Of a stretch of DNA of 64,000 nucleotides, positions 1 to 64,000 are shown in pieces. The stretch spans positions 1,674,001-1,738,000 of the forward strand of contig CM022369.1 in NCBI GenBank assembly GCA_011800155.1, written 5' to 3'. Source of the stretch: Flammulina velutipes. Lineage: Eukaryota; Basidiomycota; Agaricomycetes; Agaricales; Physalacriaceae. Both the position numbers and the translations under genes were made by a program. The notes beneath the pieces were generated by a model. It saw only the letters and a list, made by a program, of their open reading frames with translations, was not told where the DNA came from and did no database searches. Position 1 is the stretch's first letter. Each line of letters opens with the position of its first letter.

Positions 1-1856
1 GACTAGTACTTCGGAGTTACTAAGAAGCTCTGCAACGTGGCGCACTTGCCAGAAGAACATGATGCGATGAAATGAGGGTTCAAAGAATCCATTCACCTAC
101 TGTGAGAGACCCCAGTTGGCCCACATAAGCCGCATCGGAGGCGTATAGTTAGGAAATGGAAACCGACCCAGTAGAATTTGGAAACACGGCATAGAGTGGC
201 CTGCTTATTACCGGTTATTAACTGTTGTGATAGGTTAATACATCAACGAACGAGGCAATGATAGAATCCTACGATGCGCGGGGTTCTATATCACGACCAA
301 AGGATGAGAAACCCTACGATCATGTAGGCGCACCGGATGCAGCGGACGGTACTACGTAGTGTACTGACGTATTTGTTGACGCTGGCGCCAATTGCTTGAA
401 TTGGCGGTCATCGTTTAACGTTTAGCTATCAATGAGGAAGTTCGCAATGTTGAGGATGTAGCGGAATGCATTTTTCCATTGGCGCCTAGTCCTAAGTCGA
501 TCCCCAAGAACTGTTATTATCTTCGGACTATCCAGAAGGTAGGGAAGCGAGAGTCTAATTATGCTGTAAATAGTGACTCGAAAGGCTTCAATATTGGCAC
601 GTAGCACATACCGTCAATAACTTCGTCCAAGCTGCGTTAGGATATGCGCATTATGGCACAGCCTACATAATGAACAACGTTAGTAGGTACTTAATTGTTT
701 TTACCAGATCCAGTAGTAGGTGATGGTATATTCGATATGCATCCCTCAAGACACTATGCACCGTCCCAAATGGACGATGAGAAACCCTACGTTTTATTGT
801 ACGTGTTTCTTCCCTAAGCTCTCGCCTAATCATCCGACTACAGCTGGAAGGGGATTCGTCAGCATCACCTGAATAATTTCTCGTTCGCCAGACACATCGA
901 TGTCCGTCGCCACAGCAGGGCAATCGTTCGAGAAGATCCTGATGAAAATGGGCTTACAGGCCTTAAGCAGTTTTCAGCACCAATTTACCTCACAAACTCC
1001 TTGTCCGTAGCATTAATGGACGGTACGCCACCGTTATACCAACCCCCAAAGAAGACAGACACAGAAGAATGCACCGGTATTACGTCGATGGCGGAGTGCT
1101 ATTGTCGATGGTTCGTTCATCTGTGTGTATCGGAGCGGTGAATACACCTAGTAGAAACCTAAAGTCTTGACTCTTCTGTAAGTTGGCTGTATCGCTTTGA
1201 ACTTCCCTCCGTATGAATTCCGACCGTAGTAGCTGGGATGGAATCGCATCCTCGTGATCGGTGTTCGTATAAAATCGGAAGTGGATATTAATCCGACGGC
1301 CTGCCAGTGAAGAGAATGCTGGTAATCACAATCAGTTATTTACACACCAAACTTACATTGTGATACATTGGGTTCTTCCAAGTTAGATCGTCGAGAAGAG
1401 CAAAGCTAGAAAAAAATATCCCCAGGTAATTGTATAAACGAAAGGAGGAGTATAGCTGGCGAAAGGACATCAAGTCGTTGTGCGGTTAAGGGGTACTGGG
1501 CTATATGCAATTCAGTTGGGACTTGAAATGGTAGTACGAGGCACTGACGGGGACCTTCAAGAACTAGAAGTTACGAAGTATGCTTATCTCGTTCCACGAT
1601 GACTTGCAAGAATTGAAATGATGCTGGCCACATTTCGCGCGAGACTCGCTTTGACGCACATAGAACTAGATAGAAGACAAATGGGTCATGCACATAGAAT
1701 AACTGTGAGACCTACTTTTGGTTCAACCGCTGAAACCATAAGCGATCGATAAGCAACTGAAGGAACATGTATCCGCGGTGCATGGGATAACGGTAAATTC
1801 ACAACATCTATATACACAAGGTCGAGAGAAGCAGGCGACTGACAAAGAGAAAGTAA
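1..1856. other. Gene-poor interval with no supportable coding region
   Basis: No open segment longer than about 90 codons occurs, and none of the translated segments on either strand resembles a known family or chains through splice sites. Two small structures are visible: a 16-base direct repeat at 303-318 and 776-791, and a perfect 8-bp inverted repeat with a 5-nt loop at 386-406. The right part (about 1.6-1.86 kb) is probably the 3' flank of the casein kinase gene. A decayed mobile element is possible, but no terminal repeats or polymerase motifs were recognised. Confidence 0.5.
303..791. repeat. Pair of 16-bp direct repeats (303-318, 776-791)
   Basis: The string gatgagaaaccctacg occurs twice, 473 bp apart, in otherwise unique-looking sequence. 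The first copy runs into a small palindrome (CCTAC, six bases, GTAGG). A 16-base exact repeat is unlikely by chance within 2 kb, but its function is unknown. It may be a remnant of an old duplication or element. Confidence 0.45.
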
Positions 1857-3244
<1,388 letters not shown>

Positions 3245-3360
3245 TGGTACAAAAAAGAGTGACAACGGCAGTCGGTGGCCAGATACAGGGAAGCGACCAC
3301 CAGATGGAAGCAAGGTCGCAAGCCTAGAAAGTTCCCACGCGTCTTGTAACGGACACAGCG
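3245..3360. promoter_or_regulatory. Shared divergent promoter of cka1 and the SET-domain gene
   Basis: The two start codons (3244 on the minus strand, 3361 on the plus strand) are 116 bp apart, so both 5' leaders and core promoters must lie in or overlap this stretch. No clear TATA box is seen. Confidence 0.5.
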
Positions 3361-3938
3361 ATGAGGACACCAGCTCACTGGCCCAAGGAGGTTATTTATC
3401 TTGCGGAATCGTCCTTCCATGCGTCAGTCGACAGTGACACAAGAAAATTTGTCCGGCCTCTGCCTTCTCGACGACCAGACGTGACCACCAAGCTCGTTGG
3501 TATACGACAAATCACCAACCCCGCACATCCAGCTTGCGGGCAATACGGGTTATTTGCGCTGAAGAGGATAGCTCCCAAGACGCACATACTAGATTATTGT
3601 GGTACACTTTGTGCAAAGGTTCGAGACAAAGTAATAACCGCATTACAGGCGAATTGCATTGCGATGATCGACCCTTGTCGGACTATGATCTGTGCTTACA
3701 CCGATTCCCAAGCGGATTATGCATAGGAATAGACGCGAGTCAAGCTGGGAACGAAGGTCGATTTATCAATGATTTTAGAGGCGTGAAGGACAAGCCAAAT
3801 GCAGTTTTCACTGACGGGCGGAATGAATCCGGAGAGATGAAGATGTCCGTGCATTCGTCTCACGAGGGCATTAAGAAGGGAGAGGAAATACTTGTATCGT
3901 ACGGGAAAGCGTGGTGGCAAGCGCGAACGGAAGCTTGA
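3361..3938 (+). CDS. SET-domain protein (putative lysine methyltransferase)
   Basis: This is a small SET-domain protein of about 175 residues, with one intron at 3602-3648 (47 nt) that restores the frame from LDYC to GELHCDDRPLSDYDL. Seen motifs are QYGLFALKRIAPKTHILDY near the start of the SET fold, NEGRFINDFRG (the SET-N H/N-type core, here INDFRG instead of NHSC) and GEEILVSYGKAWW at the end. The post-SET cysteine cluster is absent. SET proteins transfer a methyl group from S-adenosylmethionine to lysine. The substrate is unknown, and the missing NHS motif leaves activity uncertain. The start is the first ATG, right after the shared promoter. This compact type is common in mushroom genomes. 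Confidence 0.8.
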
Positions 3939-4062
3939 ATTCAACTTGAATATTCTAGTAAAGTGGGTGTGATCGCACGTGCTAGCCAATCGAACGCCAA
4001 ACAAATAGCAGCCAAATTTTTGAATTCGTACCAGCACAAGTCGAAAAGCCAAATACGCCTGA

Positions 4063-5789
4063 ATGCGTCTTCCAACTCCTCGCTTCTCTTTCATATCGTT
4101 CTACTCTTGCTCAAGGCTCTCCTCATCTCGCTCGTTCTCTGTTTACCGATCACAATGCCCTTCATATACACAGCGCTCATTACCTCCTTCGAAACGGCCA
4201 AGTGACAGGGTACGTCGCCCCGTCTCACCGCGGACATATCTCTAATATCCCCATAGCGCTCCTTGCATGCCACCTCACCTCTCGGAGCACCCAAAGATCC
4301 GTACAAAACGCTGGGCGTGGCTAAGGACGCCAGTGCAGCCGATGTCAAGAAAGCATACTTTGCAGTACGTTATGCCACGTCTCGTCAACCACCTCATGTG
4401 CTCACAACCCGCAGCTCGCCAGAAAGTATCATCCGGATACCAATCCTGACACCAACGCGCGCGACAAATTTGTCGAAATTCAGGAAGCCTATGATGTCAG
4501 TCTTTAAACTTTCCTATCATCGCCATAACCATACCTTACTCGGTTTCAGACTTTGAAGGACGCGAAGAAGAGAGCAGCGTATGACCAGTACGGTTCCGCG
4601 TCCCAACAGCAAGGCTTCAACCCAGACGCGTTCTCGCAAGCTTTCCAAGGCGGTACTGGAGGTTTCTCCGGCTTCCACGACTTTTCTTCTCTCTTTGAAT
4701 CCGGAAGAAATGCAAAAGGGCCCCAATCGAGCTTCTTTGAGAATATCTTTGGAGCGTTCAATGAGGGTCATCCTGGTGGCGGAAGTGCAAGAAGGTCTCG
4801 CGGGGCAGATCTTGAGACTACAATCAACATATCCTTCATGGAGTCCTGCAAAGGTGCCACGCGCAAGGTCAAAATTTCTCCAGTCGTCGACTGCTCCCCT
4901 TGTGCCGGCTCTGGCTTGAAGCCTGGCGCAAAACGTTCGACGTGCACAACATGCGGTGGATCTGGATCGCGAACATTCACCATCGACGGTGGTTTTCAGA
5001 TGGCGAGCACTTGTTCCGCATGTGGCGGTGCTGGAACAACAGTTCCTAGAAGTAGCCAATGCGGATCGTGTGGTGGCGTAGGCAAGGTTAGAGAGTCCAA
5101 GGTTGTTGACATCGAGATACCTGCCGGTACGTTCACGCAACCCTACACATTTGTATTTCACTCAGCTCCTCGGTCAACAGGTGTCGAAGACGGCATGAGT
5201 ATCCAAATCGAACGTGCAGGTGACGCTCCCGTCACTGGTAAAGGCACACCGGGCGACTTGTTTGTCAGGATACGAGTAGCTGCTTCCAAGCAATTTACGC
5301 GACAAGGCGCAAATCTATTCCACCAAGCTAAAGTGCCTTTCCACACCGCCCTTCTCGGTGGCAAGGTCAGAGTACCAACCACTGACGGCGAAGTGGATGT
5401 GCGGCTTCCAGCAGGCACTCAACAAGGTGAAGAGATGGTACTCAAAGGCCGCGGCGTCCCTCAAGTACGTAGCGGATTTAATGGGGACCTCTATGTCACT
5501 TTCTCGGTCATTATCCCAAGGTCGGTGTGAGAACTCTTGGCCGTCTCCCGTCTAAATTTGTTATCCCAACAGAACTCTCACGAAACGCCAGCGGGAACTC
5601 TTACAAGCTTACGCTGACGACGTGGAAGGTCGGACACCCACAGGAAACACCTCAACTTCTACGCAGTCACAGAAACCGAAGGAAAATGATAATGATAACG
5701 GTAGGCCTTCTTTTACGCACCAGTCGCCCTCACAAGGTGACTGGCTGTCTCGCACATGGCAAAGAATACGAGAGCTTACTGGATTTTAA
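4063..5789 (+). CDS. mdj1: Mitochondrial DnaJ co-chaperone Mdj1
   Basis: This is a type I J-protein of the matrix that stimulates mitochondrial Hsp70 and helps fold imported proteins. Exons are 4063-4209, 4257-4364, 4415-4495, 4550-5520 and 5573-5789. The first about 50 residues are rich in Arg and Ser with few acids, as in a mitochondrial presequence. The J domain follows (KDPYKTLGVAKDASAADVKK, then LARKYHPDTNPD with the HPD triad near residue 91). A Gly/Phe-rich linker comes next, then four zinc motifs (CSPCAGSG, CTTCGGSG, CSACGGAG, CGSCGGVG) and the C-terminal substrate domain. The reading ends WLSRTWQRIRELTGF followed by TAA. A downstream in-frame acidic exon (5863-5972) fits only if an 81-nt intron with a GA donor, or an alternative GT donor at 5737, is used (see findings). 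Confidence 0.93.
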
Positions 5790-5862
5790 TTTTACCTGGC
5801 ATGTCTTTTATCCCTTGAACGACATTCCGCTGCCATTTCTTATTGGACTCTCCCTTGCGCAG

Positions 5863-5972
5863 TGGTTGGCACGGAGGCACCGACACCGCCCGACTCGGAG
5901 CGCGACGAGGACAAGCACGAAGGAGGTCAGGATGCAGATGCAAAAGAAGAGAAGAAGAGAGCGACAGGATGA
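5863..5972 (+). other. Stranded or alternative 3' exon of mdj1 (acidic tail)
   Basis: After a good acceptor (cccttgcgcag) a 35-codon open segment encodes a hydrophilic acidic tail beginning VVGTEAPTPPDSERDED and ending KKRATG with TGA at 5970-5972. Its phase fits both the LTG end of the main mdj1 reading, if an intron with the non-canonical donor GATTTT at 5782 is assumed, and an alternative canonical donor at 5737. It could be a tail lost through a donor-site mutation, or an alternative isoform. Confidence 0.4.
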
Positions 5973-6669
5973 TAATGACACAACACCTAGATTTTTATCC
6001 CACGTATACAATTCATCCACTAATTTCTGTATGCTATATACTGATCAACACGCACTTCATCATCATTCCGGCTCACTCTAAGCGGAGTTGGAATATCATC
6101 ATGTTTGTCTTACGCTTTCATTCGAGGCAACAGGCCCAATCTGGTTCACGAAATACCCTAACCACGAAGGGTCCTGGGATCTAAGTCCGAGGCGTAAGAT
6201 ATTTCTCACTGTGCTATAGGTCTCTCCTTTATTCGTCGTGGTTTCTCCGTTCATCGTTTCCGCCATTTCATATGGTTCGATTGCGCCAAGTTGATGGGTT
6301 GACGAATTCTTCGCAGGCTTCGATACGATGATGGCTCTTTCTAGGACTCTTTCTTATCCTTTTGTAGCCGAGCCGGTTCTGTTAATGTCTCGGTAGTTTA
6401 TATGCAAGCTCTGCGAACGGTAAACGATGCCACGATACTAGCCAATCTGAAAAGCTTCCAGGATCTGTCCACGATCTATCTCGCAACAGGTTCATATCTT
6501 GGGACTACTGACAATTTCATGAACTAGTGCTTCTTTCGTCATTCGAAAAGTTGTCTTTCCAATCTATCTAGCCCCGGACGGAATCGGTTCTCGCGCTATA
6601 AAGGGTCTTCCATTTGCGCGATGGAAAAAACATCCCAGTGGACACCTTCTCGAGCTCTAGATATCTTCG
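5973..6669. other. Intergenic interval between mdj1 and the MFS gene
   Basis: About 700 bp hold the mdj1 3' flank and the MFS promoter. No convincing coding segment, repeat or RNA gene was seen. Confidence 0.5.
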
Positions 6670-9228
6670 ATGCACCCCAGCGTAGCGCCGCCTATCAGCG
6701 CAGCGAACCCTCCCCCAAATTCGACCGAAACCCTTCACGACGCCTTTCCCGCCACTACTTTGATGAAGAGGGAGGCTTCGCTCGATATCTCGCGTATTGA
6801 AACGCTTTACTCTGTCGGTTCCGCCGAAGACGAGAAGCAAGAACCAGCGAATCATCAACTCTCTACGCTTCGCCTACTGATAGCACATGTTGGGTACGTG
6901 CTCTTTCGAAGAGCCCTCGTAGATTGCCTCTCAATATTTTTGATTGCATAGTGCTGCGTTGACGTTATTCCTGGCAACCACCGACTCGGTATGCGCGTCT
7001 GAGCACTTGATTTCCGTGCTACTGACTTGCATTCAACAGAATATTGTGTCAACCAGTCTTCCGACGATCTCTAGGGAGTTAAACGCGTCTCAAACGCAGT
7101 ATACTTGGGTTGGTGTGGCGTATTTACTAACCCAAACGGCATTCCAGCCGTTGTATGGCAGATTTTCTGATCTAGTTGGCCGAAAGGTGCATATGTCGAT
7201 ATGTACGTAGGCACACAACTCATGTCGAATCACAGGTCCTCCTCTTCAGTAGCATTACTGTTTTTGCCCTGGGCTCATTATTGTGCGGGGCTTCAAAGGT
7301 TGGGATAGTTTTTCTCGGTATCGGGGCTTGCAACTTACCTTCCTCCTCAGTCAATTACCATGTAAGACATGAAGCTCTTTGTAGGACTTGTGTGTTGACC
7401 TATTAAGGCTGATCGCGTCTCGCGCCTTGGCAGGTGTCGGAGGCGGTGGTATCGTCTCTTCTGTCTGGGTCATCACATCGGAAATTGTACCCGTACAAAG
7501 TCGAGCGAATTGGTCTCAGGCCCTGAGCGTTACCTGGAGCTGTTCAGCTATTGCTGGTCCCCTTCTCGGAGGGGTATTCAGTGGTATGTTCTACCTTCTA
7601 TGCATCCGAATATCCTTGATCTTGACATTCGCCAACACAGGTAACGAGGATTCCGGACTCAGTTGGCGCTGGGGTTGTAAGCATCCGGGCATCATCGTTC
7701 TCGGATAACTAAAGACACCCAATAGTCTACATAAATCTTCCGATCTGCTTCCTAGCATCAGTGGTTCTTTCATTTTCGCTTCGTGGCGTGAGCCTGCAGC
7801 GGTCAACCAGGGCCTCGTGGAGGACGATATTGGAAAGATTTGACTTCGGCGGATTGTAAGTCTATGGATTCATCATCATCTCCGTCGTCATTTGATTCAC
7901 CGGTGTCATGAGGTTCCTGTTTATGGCTGGGACTACGTCCATTATATTTGGCTTCAGTTTTGCTAACGAAAACGGCTGTCAGTCCATGGCCCTGCTAGTG
8001 TGCTGGTCTCTCCAATCTCACGTGTTCGTTGTAGGGAAATCGGCTACCACCATTACGAGCCTATCCCTGGGCTCCGTTACCTTGATTTCTGCGGGATTGT
8101 ATGAAAGCTGGACGAAGCGAGATTGCCTCTTCCCGCCATCGGCCTTCACTGATTCAACAGCGGGTATGTCCCTCGTATCAATCGCCTCAAGTAGATCTCA
8201 ATTCTCGAGATTCAGTCATCGTCTTGGTGATTGTGTTCTTCCATAATTTTGCCTTCAACGCAGCTATGTTCTATTTGGCATTATTCTTCCAAGTGAGCTC
8301 CAGTGAGAGACTCCCCGCGACCGCTGACTCAAAACTCATCAGACCGTGAAAGGATACACTCCACTAGAAGCCGGCATGCAACTATTACCATTTTCCCTTG
8401 GTTCCTCCATAGCGTCTATTCCGGCGGCATGGTTTATTGGATACTGGCAGCGCCGCAAAAATGATTCTAGTGGCCAAAACATGATCATCTCGACAGGCCT
8501 CCTGATGTCTACTATTGGGTTCGGTACGTTTATACTTGTTACAAGGACTGCATAGCGTTATTTAATTCATCGCAGGCCTATTTGCATTGCTAGATGCCGC
8601 AGCTTCTCGCGCGGAGCAAGTTCTATTCATCCTCATTGCAGGAGTAGGAATGGGTTTCCTCTTCCATGCTCCTTATCAAGTCTTCGTCAGGACTTTGAGG
8701 CCGCATGAGCTGGCGACCGGCACAAGTGCCTTTTTTCTCGTTCGTTTCACCGGGGCTACAATCGGTTTAGTATGAATCGTATATTTTCTTGAGGAAGTCA
8801 GGATTGATCACCGTCTACTGTTAGGCTGTCGCGGGCGCCATTCTCTACGCCCGGGCCTCTAAATTACTGCCATTCGATCTCGGGGTGGATATCACGGCCA
8901 AAGTTTTGGAAGATATAACACTTATCGAGCCTTTGGAAGCGCGCCAGAAGGCCTTGGAGGCTTTATCGACTTCTATTCAGGTACGTTGCGACTACCTATC
9001 GATGGCCGTTCCCTAAGATTAACGAGACGCCTAGACTATCTGGATAGTCTGCGCGCCGTCTCTTGGCTTATCCTTCCTGGTGTGTAGCAATCACTTTGGG
9101 CATCTAATATTCCCAGGCTAAGAACCCTGTAGATCTCCCTCTTGACAAAAAAGCTGCCGTTTGATACGGATGTCAAAGAGGGTGCTTTAGAGAAGATCGA
9201 GACCGATTCAAGGAGCACGACAGTCTGA
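6670..9228 (+). CDS. Major facilitator superfamily transporter (DHA2/14-TMS type)
   Basis: This is a multi-exon plasma-membrane or vacuolar H+-antiporter of the drug-resistance kind; the substrate cannot be read from sequence. About 75 cytosolic residues precede the first helix. Family signatures are SLPTISRELNASQTQYTWV, the motif A-like loop PLYGRFSDLVGRKV, RALAGVGGGGIVSSVWVI and the antiporter motif C region WSCSAIAGPLLGGVFS, then WRWVYINLPI and PHELATGTSAFFLVR late in the protein. It ends in a hydrophilic tail with TGA at 9226-9228. A stop-free chain could be followed through more than ten introns, including an 11-nt exon at 7351-7361. The gene appears intact. The neighbours are housekeeping genes, so a secondary-metabolite cluster is not indicated. 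Confidence 0.85.
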
Positions 9229-9535
9229 GCATTACTGTATGTAGCAATACGACTCCATGTTACGACTAGATTAATATATATTTTCAAATGGTGAAAAAGC
9301 ATCGGTGACCATCTCCATGTTTCGGGGATACTGGTACGAGACTATTGACGGAAGAGCTTGAACTTGGGTTGCCTTCCGTATGATAACAGTTTGAAGTTTG
9401 ATGGTTGGTGCCCCGGATGGACCGAGACTAGTACAATTGAAAGGATGGACAATTCAAACCCGGGGACCTGAGCGAACAGCTGAGGAGAAGCAAAGCTCGT
9501 ATTCATTGGCCTGCAAGTAGGACCTACATACCTGC
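9229..9535. other. Intergenic interval between the MFS gene and the choline kinase gene
   Basis: About 300 bp with no coding segment that could be supported. It should contain the 3' end of the transporter mRNA and the kinase promoter. Confidence 0.5.
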
Positions 9536-11406
9536 ATGATACGACATTACCCTGTAATTGAGAAGTTTTTAGCGTCGTCGGCGCGCAATATATGTCCGCC
9601 TGGCAAAACAAGAGTGGCGGAGGCGGTGACTGACATATTATTGTGCGTCATTGGATCTGGCACACGACCTGGAGATCTTCAAGAATGCTTGGTAGCTTTG
9701 ACCATTGACCACGACGACTTGAAATCTAAATTTCACGTCGAGCATACGAATAGATCAATGAATATCAGGCGGCATATGGTTCGACTGCCTTATCACGCCC
9801 CTCCACGCCGCTTGCATCCTACCACCACTTTCGGACGAAGAATGCTGAATCTCAACTATTCCCCCGTCATTTCTCCTTCAATTCCTGTATCTTCTCCTTC
9901 ATCCCTCAATGGCGACAATAGTCCCCTCGTCCGTGGATTATCCACCAGCTCCGTGCAGAGCTTAGCGGAACTTTTCATCGGGGGACGTACGTCCTCAGCG
10001 AGCTCTGTACAACTCGCCCAAGGAGAAGTAGAAGTCGTGAAAGAGGAGGGATTGCGCCATTCATCCGCTACGCTAGAAGCAAGGTGAGAGCATGTTTGAT
10101 ACGAAGAGGCAGACGACATCATGATCAGAACAGTTAACAATGTTCATGGTTTGCTTCTGCAGCTCTTCTATCTCTACCAGTACTTATTCGCTATCTTTTC
10201 CCTTCTCTGCAGGCGCTACAAGACCGAGGAATTTGCGACACAACTCCTTGCATGCATCAAGACCTTGCACGTTCCCTCCTGGAATGCCTCCGACTTGACA
10301 CCCCAAGGAATCAAAATCCAAAAGGTGTCTGGTTCCATGACCAACGCTGTCTTTTTTGTGTCCTATCCCCAATCGTCGCAAAAGGTTCACACCTTGTTGT
10401 TGCGTATCTATGGCCCCTCCTCAGGCTCACTTATTTCTCGGCCACGCGAACTACACACTCTCCACATCCTATCTTCCAAATATAACATCGGACCAAAAGT
10501 CTACGGCACCTTCGAAAATGGGAGATTGGAAGAGTACTTTGAATCCACAACGCTCACAGCGGCTGATCTCAGAGACTCCACAATCAGTGCATGGATCGGC
10601 TCTCGAATGGCAGAGTTGCATTCCGTCGATGTTGAGGTCATCGCAGAAACCTCGCCCGAGACTAGAGGCGAAGGCAATGGCTGGGATATCACCGCAAAGA
10701 TAAATGTTAACTCTTGGCTACCGCTCGCGCGAGATGTCATGGCCTTGCCGCCAGTCTCAGTATCACTTCGGGAAGAGTTAAACCTGGATCTATTTGAGAA
10801 GCAATGGAAGGCGTACACAAGGTGGCTTCAGACCGTTGACGACGTCCATGGCGCGAGCCACCGTGTCTTTGCTCACAATGACGCACAGTATGGCAATCTT
10901 CTCAGGCGCACTGATAACTCGAAGAACCTAGCCCCTCACCACCAAGTGAGCGTTTCCCCTTGATGGCTCGCTATCGCAGACTAAACAGAATACACCAGAT
11001 CATTGTCGTCGACTTCGAGTACGCAGGACCCAACCCAGCCACGTTCGATATCGCTAACCATTTCCATGAATGGACTGCGGATTATCACGGTGCGACTCCC
11101 CATCTCTTAGATCCCTCTCGCTACCCATCGCTTGAAGAGCGAAAGGTATTCTATGCCTCCTACCTCCGTCAAGCAAACCCGTCCGTGAGCAACTGTGAGC
11201 TCCAGGATACCATGTCGTTACTCGATGATCAAGTCCGATACTGGAGCCCCGCCACACATGCTATGTGGACGATCTGGGCCATTGTTCAGGCGAGGGATGA
11301 CTTGGAGAATGGCGTATCTGAACCCGAGTTTGAATACTTAGCCTATTCTCAGTGTAGGATGGCAGGTTTTAGGCGTGAAATTGAGAGGCTGGGCATCGAG
11401 GTGTAG
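9536..11406 (+). CDS. Choline/ethanolamine kinase
   Basis: This cytosolic enzyme phosphorylates choline (or ethanolamine) with ATP, the first step of the CDP-choline (Kennedy) route to phosphatidylcholine. Introns lie at about 10086-10213 and 10945-10998. The N-terminal part (first about 180 codons of the longest frame) is Ser/Pro-rich and poorly conserved. It is followed by the choline-kinase N-terminal region, the phosphotransferase (Brenner) motif VFAHNDAQYGNLLR, and after the second intron the choline-kinase motif IIVVDFEYAGPNPATFDIANHF. The protein ends EIERLGIEV. The start is uncertain: in-frame ATGs at 9536, 9758 and 9776 are all possible. Sequence alone does not separate choline from ethanolamine kinase. 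Confidence 0.88.
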
Positions 11407-11875
11407 TAGACTCAATGGGAGGATCTAGTACAATACGTTAAGTACATAGAGTTCGCAGTGTTTTCTTGGTTATCAGTTATTTGTTACTATTCATATTCAT
11501 TCTTGGTTCAACGTCCCAACGGTCTGCTAACATCGAGTATGGTTGAATAGAATAACAAGAATGATATTGAATGAGATGGAATAAAAACATATTGCGAGTG
11601 ACGACGGTAATGCTATGCAAACTGGGTGAGATAAAGTATAGCCCTAGTAGACAATCAAATATAGAGAGATGCCAGAGCTGCAAGTGTTTTCAGGGAGGAA
11701 ATGGCAGGGAGTGCATCAAACGTATATACGGATGACGATCTGGAGGGAGCAGCAGGAAACAAAGGAGGATGTTAGAAACACAAGGGCAATGTCCGATCCT
11801 GCACGGCAGTCATATTCAAGAAACGAGTCGAGAGAAAGATAATGGAACTTGGCCATGCTCTGCACGACTTCAACT
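11407..11875. other. Convergent 3' intergenic interval
   Basis: About 470 bp lie between the stops of the choline kinase (+) and the CCCH gene (-). The stretch is AT-rich with poly(A)-like signals (aataaaaac near 11580) and shows no coding potential. It probably consists of the two 3' UTRs. Confidence 0.5.
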
Positions 11876-14555
11876 TCACGCCCAGGCCTTCTCATGAAGA
11901 CGAGATCCACTCATCGTCAACTCGGTCGTTGACCACGGGGAGTTGATCGAGTCACCCCCGCCGGTTCCATGCGAAAACGATGCTGAAGACAAGTGACCGC
12001 TCCTGGTCAAATTCGCCCAGTTGCCAGCGCTTCCTGAACGACCGTGACCAGGGCCACGTTGAGGTGTCGGTATCCCATTATCTCCGGTAGACAATGTGTA
12101 CGAATGGCCTGGGGTAGGTTGCGACGGGGTGAAGTTGACATCCTCGCCGTTGAATGAATGCCGTACACTAGAGTTCGACGGCGGTGTTGCCGATGAGTTG
12201 ACACGCTATTGGCTAACGTGTCAGCGTAAATCGTCAAAGAAGTATGAGTTAGTCTAACCTGGTTATATCCATGTCCAACGATGTCAATGCGGGCATTGTT
12301 GTGACGGCCCAAGTCTGGACCAGCGGTCACTGGAGCAGGCGATTTTGTACCTCTGCGATCAACACTGGGGAGAAGGACGCCGTTACTAGCGAAAGCGGGG
12401 TAAGCAGACTTGTTCTGCTGCTTCATCGAGGTTCCGTCAAGCGTCGAGGTATCGACACGCAAGGATCCTGTGGGTGGCCGAGTGAATGGGTAGCCATTGT
12501 TAGGCCCATCGACGGGTGTAGAAGAGCTGTTGGTCGAAGAATCCTGATTTCGCTTGGCAGATATGCGGGCAAGGATAGACACGTTGCCATCGTTTGGATC
12601 ACTGTTAGTGCTCATGGACCGAGCACGACCATCGGAGCGAGATGGAGGGGGCGGAGCGTCTTGGGGAGTGGCGCCGCCTTGTGTCGGGAGTTCCGTATGA
12701 ATGAAGCAGCAGCGCTTGCCATAAGGACAGGAGCCAGACACCCAGAACGTCTAAAGATAATTAGAAGCTGTGCTTCAAACACGTCAAGTTGAAGCAGCTT
12801 ACTCTACAGATCTCTGTCTTGTACTGTGAAATATGGTGAGCGCAGAACAATTTATAACCTTTGGGACGTACCTTTGGATGCCGTTGAACCTTCCGCAATT
12901 CATCCTCTCCATGAGCGAATTGACACTTCGCTCCGTACCGACAACTACCCTTCTCTTCCCAACTGCGGCACAGCTCTGTCTTGTATAAGCCAAGCTTCCT
13001 GTTGTTAGCGCTGGGGCCATTCTGCCCGCTGCTGTCAACACTTGTTGGGCTCGACATCCCATCCATTTGGGGAGGCAACATGTTGTACGGCCCAGTGAAC
13101 TGGGACTGAATGCGCGCTGTCATAGCGGACTCGCGATTGTACGCATCTTGACTATAGTACTGGTTGGCGTACATCGCGATGGACGGAGGCGCCATGCCTG
13201 GCTGGTACATTCCAGGGGCAAACTGCATGGCATTTCCCATCAAAGCGATTTGCTGGTCCCGTAGCGTCGAAGGATCCGAAGCAGAATGCTGATGGGCGCC
13301 GCGAAAGACGGATTGTTGTTGAACGCGCGATACAGCGGGATTGTCATGAGAAGGCGGGACCATCATATCGTAGAGTTGCTGAGAGTTTCCGAGCGACATA
13401 TGAGCCGTATGTCCACCAGGATAGCCCATCGTCGGTGGGCTGGGCAAGATTCCAGGGGGTTGAGGATATCCTCGTACTGGCTGCCGGAATTGGAGAGGGA
13501 CCCCGTTGGCGGGGCGTTGGACAAAGGAGGGCGGGCCACCTGGAGCAGACATGCCAGCAGGAGGGAGAGGATTAAAATTACGTTGCTGCAGATTGTAATC
13601 AATCTGAAGATCATCTCTGCCACCCTGGGGAGCCGTTCGGTAGTCGAATAGTTGCGATGCAACCTGTGCTTGAGGGCGGTGGATCGAAACAGTGTTGTTG
13701 GTCAAGGACGGATAAGACAGCTGCTCGCTGCCAGCCTCGCGATATTGATTCCACTGCGATTGTTGCGCTTCGGTACCATCCGCATCTCCAGCTTGTTGAA
13801 GATGACGCAGATCGGCATTTGAGAGCCCACCGCTGTATGAGTGTGGGCGTTCTTTGGGTGGCGTGTCATTAACCGAGTTGGATAACAAGGTGTTGCTGGC
13901 GCCAGATAGGGCGGAATCGTGGGAACTAGACTCTGTGGTGTCTGTAGATGAGCCACGAGAATGGGAGATGGCCTGGTGGTCGGAGGGAGGCGAAGAGTCG
14001 ATGCTATTGACGGACGAAGACTCAAGAGGACTAGTCTCGGTGAGGAGAGTAGAAGTGAGCTTCTTGGGAGGAGTCCGAATAGTCGCATCTTCCCCAGACT
14101 CGCCTGCAACGTCACCAATCTTGAGCCGAACGATTTCGTCGGCCAAGTCCCAGCCAGCCGAGGCGGAATCGGCTTCGACGTCTACGAGCTGGCCGTTGGC
14201 ATTGTAGAGCCAGTGGTTGTTGCCAGTGAGTTTGGAATCAGAAAGAGAGGACATTTTTGAATGATGGGGAAGCTTTTGGAAACCCGCGGGAGAAGAACGA
14301 ATGAATGGACCAGGCTTGGGGCTGTTGTCTTGCTTTGGCGGCCAAGTCTGGAAAAAGGCGACGATGGTTAGTCGTGGAAGGATGAAGAAGGAATATAAGG
14401 TTACGGACCTCTGAGCGGTCGGAATCGGAGTCGTGCCAGGAATTCGTGTCAATAGTGTGATGTCTATTCGTGAGAGTGATAGCGGGAAGGAGATCGTCTT
14501 GGGTGTTGAGAAAGTAGGTCTGGGGAGCTGTAGAAGTCGTCACAACGTCGTGCAT
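11876..14555 (-). CDS. Tandem CCCH zinc-finger RNA-binding protein (TTP/Cth2-like)
   Basis: Proteins of this family bind AU-rich elements in mRNA 3' UTRs and promote decay. Two typical fingers are seen: [20 protein letters not shown] with CQFAHG, and after an intron [20 protein letters not shown] with CCFIH. Both carry the YKTE(L/I)CR lead-in of the tristetraprolin group. A Ser/Pro/Gln-rich region of about 450 residues precedes them, and a disordered tail ends [10 protein letters not shown]. The chosen start is [14 protein letters not shown] at 14555, whose short exon splices in phase to [10 protein letters not shown]. An internal ATG at 14254 (MSSLSDSK) is the alternative. The gene is unrelated in role to its neighbours. 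Confidence 0.88.
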
Positions 14556-15955
14556 TTAATACTGCGGCGAAGACACGTGTTGGTTAGCGAGAACAGTAGC
14601 GATGCAAGACTGGCGCCTCACCGATGAGTTATTTAATTATGGGCAGAGGTAGATTCCTAAGAGTCCAGCGAGTCCGATGCCTGGTGGATGGGGAGAGTTG
14701 TAGATGGTCAAGGCGTAACTGACGATAGATAGATGCGCTGACACTGTCGTCGACGACGACAACGGCCAATGTTTTGGGGTAAACAGGGAAGCAGATAGGT
14801 ATAAAAAGCGTGAGTCGTTAGAGCAAGTCGTAGTAGAGAACAGAGAGGACAATGGCTGTCCCTCGCAATCCCACAGTGCTCGAGTGTGAGGTTAAGAAGG
14901 AAGAAGGCGAGGCAAAGGGCTGCCCAAGGTTTTGATCTCAAACAACGTGCCCGGCGTTTGCCAATAATTAATCACGTCGCTTCCTTGCCGTCTCTTTCTT
15001 CAATGTTCCGGGCGTGGCGCTGTCTGTTGTGGGCGCTTGAGATCGCTAGTTGGCGTTGAGTAGCGTACTGCCAACAGCAACCTTTCTACAATTCAACACC
15101 GCGAATGTTGTGCACCTTCCCTATCTGGCGATCGGTTGATGTATTTGAAACTCCGAGCTCCCACCTTAGTGCCGACGGCCGCGCCACATTGACATTCAGG
15201 TATACTCAACATTCCTTATCCTTTCTACCGTCGTCGGCTGGCTTGCGCCTCTCTTTCACGCCCTTTCTCTCCACAAAACGTGTTGGTCGTGCGTGTCATT
15301 AGGTAAGGCGTTTTGTCGTCACTCACCGCTTGAACCCTGGCTCTGCATCGTTCTCTGAAAGCACAATCGATGTGCGCTCCGCCAGTAGTCTAGATTATTG
15401 CATGGTCCGTTTGCTCGTGAGCTCCATCTATTCCATCAACCAGGGTGCAAACCTATCCCATCTCCGTCACCCGTGCTTGCTTTCTCTCCTCATTCTGGGA
15501 TGCCGCCTCATGTTCTTCCTTTCGCACATTCCCAAATTTCATTTCTTTCCCATCTCGATGCGAAGTGTGCACTGATCGATGGTGAAGATTATCTTCTCTT
15601 CAATGATTTTTGATCTTCATTCTTGAAGCTATGATCACAGGTGAGTTGATTCTTCTCGAAACCAACGTTTTACACAGGCACCGAGGTTCGATCGTGTCCG
15701 ATTTAGTGATTCAACGCCATGGCGGAAGCAAATTCTGAGTGTTGTGGCGAACCTTAACATCACTGTCAGGTCGCACAAAGGACACAGGATCACCTGGCTG
15801 GCCGTTAGTCAAATATCAACTTTCAAGCTAACTACGTATGCGACGAAGAGAACTGGAGTCGTCCCCGCTTATCATGTTGCACTGTGATTGAGGATCTCCG
15901 TATGAATGATGATAATATTCAAAGACGATTACTAGGGCGACGAAACGATACCATT
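14556..15955. other. Intergenic interval with no recognised gene
   Basis: The 1.4 kb between the CCCH gene start and the Blm10 stop contain pyrimidine-rich sequence on the plus strand (about 15.1-15.6 kb) and several strong splice-site-like strings, but no open segment that chains into a recognisable protein. It may carry a long 5' leader of the CCCH gene and possibly a non-coding transcript. Confidence 0.4.
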
Positions 15956-18900
15956 TCATGCGTAATACGATGTTCCGACCTAGCAAGGTTTTCAGCGAAA
16001 GGTAAGATAACAAGCACCAAGAAAAGGACTTACAAGCATAGCCGACAAGCTCTGTAACTGATCTTCGTTGAATGCCAGTAGATCCCTGTGCCATGTATCC
16101 TAGAAAAAATCAACTGTTCCGTACTAAAACAGATCTGCAAATAATTCTTACCTGATGAGTCTAGAAAAACGACGGTTCATCATGTTCGGTCGATGTGCAA
16201 GAAATACTGACCTTCTTGAACTCGGATGCACACTTTCTAATCGTTGTCGATACAGGAACAGGATCTGTGGCGTGCGGTGCAAGTACTAAAATACACTCAG
16301 CAGGCTACATATAGAGCAATGAAAGGAACTCGCCTTCAGTCAGTGAAGGCATCCATGACTCTACGGAATACGGGAAGCTTTCTATGAGTGCGCATATGCC
16401 AAGGATGGCTGAGTGCAATGTGCGAAGCGACTCCGCGTACGACGGGTCCTTCCTTTCTGGCAGTTTCACCTTCCGGACTGTCGTAACAAAACGGGTCTGA
16501 CGAGTAATGAATCAGAATCTTCAATTTTATCAAACGAGGGTTTGTTACCTTCAATGCAATGATGCTTTGCCGCTGAGAACATCTGACGATACCCGATAGT
16601 GCTTTGGATGCCATCTCACGTACTTCGACATTTTCATCCGACAGACATGTCAACAACATGTCCATAACACTGCTAACACCTTCGGGTTTGATGGATAAGA
16701 GATTGCGGTAAAAGAATACCACAAGGGCAGGAAGGCCTTGCAAGCGGATGCGCCATGACTAAAGACAGTAAGAAGAAAGCTCAAAAAGATAGTACCGACT
16801 TACCGTGGAGGATTTGATAGCGGTAACAAAATTTTCCAATATGACAGGTATGTACCAGGCTGGGGGCGTGAAGGCTGATAGAACGTAGAGAACTGCGGTC
16901 GAGTAGGTCTGGAGTTCCGCATTGTCATTGAATTCCGACATTCGGAATATCTCTGGCCTGCAACTCGTGAGTCACGAGGGAGAAAAACCGCTACTCGAGG
17001 CTTACATCAGGTCGACAGAATATGGAAGGGTCGACGGTGCATTTGGGCTATATGATGATATCCACGTCCATTGGAGAACTGAAAATGATGCGGTTATTTC
17101 ATAGGATATTAACTGCATACCCGTACGTACGTGTCAATGCGATTTTATCGTACTGTGAGAATAAGTCAGTTTTGATTGTTACGCAGAGCTAGACGCGTAC
17201 TTCGGATTTGTTGGTGTATGGCGGTGGCAGACGTTGTTTCCGAAGCTCCGGCAGACGTTGGACAACATTGTTTATTAAGTCTCTATGACGTGCTTCCCTA
17301 CGTCGCCAGGTTAGTAGCATGTACAGAGACACGTCAGTGTGTTTGACCACTTACCCTACAAAGAGAGGGTCCGGAGATGACTTGACGGCAAGTAGCAACT
17401 CATCGACACTACTACGAACGGGTCTCCATTGGGATGCAACAAGCGAAGACAGGTTTTGTGTTATCAAGAGCCGGATCTATAGAAGAGTGTGAGAGTGAGT
17501 TTATCTTTATCACTGCCTGCTTACCTCGGCGTAGTTCGTATTCGCATTAGACAGGAGCAAATCAATATATGAATCCGCTTTCTGACCGAGGACATGGTCA
17601 CCAGACTCCAGCAAAGTCGCAAAGGTGTTCAAAGATTTGCTCACTGACCATGGGTCAACAGGTGAGATCGAGATGAAACTTGTTCGTACTTTGGAACGCT
17701 GAATCTCCGTGGAAATCCAAAGGCAGAGATAGGATCCAAGCTACCAATGGTGCGTTTCTCCGCGGGTCTCGATCCTCCAGAATGTTCTAATGTATCTATA
17801 AGTATCACTTCAAAAATATCATGAAGGTGCACTTGCCAAAATCGCAGTCTCCCAGAAAGTGAGCGTATCTGGCTTGATTTCGACAAACAAACGGTCTAGC
17901 CGACCGCTCAACCAGTCCCATAACTTGGTACAGGAAGTTGCAGGCCAATGTTTGGCTCCTGAACCGCGCATGGTAAGTATGTTCTTATTAGGACAAAGAT
18001 AGTTCGTACCGCGTACGAGACCAGCTAATGCCTCGCCGGCCGCTCGTTGCTTGAATTTATCAGAGTCGAATAACATGGAGTCAATCAGGTCAATGAGGGG
18101 ACAAAACAACTCGTATGGATATATTTTCGCTGGCAACAGGTAAGCGACAACCAAGGAACGGAGCCCTCACACATACCAAGGCGTTTTATATACCCAACAT
18201 TCTCAGACCGTAGGTCTATCGAGCCGGTGCGATTGGACTCTTGGCTCCACAAGTACAACAGATCTTTGAAGTATGTGTCTGTAGCTAGGCCAGCACGTAG
18301 AGCATCAAGTGACGCAGTTGAAGAGCTATCCCAAGTGAAACTAAATGAGTCGTCTGCGCGTCTGTATCCTTTCACGGTTGGCGTCCAAGCAAGGAATCCG
18401 GTGCGAATCTTGTCGATATATACACTACATTGGGCTCAGCAAGAGGATAATGATTGTATGAAACGCTCGACTTTGAAAGAGGACCCTCAACATCCGCGAG
18501 TATATCCAAGAACTGGTGAGGGTCGTTGACGGGAACAACTACTGTCAAAGGATTGACCCAGTGGTGGGACCAAAGGTCGACGGGGGTCTTAGAAAATGTG
18601 CGGAATTTCACGTGAGCTAGAAAATGCCTCAAGCCTCTAAAAGGAGATTGAATAAATGTCGAATTATCCTCGTTGAATAGTATTCGCACCGTTGCGCTTC
18701 TGATGAGATGGTAGGTTGGGGACTTGTTGAGTGCTTGAAGAAGAACTTCACAAGCTCTTCGGACACGGAGACGTCTCGCCGAAGTAACGAGACCAAGAAG
18801 CGACAGGCCATCTGAACGTACCGCCACTAATAAGAATCGATTAATAGATATTTCCATGTAATGGTAGAGAGAAGTCTCACGTGAGTCTGAGGGCGAGATG

Positions 18901-21900
18901 ATATTGCTAGAATGGATGAGACCTAGCCTTGGGGTGAGTGAGGGAGGTCTCTAGACTTGTAATATACGAACCGTCTGTATGTGCAGAGCATTGCGATTTG
19001 CTACGCGTCGAGGAGACTTCGCCAGAGATTCCGCAAGACTACTGGCATTCACAAAGGAAGGACTGAACTCGGCAACCAAATCATCAAGGGCAGCGTCGAC
19101 ACGCGGGCTCTCCAGACTATATGCATCAGTATGAACTGCATCCTCGTGAAGGTGAGAGAGGCAGTCTGTTGCGAGATTCCCGACTAGCTTCTGGATGGAT
19201 GGCTGTAAAGCAATTAATGTGTGGCATCGTTTCCGTTGGTGAGGCATACTTTTTCCTCATGTTGAGCTTCAAGCAATGACACCAGGTAATTATTGTGCGC
19301 ATGTTGATCTAAGAAGGCAAGTTAGTGTAATGCCGATGTTATGCTTATTGCATGTACCGCTGAGTGCGTAAGATGCTAAACCCAACATTAGGATGCCGTG
19401 TTGCCAACACGCACAAGACACTCACCTATCCCTTTACTCCATAGGATGTAGAGAGCTCCTTTCATCCTATCCGGGTCACTGCCTTTGGAAAGAGCACCGA
19501 ACAGTGTGGGCAAGGCGAAGCGAGTAGAGCGCACGTAATACTAGGAGGAAATGAGCTGCCTGATTGTGAATCATTGACAAGTGAAAGTGTTACCCCGAAG
19601 ATGTTGTGTAAGACGGTTTGTGACTGTCTGGAATTCTAATATCAGTGGATGATTTTCAACCACAGAACGGACGACTCACCGTCTGATTCGAGTATACGGC
19701 GATAAAGATAGTTCGAGGACTTCGTTGATGAGTCTGTCATCGAGTTCCGAACGTCGGCGATAAAGCGAATGCATATAGACTCGACTACAGTGGTAAAGCT
19801 GCGCTCGCTTCACGAAGGCGGACCTCGTGTTCTCCTTCTGGCCATTCCACATCCGAGTGGTACTGAAATTCGTCGATTAACAATATTTTTAAGAAAAATA
19901 GATGATACTTACTCTCTAGCTTGAACGTATGTCTTCTGCATTGAGTCAAAGCCTTCCTTGCTCATGCCATAGTCCAACAGAAAAGTGTCTATTGCCTTGA
20001 TGACATTGAGCACCGCATCAATATGGTCCTCTGCCTCCGTTTTCTGCCTTAACGTAGAGGCTGCCAGATAGCAAACGTCCCCGAACCGAGCTTTGTGCGC
20101 GGAAGCAGCGATAAAGCGAGGGTCAGAAGGATCTTGCAGGACGAAGCCTGCGTGTACAGAAAGGTGCGACACTAGAAGATCCACACATTCGGTTTCTTCG
20201 TTTATGCAAGGCTTGGGTACAGATTTCGGCTGCTCCTGGATAAACGTCGGAAGACTTGCCCACAGAGAACGACAAGTATTGATATATCTGTCAGCACAAT
20301 ATATTAGTATGCACAGAAACGCAGCACTGTGCCCATTTACCTGCAGAAGTCATTCCGATCATTACTGTCCCAAGTGTTAACGCGAGACACTAACTCCTCC
20401 ACTTTATTCAAAAGGGGAGTTCCGATTTTGTCCAAGATTTCGAGCACGAAAGAAATCTCGGCGTCAGAAGGAACTAATAGGAAATAATGAGATAACAAAA
20501 GATAAGAAATAGGAAAACACAGACCGTGCCATTCTATGTTAACCTCTTGAACGTTGTATAGTCGTCCCCAATGAACATTGTGATCGCGATCGAACTCTTG
20601 AAGTGAATGTTGTTTAGTTACCTAGATGCAGAGCAACGAGCAACGAGCATCGAACCTACCTTTACTAGACCATTCGTCTGTGTTCACAAACCGACTGCTG
20701 AGAGGGTAAATACTAGCCATTGTGTGAAGGATACGTCCGACGAGACGACCAGTGCCACTATAGCCTCGTTCGCCCTTAGTCTTGTCGATGAGGATCGTAA
20801 GGAGGCGGAGCACCTGGTCTTTGTACTTCAACACCTACTAAGTTATGAGCATCGAAGACATTTTGCTAAACAATGATTGTACCAATGGGCCTCCGTATCC
20901 TAGACAACCCCGGAGAATCGCTAGGTCTGCAGAAAGTCAATGATTAGAAAAGGGGGAATGCGAATAGGTGAAGACGGACTCCAGTGGAAGGTTGTATCAG
21001 ACGGTACGGCAGCGCTAGGCGCTGTTGTACGCAGGTTCGATGCACCATGTTTCAACTCTTCTTCAATTTGTGAAATGCAGAAGGGCAAGAACTTGGCTAA
21101 AGTTTGATCTGGCCGCACTCTCGCTAGACATGCAACCAGTTGGCCGAATGCACGAACTGCGTTCGACTTCGCGTTGGTGCTCGCATAGTTGAATACCATA
21201 TGCAATACCAGTTCAAACAGCTGGTCAGAAAGGTGGAGGCAGATTACGTCCATCATAGCTTTGATGGACTTGAGGACGCTCTCCTCCTGCTTTCCCCCTG
21301 TCAAATTGCGTCGACCGCCTTCCTCCGGAAGGTTCTCGTAAAGATTTATGACGCGCTGGAAAAGTGCCAAAACCCAATCTACATACACGTCAGTTATGAT
21401 CTCTTGTCGTAGCAATGTAAACTTTACCCGCAAAACCAGCGGTGCTGTCGCGAGCTAAAGCGCGTTCATCGGCTCTGCTAAGGACTGGCATCGACCCTTC
21501 AGCACCATCGGGAAAACGCATGTCATCGTCCACATTCATAGCATCGTCATCAGGGATTTCGTCCGTCAGAGGAACTCCAGATTGATGCATGGACAAGTCA
21601 CCGAGCTTCACGTGCTGAATAGCTGAGACAATGAACATTGTAGTGCATACTGTCTTGTTGGGATCGTTCTAGGGAATGGTTGGATGTTTTTGAAAACACA
21701 ATGAAGAGAGCAACGAACCAAATCAATACCCGGAAGTGACAACTCAAGTAAGGGTAAAAGATTCTTCTGGCCTCCGAGCCAAAGAGTCTCTGTTACCAAT
21801 GGTCTTGCGATTCCAGAGAGCATACTGAGAACGGCAGTCGTCCTATGGGTCTCGTTAACAACTTCGAGTCCGCTGTAGGCTCGTTCAAGTAAATCGGGCA

Positions 21901-23756
21901 TGATAAGCGACGGCTCTAAGAATGCCAGGCCACGCAATGCCCCTTGAGCAAAACCAACAGAGAGTGGGTCCTTAGAGAACAGCGCTAGCAATGCTGGCGT
22001 TCTCAGGATTACAATGAATTCTCGGATGATGCCACGGCTGACACGCTGAGACTGGATGGACGATGGGTTAGTTAGTGAATTGGCTTCGTGATCCTCGGTA
22101 TCGCTTACCACCGGGGTGACACAATCTTTCTTGGCTTCCTCGTTCACTCTCTTCACAAACTCAGAAACCAGACGATGCAAAAAAGTAGTCAGCTATCATG
22201 GATAATCAGCACTGGTGTGGTATCTTAGTATATGGATTACGTACAGCAACGGTCCACGCCCCAGAATTTGAGGGATGAAAAAAGGATTCAACACTCGTAA
22301 GGAGTCGCTCCAATGAGTCTAAGGCTTTCGACCCACCGGCGAATCCTGTGGTCACGGCAATTTGACGTGAACTTGACGCAGACGAAGAGCGGATTGGTCC
22401 ATCAACAGATATCGAATAAACGAAAACCTTGGACAGAGCATCTGGTTAACAACCGGAAGTCAAAGGACGAACAAGACATTTAGATCTCAGACATACGGTA
22501 ACGATCCACAACCTTCTTGATCTTGTAGCCATGTTTATCTGCTAGACGATCTGCGTGCTGTGCGGTAGTCGATGAGCCCTATCGATCCGTTAGCGGTGGT
22601 AAAAATGCAAGAAAAGACACTACTAACCCGACTGGCTCCAACAGGAACATCTATGAAGTTTGAGCACTCTGCATGGAGGAAAAGGAAAGGCTCTGACTCA
22701 TCAGTCCTAGGCCTTTAGTGACCAGGAGATCCCACTCTGATTGCGACCATATACCAACATCTTTCCATTTTGCTCCACCTTCTTCCCCGGCAGGTCCATT
22801 GATGCCAGCGACATGCTCCGCCGACAATTGTCCAGCGAGATGTAACGATATGTCATCGACAAGAGCAGAGTTGATCGCTTCCCAAAACTTGAAGAGCGTC
22901 GGTAGATAGAGATGAGTGTGCGTTGGAGGGAGGAACGATACCAGAACCGGAATCATGACAGGGTATGTCTACACGAGAGGATATTCAGATATTTGTTTCA
23001 AGTTTGGCGATATACTCACCTCGCGAGTGATCAGAGGGAGGAAAGTCGTGAGCATCTTAGAGACATGATCATGTCCGAAGTATATGTTGCTTAGCTCCGC
23101 GACATAGAGGAGAAGGCTAGTAAGGGAACGCCTGCATGGGTATGAGCTTGTGATTTCTGAGAGAAGAACAAGGGTGCTATATTTACGATGATTCGTGAAC
23201 TTTGCCTTTGTGCCAAAGATGATTTTTGAGAGCCTCCCAAAGGACTTCCCAGGGAAGCAGAAGGTCCTGAGCTTCCAGTTTTCGCTTGACGCCAGTTTTG
23301 GTGGATATCAAACGGTTGAGCATATCTGTCCAGCTGCGTACAACACGAGCTTCGATACCAGGAGTAATGCAAAGCTCATAATACAGCCGAGCTAATTTCG
23401 CACGTGTAGCTTTGGGCATCGGGTATTTCATCAACAACCAGCTGAACGACATGAGCGCATATTTCCTAATTACTAAAATGGAATCACCATTGAAGCATCC
23501 CGTCCCAGGTGGTGAGTACCAGCCAGTTCTTGGACTTTGCACAGATGAAGATCTTGCCTACAATCTCCTCGAGCTTGGCTTGCATAACTTCCTGGGTCTC
23601 GCATTCGTATGGAACGGAGGTGATGTATGATTGAAGGGAGGCAGTTTGCTCGTCTACCGTCGGATCCGACGCTTCGATTGGTGAATCGCAAAGGGAGATA
23701 CCGTTTTCGTCCATGTTGATGGTTTGGATGTCCTGTTCAACTGTGAAGATGGTCAT
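15956..23756 (-). CDS. blm10: Proteasome activator Blm10/PA200 (PSME4)
   Basis: This giant HEAT-repeat protein caps the 20S proteasome and opens its gate; it acts in the nucleus. The gene spans 7.8 kb with many short introns. The N-terminal part (LPYECES-like segment SVPYECETQEVMQAKLEEIV, TTWDGMLQ, CWLLMKYPMPKATRAKLARL, MIPVLVSFLPPTHTHLYLP, AEHVAGINGPAGEEGG, WKDVGIWSQSEW) matches the family throughout. The C-terminus, assembled over three small exons, ends in SYYA: the family's YYA tail, which inserts into an alpha-ring pocket to open the gate. A 9-nt exon at 16152-16160 supplies THQ between FKK and DTWHRDLLAF. The start is MTIFTVEQD at 23756; an ATG at 23714 is possible. Inner exon borders were not all resolved. 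Confidence 0.9.
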
Positions 23757-24130
23757 GATTGAGAAGAAAGTGTGTCAGCATACCGATAGAGCAGCTTTAT
23801 ATGTGTGCTAGACTGATGACGAATCCGTAGATTACGCGTCCCGTCGTTTATTGTACACGCAAGCTAGCAATTTTGGGAACGGCGTAACAGGAATGATGCA
23901 ACAAGTGGCAGGCGTGATTGGGGCAAAATGAGATGAGGCTGATTCAGAAGAGCACAGATTTAGCGTCGAGTACTTTCGATACGTCGTCGCCACGGAAATC
24001 TATTGAAGATGATGAAAGCAAGACGAACCCAGACGCGCGTCTCCAAACGCCGACGAGTATTTCCTTATTGAGTCGCGATCGAAAGTCGGACCGGTCTGGG
24101 CCATACCCAGCTTTCATTTCACTGTCCACC
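23757..24130. promoter_or_regulatory. Divergent promoter region of blm10 and the chalcone-isomerase-like gene
   Basis: 374 bp separate the two start codons. The right part is open in frame with the downstream gene but lies before its best ATG. No recognised transcription-factor site. Confidence 0.35.
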
Positions 24131-25173
24131 ATGTCGTTTCTGCGCCAACTGGCCATTCTGCCCGTCATACGCGCCCCGAGTTCGCGCCTTAGCCGTACCC
24201 GCCGATTCATCTCAACACGCGCCGCTCCTCCTCGGAAATACTCCAACTTATTCCTCTACGGTGGTACATTCTTAGCTGCGACCACTCTACTTCTCGGTAC
24301 TGTCCACACAGAAGCCAACAACGATCTAGCCAACTCTGAAATTGAGGCGGATGACGAAACTATCAGTCTGCAGCCTGTTAGATATATCTATTTGTTTTAC
24401 CTAAACGTCTTGCAGGCGATCCAGCAACTGGCATTCAATTTCCCAAAACCCTCAAGGTTGCCTCCAAGGGAAATCCCCCCACCATGTCCCTAGTCGGTGT
24501 TGGTGTCCGGACTGTGTCTTTTCTGAGAATGAAAGTTTATTCTGTGGGCTTTTACGCAGACCTCAACAATCCTCATCTACAGGTAAACAATTATCTCTAA
24601 GGCTGTAGCTTGTATGCTGAACCAACGTGTAGCTCTCTGACAGCATGACTGTCGACGAGAAAATCGAGCATATCATTCGTTCATCCGCATGTCTAGTTCG
24701 CATTAGTGAGTCGCACTTCGAGCCTTCTTTTCAGTCAATATCATTCTCTACCAGTACCCACTCGCGACACGTCTTTCACTCACCTTCGTGATGCCTTCGT
24801 AAGGGCCGTGGGCGCAAGGATGTTGGTACGCCGACAGTCTGGAAGTCTATCGGAGGAAGAGGTGTTGGAACTCAACTCGCCGATACGACGGCTGAAAACC
24901 CTATTTCCCAACACTCCACTGAAAAAACATAAATCTCTTGACGTCTACTTGACTCCTCCAACGGAGGGTCGCTCCCGTGCGCTCATATTCCGGGACCTTG
25001 GAGGCATCGAAAACAACTGGTTGGCCGTCGAATTTATGTTGCACTATTTCGAGGGAAAGCCACCCAGTCCACCGGTATGCGTCCATGTCACTTCTTTGTC
25101 CACGTATATTCTGACACGCATGAACCAGCTGAAGGAAACCGTGACAGAGACGCTGAATACTTTAGCTAAATAG
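24131..25173 (+). CDS. Mitochondrial chalcone-isomerase-fold protein (Aim18/Aim46-like)
   Basis: Fungal members have the chalcone isomerase fold but no known flavonoid activity; they are mitochondrial membrane proteins. The ATG at 24131 has a good context (ccaccATGtcg). It opens an Arg-rich presequence (MSFLRQLAILPVIRAPSSRL) followed by a single hydrophobic segment (NLFLYGGTFLAATTLLLGTV) that suggests an inner-membrane anchor. Later exons give DPATGIQFPKTLKV, then VGVGVRTVSFLRMKVYSVGF, the typical first strands of the domain, and end LKETVTETLNTLAK. Introns lie at about 24369-24418, 24582-24633 and 24704-24754, with one more near 25075-25128. Its stop lies 88 bp from the convergent DnaJ gene. 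Confidence 0.85.
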
Positions 25174-25261
25174 CCTCTTGTAAACATAGGACGTACAATG
25201 GAAGAGGCTCAACTGATGCGAGTCTGACCCTCAGGTCATAAAGCGCACAGGCGCACTGCAG

Positions 25262-26518
25262 TTATTCTTCTGCCTCCTGCTCACGTATTTGTTTTTCGAG
25301 CCGTTCTCTTTCAGCTTGCCTCAGCCGCATCAAAGTCAGAGACTCGTAGTCGACGTCTTGAGACGGGGCACTGGTGTCAGGGAAAGTTGTCTCCGTCTGT
25401 CAATACAATTTTAGATGCCCTCTACTGCAACTGCAACGAATTGGGACACGTACCATGCCAGGAAACGTTAACGGGAACGATGAGAATGGAGTGGATCCTT
25501 CCACAGGCGTGCTTGACGACGGAGCATTAACAGGCTGGGCTGATAACTTGCCTGTAGATTTGAGCCAACTTATTATCTCCGGCTCTTTACCTCCCAACCA
25601 ACCAATGTCAACCTTTGTAAGCCCGCGCTCAGGAAGTCCACTGGCACATACTGCAGCAAATGCATCACCGATTCTCTTGAATGGAATTAGAGCAGTCCCG
25701 TTCTTAGGCGGCTTAAGTGGCGGCTTCTTCGGGGGTTTCAAAGACAGGACGATAGCATTGGCGTCAACAGCCCCAAACGGTGAGAGAAGAGCCGCAAGTG
25801 AATCTTTTGTTGCGAGCTCTGGATGATCAGCCAACGTAAATTTAACGCGAACAGTCGTATCGTTCGGTTCTACTGGCAGGTCAATACTACTACAACCATA
25901 GAATGTAAAACATAAACGTACGGAGAGACGGAGGATCAAGCTCGTCTTGTCCTTGTGGAGTTGAATGTGCGGCTTTGGTTTGACGCTCCGTTTCACGTTG
26001 CCGTAGTTCTTTTTCTTTCTCCTCTCGTAATCGTCGGCCTTCGTCTTTAATCTGCTCTGTGTCGTGCCACCTCTTCCGATCCTCCTGTTGCTTTTCGACG
26101 CGTGCTTTTTTGAATGCCCTTTCGCGTTCCTCCAGCTCTTCCACTAAGACCTTCCGCTTGTTATCATATGTCTTGAAACGTTCCTTCTTGGCTCGCTTGA
26201 TACGCAGCTTTGCGTCGAGAGCCAGGCGCCGCAAAGGGTCCAATAGAAGCTCATAAGCCTGGTTGAGTTGGTGGAATTTGCGAGCTGGAAGGAGATGAGA
26301 ACATAGTAGCATATTACATAGAACACATACGTGCATCGGGATCATTTCGATTCTGTGAACGTATATTAGCACCTGCTGCCAGAGTAAATGATGAAAGGGC
26401 GTACTCTGTCCGGGTGAACTTTGAGTGACTTTTGGCGGTAAGCCGTTCTGATCTTTTGCTCGTCTGAATCTATTTCGACATCTAAGAGCTCGTATGGGTT
26501 CGCTTCCTCTTCAGACAT
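25262..26518 (-). CDS. DnaJ-RRM splicing factor (DNAJC17/Cwf23-like)
   Basis: Members associate with the spliceosome and its disassembly. The J domain opens the protein (NPYELLDVEIDSDEQKIRTA, LKVHPDR with the HPD triad, then KFHQLNQAYELLLDPLRRLA). A long charged coiled coil rich in Glu, Arg and Lys follows, and then an RRM (TTVRVKFTLADHPEL, ALLSPFGAVDANAIVLSL, GTALIPFKRIGDAFAAV) plus the family tail VDIGWLGGKEPEIISWL. The last exon ends REQEAEE with TAA at 25262-25264. The start ATG at 26518 has clean upstream stops. Introns split the HPD region, including a 22-nt exon. Confidence 0.88.
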
Positions 26519-26737
26519 GGTCGCGGTGTGAGGGCAAGGTGCTACGTCCGGACCGATGATCCGACATGAGCTGTAAAGACAACGTTCAACAATTATCCTT
26601 GAATTACTGTTCAAGCTCAAGTCACGACTTAATCAGAGGCATACTAATTAATAGTAACTCAACCCGATGCCACGCATGAAACCCAAAAAATGCACTGTTG
26701 TTACAACGACTAATGGTGGAAATAAATGCGCAACTTC

Positions 26738-27506
26738 TATTCCCTTTGTATGAGGGCCAAAAGACCCAACCCTCCAAGTAAGGCATATTTTAGTTGAGGG
26801 AAGTCGTTCTAAAGCATGATGCAGTTAGTTCGTGTTCGCTTTAAGTGTGATTTTGACCGTACCATGGCGATCGTCACGTAGCCAATATACGGAAGGAAGC
26901 CTCGGACCTTGCCAACGATGTGTTTCCTTTCCAACCATTCCAGGCCTTGGTACAACTCAATATCGTCGATGTAGTTGTTGTCTCCTTTGGTTAAGATATA
27001 TTGTTTGGGAGGCGTGCTCGGGTCGACAATACTGCGATGGAGATGAGACATGAGAACGATGGAGAAAACCCAACGCACCTCATAGCTTCAGTCACCGGGA
27101 AGTCATGTGTTTCTAATACGCGGTGGACGATGGGAATATCAGCTCCGGGGATCTTGTACACTGTTATGTCTCCAGTATGGTACCGCTCGTGGGCGGCATT
27201 CGTTAGGAAAAGCAGATCTCCACGGTAGAAAGCGGGTTCCATTGATCCACTGTATGTCGATTAGTTCGCTCTGCGAGGTGTAGTTCGAAGGGTACGCACC
27301 TAAGTACAACAACGATAGGAGACTCTGTGTTGGTTATTAAACCCAGTCCCTTCCATATCATGAGTCCAGAGGCAATGACGGAGGCGAAGTTCAAGCATTG
27401 CAATAATAACTGTGATTTATCTGTTAGTGGGCATTCTCGCATGATGCAGAGAACATACATGACGGAAGCCCAGCCGCCTGAATGCCTTGAGCTCCTCCGT
27501 GAACAT
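26738..27506 (-). CDS. sec11: Signal peptidase complex catalytic subunit Sec11
   Basis: Sec11 cleaves signal peptides in the ER lumen. The protein starts [16 protein letters not shown] at 27506. It has an N-terminal membrane helix ([20 protein letters not shown]), the catalytic serine in [12 protein letters not shown] (formed across an intron), the histidine that replaces bacterial lysine in IPIVHRVLE, and the [10 protein letters not shown] segment with the conserved aspartates. A C-terminal hydrophobic segment ([12 protein letters not shown]) leads to the end IQRE with TAG at 26738-26740. Size and motif order are as in yeast Sec11. It lies tandem with the DnaJ-RRM gene and the thioesterase gene. 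Confidence 0.92.
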
Positions 27507-27728
27507 GATAGGAAGTAGAAATAATTGGGAGAGAATGAAGATGCAGTGACAACGTGGACGCTTGGTAGTCGCTTGGACGCGACGATCCCGATCATGTTTG
27601 GCTGGACCGTCAGTTTGTTTGGTGCAGTGAATGTGGCATGCAAGATTCATAGTAGTACGTAAATTATTGAATCGTATTAGAGAATGCAGTGTGGTATGTA
27701 GTCTATTCTGATAATTATACCCGTCCCC

Positions 27729-29190
27729 TTACAGTTTGGAAGGAGCCTCGTCATCTACCGGCCCTCGTATGTTGGCGCGAAGGACACCTTCCTGAGAAGT
27801 CACAGCGACCAAGATTCCTTCTCTTGTGAATAACTAAGTAAACACTTAGTGGATTGCTCTACGAGAGCTTAGGAGGGATACTTACTTGTCCACGAGCGAT
27901 GCCTCTACCCGACGCCGCTCGAGGGCATTCCATCTATGAATGAACAACAATGAAGTATAGAGGACCTGTTGAGAAATAGGATACACACCGTATACAACAA
28001 CCAGTCACCACAGTCAAAATCATTCCTGACTCTCGTTAGAGCGTATTCGGCAACGAAGAATTATATGTACTCATAAAAGTAGATAGCATGATCGATTGTT
28101 GACTGTGAAGCCAAATTTAGTATAATCAGTTATTTGAAGACGCCACTGATGTCTGTACTTACCGACATTGCAATTGCATCAGGGCCTTTTGTATATCTTT
28201 TCAAACCAATGATTCGTCCCGCAGAGCTAATTCTACAGAGAACTGTGAGATCCACCGTAATTTGATACCAACGGTCGGCGCACAAGTAGAGGTCTGACAA
28301 ATATGCGAGAATGCACTACGATGGATGAGAACAGAATATCTACGCCGAGAAAAAACGCACCTTTTGAAAATGAGGTTCATACTTGGGTATCCTCTTGGCC
28401 TGCATCCAGTACATATATCGAATGTGCCCATCAGGTGTGAGCTGGTTTTCACTGGCACGTTTGACAGCGATAGGACTCTTCCGACGTTCCTGCTAATAGT
28501 GAGTCTCCCTCGACTAGATATGACGATAAAGACTTACTTCGGCAAATGTTGCAAGTATGTGCTTGATTTTAGGATGCAAGCCCTCCTGCTCGCTTTCACG
28601 AAGCATCAAGTCTTCCTCCAGAAGGCAGTCCTCCGGCGGAGGAACAGTGGGCATAGTCCACTGGTGCGATGGCTGCCAAGGTTCTGGTTTCTGGAACGAG
28701 CACATCAAGACGAATATGATGTTGCCCTTCTGAACGGCCTTGACTGAGCAAGTGACATAGGATTTGCCCTGTCGAAGGATCTCAACATTATACACAATCG
28801 GAGTAGCCGGGGACCCGCTCATGAGGAAATAGCACTGGTTATTGATGAGTTGTAGGTAGCATGTGATATTTATTCACTGACGTGCATGGACTGAGAAGAA
28901 TGATTAGCATTTATCAAGTCTGCGACGAGGGACATACATGAAGGGCGAATATGGGATCGACGCAGTTAGTCGCGGAGACCAGCGCCTGGCTAATGACTTG
29001 ACTGTGTCTTGATATCAGACGGACATTATGGATGCCAGAAACGCAATACATACCCTCCAAATACGCCTCGCGCACGCTTAGGTACCCATAGCGACTTTGA
29101 ACGGAAGAGGTTCACTTCGAGACGTTCTACTTCAAGAGCTGTCGAGATCTGTTCGTGTTCAGCCTGGTTGTTGAGGGAAGAATCATCCAT
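27729..29190 (-). CDS. tes1: Peroxisomal acyl-CoA thioesterase (Tes1/ACOT8)
   Basis: The enzyme hydrolyses acyl-CoA to free acid and CoA in peroxisomes during fatty-acid oxidation. It is a double hot-dog (TesB) fold. Seen segments are LWVPKRARGVFGG, QVISQALVSATNCVDPIFALH, a 9-nt exon for SMH at 28882-28890, CYFLMSGSPATPIVY, VLMCSFQKPEPW, and in the second half STIDHAIYFY (with the catalytic-type Asp), then DWLLYTM, ECPRAASGRGIARG and LVAVTSQEGVLR. The protein ends APSKL: a textbook C-terminal SKL peroxisomal signal. The start is MDDSSLNNQ at 29190; an ATG six codons upstream (29208) is also in frame. It shares a 121-bp promoter with rad14. Confidence 0.9.
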
Positions 29191-29311
29191 GGTTGTCGTG
29201 GTATACAAGGAGTCTGGTGATTAAGTAGTTCGTGTCGGCCCTCGGCGAGGGCAATAGCCGAGCATGTCGGCTATCACCTGACTGTGAATATTGTCCCTTT
29301 ACGCCTTCATC
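29191..29311. promoter_or_regulatory. Shared divergent promoter of tes1 and rad14
   Basis: The starts at 29190 (-) and 29312 (+) leave 121 bp for both promoters and leaders. No specific motif is claimed. Confidence 0.45.
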
Positions 29312-30415
29312 ATGGCCGAAAGCGAACTCACTCTAACCGCCGAGCAGGTTAAGCAATTCGAATTGAATCGTCTCAAAGGTTCTCACCACAATTTATCACT
29401 CAGATTCCCTCCATTCATGTGATCTGTAGCAAAACAGAAACAACGACACGCTGAAGAAGCTGCTGCATCGTCCTCCCAGACGAACAAGAACAGGAAGCGT
29501 CCATTAGGCGTCTCTGCATCCGATGCTTCGCCAACCGCTGCCAGCAAAAGCCGCATAACGAGAGACAGTCGTTTCGGCGCGTATTATGAATATGACTTGT
29601 CCAAAATGGTCAACTCCAAGGGTGGCTTTTTACTCCAGGACGACAAGGAGGTCGACGAAGAGGTACAGCGCAAGGAAAAGGAGCGTGAACGTCAACGTGC
29701 AAAGCAGAACTTAGAACCTCGTATGCGTTCTTTGACGCATCCTACGATAAACTGACAACGTCGTAGCTGTATCTCTCGATCCTGAGAAGAGTCCAAAGTG
29801 CCGTGAATGTAATACTATCGACATTGACCACACATACAACAAAGTCTTTGCCTGCTTGATCTGCAAACGATGTCAAGACAAATTTCCTGAAAAGTACAGT
29901 CTACTTACAAAGTCTGAATGCAAGGAGGTATGTACATCTCTTGCAAAATCATCGTGCACGATATTAACACTCCATTCCAGGACTATCTTTTAACAGATCG
30001 TAAGTTAGCCACCCTGAATCTCACTTGTAACATGGCTTGAGCGTTGGACGTAGCTGAATTGCGTGACCACGAGATTCTACCTCATCTCTTGAAAGCGAAT
30101 CCGCATAGCTCGACATATGCCAACATGATGCTCTTTCTCCGCTTGCAGGTCGAGGAATTCGCATGGAAGAAGTGGGGATCACCAGAAGCCTTGGATGCAG
30201 AGTTCGAACGTCGTGTTGCTGAGAAGAAAAAGAAAAAGAACAAGAAGTTCGAACAAAGCTTACGAGACTTGCGGAGACGGACGAAGGAAGGAGTTTGGCA
30301 ACGACGGAAAGACGAAGAGCATGTGCACCAGTTTGAATCCACACCTCTAGGTGGTGGAATGGTTGAGCAAGTATGCGAAGAATGTGGGTTTACCGTCGAA
30401 TACGAAGAGTTGTAA
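29312..30415 (+). CDS. rad14: Nucleotide-excision repair protein Rad14/XPA
   Basis: Rad14/XPA binds damaged DNA and helps assemble the nucleotide-excision repair complex in the nucleus. The protein begins MAESELTLTAEQVKQFELNR. It contains the zinc finger CREC-x17-CKRC (29800-29880), the XPA C-terminal domain (LLTKSECKEDYLLTD, then LRDHEILPHLLKANPH, FLRLQVEEFAWKKWGS), a run of lysines, and the end FTVEYEEL with TAA at 30413-30415. Domain order and size match the family. Five introns of about 50 nt are apparent. It converges with rpd3, 124 bp apart. Confidence 0.93.
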
Positions 30416-30539
30416 CATTCTCCCTGTTCTGCATCAGATAATACTTTGGACATAATGACAAGGAATGTACATTTCAATAGCAATACAGCATACAAGATAG
30501 ACACAGCGAAGTAGCACGTAATGGGATACATTTAACAAC

Positions 30540-32844
30540 CTAGTCGGTGACCATTTCACCTGGTTCAATATCAAGATCGACGCTCGATGCTGCAATCGAT
30601 GGCGCTGGGGCACTGTCTGGTACCATCACAGATGCAGCTTCCACACCAGGTGTCGACTCCGATCCAGAGCTAGCCACATCGGTGGAAGGAGAACGCACGC
30701 TCGGGCTTTCCATACGCGCGTTGGACTCGACTGGAGGATCCACATCCATATCCATCTTAGCCAACACCTTCTCCACCGTCGTTTGCCCACTTGGACCGGC
30801 ATGCCCTGGTGTAGGCCCGGATGCCATGATCCCCATGTTCATCCCATGCACGGGTGATCTGGACGGTGATCTGACTCTGCGTTTCTTGTATGATGCATGG
30901 TCCCGCCGTCCGCCATCACCCTCGTCGTCCGAATCAGATAGTTCACCGTCAGCCTGTATTCGGGAATCTAGCATGGATCGGTGACGTCGGACGTCTTTTG
31001 GAATCAAGTCCTCATCCGCGTTCGGATCGTCCATTTCTTCATCGATGGGCATCGTAGGTATATCTAACAATGCGCGTCAAGACCTTGATAACCAAAATGA
31101 AGCAATAATATATACCTTGCATCTGAACACTGGGAGGTCCACCCATGTTTCGAAGGTTTTCCATGACGATCCTTGTTACACGATCCAGATACGCGCGAGA
31201 ATTCAAATCGTCTGCATTAGATGATCGAACATCCAACTGGTAGTCGGGCCCAAAGTATTCGTAGTATTCGTTGACGGGGATTTCTTCGTATCGGCGTTCA
31301 GTCAATGTAACATAGTTGGTAGAAAATTCCTACCTGCACCGAGTTCGACACCCGCCGCTAAACCAGTCTCGTATGCCCAAGCACGACTGACGTTCCGCAT
31401 TGTGTAGCCTCCGCCACCGAGCAATAAGAGAGGCTTGTTGAAGGATTTGACAAATTTAACACAGTTAGCGTGGCCTAACATTTTTGAGTGAGCATAACAA
31501 AATAAATGGGATCCATGGGGCAGTACCTCGCATTGATAGGTTGAGGTTTCCCAACTTGTCACCAGCTAAGGAGTCGGTTCCACATTGCAGGACTATTGCT
31601 GACGGATTGTATGATTCCATCACTTGTCGGATGACCTGTGTATAATTTTGAGATTCCTCGTCTACACACTAGAACGGATCAGAACATACTGGTTCGAAGA
31701 TGGACTTGTAGTTTTCATCCGATACGCCATCCCTCAAGGGAAAATTCAGAGCGTAGTTTTTCCCTTTGAGCACGCCAATATCCTAGATGCAAGATGAGGC
31801 GGGGAAAACAATCAGTCAGAAGAACGTACGCGAAGTTCGCCAGTTCCTGGGAAGAACTCTCCGTACTTGTGGAAGCTGACAGTCATGACTCGGTCGGTAG
31901 TGTAAAAGGCTTCCTCCACACCATCTCCGTGGTGGAGATCAATATCGATGTACAAAACGCGTGTATGGTACCTATTGGCTCGTTAGCTGGGATACGAAAT
32001 TTAACGGGACAGATATGTGTACCGTAGCAGCTCCAGGATGCCCAGCACAATGTCTGATCAGCTTTGTGAGCATACAACATGGACTTGATATGTCTAAGAC
32101 GCACCGTTGACATAACAGAATCCACTGGCTTCGCTCTTCTTTGCATGGTGCAGACCACCAGCCCAATTGACGGCAATATCACACTTGTGTCGACTCAAGC
32201 GTGCTGCACCCTCTATTCGGGGTATCAGTGTAAGATCAAAGACCAACACTTCACAAACCGTACCCATCGAGCCGCCTGCAGAAATTGAGCAGTAGTCGAA
32301 CAAGCCGTCAAAAACTGGGCAATCCTCTCCAACATTATCTAGTGAACATTGAGGATACAGCTCTGCTATGAGTCAAGCTAAGGCTTACATTTATGTTGCT
32401 CTTTTATGTAAGAGTTCATGTTGCTGGGATTGATTCGATTGAGAAAGTCGACATATTCGTCTGAATGGAACTGGGTCATTTCGCGTTTGGTGGCGGGTTT
32501 AGCTCGCTGTATACGCGATCAGTATTCTGTGATTTAGATAGTGGACCACTCATACAAAGATCTCCATTTTCTTATACAGACCATAGTTCATGACCAGGGA
32601 GTGGCACATGCGTATGCGCGTCGGTTTCATCCTTGGGCGCGTCAGTTTTCCTTGAGCGTGAGGAGAGGTTGATACATACGGATGTCCTGGGCCATAGTGG
32701 AAGCCTCCGATGTCCGAGTCGAAAAAATAGCACTGCATGATACGGCATGTTGACTTTTGGTTCTAAAACGTACAGTAAGAGACCTACAACGCGTTTTTTC
32801 TGACCTTCTCCGTCAAGAGGAGTCATCAAGGGAGATGTATTCAT
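30540..32844 (-). CDS. rpd3: Class I histone deacetylase Rpd3/HDAC1
   Basis: This is the zinc-dependent histone deacetylase catalytic subunit of Sin3-type co-repressor complexes in the nucleus. Exon 1 starts [19 protein letters not shown] at 32844 and splices to [18 protein letters not shown]. Active-site segments are present and intact: [52 protein letters not shown] and [17 protein letters not shown]. The class-specific end of the catalytic domain ([18 protein letters not shown]) is followed by an acidic, Ser-rich tail with [12 protein letters not shown], a likely nuclear localisation signal, ending [12 protein letters not shown]. It has many short introns. Confidence 0.95.
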
Positions 32845-33062
32845 TGTTTGCGCGCCTCGAAAGAGGAAATAAGTACGTTTGCAAGGTATTGGGAAGACGG
32901 GTGATGGTGGTTGACCGTCGAAAGGGTTCGTCAGTTGGAGGTAATTATTTGTCAACGCTAGGTTTATAGATCATTGTGTACACTCGTGGGACCATGTCAC
33001 AACACATTTTGATTTGCTGACTTTCGAATGAGACTATGTACAAGAGCTAGTAGGAATAAGGA

Positions 33063-33924
33063 CTATATTTTGGCCATACCCAAAGGTGCAACGCGGCCTA
33101 TACAGAGGTGAGCGTACTGTGTGGCGCAGCGGTAAACAAGTAGCGTACCTTGGTACAACAGGGTGGAAGGTGCATACCCGAAGTCTTCGGACAGAATGAT
33201 ACCCTTGAGATGTTCATTGTAAGGAATCAAAATGGATAGCAAGTGGGTTACCTGTTCTCCGCAGATTACACGGACCTACACAGTATTGAATGAGAACGAA
33301 CAGGGCAATTGGCTTGCCACTTACCACCGACCAATGATGGATGCAATGTAGGGCCGCAAACCATAGCTGGATCGACCTGATCAGAGGAGAATCGAAGAGA
33401 CACGGGCGAATGTTACCTCTCGGCCGAATGTCGACCCGAATGTCTGAGCATGCGGCGTGATAGCGTTCAGCGTTAGGGGAGCAGTAAACTCGACAGTAGG
33501 CGCTTTTTCTTCCATGAATTGTATGGTTTCGAGCAGACTTTGTTTTGCTGCGGAACGACTGCTTTCCATAGGGATGTTTCTACTTCTTGTATCGTAGGAA
33601 AGGACATAGGGTGGCGGGGAGCAGATGGCGCGAAGTAACAGCTCGAAGTGATCTCGCGCATGTCGGATATGTTTTCCTAGGAGACTTTGAGGCATGGTTG
33701 TAGATGTTTGAAGCGCACATACCAATGGTAGACCCAGGCAAATACTTTGAGCTCGTCGTCAACTGATCATCCTCAGTCAGTTTGTCCACGACGCCGATAG
33801 CCTGCAGCAGAAGGATCTTTGCGACTGAGAGGAGCTGAACAACGTTCTCTGGAATTTGAGCGGGAAGTGGATGCTCGCTGGGAGACATAATAGGCTGGAA
33901 ATTCATTTCAGCTGAAGACTGCAT
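33063..33924 (-). CDS. DinB/YfiT-like four-helix protein
   Basis: Start is MQSSAEMNF at 33924. The helices include VVQLLSVAKILLLQAIGVVD, then GKHIRHARDHFELLLRAI and, after an intron, LWFAALHCIHHWSVVRVICG. The HxxxH and HH positions sit where DinB-superfamily proteins hold a metal ion. The last exons give SEDFGYAPSTLLYQG and the end RVAPLGMAKI with TAG at 33063-33065. Some fungal and bacterial members are thiol-dependent metalloenzymes; the function of this fungal group is not known to me. The fold assignment rests on motif pattern and helix order only. Confidence 0.65.
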
Positions 33925-34374
33925 GATGGGATAGAGGTAACCTTGGGTGAAGATGGTGGTTTATATATACAGAAACGTTGGGGAAGCGTGGCCAAACATG
34001 TTTTCGATTACGAGCCGGGCATCATGGCATTGGACAATGGGGTAAAGCAAAAAAGAGATCTGGATAGATTCATGATCAAGTACAAGACATGTACAGTTTA
34101 TGCATGTTCATCCACCTAATTTCGGACAGCCCAAGGATAAATAGACTGGTCGAACTCAAGGGGACGTTTCCATCTGCCAGAGCTTTGCCCGATAGCGTGA
34201 AATGCGCCACGGATGAGAGACAGGAAGAAGGACAACCTCAACCGTCGTCGTCGCTCTGCAGAGAAAATAATGCTTGGGAAATTTGACCATAAGAAATGCT
34301 GACGTAAGGGGAAATCAGAGGGAAGCCTCTGCTCCGGTCCTCTGCGACCAGTCCCGAACCACGACCGTCCTCCA
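33925..34374. promoter_or_regulatory. Divergent promoter region of the DinB-like gene and lsc2
   Basis: 450 bp lie between divergent starts with no coding segment supported. No specific element is recognised. Confidence 0.4.
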
Positions 34375-36070
34375 ATGTTTACCGCCATTCGCAAAGCGGG
34401 CTCTGTGGCTCGCGTGCGTGTTTCTTAATTCTCATGTTCTCTACTCTTACCCTTCACTTTTAGGCCGTATCTGCAGGTCAGAGGCGCTGTCTGTCTATCC
34501 ATGAATATCAGTCAGTGAACCTACTAAACTCGGTGAGTCTCCTGGACACTTCCGTTTGCGATGAACTCATGGTTTGGCCAGTACGGAATCCCTACCCCCA
34601 AGAGCATCGCTGCTAAGACGCCCGAGGAAGCTTTCCAGGTTGCCAAAGACTTTGGTACTCTCCCCATCTCCCACTGCAATGTCCGATATCTTACAAACAA
34701 CTAGGCTCTAATAGGCTGGTGATAAAGGCTCAAGTCCTCGCTGGTGGTAGGGGAAAGGGTAAATTTGACACTGGTCTCCAAGGTGGAGTGCATATGGTCG
34801 ACAGGTAGGCCCTTCTTCCTTCAGTGCCCACCCTCGGCTCAAGACCTTGGCTATAGCCCCGAGCAAGCAAAGGACTATGCCTCAAAAATGCTCGGCTCCA
34901 ATCTCATCACTAAGCAGACCGGTGCTGGTGGCCGTATCTGTAACGCGGTACTGTCTATCCGTTGATAACATCTCATATACGCTGAACGCGTACCGGAACA
35001 GGTCATGCTTGCCGAGCGTCGTGACCCTACTCATGAGTACTATGTCGCGGTTCTCAACGACCGCGTCTCTCAAGGTGTCGTCCTTGTCGCGTCAGCCCAG
35101 GGCGGTATGAACATCGAAGAGGTTGCTGCCAAGGATCCTTCTGCTATTATCACAACTCCCATCGACTATGAAAAAGGTCTTTCCCGGGAGACTGCTCTGG
35201 GGGTAGCAAAAAAGTTGGGCTTCAACGGCCAAGGCGCCCAGGAGGAGGCTGCCGACATCTTCATCAACCTCTATCGTATCTTCAAGGACAAGGATGCTAC
35301 CCAGATTGAGATCAACCCCCTTGCAGAGACGGTTGATGGCCAGGTCCTTTGGTAAGACCAAATCTCACGCAGTGGATATCTGGCTAATTTTGTCTCTATA
35401 GCATGGATGCCAAGTTCGGGTTCGACGACAATGCGGAGTTCCGTCAGGCTGATGTTTTCAGCTTGCGGGATATCTCGCAGGAGGAACCTTCCGAAGTCGA
35501 AGCACAAAAGGCAAACCTTAACTTCATCAAGCTCGACGGCAGCGTCGGCTGTCTCGTCAATGGTGCTGGTCTAGCCATGGCTACCATGGACGTCCTTGCT
35601 CTGCATGGTGGCAACCCCGCCAACTTCTTGGACGTTGGAGGGTAGGTACATTCCACTATTAGTCAATCAACGCTTATCGTGCTGCAGAGGAGCAACCCCA
35701 GACACCGTCAAGAAGGCTTTCGAAATTCTCCTTGCTGACCCCAAGGTCAAGAGCATCTTCATTAATATCTTCGGAGGTTCGTCTACTCACTTCACTGGAG
35801 GTTATGCTCATCTCTATCATAGGTATCATGAGGTGTGATTACATTGCGGAGGGTGTCATCAAAGCCACCCAAGAGCTCTCGATGACGATACCTTTGGTTG
35901 TTCGTCTCAAGGGAACGAAAGAGCAGGAGGCCAAGGAGTATGTGCCTGCTTCCCTCTCTTTATACAATATTGACCTTGTTTCCAGGATGATCAAGCAGTC
36001 TGGCTTGAAGATTGTCGCCTTCGACAGCTTAGATGATGCTGCCGAGCATGCTGTTAAGTTAGCGCAGTAG
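34375..36070 (+). CDS. lsc2: Succinyl-CoA ligase beta subunit, mitochondrial
   Basis: This is the TCA-cycle enzyme subunit that couples succinyl-CoA cleavage to ADP/GDP phosphorylation in the matrix. Exon 1 encodes [13 protein letters not shown], the start of a presequence; mature-like sequence begins [20 protein letters not shown]. The ATP-grasp nucleotide-binding part is clear ([31 protein letters not shown]), as are [20 protein letters not shown] with the Gly-rich phosphate loop, [28 protein letters not shown] and the end [13 protein letters not shown]. About eight introns were followed in frame. It converges with the disordered-protein gene. Confidence 0.95.
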
Positions 36071-36246
36071 ATTGTCTGTATGTCACCATGGCTGAAACAC
36101 ATTTAACATCATACCCTTTGTCGTTGGAAATATTTTCAAAACATGCGCATTGAGGGAGAGCAGAAAGGACGATAAATGGAAAGAGGCGCTACAGACTGAC
36201 AACATGCAACGAAAATAAGTATGTACTACGAAACAGTCCAAGGAGT

Positions 36247-39200
36247 TCACCAGCCTGTTGGCCGCATGAATGAGTTGGTGGGGGTGTAAGGGTGCGGAGC
36301 GTGATGATTTTGAGGAGGAGAGGCGTGAACCTGATTTGGATCAGCTCGTAGCTGAGCGCGCCCCGCTGGCATCATCACAGGGCTTCCATACAGACTAGGG
36401 GAAGCGTGCACTAGCCCAGGACTCATCATGACCCGTCCTCGATTCCCATTGTTATTTGGCTGCTGTTGCATGGTTGGCACTGCCGGAAGGTACATCGGTA
36501 GGCTGTTGGGAGAGTACGACATCATCTGAGGGTACGCCGGTCGCATCATCTGTGGTTGAGGACCAGGAGCATTACCCCCTGGCATAGGCACCCACATAGC
36601 CTGCCCAGGATACATCCCAGCCATAGAGTTATGACCGTTCACTTGCATTCGACTGGGAACAGGGCTATTCGCCATCTGATGTGGATAGACGACAGGCGCG
36701 GGGGAGTGGCTCATCATGGGAGAGGGATAGGGAGGGTATGCCGAGCGCATGTTTTGGTTGTTTGGTGGAGGAGGGGCCACGGGGATGCCATAAGTGTAGT
36801 TGGGCGGTGGCCGTGCTACAGGCGCATTGGTTGTGGGTGGAGAGATGGTAGGACGGAGAGGGGTTCCCGAGGAAGAAGATGGTACTTGCTGGAAAGCACG
36901 CGTCACGTCATGTAAAGACATGCGGGAGGCGGACATGGTTGGAGGTGGAGTCTCTCCATCTTCTGATTTGACATCTTGCATCGTAAATGGAACAGAGGTA
37001 AGATCATCAGCTATGCCTTCCAACGAGTTAACAGGCTGTAACTCGGAGGTGTGCGACGTTGAGGACCAGAGAGCTTTGAGATGCTCGGGATCAGGTCCTC
37101 GTGCAGCCGACTCCTTCAATCCTAAACCCAATGATGATCTAGGCCATAGAGCTGATGCCTAGAGAACGCACATCAATAAAAGGAATGAGCGATGAATGAA
37201 TGCAATCACCACATCTTCCTTAGATTCGGTTTTTTCTTCCGGTAAACTGTGGCTACTGTGCGGTTCTTGTACGAGTGCCCCGGGAAGTGACTCCTCCAGC
37301 TCGCTGGAAACAATAAAATTGACCGCCGCATTGGAATCCAACTCCGCTTTGACCAGTTTGGAGTCGCGATAGAAAACAACCGACGAGCCAGCTGGTATCT
37401 TGGACTGTTGTTTCGTGTTGAGATCTGACTTGGGAAGAGGCGACATAGGATTTGGCATGGGTTCTGAAGGAGTTGGAGTGGGTTCCACAGCGGTAGTTGC
37501 AGAGGGCTGTCTCCATGTCGATGCGTCACTGGCGTTGTTTATTTTTCCAAACAGCTCCCCTCCTGAAGATCTCGGTGTTGAAGTAGCATCAGAGCGAGGG
37601 AACTTGGGCGACCGCGCGTTGGATTTCGGGAGTAAGACTCGGTACTTCACCTTGCCCTTATAATTGGGGTAAATTCGAAAAAGGACATTATTGAGCGACA
37701 ACTCCTTCCGAGTCATGCCTTCTACAGGCGGATTGAAGGATAAAATGTCCCATCGAACAACATCCACCCGGTTGAATAAGGTCAACTGTCGTTTTTCTAC
37801 GGGCTTCAGAGCTGCTAGCGGTTTTGGTAACCGCACCGTGAATGTATTCCAAGCTGGTTTCGGTGATCGCGGGGGTTCTGGCACGGTATGGAATAGTTCT
37901 GGAAGCTCGAAGTCTCCGTGATGGTGCGCACGGAAAGAGGAGGGGGTCCAGCGCTCTTTGTTGTTCCGATTGAGTACGACAGACGAAGGAGGGAATGGCT
38001 TCTTATCATCCGTAGGAGCGCCGTGGTGTGATTCACTTTCGATCGCCTGCATACCGTCAAGAGCGCCTTTGATGCGGGACATGGCATCGTCTAGAGCAGA
38101 CATCGCAGCCTCCTTGTATTGTGTTCTTGGTTTGTGTGGGGTAGTGGGCATATGTTCTGTGGCTGAGGCTGGGGCTCGCGAGTCTGCACGTGGACGCGAC
38201 GGAATTGAGGCTGATGGCGCAGCCGAGGACTCCGATGGTGTGAATGGTTCTTTTCTTCGCCATGTCCCGAGATCTGCCTTGGAAGGAAGTTGTGATGGGC
38301 TAGGAGGACCAACTGGCTTCGAGGGTACAGTTAGCTCTTGCGCTGATTGTGGTGGCCTGTCCGCAACAATATCGTTCGTGGCAACTACTGGTTTCGCCTC
38401 GGCATGCTTAGTTGGCTCTGCTGCCTTGTAGGCATTGGAGGGTATTGCTTCAGGTTCGCCGACAAAAGTGGCAAGATCGGAGAACTCGACAACTTCCAAA
38501 TTGGTCGCAGTTTCCTCCTCCACCGGTATGGTTTGACCGAACGATGTTGATGCTACCAATGAGGCCTTGCGAGGACGGGTCTGAACATTGCGAGTGGTAG
38601 GTACACTCGGAGCAGGCGTCAGAGGGCTTGCATGACTTCGCCAGGATTCGGCTACAGCACTGGGTCCGGACGTTGCAGTTGACGAGCCTCTCCGTGATAG
38701 TGAAGGCTGGCCTTCGGAAAATGAGGCTTTCCTTGGGAAGGAAGGTCGACGGGAAGCCAAGGCTTGAGGAGTTTTAGGAGCAGCTGCGTCTTGCACATCC
38801 GTTGAAGGGGCTGGTGTATCGACTGTGAGTGGTACTGCAGTAACAGTCTTCACTGCATCCGTCTGCAAAACTGTCAGGCATAATGAACGATTAGTCTGAG
38901 AAGAAACCAACCTCAGCTTGTTTCACTTCGGCAGCCTTAAGAAGCCGCGCCTCAATCTCAGCAGCTTTTAGCTTAGCTCGTTCGCGCTCTTTTTCTCTTT
39001 CAAGCTCTTCTTCTTGACGTCGTTGCTTAGCTCTAGCAGCGGCGGTCTGCATCACGTCCTTTCTCAACTCATCAATGTCAGTGTTCGGCGGTAGTATTAT
39101 CTGTTCAGCACGAGAGGAAGTACCGGCCGCAGAAGCGTGAGATAGATTGGGCGATTGTGAAGGTAGGCGGATCGAAGCGCTAGACGACGAGGGAGGCACG

Positions 39201-40977
39201 GGAGGATGTCTTGAATCTCGAGATGGTACGCGTCCTGAAAATGCGTTAGGTTGGGCAGACCACGCTTGTCGTGGAGTAGGGCCATCTCGAGGAGGTCCCC
39301 TTCCAGTAAGACCGGGTAACGGGGGTGGGCCCATACTCGACATGTTTCGTCCACGCGGCTCTGTCGGAGGTCCTGCGGCAGCCTGCGAGTAGCCGCGCCG
39401 GAGATTGGGAGCGTCATGCTGTGGTCCTGGACCCCCATTTGCTTGCGGTCGTGAACGATCGAAAGGTTTCTGCAAAACTTGAACATTGCTAGAAGTGGGC
39501 GGTGGATGGCGGAACTCTGCCAGCATTTCCGAGCCACGTTTCGGAGGTCCAGGACGATGCGCATTGTTGTATGGTTCTAGTCGATTTGAGCGCTCATTGA
39601 AAAGCACACGAGATGACTCTGAACCAGAAAGGTGGGCGGAAGTTGTAGGAGATTTCGGGCTGGGAGGTGGGAAGGTTGCTCCTTGGTGGGCACTAACAGA
39701 CGATAATGATGGAGAAGTCCTGGGCCAACTACGATCAAAGTCGTCGGCAAAGCGCTCTTCCTTCCTGACTGGTATGTCCACAGGCGGAAGGTCGCGACGG
39801 GCAGTGGCTTGTGTGTCTTTAGCAGCTGGATTTATTGTACTCTTCCTATGCTGCGTAGGGGGAGTCGGTGCTTTGGCAGGAGAAGGCACCGTCTCGACCT
39901 CGTACCGACGTCCATCCCCGAATTCGACTACGGAATCGAAAAAGTTGTCATCTTCTTCCATCTAAATTTCACAAAAGTCAGCCGGACTAGAAAACAAGTG
40001 AAAAATAAGTAGAGACCTCATCCCAATGGTGGGCATTTGGGTCAAGGTGAACACCACGAAATGTATCGGCTTCCTCAGCTCTAGCTTGTTTGCTTGCTGC
40101 CGTCGCTGCTGTCACCGCGGCCGCTTCTACTGAGAAGGCCTTGGCAGCTAAGCGAGAGCCTGACACGACAGTTTGAGTGGTTATAAGAAGTCTGTAGTAC
40201 TGAAACTAACCTTGAGCGACCTCCGCTGCGGTTGGGAAATCTTGACGACTACGCGCCTCTTCTCGAGTCAGAGAGGTAGGCTTTCCCCAAGCCGGTTTGG
40301 TAGAGTGCAGAGTATCGCTATGCGGAGGTTGAATTGCAGCTCTTGGCTGAGGTTGGATGACTTTGCCAGCATGAGGTATAGAGGGTGGTCCGGATACTTT
40401 GGAAGGTTGAGGGCCAATGCCGTTGGGTATTGGAGGAGCGACAGATGAAGGACGGGACCATCCTGGCCCTGTTGTTATTGAGGGTTGAGGAGCTGCAGTG
40501 AGCTTGGCAGTGACAAGGCGGGAGGGATGGGGGTTTGGTGCCAACGTGGGTCGAGCTAGATGAGAATCCGATTTAAAGACCAAGTGCGGGCCAGAAAAAT
40601 GCTGTCAACTCACAGACGGGGCCAGCGGGTTTGGCGGATGAAGACGCGGAGGCTGAGGTAGTGCTAGCAGGCGTCGAGTTCTTCTCGAGAAACTTCTTGT
40701 TGACATTGACCGAACTGAATTTCTTGGGCTGAGGCGCAATAGTGCTTGTTGAAGGGACCGTCACAGATTTAGTGGATTCCGTTGCGGCTGTCGATGCCTT
40801 GGGCGACAAATCTTTGTCCGGTGTGCTCTCGATAGGGCCGTCCGCCGATGAATTCGAGGCGGGTGCAACATCGTTTTCGACCCCTTCCCTGCTACCAGCA
40901 TCACCATTTCCCAGTACAGTATCGTCTTTTACTGTCAATTCGGATGCAACTGTCTTTTCGAGGTCGGTATTGGCCAT
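36247..40977 (-). CDS. Large disordered Pro/Ser-rich protein of unknown function
   Basis: This is one of the longest genes here, roughly 1,500 residues, almost entirely low-complexity. The start is MANTDLEK at 40977: no ATG lies in the 270 bp between it and the SPF27 stop, although the frame is open further upstream. Conserved-looking islands are KKFSSVNVNKKFLEKN, TTGPGWSRPSS, ADTFRGVHLDPNAHHWDEME followed by FFDSVVEFGDGRRYEVE, a charged coiled coil (ELRKDVMQTAAARAKQRRQE and on, 38930-39080), and a segment around 37600-37870 with FTVRLPKPLAALKPV and VLFRIYPNYKGKVKYRVLLP. The C-terminus is Met/Pro/Asn-rich and ends NSFMRPTGW. The N-terminal islands recall the BAT2/PRRC2 N-terminal region, but this is weak. 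An RNA-granule or trafficking role would be guesswork. Confidence 0.7.
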
Positions 40978-41247
40978 AGACGCGTCACAAGACGCCGACG
41001 TGCTGGGTTCGCGTGTGTCCGATATGTAGGACCTGTCGACTGGTTTAGATACAATTTCCAAAGAGTCAACGCAGCTCTTTGCGCCCGTCGCTGGCGTCAA
41101 TAACGAGGATAGAACAACTCACGTTCGAAAGGATCTCCAGAAATGGATTTCCAGACAAAACCTGTTCAGGACCGAGAGCCGCTCAACGACAGTTTACAGG
41201 TGTTTGTATTACAAGCTCTATGGTTACACTGACCCTAACCTTAAAGG

Positions 41248-42023
41248 CTATAGCATTGCAGCCTTCTCCGCCTCCTCCTTGTTCAGACGGTCTATTTCCG
41301 CGTCCAAAGCAACGTTAGCCATTTCAATCTGAATCACGCTGGACAGGAGCTCAGTCCAACGTGTCTCTAGCAACGTCAGCTGGCTTCCCACTCGTGTCTG
41401 TATATGTATTAGAAGGGCTCAGGACAGAATGACAAGCACCTACCTGTGTGTTTTTACGTTCACGATTAACCTCCACGGTGAGCGTCTTGAGCTGCCCCAG
41501 CGCTTGCTCCATCTGGGTAGCGGCGCTCTCCAATAGATAATTATGAATGCGCCACGCATTTGAACCATATGTTTGCAGCAATGTAACGTTTGTTTGTCTA
41601 GTTCAAAGTCAGTAGAGCCCACAAGGTATCAGAAAGACGGCTGACCGTAGCTTTTGATGTTCCAGTTGAGCACGGGCATTCTTTAGAGCGTCTTGCCATT
41701 CCGCATCTGTTCCCGGGAGTGAAGGGGCTGGAAGTTGGTATCGGTGTGTGTCAATGGGTGCAAATGGTTGATGTGATTCTACTCTGTTCAGCTCGCTCTT
41801 CAACATCGGGCTGTTCTAAAGGCTTGGTTTAGCTCAGTATATCGTCAAAAGAGGAACTACTTGCAGAAAAGAGTTCATACTCGGGCGGCACATTTGGGTG
41901 AATACTTGTCGGTGCTTTTGGCTGACGCGCCAATTCGCGCTCGACCTTTTGTCTGAGTGCTGGATACTTTTCGAGGTCATTATCGTAGTATGGCAGAGAG
42001 TCGAGTATTTCGCGAGTTGCCAT
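41248..42023 (-). CDS. spf27: Splicing factor SPF27/BCAS2 (Cwf7-like)
   Basis: SPF27 is a core subunit of the Prp19 (NineTeen) complex needed for spliceosome activation. The protein starts MATREILDSLPYYDND at 42023. It shows the family order: LPYYD near the N-terminus, NSPMLKSELNRVESHQPF, RYQLPAPS, then LQTYGSNAWRIHNYLLES and VNRERKNTQ, and ends in a coiled coil NKEEAEKAAML. The intron at 41816-41864 has a GC donor (GCAAGT) rather than GT; the exon joint FS/NSPML fits the family. It is divergent from the complex I gene with only 59 bp between starts. Confidence 0.9.
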
Positions 42024-42082
42024 GATTTTGGTAAGTGGACAAACAACGCCGGCAACTTCCGAATTGTAACTCTCTCCAAACG
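42024..42082. promoter_or_regulatory. Very short shared promoter of spf27 and the complex I 30-kDa gene
   Basis: Only 59 bp separate the two ATGs, so transcription start regions must overlap or lie within the opposing genes. No TATA box is visible. Confidence 0.5.
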
Positions 42083-43200
42083 ATGCTCTCCCGAGTCGCG
42101 CTCCGGCCAAGCCAGGCGCTCAGAGCCGCCTCATTCCGCGCCGTCGCTGCTCGACGCTTCATTCAGTCGTCGCCATCGTCCAAAGGTAATCCCTTCGTCG
42201 TCGTCGTCGTCTCCTGCGCCTCACCGTCACTGTCTAGCTTCTACATCACCGTTCACGGAGCCCACCTCGCCCAACCCCGCGGTCACCAAATACGCAGAGG
42301 CAGCGGAAGCCCTTCATACCTATGGATCATATCTCACTCAGTGCCTACCCAAATACGTCCAGCAATTCTCTGTGCTCCGCGACGAGTTGACTCTCTACAC
42401 TGCCCCGTCTGGCATTCTTCCTATCCTGACCTTTTTGCGCGACCATTCTCAATGTCAGTTCAAGGCGGCCATGGATATCAGTGGTGCAGACTATCCCGAG
42501 AGAGAAAAGCGCTTCGAGGTCGTGTACCACCTTCTCAGTGTCAAGAACGCTAGTAGGATTAGGGTGAAAACATATGCTGGGGAAGGCGATCACGTTCCGA
42601 GCGCTGTAGAAATATTCAGAGGAGCAGACTGGTGAGTCCTGCTCAATCTCTTGTTGTGCTTTATGTCTCTTACATGATTATGATTATAGGTATGAACGGG
42701 AGGCTTGGGACTTGTACGGGATCTTCTTCAGCAATCATCCTGACTTGTGAGTCGAATTATATCCTACTCTGACTTGGTATTGAACAATCAATAGGCGTCG
42801 TATCCTTACAGATTATGGTATGTCACTCGTCCATATGTAGCTTTTAAATTTTCTAACCCACGTCAGGTTTCGAGGGACATCCTTTGCGCAAAGACTTCCC
42901 TCTCACTGTTAGTCTATTCAAACTACGGCGACATGCTAGACTTGACACATTTTGTAGGGATACACTGAACTCCGCTACGACGAGGAGCGAAAGCGTGTCG
43001 TATATGAGCCTCTCCAGCTCACGCAAGCCTTCCGGTACAACCACGCCATTTTCTACATCCGACGATCTCCTGCTCACCTTTCTTCCAGTAACTTTGAATC
43101 CCTCTCTCCGTGGGAGCAGATAGGCGATGGCAAGCAAACACCTAGACCAGCTAATTTGAAGCCATTGCCACCACCAAAACCGGAAGAGGTGAAGAAATAG
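42083..43200 (+). CDS. NADH:ubiquinone oxidoreductase 30-kDa subunit (NDUFS3/NuoC)
   Basis: This is a peripheral-arm subunit of respiratory complex I at the matrix side of the inner membrane. Translation starts MLSRVALRPSQALRAASFRA, an Arg-rich presequence. Mature sequence includes NPAVTKYAEAAEALHTYGSY, FEVVYHLLSVKNASRIRVKT and, across small exons, the family signature YEREAWDLYGIFFSNHPDL, RRILTDYGFEGHPLRKDFP, then GYTELRYDEERKRVVYEPL. It ends in a Pro/Lys-rich tail (PKPEEVKK, TAG at 43198-43200). Intron 1 holds a short (gtc)n run. One exon is only 23 nt. Confidence 0.95.
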
Positions 43201-43311
43201 ACTTGGCTATCACTTGTAATTTGAGAGTCAATCGTAAATTTCATTACCGATTCCACAAATATATATCGAGCTCCGAAGACAGGTACAAATGCGTGCTGAC
43301 TATACCAAAAG

Positions 43312-44682
43312 TCACGAATCAGTCTCTTCGGATTTCTCATTGACCGTCTCCGGTTCTACCAACTCCTGCTTGCCAGAGAGGTCGGATCCCATTCTGGCAA
43401 CGATGTACTCCTGGCCGATGATTTCAACTCCAACTCTCAGAACTTCGGCAACCATATCCTCCACCCATTCATGCTGATCCCAAAGAGCCAGCCAAGCTCC
43501 AGGGACAGTCTGTGACACAGATGTATGAATCAAGTTATGAGATGGGTCGGATAGGTAGAGAAGATATTGCAATTGTTGTTGGACGGAAGTTTCCACTGGA
43601 GACGAAGACGAAGTTTCCTCCGATGCTTTCGCGGGGAGCACGTATGAGGTGAAGAAGGGCTGTACGCGGAGATAGACGTAGGAGTATGACGTCGGAGAGT
43701 CCGAAGACGATTGAGATGGCTTTGTGGCATTCTTCTTCTTCACAAGCTCATCCAGATTGGCCTGGGCCAGTTTCACGGCAGCGTCGTATCCCTCCACAGC
43801 GTTGAGGTCTCGAGCTTCTGACACACTATCTTTGGGTCTTGACTCTTCCCCCCTGTTGACAATGAGATCGCCGCCTTCTACTTGCTCCATTATCTGTCAA
43901 TGATGCGTGAGATGGCTAAAATGAATCAGTCCGAAACATACCCTCGTCAGCGAACGATAGACGAGCGATTCGACGCCCTCAAAGCCGATCATGTCATGAC
44001 TGAGCCAGACCTGAATCACTTCGTGTTCAGAAATCGGCGGGGCCACGACGTTGAGGATATCAGTGAGTGTGGTCAACCCGACACGTTTAAAGTCCTGGCC
44101 TGTTGGGAATTGAATGGATTGACTTGGGAATATGGATATGGATTTACCGAGCTTGTCAAGTTGAGCACTCTTGGCGTACTCGTATACGCCTTCGCCCCAC
44201 TTCCTGGCAACATCGTTATTTGGGAGTTGCTTGACTTGCTCGTCCACGACGGATTTAGCTTGTTGAATGGCAACGGAAGCGCTGCTCCAGACTGAAGACC
44301 ATCCCCATCCCCCAGGCTGCGCAGATGTACCCGACTCCTCCCTCGACGTGGTCGGCGTAGACGGTTTGGAAGAAGGAGGGGTTGGACCGAGTGCTGAGCC
44401 GCCTAGCCGAACTCTCTCGGTGCTCTTTCTAAGCGTTGGCGTCGCAGAGCGAGATGCAGGACGCTCTAAATGTGATGTAGCTGCACGAGTAGGTTCTGCG
44501 CTTTTCTGGGTGATTTCGTCGAGAAAAGCAAGGACCTCAGCTTCGCCTTCATTATTGGTCGAGGCGGCTGAAGGCACAGAGGGACCATCGTCGACTGGTT
44601 TGTCGAGAGGAGTAAACGAGTCGAGATCGTCGAGCAGCTGAAGGGCCTCTTCTTGTTTGGTTCTTGATTTAGCTTTGGACAT
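43312..44682 (-). CDS. mtc1: Maintenance of telomere capping protein 1 (Mtc1 family)
   Basis: Mtc1 homologs are cytosolic/Golgi-associated proteins of ill-defined role, named from a yeast telomere-capping screen. Start is MSKAKSRTKQEEALQLLDDL at 44682. The N-terminal third is Ser/Thr/Pro-rich; the conserved part has GGWGWSSVWSSASVAIQQAK, VAPPISEHEVIQVWLSHDMI, GFEGVESLVYRS, then after one intron a second region with YVYLRVQPFFTSYVLP and WLALWDQHEWVEDMVAEVLR. It ends in an acidic tail with TGA at 43312-43314. Length and domain order agree with the family. Confidence 0.85.
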
Positions 44683-44736
44683 GATGATAGAGTCGGAGGA
44701 AGAGCTAATAATCACGTGAGCCAGCCACCTTGACCA
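44683..44736. promoter_or_regulatory. 54-bp divergent promoter of mtc1 and the chromodomain gene, with a CACGTG box
   Basis: The start codons at 44682 (-) and 44737 (+) lie 54 bp apart. The palindromic E-box CACGTG at 44713-44718 is symmetric and could serve both genes through a bHLH factor such as Cbf1. The factor is inferred, not seen. Confidence 0.5.
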
Positions 44737-47700
44737 ATGACCGCGCGCCGCAAATCCAAAAAGGCGAAAGTCGAAGTAGAAGAAGAAGAGGAAGAGGACT
44801 TTCACGTCGGTGCGTTATGCCTCTAGTATATGATCTCATGCTTATACTCTTCCAGAGGTCGTCCTCAGCGCTCGAGTGGGAGACAATGAAGAATGGGTAT
44901 GTCTCTTTTATTCCGCGGCGGGGCTCATCTGACATTGTCCCCAGGAATATCTTGTAAAGGTCAGGACTCTCGTAGCCCCAGTGCTTGTATCCTTAACACA
45001 TCGCAGTGGTATGGCTACGACAAGGAATCCGACAACACGTACGTTGAAATTTAACCTTTTCTTCCTACTAACAACCTACGTCATGTCATAGATGGGAACC
45101 GCAAAGCGGAATCGAGGGCTCCTGTCGTCGCCTTCTGGCTAGCTTTTGGAAAGAAGTAGGGACCGATGATCACGACTATGTTGTCGGATACACCGAAACA
45201 CCTAGCGAAAGCTGGATCAGTATGTCAAGCACGCTCAATCCCTGGTTCAATACTGATGTGTTGCTCCAGAGAAGGAAAAGCAGTACTTTAGAAAATTCCT
45301 CAAAGAAGACGAAAAGAAGAATGGTGCCATGACGCGTGAGGAGGAGGAACTCACTCTGCCTAAAGGTCCATACGTGGGTGGTTTCGTGTGTCCAAAGGAC
45401 TTCTGCTTATGCGCTTATAGCAAGACCGCAAGAGGGTTGCCCCACTCATCAAGAGGCGTAAACAGGTTGGCAAAGTTGTCCTGCAAACTCTCAATCATCC
45501 TCATCCAATTACCAGACTTCAGAAACAAAGAAGCGTTCAGTCGCTTCGACTTCAAGAAAGCGAAAACGTAGTCGAGACGAGTCGGAGTCGGATGAGTCGG
45601 ACGATGTGGGTCTATATCACACTTATGTCATTCTGAGACTCATGAAGATTAGCTGCCTCTAGCAACACAATCCAAAAAAAGGATACGTAAACAGCAGGAG
45701 AAACCAGTAGGCTATGTTTCTAGATTTTACATCAAAGTGCTCATATCGCTGTACAGGCTAAGACGCGGATAGAAGATGCTAGTGGCAAGCCTAGGCCACT
45801 TTCTGAAGAGGACCTTCCAGATGATCTGAAGTTTGACGACATGCAGCCAGATGTCCCAGAAGAGGAAGCAAAATCTTCAGTCCCGGTCGGCAAACCAAAG
45901 TTGCACCTCAGCACTGATTCTACGAGCTTCCATAACACCAGTGCCAATGCAAGCGCTCCGCGCCCCCCTTCCGCCATAGGATCGACTTCGGCTCTCCCAG
46001 GACGTTCGTCTTTGGGCACACCTACACCTACGATATCTCAGACAACCACGCCTAACATTCCATCTTTTACTCCAACGATAGTCTCGCGGCCTCCAAAGTC
46101 TACCGTGCCCGCACATAGACAACCTGGTCGTGTCAAGCAAATCTCATTCGCAGAAATGTCCAGTACAACTGTCTCCGGTAACGCGACGAAGCAGAGAATT
46201 GCCCAAGGACTTCCTGCTTCGCCTGTGATACCGTCTCCCAGCACCATACCACCGAATATCTCCTTTCAAAAGCGTAAACCTTCGGATAATTCTGCTGCGT
46301 CGGCCTCGTTTAAGAGCCCTGCAATTCCTTCTACAGCTTCACCTATCTCGTGAGTTGGGATTAGTATTCGTCCTTGACTTCCTTAGGCTCAAAACCTTCC
46401 AGCACTTACCAGAATACGGATTCTGTGGCTCCCATGTATGAGGTTGACAATTTCCTGGATAGTGTAGAAATAGACGCTCCACGGCGGTCTCATATCTCCC
46501 CTCCTGCTCCTGTCCAAGAAGGTCCTGTCTTGAAGAGCATGAAGCCTGTTCTCAACTCAATGTGAGAATTTCATGTGTATCTCTGTCCCTATCCATTTAA
46601 CATATCTCAGAAAATTTCGCAAACATTTCAGCTGGACCGGCGAGATCACTTGTTCCTTTGGGAACAGCACCTTGAAACAACATAGCCGAGTAACCATCTC
46701 AGAAATTTCATCATCTAGCGCAGATTGTCTGCAGATGAACCGTGCTTTTCCCCCTTACCTCCAATCCTTGGAATTTACTTGCTTCCACCACGTCAGCGAC
46801 ATCTCCCGTCAAGTCATGAAGATGGATAGGAAATTTCGCCTCGGCGAAGTCAAACCTGAACCAACATCTCAGCGTTTGGTAGTAACTTTGGCCCAGTACA
46901 CTGCCAAACACTCGATGGTATGTCTCATCATTCTAAAGTTCTTTCGTTGATATGTCCAGGTATTAGCAGTGCCTACTCCACCCATGGCTGACGGCGCTGT
47001 TGAAGGATTGTTAATATTCTTTCCGTTAACATCGCCCCTCAGGAAGACTTTCCGCTCGACTGGAACACCATCTTCCTCGACACAATTACTAGTCGTGTTA
47101 GTTCCCTCGTCTTTTCCTATCCTTCTTCGAAAACGGCCAGCTCAAAGTGGAGCTAACCTTGTCACCAACCCTTTCCCTGGTGCAGGAAATCACATGCGAT
47201 ATGCGTTGAATGTCCTCAAGTACCCCGACTGGGTCCATTCCTTCATGGCTTCCAGAAAGCAAGATTTTTGCATTTGGCACGACGCCAGTGCAAAATGCAC
47301 CGAGCCTGGAAAATCAAGATTGCCGTATGATAACAGCAGAGCAAGCTTCGAGACTCGCATGCTGGCCAATATTTTAAATCGATACGAAGGGAAGAACGTA
47401 GGGTATCGGGCAGATGTTGCCGTTGTCTTTGTTCATGTCTCCGCTCTGAGGACACTTCATCACCTCCCGGCCTTCTCAGAGCGAATTTGGAAGCGAGTGG
47501 ACATTCTGTTCGTCACATACGGGACTCACTATTCTTTTCCTCCCTCGATGTGGGGTTTCGATCGAATCTACCGTACTGGTGAGAGAAATATAATACTTTG
47601 TATTGTATGCTGAGCTGATGATCCCCACAGGAGGAAGAGTAACTTTTAGTCCGATTGCATTCATGGAGGACCCGATGAAAGTCTTTGACGCAGCGCTGAA

Positions 47701-48236
47701 TATAGCACAACATCGTTTATGGTCGGTATGGCTTTCGCCCGAGGTCCTTGGCTATCTTGCCAGGGCGTGTTACCAAGACCCACTGTCTGTTTTTGATGAG
47801 TATGTTCAATCCATCTTACACTTCACACTATTTTGAACATGTTGTTAGTGGAACGTTCGTATTTGGTTTCCTCCTGGACACCGTTCACAACGGGATCTTC
47901 TCTTTCGGTCAACCACCTCCCGCCATCCGGTCTATCGAGTCGCCAAAGGTCCAGGATTGGCTAACTGAGCAGGCAGCGATGGTAGCAGGTGGACCACGTG
48001 ATATCCTGGAGTTTAGCCTTCGCATGTTCGACGCAAAATACGCGAACATGCCGTCAGGACAATGGGACCAAGCTATAACAGACAACCTTTACGCGGATGT
48101 TCGTGCATCCCAGCTGCATCCAACTTTAATACAAGAATACCGTCGTTTTCTGATTCTGTGCACGGAGAAGGAGGCGAACGCGCATCTTAATGAGCCGGTG
48201 AGCAGACTTTTCCGTGTGGCGTTCTCCGACGACTAA
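44737..48236 (+). CDS. Chromodomain protein with long unrelated C-terminal region
   Basis: A poly-acidic N-terminus (EVEEEEEEDFHV) leads into a chromodomain split over several short exons: VVLSARVGDNEEW, EYLVKWYGYDKESDNTWEPQ and LASFWKEVG. The aromatic-cage positions and WYGYxxxxxTWEP are those of methyl-lysine binders of the HP1/Chp kind. A basic Ser-rich stretch (RKRKRSRDESESDESDD) looks like a nuclear signal. A Ser/Pro-rich linker follows, then a large globular-looking region (about 46.6-48.2 kb; for example WVHSFMASRKQDFCIWHDAS and YRADVAVVFVHVSALRTLHH). No chromoshadow domain was recognised. The protein ends VSRLFRVAFSDD. Inner exon borders in the last third are partly uncertain, but the chain appears to be one gene. 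Confidence 0.75.
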
Positions 48237-48471
48237 ATTCATGATTTAGTTCGAATTCAGGACACCAGACTCGTTCGAGTTCAGTTATAAATCAGGCAGA
48301 TCGAGACAGCATTAATGTGCCATTACGAATGTATTAGCTTCTACTATAGTGTAACCGAGATACGGATACGGACTTGGATGTCTGTGGCCAAATGGTGACG
48401 AAAATCACATGCCAACGTCTTTCTTTACCGGATGGCCGAATGTAGATAATGTAACGCGTTGTCCTCTTACC

Positions 48472-49198
48472 ATGGACGCAGTCGAAGCCCTCGTCGCAAA
48501 TCCCGCCTACCATGACTATCTTGCCATTCTCAAAGGCGCCCGTAATGGCTTCGTCTACGGTGTCAAAGTCAGGTTCCCGCACGCGCTGGTCATGTCCATC
48601 CTCTTTGGCCGTGGAGAGTGAGTTAAGTGTCTTTCAGACAGAATCCTTTCTAACTATCTTCTCAGTTGGCAGACTCGTCTACGCGGTATCTACCGCGCAA
48701 CTAAGCAGCACTCGTTCAACTTGGCTAAATTCGTGACCATCTACAAGAGCTTATTACTGCTTCAGCGTAAAGCAAATGGGGGAAAGGAACGCAGCGCCGA
48801 CACGTTCATCGCGGGCCTACTTGGAGGCTACGTTGTCTTTGGTGACAGAACGGCTGTCAACGAACAGGTTTGTATTCCTTAAATCATTCCTCATCCCGCC
48901 TCAACGCTTGAAACAGATCGTTCTATACGTCGTATCTCGCGTCGTCTCCTCCTTTCTCCCTCGTGCGCATACTCCCCGTGGTTCATCAGCACCGTCACCA
49001 GGCTCCGCTGGAAAACCACTACCGCCCGACTCCAGGTACTTCACCCTGTTCGCCGCATTGTCTTGGGGTGCGGTGATGTGGTTATACAACCACCGCGGGC
49101 AAACTATCCAACCGGGCATGTTCAATTCCATGACATACCTCTACAAGGATTCTGACAAGTGGAAAAACCTGAAAACTCTGCTTTGGCATAACACATAA
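48472..49198 (+). CDS. Peroxisomal membrane protein 4 (PXMP4/PMP24)
   Basis: This is a Tim17/22-superfamily membrane protein of peroxisomes; its transport role is not established. It starts MDAVEALVANPAYHDYLAIL (ATG 48472 in a good context, ttaccATGgac); an in-frame ATG at 48409 is an alternative. Family segments are ARNGFVYGVKVRFPHALVMS, RLRGIYRATKQHSFNLAKFV, TIYKSLLLLQRK, AGLLGGYVVFGD, and in the second half FTLFAALSWGAVMWLYNH and MTYLYKDSDKWKNLKTLLWH. Two introns are present. The stop is 60 bp from the convergent BTB gene stop. Confidence 0.88.
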
Positions 49199-49258
49199 TC
49201 GCTACCATGTCACCGCCGTTCCCATATACCGTCTAGAGGTCGTGTTGTCAATACAAAC

Positions 49259-50353
49259 TCATTCTCTGATACGCTCCTGGATCTGATCAAGCCGCTTGGG
49301 GACTTTGGCGCACTTGTACTGCACAAATATCTGCTTAGTACTTTCCGATTGTACACGAACGATGGATGTTCGCTTACTCTGAGCATATCCAGAGCAGCGA
49401 TGCATGCCTTCTGACATGTCGGACAACTCTTCAGGCTTTCACTCACGAGGTACATCTCTTCAGCTACGTCAGTATCTAAAGACACCTTAGTCGTTGAGCC
49501 GAATAGGACAAAATATTACCTACTGGACTGGATCTTCCCGATGACTTGAAGCTTCTGCGCTTCCCAGTGCAACCGAGCGTCGGTGCCATGATGGTTACAT
49601 TTGCCGTAATCTGCGGGATGTCTGTGAATTGCGTATTGTGGAAGGAGGACAATCTGCTGACCATGAGGGAACAGATCTTCCTTCAAGAGTACGTCTCGCA
49701 ACGCCCTGACCCTTCCATGCTGCAGGATTACGATCTTGTGATAAGCTGCGACTGATCCAATTGCTTGAACGTCTAACACCGTGTACGACGCCAGAGGCAG
49801 AACATACTCGCTTGCGGTCGAAGCAATTTTGTCCTTGTTCATCGCAGTGGCATATGCGTACACCCGTAGAGGCTCCATCGGTATATGAATGAGAAGATGG
49901 GCGTCCAACGACTGCTCGATGGCCTTCGACAAGTCATACTTGTCAATCAAACTGTAGAGAAGAGGTAGGATAGGACAGGGTATTGCTGCGGCCGGATCCG
50001 AAGTCTTTGGGATCAGGTAGATTTCTTCGTTGTCGCTCGTATCGTCATCTGTTTTGAGAAATTTGGACATCACTGGATACGATGGTGGGTCGTAAATCAG
50101 GCGTAATAAAGCTTCTAGGACGCTAGCCGGTTCATCAAGCTCTATTTCTTGGACCTGCTTTGGATCAGACCCGTCGCAGCAAGCGAACATATCACCTAGT
50201 ATTTGAGCATTGTTCATTGAATTTGAAGTTAGAGAGTTGAGACTCACTGAAGACTGAGCTATGTTGAGCAAGCTCCTTTCGACTGACATGGAATATTGTT
50301 TCATCGGGTAGCGAGCGAATAAGAAGGTCTGCGTTATCACCAAAGGATACCAT
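49259..50353 (-). CDS. BTB/POZ domain protein
   Basis: This is a BTB protein of the type greatly expanded in mushroom genomes; many serve as dimerising adaptors, for example for Cullin-3. It starts MVSFGDNADLLIRSLPDETI at 50353. The BTB core follows (FHVSRKELAQHSSVF, then SDMFACCDGSDPKQ after an intron, IELDEPASVLEALLRLIYD). A helical C-terminal part carries LLYSLIDKYDLSKAIEQSL, RVYAYATAMNKDKIASTA, DYGKCNHHGTDARLHWEAQK and a Cys pair SCPTCQKACIAALDML. After the last intron it ends RLDQIQERIRE with TGA at 49259-49261. The partner is unknown. Confidence 0.82.
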
Positions 50354-50936
50354 TCCGAGTGAGAAGCGTGAAAAGTAGCTATACTCTTACTTAATGGTAG
50401 CTGTTGCGTGTCAGATACGTGTTTCTGTAGGCGACTCCTATCTTTATATGTTGACGGTCATCCATCAAAATCCGACACTTGTTGAAGTTGCCATGTACGA
50501 TCACCACCAAAGGATCATCTCTTGCTAACGTTCTCGTAAAATCCTCAGAAGGCCTCGCGGTCCCTCAGACTCGTTCTTCGACTATGTTGCATGCAATCCA
50601 ACAGGTTGGGTAACCTAACAGGCAGTGCAAACTTTATGTGTCCCAACACGCGCCACCGGACGATCCGACACGGAGAAGGGACAATTATACCCATTTATAT
50701 CCTCTTGAGTGGGTATATCAGTTGCTATGTCTTTCAGTCATCTGCCACATCCATACCTAAGGATTATGTGGGTCGCTTTACAGAATATCTCGCAAAGTGT
50801 TATTCATGAGTCTTTCCTACAGACCTGGCAATCTATCGGACTTCATCCCAGTCAACGCCGAACGAGTCGTGTAGTAGGTTCGTGTCCTCAGTTTCCCCAT
50901 GACGAATTAAGAGCTCAGTCGCCATCAACAGCCATT
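50354..50936. other. Divergent interval between the BTB and F-box genes
   Basis: 583 bp. The right half is open in frame with the F-box protein from about 50709 but precedes its best ATG. Otherwise nothing is recognised; presumably two promoters. Confidence 0.4.
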
Positions 50937-52323
50937 ATGGTGAACCATGAATTGCCTCTGTTAAATTGGAGTCCATGCACAAGCGGGTGTATGTTGCCCA
51001 TGGAACTTGTCAAGGCCATCCTTGACGAAATACAGAACGATTATCTCGCTTTGCAAGCCTGTGCATTGACCTGTCACGCATGGAGTATCATCGCCCAGCA
51101 ACACATCTTCCGAGCATTGGATATCCTTATCCACCTGGACTGTTGGAAACCCCGATGGCTCTTCCTCACCCCCTCCATACACATATCTCCGAAGGCCTTG
51201 TCATTCCGCAAACTCATCGAGGCCAAGCCGCAACTTGGATCATACGTTGAGACGTTAACATTCACCATTCATTTCGATCATTGGTTCTACCGTTCCATAC
51301 CAGAACTTTTACTTGACGTGGCGTATTTCAGCAGCTCTACGTTTTGGCGTCGTCAACTTCCTCACTTTGTGAAGCGGCTCAGTCACGTCAAAGACATATG
51401 TTTCCGTGGCTCAGTCCAACATCCTCTTGCTCCTATGCTCCCTCGGGTGCTGATAGACGTGTTTTCAACCATCCTTCATTCATCCTTTCTTACCACAGCA
51501 AGCATATCACACGGCTCGACATTCGGCATACTAGCGGAATGTCATGCGTTGGAGAATTTGGACATTTGGGGTGTATCTTTCTATGACATTGACTTCCAAC
51601 AGGTCTCGTTCCCTGCACATCCTCGCATATTGAGTAGCCTCTCCCTCCGATCTAGTGTCTCCGACTATGTTCGATTTCTCCAGTCGGACAATATTCGTAG
51701 GATCTTCGACCTTGGCCATTTGAAGCATCTGAGAATTCAGCTACTGGGACTCTTCGTCGATTTTGCGGAGAGTGTTGTCCCCGAGACTGAAAATCTCTTG
51801 CGGAGAAACAAGGAGAGTTTGGAGTATTGGATATGTAATGTTTGCCTCGACGGTATGTGCTATCAGCTACATTTTGTCATTCATCTAACATTGGCTTCAA
51901 GAACCGCTCTTCGACCTCGTCGATTCCTTCCGTCTCCTAGGTGCTCGTTTCAGCTCATTCCACAATTCCGCTTTTATGCGACCACATACATCTCAAGCAC
52001 CCGATGCTTGGGCGAAATGGCTGAACAGGAGCTTTCTGAACCTTCCGCCGAGCGATGTGATGCTTCGCCGATTTACCTTGGAAATGGACAAATTCAAACG
52101 TTTAGATGACCTTTGGGCTTCTAAAATGAAATGGACCCGATTGGACGAACAATTGTCCATCACGCGGTCCGTACTGGAGGTCATCGTCGGGCGCGAGACG
52201 CGCCACACGCTGACGGACCGAGACGAAGTCGCGGGACAGGACGTAGTAGACGTCTTTCCTATAATGGCATCTATGGGAAGACTGCGGATACTCGCTATCG
52301 ATGATGATATATTTTTGAGTTGA
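50937..52323 (+). CDS. F-box-like protein
   Basis: Start ATG at 50937 gives MVNHELPLLNWSPC. An F-box-like segment (LPMELVKAILDEI, LQACALTCHAWSIIAQQHIF) lies at about residues 20-60, followed by a leucine-rich, repeat-like region without a named domain (LETLTFTIHFDHW-like strands, ENLDIWGVSFYDIDF, HLKHLRIQLLGLFVDFAE). One intron at about 51851-51900 was used to keep the frame (VCLDEPLFDLVDSFRLLG). The protein ends MGRLRILAIDDDIFLS. Such proteins usually link a substrate to Skp1/Cul1 ubiquitin ligases; this family is very numerous and variable in Agaricomycetes. Confidence 0.78.
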
Positions 52324-52693
52324 TAATCGCTACAAACCCAATTAATAGTCAGACTCCTGTGCTTGCTCTATACTGCTTTATACCAGAGAATTTCGGGACC
52401 GCGAATTTACCCAGATAAATCGCCGACAGTGGATGTGTTCGGTGGACGTGGGTCCACGTCTTATCTCCGCCCAGTTCCCCGCCTCCCTGTGTGTGTCCCG
52501 GATACGAATACATTCATAAGTAGTCCTTACACATTACCGACGAACACCATGTCGTTTGCATAAGAAATCGAAGGAAGTCACGGACACAACTGCGAAAGTA
52601 AACCACAAACATAAGACAGAAAGACGTAGTGGAGTGGTATCATCAAAGCAGGTAAAAAGGATCTAAACAACCAATATCCCAGAAGAGGTCTCC
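52324..52693. other. Convergent intergenic interval
   Basis: 370 bp between the F-box stop (+) and the Ras stop (-). No coding segment; presumably 3' UTRs. Confidence 0.45.
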
Positions 52694-53541
52694 CTACACG
52701 ATAATACACTTGGTCTTCTTCTCTTTCTTCTGTGGCGCACCATTCATAGGTCCCACATCTACATTTCGTGTCTGTCGCAGTGCTCGCACGAGATTCATGA
52801 AAAGACGTTCAACGTTTTGTGCTGTTTTCGCCGATGTTTCGATAAATTCGCAGCCAAATTGCCGCGCGAGTGCAGCGCCCTCCTCTTTTGACACTTCTCG
52901 TTCATATGTCTTGTCGCATTTATTGCCCACGAGCATGAAGATGGGGTCGCCTCTCTTTACTCGTCGCATTGACTGGCGGAAGACTTCCAGGCGGTCGAAG
53001 GTTGAGCGGGATGCGATTGAATATACAAGGATAAAGCCTTGGCCCTCCCTAGGAGTAGATGAATATTAAGCGATTTGAGAGACACTGGGTGATAACTAAC
53101 CGGACCCATTGATCTCGGAGTGTGGCGTACTCCTCTGTAATACGGCGTCAGGAAGATTAAGATAGGTCGCCGCTGCAACTCACCCTGCCCCGCAGTGTCA
53201 ATTACTTCTACAAAGCACATCCGATTGTCCACGACCAGTTGCTTTCGGTAAGCGTCCTCTATCGTCGGGTCGTACGTCTGGAAGCATGGAATATGAGCGG
53301 CTAGGAAATATGGGGCCACTAATGAGACACACCTCTGGTGGTGAGGAGAAAATTCAGAATCAGTGTTGGAGACAGGGCGAGTGCAAATGAAGGACATACC
53401 AACAAAACAGTTGAGCGTAAACTAGAAATCAGACGGTAAGATGGGACGAGATACAGAGGGCAGGAGAGGACGCACCTGGACAGCCAATGCTGTCTTGCCT
53501 ACACCACCATCACCAAGTACAGCTACTCTCCAATTGTCCAT
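52694..53541 (-). CDS. ras: Ras-family small GTPase with a 2-nt exon
   Basis: This is a membrane-tethered GTP switch. Exons include 53476-53541 ([20 protein letters not shown]), 53400-53421 (FTLNCFV), 53333-53334 (AG) and from 53277 on ([18 protein letters not shown]). Motifs are the P-loop GDGGVGKT, the effector loop [11 protein letters not shown], the switch II DTAGQEEY, the base-binding NKCD and ETSAK, and a C-terminal CIIV CAAX box after a Lys-rich segment (QKKEKKTK), so prenylation is expected. Family members of this GDGG type stand close to Ras2/Rsr1. The glutamate of VET in switch I can be made only if the 2-nt exon is used. The unspliced stretch 53278-53399 is stop-free and in frame, so gene finders will be tempted to retain it. 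Confidence 0.92.
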
Positions 53542-54448
53542 TTCTATGAGAAGAGATGAGATACTGAAGGCAAGATAGAACGTCGGCGGACCTCAGAAAA
53601 GGGCAGAGTAAGCGTGAAATGAGAGTGTTGGAATTCCTGAAATGAAGAAGGGAAATGTGGGATAGGAGACGTTAAAGACGAGCTGATGAATTCGTCAACA
53701 ATGTGAAGAAGAAAGGTTGAGAAGGAGGCGGGGTCGTCGTGCAGAATCGTGTTTCGTGGGTGTGTCGTAAAGTGAAAGGTGGAGGGGATAGCCTTGCAAG
53801 GGAGGCAACTCACCCAGTCCGATTTGGGCATGGATTCTGTCCACATTCATCTATATTCACACAAAATCTCTAAATTTCCCCGTTTTGGGTCCCAGTCCAG
53901 CCCAAACTCAGCGAGTTTATTCTCAGTAATTGTTGCGTCCTATCTCTCCCGTCTGCTCTACCGGCCATCGCCGTGTAACAACCTTCCTCATCGCTTGCTC
54001 CCAATGTTCTTTTCTCAAGGTGTTGGCCTTTCTAGGGGTATTATTTTCTTTCCTCGGTCTTCTCTCAGTTCTTTCCACCTCACCCCAAATTCCCCGCCAA
54101 TTCCAATTCTCACGCGCACGGGTCATGGATCACTGCAATCGGCCGAGAGTGCCGTACCAAGACAGTTTCCCACGGGGCGTCTAGAACAATGTTCGTCCTC
54201 CTCATCTTCTGGGCTATCGCTGCCACCACCACCCTCCGCTACCGCTGACGACGGGATATCGAAGCGTTCTCTTGATCAATTACCACGCGAGACGCATCTT
54301 ATCTATGAATTTCCTTTTCTATACGACCTTCCGTCCTTCGCTCTGTTCCGATTGTTAAAGTTTGCTAGCACACGGTACCTACTGATAATCGCATGGACCA
54401 ACAAGGATCAACGGCCGAGATCTAGGTCTTGAGGCACGCTCTTTACAT
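53542..54448. other. Intergenic interval upstream of ras
   Basis: About 900 bp. A long stop-free plus-strand frame (53779-54432) lacks an ATG at its start and resembles no family. It is pyrimidine- and Ser/Pro-codon-rich. It could be the ras 5' leader region or 5' exons of the candidate gene that follows. Confidence 0.35.
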
Positions 54449-55292
54449 ATGCCTCTTGTCAATCCGACTGGATCCTTTCATCTTGCTCAAGTTCCCATGC
54501 TTGCTATCACGAATTCCAGCAGCTCTACTACCACACGCGTATCACCCATTGTCGTCGATGCACGACCCACGTCTTGTGATCACAGAAATCCTTGTCATCA
54601 GCCTCGAGACTCCCAGCGCCACCGCAAGGTCTCACTTCGCTAGGTTCTTGGAGCTTCGGTTATCTAATATCTTAATGAAATCGGAGTTTTCTCAGGGCAT
54701 CTTTTGACGAGGAACTTCCGATGGGTGAACCCAATCACCAACCTCTATTACGCAGGACCGCTATAGGCCACTTTCCTCGCCTGGGGAACCTGACTCTACT
54801 CGTGCATCTGAAATTTTAACTGACGCGCCACAACTGATGGTTCCATTGGAAAGTGATACATGAAAACTCCCTATCGCTACACGGCTCAGTATGACCCAGT
54901 AAATGGACGGGTCTATCATACTATGTGATCTACTGTATACCGATTCCGCCGAATAACTAGAATAGGCACTATGCTTTCTGGGCACCCTCAGCTTCAATTC
55001 GTGATCGCGATTGCTCTTCACGCTCCCGACCCACTTCGCTTCCGATGGACGGCATACCCTCACTAAAACTACTAGTATCAAGCGACACCCGGAGTAGAAA
55101 CACAAGTGTAATCCTGAATTGAAAGGAGGGCATATTTGCCAGGGTACTCTGTCCACATACTCAGTGCCTCGCCCCAACACTGGCACCAATCAGCTCCGGG
55201 TACTTCATACTATTGGCCTGGAACCACCAGTTGAGACAGTCAAGACCGTCCAGCTTCAACGCCAATGCTCCTGGCTCAAGCAGGACATCTAA
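54449..55292 (+). other. Candidate multi-exon gene, structure ambiguous
   Basis: Several protein-like open segments chain with splice-site-like borders: a Ser/Thr-rich piece from ATG 54449 (MPLVNPTGSFHLAQVP), a piece LSSPGEPDSTRASEILTDAP near 54778-54852, then TMLSGHPQLQF, YQATPGVETQ and a last piece GTLSTYSVPRPNTGTNQLRV ending QCSWLKQDI with TAA at 55290-55292. The last three joints keep phase (introns about 54853-54965, 54999-55071 and 55096-55132). A second phase-consistent chain through the same DNA ends instead in YYWPGTTS, which weakens the case. No family was recognised. Confidence 0.3.
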
Positions 55293-55678
55293 CATTGCAA
55301 CGTGTTCCGAGTTCCGAGTTTGGCGATGATGCTTTGAATGTTGAAATCAAAGTTTCTGAAAACAATCGTTTTGATGTAGGTACTGTACACGGCCGTACCA
55401 ATTGCCAACAGCGTCTATGAATAATCTAAGGATAAAAGAAAAGGGCGGCGAATATACAATCCAATGCAAAGAAGAGTACAGTATGTAGACAAACGTTAAC
55501 ATACCTAATAAAAGAGTACGCAAGTGGGCGAAAGGTAGGGGGAGACGTCGGCGTGAACATTGAATACTTTAACAACAGGAGCGCGGAAGTGGCTTTTGGT
55601 ATCGTGTCTGGGGCATAGCAAGAAATTCCTTCGATGAATGATCCATTCTAACGTGCATGGGGATAACGACGCGTCGAC
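55293..55678. other. Intergenic interval
   Basis: About 390 bp with no supportable coding segment. It presumably contains the 3' region of the small minus-strand gene. Confidence 0.4.
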
Positions 55679-56003
55679 CTAGTCCTGGCGACTGAACTCT
55701 GCCTGGGTAAGGTCAAGGACGAATGTATGGAGATGGTTGGCGGGTGGTTGGATGAGCTTGACGGGCTTCTTGGTCGTGGAATGTGAGCCTTGTGGGCGGG
55801 CAGCACTGACCATGGAAGGGAATGGGCGGAGTGCGCGGGAGGAAGGGAATGAAGGATTTCTGCGCGGTACAATGCGCTTTGCTTCTCCCTGTGCGCTCGG
55901 AGAAGTAGCGAGCGGTGAGGACACGATTGGGCGAGACATGGTCATGGAAGCTAAGGCAAATGTCAACGGCGAGTGCTATACGCGGGCACAAGAACGTACC
56001 CAT
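55679..56003 (-). CDS. Small hypothetical protein with a start codon split off by an intron
   Basis: A short basic, Ser/Pro-rich protein of about 90 residues, function unknown. The coding part of exon 1 is just ATGG (56000-56003). A 49-nt intron (55951-55999, GTACGT donor, CCTTAG acceptor) joins it to GCT TCC ATG, giving MASMTMSRPIVSSPLATSPS. Conserved-looking parts are RALRPFPSMVSAARPQ and the end HTFVLDLTQAEFSRQD, with stop at 55679-55681. Without splicing the frame could still start at an internal ATG in exon 2. No signal peptide or membrane segment. The good intron and composition favour a real gene, but no homolog was recognised. Confidence 0.45.
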
Positions 56004-56928
56004 TGAACTATGCTGAATACAAGGAATGAACGATTCAGGAGCGCAGACAGAAGATGTGGGAATGCGGGGTATGGAGACGACTGAACACCGTCGAGTTTAA
56101 ATCCAAAAGAGCTTTATACCGGCTTTGGGGACTTGAGTTGGGGATTTCCTTTGGGGAGGACCCTGCAATTCCCTAATACAGCTTACGCTGCCTCATCGGG
56201 CACTCACTGAGCGGCAGCCACCGGCTCCCCGGCCTGTACCTGGCTTATTCCATCTCCCAATCTCTCGAAACTGCAACGGGCGCACCAATCACAACCTTTA
56301 GAACGATATCGTAGCCTTTTTGTGGTTTCTTTTCTTCCCAAGCATCCCGCCCCACCATAAACTCAGTCAAGAAGTCTGTCATCCATGACAGTGGTCTCGT
56401 GAGCCACACCAAGTCAAATTGGAAATTTCAGCCGCCACATACTGCTGAGTCTCTGACACAACATTCCAAGTTGTGCAATCAAGATATCGATAGAGATTGG
56501 GGAATACATAAATAAGTATATGTATTAAGAGCAGTAGACGGTGATGATCTACGAGGACGGGTGCGGGATTTGCGGGATGATGGTTATATCAACAGTTAAC
56601 GACAAAGTGTCGATATGCGGATGGAAATGGTACAAGCGGATGGAGTTAACCATGTACATGCTGTTATTGTCAGCAAAGATTATGACTTGAGAAACTGGCC
56701 GTGTATGGGGAGGTACACACGGGCACAGTGTGGTGGTGGACATGGGACTCCAGCTTCCACCCAAACTCCGAATGCTGAGCGCATCTCCTTCAGCCTGGAG
56801 AACCATGACCGTGATGACAAGTGAGGAAGACCGCGACGAGATGGTATCCACGTGACGCCGTGAAGACACCCAGGACCTGGACAGTGGATAACCGAATGAA
56901 TCGAGACAGGTGGCCGAGGCGCCTGACG
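56004..56928. other. Intergenic interval
   Basis: About 900 bp: the promoter of the small minus-strand gene on the left and the 3' flank of the Yippee gene on the right. No recognisable coding segment or RNA gene. Confidence 0.4.
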
Positions 56929-57419
56929 CTACTGCACGTCGGTAAGCAGATTTCGCTCGAGGATGTATTTGCCCTCTTTGTACTTCTGAGACTCTTCGTA
57001 CGCCTTCTCCTAACGCTATGTCAGGTTACAGGTATGATAAGGTATGATTGGGACGATGTTGCGTACGTATTTCCAACCGAGCACAGTGCTACATTTGACG
57101 CAATAAATGTCTCGAACGGTGTGAGCACCCGTGGTCATGGTGCGATCAGTGGGTTCGCCTTCGACAACGTTGACACTTGCATGTTGGTTCAGCAAGTGGA
57201 GCACGGAGAGAAGTGAGGGGACGTACACGCCATCAAATAGATAGGCTCTTCCATGCTGTCCAGTAAATGCCTAGGAGCCAAGGTCAGTGAGGAACATGTG
57301 TATTATGGTGGAATAGCTACCCGTGATATCATGGAGTGTATGGTGGCAAGGTGGGTCTTACAGGTGGAGCACCCGTATATACGTTCCCCAGCAAGATATC
57401 GGCGGTAGCTCATACCCAT
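56929..57419 (-). CDS. Yippee family zinc-binding protein
   Basis: This gene is so finely split that no single open frame reveals it. Exons (minus strand) are 57321-57419, 57227-57270, 57067-57175 and 56929-57009. They join in phase to about 110 residues: [20 protein letters not shown], then [49 protein letters not shown] and [20 protein letters not shown], ending LLTDVQ. The CxxC pairs (GCSTC and YCVKC), the GxHTVxDIYC core and WKYEKAYE are diagnostic of Yippee/Mis18-cereblon-like zinc folds. Human YPEL5 relatives sit in the CTLH/GID ubiquitin ligase; most others have nuclear or mitotic roles that are poorly defined. Length is normal for the family. Confidence 0.92.
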
Positions 57420-57609
57420 GATGAAAGAGGATCAGTAGTTGTGAGGGGGTAAGAGAAGTTGTAAGGCGAATGGACACTGAAAGGAAAGCTAGATGATCCA
57501 GAAGCGCAAGATGTTTGTGTAGAAGGTTGAAGCGCCTGAGAACAGACGAAACAGTCTTATAAGTGGCGGTGGTAAGGAGATAACTGTGTCACTCGCTACC
57601 GGGGATTTA

Positions 57610-58122
57610 GGGCCTGTTCGGTAGCCAGTCCAAAATGCCGGCATTTAGCACTATTTCTTAGTCATCGTCATTTCAGGTCATTTCAAACTGGCCGACAAAT
57701 TCGAGGTCACATACCGTCACATCATCGGAGGACGCCCTCAACGATCAAGCCTTGCGGGACCCATAGCCGCTGCCTCCCCGACCTCCCGCCGACCCTCCCG
57801 ACATGCATTCCACATTGTGTTTTTTGCTTATGTCTCCTTATAGTTGTATTTAGGCAGAGTGAAATGTTATTGATATACAAATGTGATTATTGAATGCATA
57901 CAGAATGGTAAAACTCAATACCATTTGAACAGGCAATGAGCGGATAGGTGGCGGGAGATAGGCGGGAGGTCGGGTGAGAAGTGTCGGAGTGGATCGGCGA
58001 CGTCCGGAAGCAGTCACACAGAACCGCCGGCATTTTGGGCGAAATAACGGTACTTTGCGAAGTGACGATATTTGGCTGAAGTGACGCGAAGTGCCGGCAT
58101 TTCATGGCTACCGAACAGGCCC
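57610..58122. mobile_element. PIF/Harbinger (Tourist-type) MITE
   Basis: A 513-bp element begins GGGCCTGTTCGGTAGCCA at 57610 and ends with the exact reverse complement at 58122, an 18-bp perfect terminal inverted repeat that continues imperfectly (AAATGCCGGCA inside both ends). It is flanked on both sides by TTA (57607-57609 and 58123-58125), the 3-bp target duplication of PIF/Harbinger elements. It encodes no protein, so it is non-autonomous. It lies in the Yippee/ulp1 upstream interval. Confidence 0.85.
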
Positions 58123-58125
58123 TTA

Positions 58126-58703
58126 CCTTTTATATTCCGGCACATCGCACCGGGCACCCACATCGATCTAGTTCTTCAGAAATGAGGCGCTACGTACTAC
58201 GATCTTGTAGAAGTATTTGAAGTTGTCTCATAATATCGTGGAGGAGGTCTTTTGAAAGAGGTTTAGCTGGTATTTCGACTCTCATGCTAATCGCTCTAAC
58301 GCCGCATTTCATCCAGATGTGCTTCTGAGCCACGATAACTACGTACGAAGCAAAGGACAATTATATATGCACGTTTTTTTAGGAAGGGGTTCGCACATTG
58401 TGCTGACGGGGGAAGACTAACGGATTGGTACGATGTAATGGAAGGGACGTGGAGATATCAAATCAACAACGAAATTGGTTTTTGTCATTTGTAGTCCGTC
58501 CTTCGACGATTGCACCTTCGCAAATGGAGGCTCTCAAAAGCAGTTATTGGACTGTTTAAAATGTGCGCCCACCGTGGTTCGAACTCCTGACTGGCAGCCA
58601 TCATCAAGATTACGTCAAAAGGAAAGACCCAACTTGCTCATTGACCGTTGTGTTGGTGGCGAGCAGAGCGGCACTCCTGCTTGTCCTTGCTTCACCTATT
58701 TTC
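58126..58703. other. Intergenic interval upstream of ulp1
   Basis: About 580 bp. The frame of the Ulp1 protein is open back to 58563 but without an ATG before 58704. Otherwise no feature was supported. Confidence 0.4.
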
Positions 58704-61149
58704 ATGAAACCGCTGTCCAAAAAGCGCGCTGCCAGCGAGTATTATTCATCGCGTCCGCAAAAACATCCGCGCACTGCTCTACAACGGCCAGACGGTCAGA
58801 ACAGCAGTCCATCTCAGCACGAGGGCCTCTTGGCCCGCTGGTCGACCTCCTTGACGGCATTGTACAGCGTCAGCCGCGACACAGCGTTTTGTCTATTCGG
58901 AAGGAGTAAGTCTTTCTTTTGTTTTGGAGTGGTGTATTGACGGCCCAACAGATTCTAACGACATGGCTACGCGCAAAATGAACGAGGATGCCCGAGACTT
59001 GCCAGATGCATCAGCAACCACTTCGGATACAACGCTTGTCGAACGCTCTGCATCATGTCGTCCTGGATCCCCACAGCCACGCGGTATGATTACTTTGTGA
59101 ACAGCCCCAGTTGTTTGCTGAAAAGTATCTGTCTAGGAAAGCCCTACGACTTCGTTGAACCCCATACCCCGACTCGTCAAGCGAACAGGTCTCATCCCAC
59201 GCTTTCGCACACCTTGCGTACGCGACTGGACTCAACACATTCGACGTCAACCGGGCTGTCAAGGCCTCGTATCCTCAATTCATCAGACACATCGCACTCC
59301 GTACAATCCATCTCGCCGTTTAGCTCTCCTAGCAGTCAACTCACACGTCCAGTTGAACAGCTCAAGCTAGGCACTTTCCAAAATTTCGCGCCTCTTTCTG
59401 ATCCCAGCCAACGGGATACACCCATGCGTAAACCTCCGCGGCGCCGTAAAGGTTCAATGGGCCCGCCACCTGTTCCCCATTTACGCAACACCGAACCGTT
59501 CCCGTCGTCCATGGAATCGACTCCTCACCCTGCCTCAACCTCAGATTCGTTCCGTGTACTATCGAGATCATTGTCCGTCCATTCTATCAGGACACCGAGG
59601 GTTGAAAAGCGAGAACATATCCTGGCCTCACAGGCACGTTGTTCCGTGCTCTTGTACTCCTTTTCTAATTCTTGAACAGCATAAAGCCAAGGTCGCTGCA
59701 GACCTTGAGATCGACCGACAAACCATGATCAAAGAACTTTATGCAATGCATCGGAGGCAAGGTATGTAGGATCATCATTATGCAAGAAATCTATTTTGAA
59801 CATGTTTTTGAAGGATATCGTTCAAACTTGCATGAGTTTGAAGGTTACCTAGAGTATCGCGCTTTGTTGGAAGCCGCCGACTCCCCCAAGGAACCTTCGA
59901 GGGGCCGCCAGCTTGCTTGTATGTGGTGTTTCTATATCATTGTCCTAATACTCATAACAGCGCAGTATCATCATCGCTCGTCGACATACGCTCGCTGAAT
60001 CCCATACAGCCTACGCGCCTACGACGACACTCCGACAAACACGTGAGTTTATTGCCTATCGCTCGCTACATTACTGATAAACTTTAGCAAACACCCGAGT
60101 ATTTACGAAGAGCTCTTGACATGGCTCGTGCTACTCTTGACGGGCAAGTAGTAATATACATCGAAAATACCATGCTGACTTCCGATAGACCTAAGCCAGC
60201 GCCTCCATTTACGCCAACTTTCGAACAGCGACAGCTTAAGGATCGCACCAAGGACGAGGAAATAGAGCGCCGTCTTCGCCCAAAGAAGAAACCCCTACCT
60301 CCTGCGTTGCCCGAAGAGGATGAACTTTCTGTTAAGGCATTCCTGAAAACCCGGGGTGTCATCTCAAAATATGAGCGGGAACAAGTCTCAGATACAGACA
60401 TGCAACGTTTGCGTCCTGGAGAGTGGCTGAACGACGAGATCATCAACTTCTATGGCGCGATGTTGCTAGGCCGGTCAGAGAAAGACAAAGAAAACAACGG
60501 AGGAAGATTTTTGAATGTGCACTATTTCTCTACGTTCTTTTGGGCAAAGCTAGAGAAAGACGGATACGAGAAGGCTCGTTTAGCTAAATGGACGAAAAAG
60601 GTTCGGATTCGCGTTGTAGCTGGTTCTTTCCTCTGACGTCGCCTTGCCAGTTTGATTTATTCCAGAAGGACATAGTCCTGATACCGATAAACCACAATAA
60701 TGTGCACTGGTCTGGTGCTGCCATCAACTTCAAGCAGAAGAGGATAGAGTCTTATGACAGCATGAGTCTGAGTCGACCGAACGTCTATAAGGTAAGTGTC
60801 GTCCTATCCTCCTAGTCAATGTTCAACATGATTATCTAGCGTCTGCGACAATATTTAGACGCGGAGCACCGAAATAAGAAAAAGAAACCGTTCAACTTTG
60901 ACGGGTGGAAAGATTATACTCTCGAGGTAAGACAACTCTTAGTCTGCCCGCCTAAGATGATTATAACGATTGGACTAGGACACGCCCCAGCAGGAAAACC
61001 ATTACGACTGTGGCGTGTTTACATGCCAGTTCCTCCAGGCCCTCTCTCGAGGCGAAGAAAACTTCAACTTTACACAAAAGGACATACCTTATCTTCGACG
61101 GAGAATGATTTGGGAGATTGGCCATGCTCGTTTACGGGATGATACATAA
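58704..61149 (+). CDS. ulp1: SUMO-specific protease (Ulp1/SENP, C48 family)
   Basis: This cysteine protease matures SUMO and removes it from substrates, often at the nuclear envelope. It starts MKPLSKKRAASEYYSSRPQK, with a basic nuclear-signal-like N-terminus. A long Ser/Pro-rich regulatory region follows, then a conserved linker (KVAADLEIDRQTMIKELYAM, HEFEGYLEYRALLEAA). The C-terminal catalytic domain carries LRPGEWLNDEIINFYGAML, the catalytic His in NNVHWSGAAINF, the Asp in RIESYDSM, and Gln and Cys in QQENHYDCGVFTCQFL, all intact. It ends GHARLRDDT with TAA at 61147-61149. Around ten introns. It converges with bet1, 161 bp apart. Confidence 0.92.
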
Positions 61150-61310
61150 TCCGCTGTCAGGTCTTGTCTTCTTTGCTGTCTTGCTATTGTATCTTATTAC
61201 TACTATTTTACTCCGTGTGGTCTTTGTGATTTTTATTTCTAATTTATAAACATACATACATCCAGAGATGTTGACGATGAAGTGGAAGACAGGGTCAAGG
61301 ACATGAGCTT

Positions 61311-61797
61311 TCATCTTCGGAACCACCAAACGACGATGAAGAACCAAAATACAATGGCGAGGAAGACAATGTACCAAAGCCATCTGCAGCCTTGTCGCGC
61401 TGCCATCGTGTTCATTCTGCGAAAGGTGCCTGCCAGGATACCGGATGTTTCTGAGAAGGCGTCGTTCTACGTGATTTGTTATATTCTAACAGGGTGTACC
61501 ATAAGTACAACGAGACGCACCATTTGTGACAATTGTACTGTGGATTCTTTAATTTCATTTCCTATTCCCGTGGTCAACTGCCAATCCAAGGATGAGTAAA
61601 AGGGCGCGTTGTTGTAACAAGAAACGCACGTTCTTAAGCATTTGAACTTTGGCGCTGAGCCCTTCTAGAGCTTCGTCATTCTGGCCCTCCAAGTCATCGG
61701 CATACCGGTGTCCACTGGGTGTTGGCGAGGGACTCCCTGACAGCGGTAGTATAGGTGAACGGTCCCGTAGAGAAGGCCTAAGTCTGTTTGATTGCAT
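61311..61797 (-). CDS. bet1: ER-Golgi SNARE Bet1
   Basis: Bet1 is a Qc-SNARE for fusion of ER-derived vesicles with the Golgi. Start is MQSNRLRPSLRDRSPIL at 61797. Three exons give the SNARE motif (NDEALEGLSAKVQMLKN, TTGIGNEIKESTVQLSQM, NDAFSETSGILAGTFRRMNT) and a C-terminal tail anchor (WLWYIVFLAIVFWFFIVVWW) ending FRR, with TGA at 61311-61313. The introns are 50-55 nt. Size and order are as in the yeast protein. Confidence 0.9.
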
Positions 61798-61940
61798 ATC
61801 TTGTGAGCCATAGTGTCGACGTGAATGCTAGAGTTCGTCGTACCGCGACATCGAAAAGTATCATGGAAAGTTTATGATGACACGTTGGAAAGTGCTGTCA
61901 ACGCTCGGTCCGATGCCCCGAAGCCAACTCTCATACCGCG
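61798..61940. promoter_or_regulatory. Shared divergent promoter of bet1 and pth2
   Basis: 143 bp between opposing start codons (61797 and 61941); both promoters must fit here. No motif claimed. Confidence 0.4.
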
Positions 61941-62865
61941 ATGGTAAAAATTTCTGATACGCTGGCGTTCGCGTCTCTAGGCACGGTGGGTGTTGTTGCC
62001 GCATCTTTTTGGGCTGGGTACTTCTTAGGAGCTGGGAAACACCATTATGCCTCCCCAGACGTTAAAACAGCACTACATTCCCACAAAGAACAGGATTCCG
62101 AAGAAGATGACTCGGAGTCTGAGTCTGAGTCTGAAGGAGATCTAGCGGACGTGTCAAAACTCTCTCTGGGCGCTGGGGAGCAATGTAAAATGGTTTGTTG
62201 AATGCTTCTATGAACGGTTGGTCTGGAAAGTCACGGACAGGTGCTTGTAGTCAGGACTGATCTGGGAATGACATCTGGGAAGATTGCAGCTCAGTATGTT
62301 GGGTTTTCTCTCTACATGACGCGACTGAACTCTTGAATAGGTGCTCGTAAGAATGGTCAAACTTAGGCGCCACAATTCCTGCTGATGCCGCAGTTAGCCA
62401 TGCCGCATTGGCATGCTACAAGAATTTGAGAACCCACAATCCACAAGTGCGGTGTCTCCATCATACTCGTGGCAATGCCTCTGACCTTCCCTAGTTGCTC
62501 AGACGATGGGAACTCGCTGGGTGAGGACTTCCTTCGATGCCACCACCACTCTCTCACTATGATTAGCCAAACCAAGGTTGCCCTTAGATGTTCTGACGAA
62601 GAAGAGTTGCTGGTAATGCAGGCGCAGGCACAGAGTCTTAATTTATGCGCCAAGTCCATCGTGGACGCGTGAGTGAATTACCAAGTGTGAGTCATCTAGT
62701 ACTGATGGTTTCGAAGTGGACGAACACAGATCGAAGCGGGATCGCGAACCGTGCTTGGTATCGCGGGTGAGTATTTCCGTGCGCCACCATTGCATAGTTA
62801 CTTAGGTTTTGGTAGGACCTGTTCAACTTGTGAACCAAGTTACTGGCAAACTGAGATTGTTGTAG
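61941..62865 (+). CDS. pth2: Peptidyl-tRNA hydrolase 2 with a 6-nt exon
   Basis: Pth2 frees tRNA from peptidyl-tRNA dropped by ribosomes. It starts MVKISDTLAFASLGTVGVVA, whose hydrophobic N-terminus looks like an outer-membrane anchor, followed by an acidic stretch (SEEDDSESESESEGD). The enzyme core is VLVVRTDLGMTSGKIAAQ, CSHAALACYKNLRTHNPQ, AKSIVDAGRTQIEAGSRTVL and PVQLVNQVTGKLRLL, ending TAG at 62863-62865. The invariant QCSH joint needs a 6-nt exon (62341-62346) between introns 62294-62340 and 62347-62397. Length is normal for eukaryotic Pth2. Confidence 0.92.
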
Positions 62866-63231
62866 TGTTGGTTGGCGTGGGGCCATTATAGGGTAGAGGA
62901 GGATATTTCAATGTTCCGTTTCTATGGAGTGGTGTTGTGGTTGCCACCATCGCATGCATACATACTTAATTCCTTTTAACGTGAACGTTTTGAACATCTT
63001 TTCATATTTGATTCCGTTTCGATACTTACCAAACGAAACTCGCTGGACGGTGTTCGGTGCTGGACACATTCAATTCCAAATAGGGGAGGTATGCCCGTGC
63101 CGGGAATCTGGCCTTATCCTTCTTGTCCTCCAACGCTAACCTCAGCCTGCCACATTCCTTTTCTCGCTCTTTCAGAGGATCTACAGTCTTTTTACTCGCA
63201 GGCCGACTCTTTGTCGACTCTTCCTCTCACC
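62866..63231. other. Intergenic interval
   Basis: About 370 bp between pth2 and the UPF0658 gene, without a supportable coding segment. It holds the pth2 3' flank and the next promoter. Confidence 0.4.
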
Positions 63232-64000
63232 ATGTCTGCCCAGGCGTACCACAACGACGCTCTCGACCAATATCCGTATCAGAACCATTCGCCATACATC
63301 CCAACAAACCCCGCATTGTCCACAGACTCGCACGAGGTCAAGGCGTCCTACGACGACCTCATAGACGAATATGCAGCACCCTATTCAGCCAATGCCCGTC
63401 ACCAAACATTCGCCGTCGACACCCCGCAGCATCGACGGACAGCCTCACTCGCTCAAAAGTCGCCCATGTCAAAACGAGACACATTCCAGGATCCAACCAA
63501 CATAGGATATCCGCCGTTACCAACCGTTCCAGAGGCGCCGGCGCAAGGGTTTTGGAGCAAGGTGCGTCCCAGGATCCGCCGCGGTGATGCGTACTTACTT
63601 CGGCATATCCAGTTACTACCGGAATCACTAGCATGTCGACTGTATATATTAACAGTCCTCATCCAAACCACCATAGATCTGGCTGTCGAGGCGGAACTCC
63701 TCGCTCGCGTAAATAGGGCGACGGACGCCTTTGAAGCGAAGAATGGTGTTGAGCTGGTTGACACGAAAAAGATGTCGGTGTATCTAAGCATATTTGCCAT
63801 GGCACAGTGCGTCGTGTTTCCTTCACTTTTGACACCCTCGCTCAACCTTTTCAGCGTCTTCCAATTCGTAATGGCGGTAGATGCAGTGCACGCACGGAAC
63901 ACTTTACAGTTCATATGTCTTGCGTGCGTCATCTTACATTCTACTCAGATTGTGTTCGACCAGTCTTTAGCGCGTTCAACACATCCCTTCTGGCCTACTC
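63232..64000 (+). CDS. UPF0658 Golgi membrane protein (partial, runs off the window)
   Basis: The ATG at 63232 (accATGtct) opens MSAQAYHNDALDQYPYQNHS, a hydrophilic N-terminus of about 110 residues. After an intron, transmembrane segments follow: LYILTVLIQTTIDLAVEAEL, YLSIFAMAHVFQFVMAVDAV and HARNTLQFICLAAFNTSLLA. This pattern is that of the fungal UPF0658 family, multi-pass Golgi proteins of unknown function. The 3' part lies beyond 64000. Exon borders used are 63559, 63610-63807 and 63854-63923 (approximate). Confidence 0.82.
   Translation, partial: MSAQAYHNDALDQYPYQNHSPYIPTNPALSTDSHEVKASYDDLIDEYAAPYSANARHQTFAVDTPQHRRTASLAQKSPMSKRDTFQDPTNIGYPPLPTVPEAPAQGFWSKVRPRIRRGDAYLLRHIQLLPESLACRLYILTVLIQTTIDLAVEAELLARVNRATDAFEAKNGVELVDTKKMSVYLSIFAMAQCVVFPSLLTPSLNLFSVFQFVMAVDAVHARNTLQFICLACVILHSTQIVFDQSLARSTHPFWPT

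Follow-up and report, generated by a model that had tools for sequence, protein, structure and literature searches.

A Ras gene lies on the minus strand (53541–52694) of the 64 000-nucleotide stretch of Flammulina velutipes DNA analysed here (the window), and its effector region poses a question of frame. The exon that ends in GTTG at 53400 and the exon that begins with ACGTAC at 53277 are separated by 122 nt, and joining them directly shifts the reading frame and leads to an early stop. How, then, is codon 30 completed? An earlier note on this DNA had given these letters and coordinates, which are correct, and had proposed that the AG at 53333–53334 is an exon of its own. Our analysis confirmed, from DNA and protein sequences, the observation of a 2-nt exon in Ras switch I. 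We put the probability at about 93% that this exon is real, that it is constitutive and supplies Glu30 of a functional Ras, and that the two short introns around it are removed in turn.

The gene, from a genome of 38.1 Mb, encodes an intact Ras GTPase of 190 residues. The Pfam Ras profile (PF00071) matches over the G domain with 177.8 bits (1.6e-52; cut-off 21.6) and the C-terminus, CIIV, is a CAAX-type end. Among the matches listed, the closest named protein is that of Hymenopellis radicata (Physalacriaceae, Agaricales), with 93% identity. The model consists of six exons (66, 22, 2, 94, 34 and 355 nt) and five introns (54, 65, 55, 49 and 52 nt), all on the minus strand. Exon 1 (53476–53541, 66 nt) runs from the ATG to Gln22 and contains the P-loop; it is followed by intron 1 (53422–53475, 54 nt, GTGCGT...CTAG, phase 0). 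Exon 2 (53400–53421, 22 nt) encodes FTLNCFV and the first base of codon 30. Intron A (53335–53399, 65 nt, GTATGT...CACCAG, phase 1) precedes the 2-nt exon AG (53333–53334), which supplies the second and third bases of the switch I codon 30 (GAG, Glu), and intron B (53278–53332, 55 nt, GTGTGT...TTCCAG, phase 0) follows it. Exon 4 (53184–53277, 94 nt) encodes TYDPTIED... to DTAGQ. The remainder comprises intron 4 (53135–53183, 49 nt), exon 5 (53101–53134, 34 nt), intron 5 (53049–53100, 52 nt) and exon 6 (52694–53048, 355 nt including the stop), which ends with CIIV. Exons 1, 4 and 5 and introns 1, 4 and 5 were placed by spliced alignment. Branch-like motifs were found as patterns in both introns that flank the AG: CTGAT in intron A (A at 53360; two further such motifs present) and CTCAT in intron B (A at 53294; one further such motif present). 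In an alignment, the residue numbering equals that of KRAS through switch I, so that the two absent bases complete codon 30.

Spliced alignment was carried out with an aligner written for this analysis that allows exons of any length. It chose the 2-nt exon AG with all three protein queries and, with S. commune Ras1p as the query, at each of four intron penalties (10, 14, 18 and 22). The AG is flanked by CACCAG on one side and GTGTGT on the other, and both introns are canonical GT–AG introns. We also enumerated the in-frame, stop-free GT–AG paths with at most two introns, each of at least 25 nt. There are 81 such paths (218 with GC donors permitted), and only one of the 81 gives F-V-E-T; the conserved protein is thus unreachable by a canonical path without the AG exon. 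Three of the 81 keep both the length of 190 residues and TYDPTIED, reading V-E-T, V-G-T and R-C-T, and V-E-T alone is the family sequence. The V-G-T path uses an alternative 2-nt exon, GT (53332–53331), by way of the weak second AG of CAGAG and a weak donor. A switch I of the subfamily type, free of insertions and deletions, was obtained only with the 2-nt exon AG. Skipping the AG leads to an early stop, so it is needed for the reading frame, and retention of intron A alone or of intron B alone breaks the frame. The 122 nt between the exons are stop-free in frame, as the earlier note had pointed out; this is weak evidence because retention of a single intron breaks the frame. The same note had described VET as the exact Ras switch I sequence, which holds for the fungal Ras subfamily but not in general, since KRAS has VDE. 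Asp versus Glu at codon 30 was considered as a mark of a fixed AG and was dropped because VET also occurs in ascomycete ras-2 proteins.

The splice sites were scored with matrices built from 46 introns: 43 from ten paralogue loci and three from the Ras gene itself. The paralogues came from 20 regions picked from 47 Ras-profile matches, many of these matches being exons that belong to one gene. Each region was aligned to the Ras query; the ten loci with poorer alignments were left out of the splice statistics before counting. Compared with the 46 other introns, intron A has a donor of 8.5 bits (72nd percentile) and an acceptor of 4.6 bits (41st percentile), and intron B has a donor of 9.0 bits (83rd percentile) and an acceptor of 5.6 bits (63rd percentile). 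No other GT in the 122 nt comes near these two donors; the runner-up scores 1.6 bits. Intron lengths of 65 and 55 nt had been called normal for this genome; 55 nt is, whereas 65 nt lies slightly above the 47–62 nt range of 39 of the 43 paralogue introns, the longest of which are possibly misplaced. Of the other AGs, two within intron B score 3.6 and 5.4 bits and the second AG of CAGAG scores −1.3 bits. The 5.4-bit site, an acceptor-like TAG at 53302–53301, beats the intron A acceptor and ends 23 nt ahead of the true intron B acceptor. A reason for bypassing it could be that the CTCAT closest to that acceptor (A at 53294) is situated downstream of the TAG, although another CTCAT lies upstream. 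In a chance test with 20 000 dinucleotide shuffles, the pattern yAG/NN/GT leaving an intron of 45 nt or more on either side arose in 4.1%, with a Glu or Asp codon in 0.9% and with a Glu codon in 0.27%; no shuffle combined a Glu codon with both sites scoring at least as high as those observed (0/20 000).

Protein records of relatives bear on the same junction. Three protein searches, from which the best 120 of 1585, 1498 and 1270 matches were taken, gave 188 distinct proteins. The entries are representatives of 90% clusters, which could hide minor isoforms. Those without an NCBI source (114 of the 188) were termed transcript-like and the remaining 74 have an NCBI genome source. The transcript-like status rests on an unbroken ORF and mostly short contigs and not on a label; the set includes S. 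commune Ras1p (P0031) and one transcriptome entry (P0023). Its ORFs span 183–317 residues, most of the contigs are about 1 kb in length (maximum 7.9 kb), and the entries are most likely cDNA, as judged from these unbroken ORFs and short contigs. All 114 have FV(E/Q)T at the junction, 113 with Glu and one with Gln. The NCBI-source proteins among the best matches listed are of two kinds: 38 of the 74 are intact at V-E-T and 36 are broken there. Both sets point indirectly, at the level of protein records, to conservation of the split in relatives.

The 36 broken models comprise 19 without V-E, three that skip exon 2, two with V-G-T and 12 that are otherwise altered, most of which carry residues resembling intron. 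The 19 models without V-E represent an in-frame single-intron compromise that the window sequence also offers. Ten of the 74 proteins also occur in lgn or jgi; each of these ten is intact at the junction. In the 64 genome-only proteins, intron 1 is intact in 58, the microexon junction in 28, and introns 4 and 5 in 63 each; breakage at the microexon junction exceeds that at intron 4 (Fisher p = 7e-13) and at intron 1 (p = 2e-8). Five of the six models that fail at intron 1 are also broken at the microexon junction, which indicates that exon 2 (22 nt) as a whole is hard to annotate and not the AG alone. Two annotated Ras proteins, P0066 (Mycena galericulata) and P0078 (Jaapia argillacea), have Gly at residue 30 (V-G-T), which is most likely to be a shifted splice site and not a true substitution. 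P0055 (Armillaria novae-zelandiae) lacks V-E, is garbled at intron 4 (DYCGAGPEEY for DTAGQEEY) and is altered beside intron 5.

A scan of viral contigs and one of genome contigs turned up no DNA of a relative, but several of the broken models retain apparent intron residues that can be read back to DNA. If the DNA has the form yag/AG/gt, keeping the end of intron A and removing intron B gives x-E-T, where x comes from an NYA codon. Glu precedes TYDP in seven read-through models, and x fits NYA in all seven (I, I, I, T, V, P and L); a fit of seven in seven has a chance of 0.9% if the models are independent, and two of the seven are from Lentinula. For Armillaria ostoyae the read-through, if complete, corresponds to an intron A of 51 nt, and for Lentinula guzmanii to one of 69 nt. 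A full read-through of 116 nt in Mycena indigotica has Q-R-Y at the sole position compatible with cag/AG/gt, giving 56 + 2 + 58 nt; the window equivalent is Q-R-C at 65 + 2 + 55, a match at the amino-acid level that could be due to chance. The Desarmillaria ectypa model reads V-E-V-C-L, which is the window translation with intron B kept. P0084 (V-E-V-R-T) agrees loosely with AG/GT, and P0026 and P0085 are not diagnostic. Taken as protein read-throughs, several of these models imply a yag/AG/gt at the same place.

Eight species with broken models were looked up and belong to the Agaricales, Boletales, Russulales, Polyporales, Gloeophyllales, Corticiales, Jaapiales and Hymenochaetales; the sampling thus covers eight orders of Agaricomycetes. 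The 2-nt exon looks old because the broken models span these orders and, judging from proteins and faulty annotations, it seems to be common to many Agaricomycetes, where it would have a common origin. It follows from the 38 correct models that the AG is already accommodated, in one way or another, by some pipelines, a fact that as far as we have found has apparently gone unremarked. The damaged effector regions of 36 of the 74 NCBI-source homologues examined are most likely never made by the cell, so that structure prediction, comparative work and signalling studies on mushroom Ras may start from wrong sequences. Pipelines aided by RNA-seq may also miss the exon, as it shares the letters AG with the acceptor.

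In the mechanism that we propose, codon 30 would be split, with G closing exon 2, AG forming its own exon and exon 4 opening at codon 31. Introns A and B would each be recognized by intron definition, as a unit paired across its own length, and excised sequentially, in either order; simultaneous occupation of both sites flanking so short an exon would hardly be feasible. The donor context of intron B, GAG/GTGTGT, would be unchanged before (cag-AG) and after (GTTG-AG) removal of intron A; with the last three exon-side bases GAG the same, neither order should weaken this donor. Inclusion would be constitutive and would place Glu30 at the start of switch I.

The alternative that survives best presupposes the 2-nt exon and overlaps with this mechanism, differing in that inclusion would be regulated: skipping of the AG, a zero-nucleotide ratchet or retention of both introns (+40 residues) would tune Ras output. 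CAGAG/GTGTGT (53327–53337, minus strand) can indeed be read as an AG/GT ratchet point and the stop-free 122 nt would permit dual retention. The second AG is, however, a poor acceptor (−1.3 versus 4.6 bits), its use would reduce the exon to zero length and put the mRNA out of frame, and single-intron retention breaks the frame. The insert of about 40 residues in switch I that the earlier note had envisaged is seen in none of the 114 transcript-like homologues, nor is any other in-frame variant, in a set that would not list frameshifted forms and whose clustering may conceal minor ones. We regard regulation of this kind as unlikely. Equally doubtful is a related idea, in which the AG has been kept across many orders because the forced two-step splicing order acts as a kinetic checkpoint on Ras; if it were true, skipping, ratcheting or retention of one intron would yield no Ras, and splicing conditions would set Ras dosage.

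A single intron with the ends GT...CC (120 nt, 53399–53280) would make the AG exonic by attaching it to the downstream exon, and the mRNA would be identical. The microexon AG matches the last two letters of intron B, so proteins and cDNA cannot distinguish this reading; reads across the junction, which had been put forward as a check, are likewise ambiguous since GTTG-AG-ACG also maps as this one intron. Introns longer than 100 nt do exist (121 and 143 nt among the 43 paralogue introns, some possibly misplaced). To our knowledge GT–CC introns form no accepted class, and such an intron would leave unexplained the mid-way yAG/AG/GT (0.27% of shuffles; 0/20 000 with equal scores), the Glu ahead of intron B in all seven read-throughs and the Q-R-Y of M. 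indigotica. It is very improbable. Somewhat less credible again is one intron of 126 nt (53403–53278) with the in-frame donor GTTGGT, which would remove Val29 and Glu30. The resulting protein of 188 residues still matches Pfam Ras (168.6 versus 177.8 bits) and 19 of the 74 NCBI-source annotations have this type of reading, but V-E is missing from none of the 114 transcript-like homologues and the deletion would fall in switch I, where length is kept in KRAS and in the classic Ras L014 of the same genome. A sequence error, which the earlier note had allowed as an escape, is scarcely conceivable, and so is decay of the gene: no support for either was found, the ORF shows no other damage, and the annotations of 36 further proteins go wrong at this very junction.

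The proposed constitutive 2-nt exon has its nearest parallels among very small exons described elsewhere. The 1-nt exons of plant APC11 and VPS55 are established (PMC4674806, PMC8831610), and for that of APC11 Guo and Liu favour intron definition, perhaps combined with recursive stepwise removal (PMC4674806). The cases have in common a nuclear exon that is too short for exon definition, conservation over a large clade and omission by annotation; they differ in that the plant exons were tested, whereas the present exon has 2 nt, is from a fungus, lies in a Ras switch region and is predicted from sequence. The P450 genes of Phanerochaete chrysosporium, also an agaricomycete, likewise combine small introns (45–55 bp) with very small exons, although the shortest reported there is 6 bp (PMC1184071), compared with 2 nt here; 6 bp is the smallest basidiomycete exon that we found in the literature surveyed. 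According to PMC11121469 (2024), functional microexons were previously undescribed in filamentous fungi, fungal microexon work has been limited with tests in fission yeast only, and inclusion of the Xlr2 microexon of Trichoderma virens is a regulated switch. Both Xlr2 and Ras would thus have microexons in filamentous fungi, but that of Ras is best read as constitutive. Exons of 1–3 nt are also described for Drosophila homothorax (a 3-nt microexon; PMC7392893) and placozoan cox1 (a 1-bp exon; PMC5436844), although the former belongs to an alternatively spliced animal gene and the latter is mitochondrial and not spliceosomal. No 2-nt nuclear exon was found in the literature searched, and the available parts of PMC3990503, PMC13149111, PMC5034255 and PMC12409088 do not mention one; an earlier report in subscription papers is possible. 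The exon described here is remarkable for its place in Ras switch I and for its apparent spread across mushroom orders. As part of a central signalling gene, it would serve as a natural experiment on the splicing of exons too short for definition, in which Ras function reports the outcome.

The split between Val29 and Thr31 is apparently a trait of this gene lineage, because no intron is present at that position in the classic Ras L014 (FVDEYDPT; its alignment is imperfect near the second intron) or in L022, which was called Rap-like by eye. Other small exons were observed among the paralogues of the genome. A Rab5-like gene (L015; G000:C2:557500-558900, minus strand) has a likely 6-nt exon, TCACTT (GQERYK-SL-APMYYR), between introns of 59 and 48 nt; an additional 4-nt exon that the aligner proposed near its STIG motif is doubtful. 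In a Rab11 gene (L017; G000:C1:3975300-3976700, plus strand), with 142 of 156 residues identical to a RAB11A chain, a 5-nt exon, CAACT, lies in the part that encodes the P-loop (S-N-L), between introns of 51 and 47 nt.
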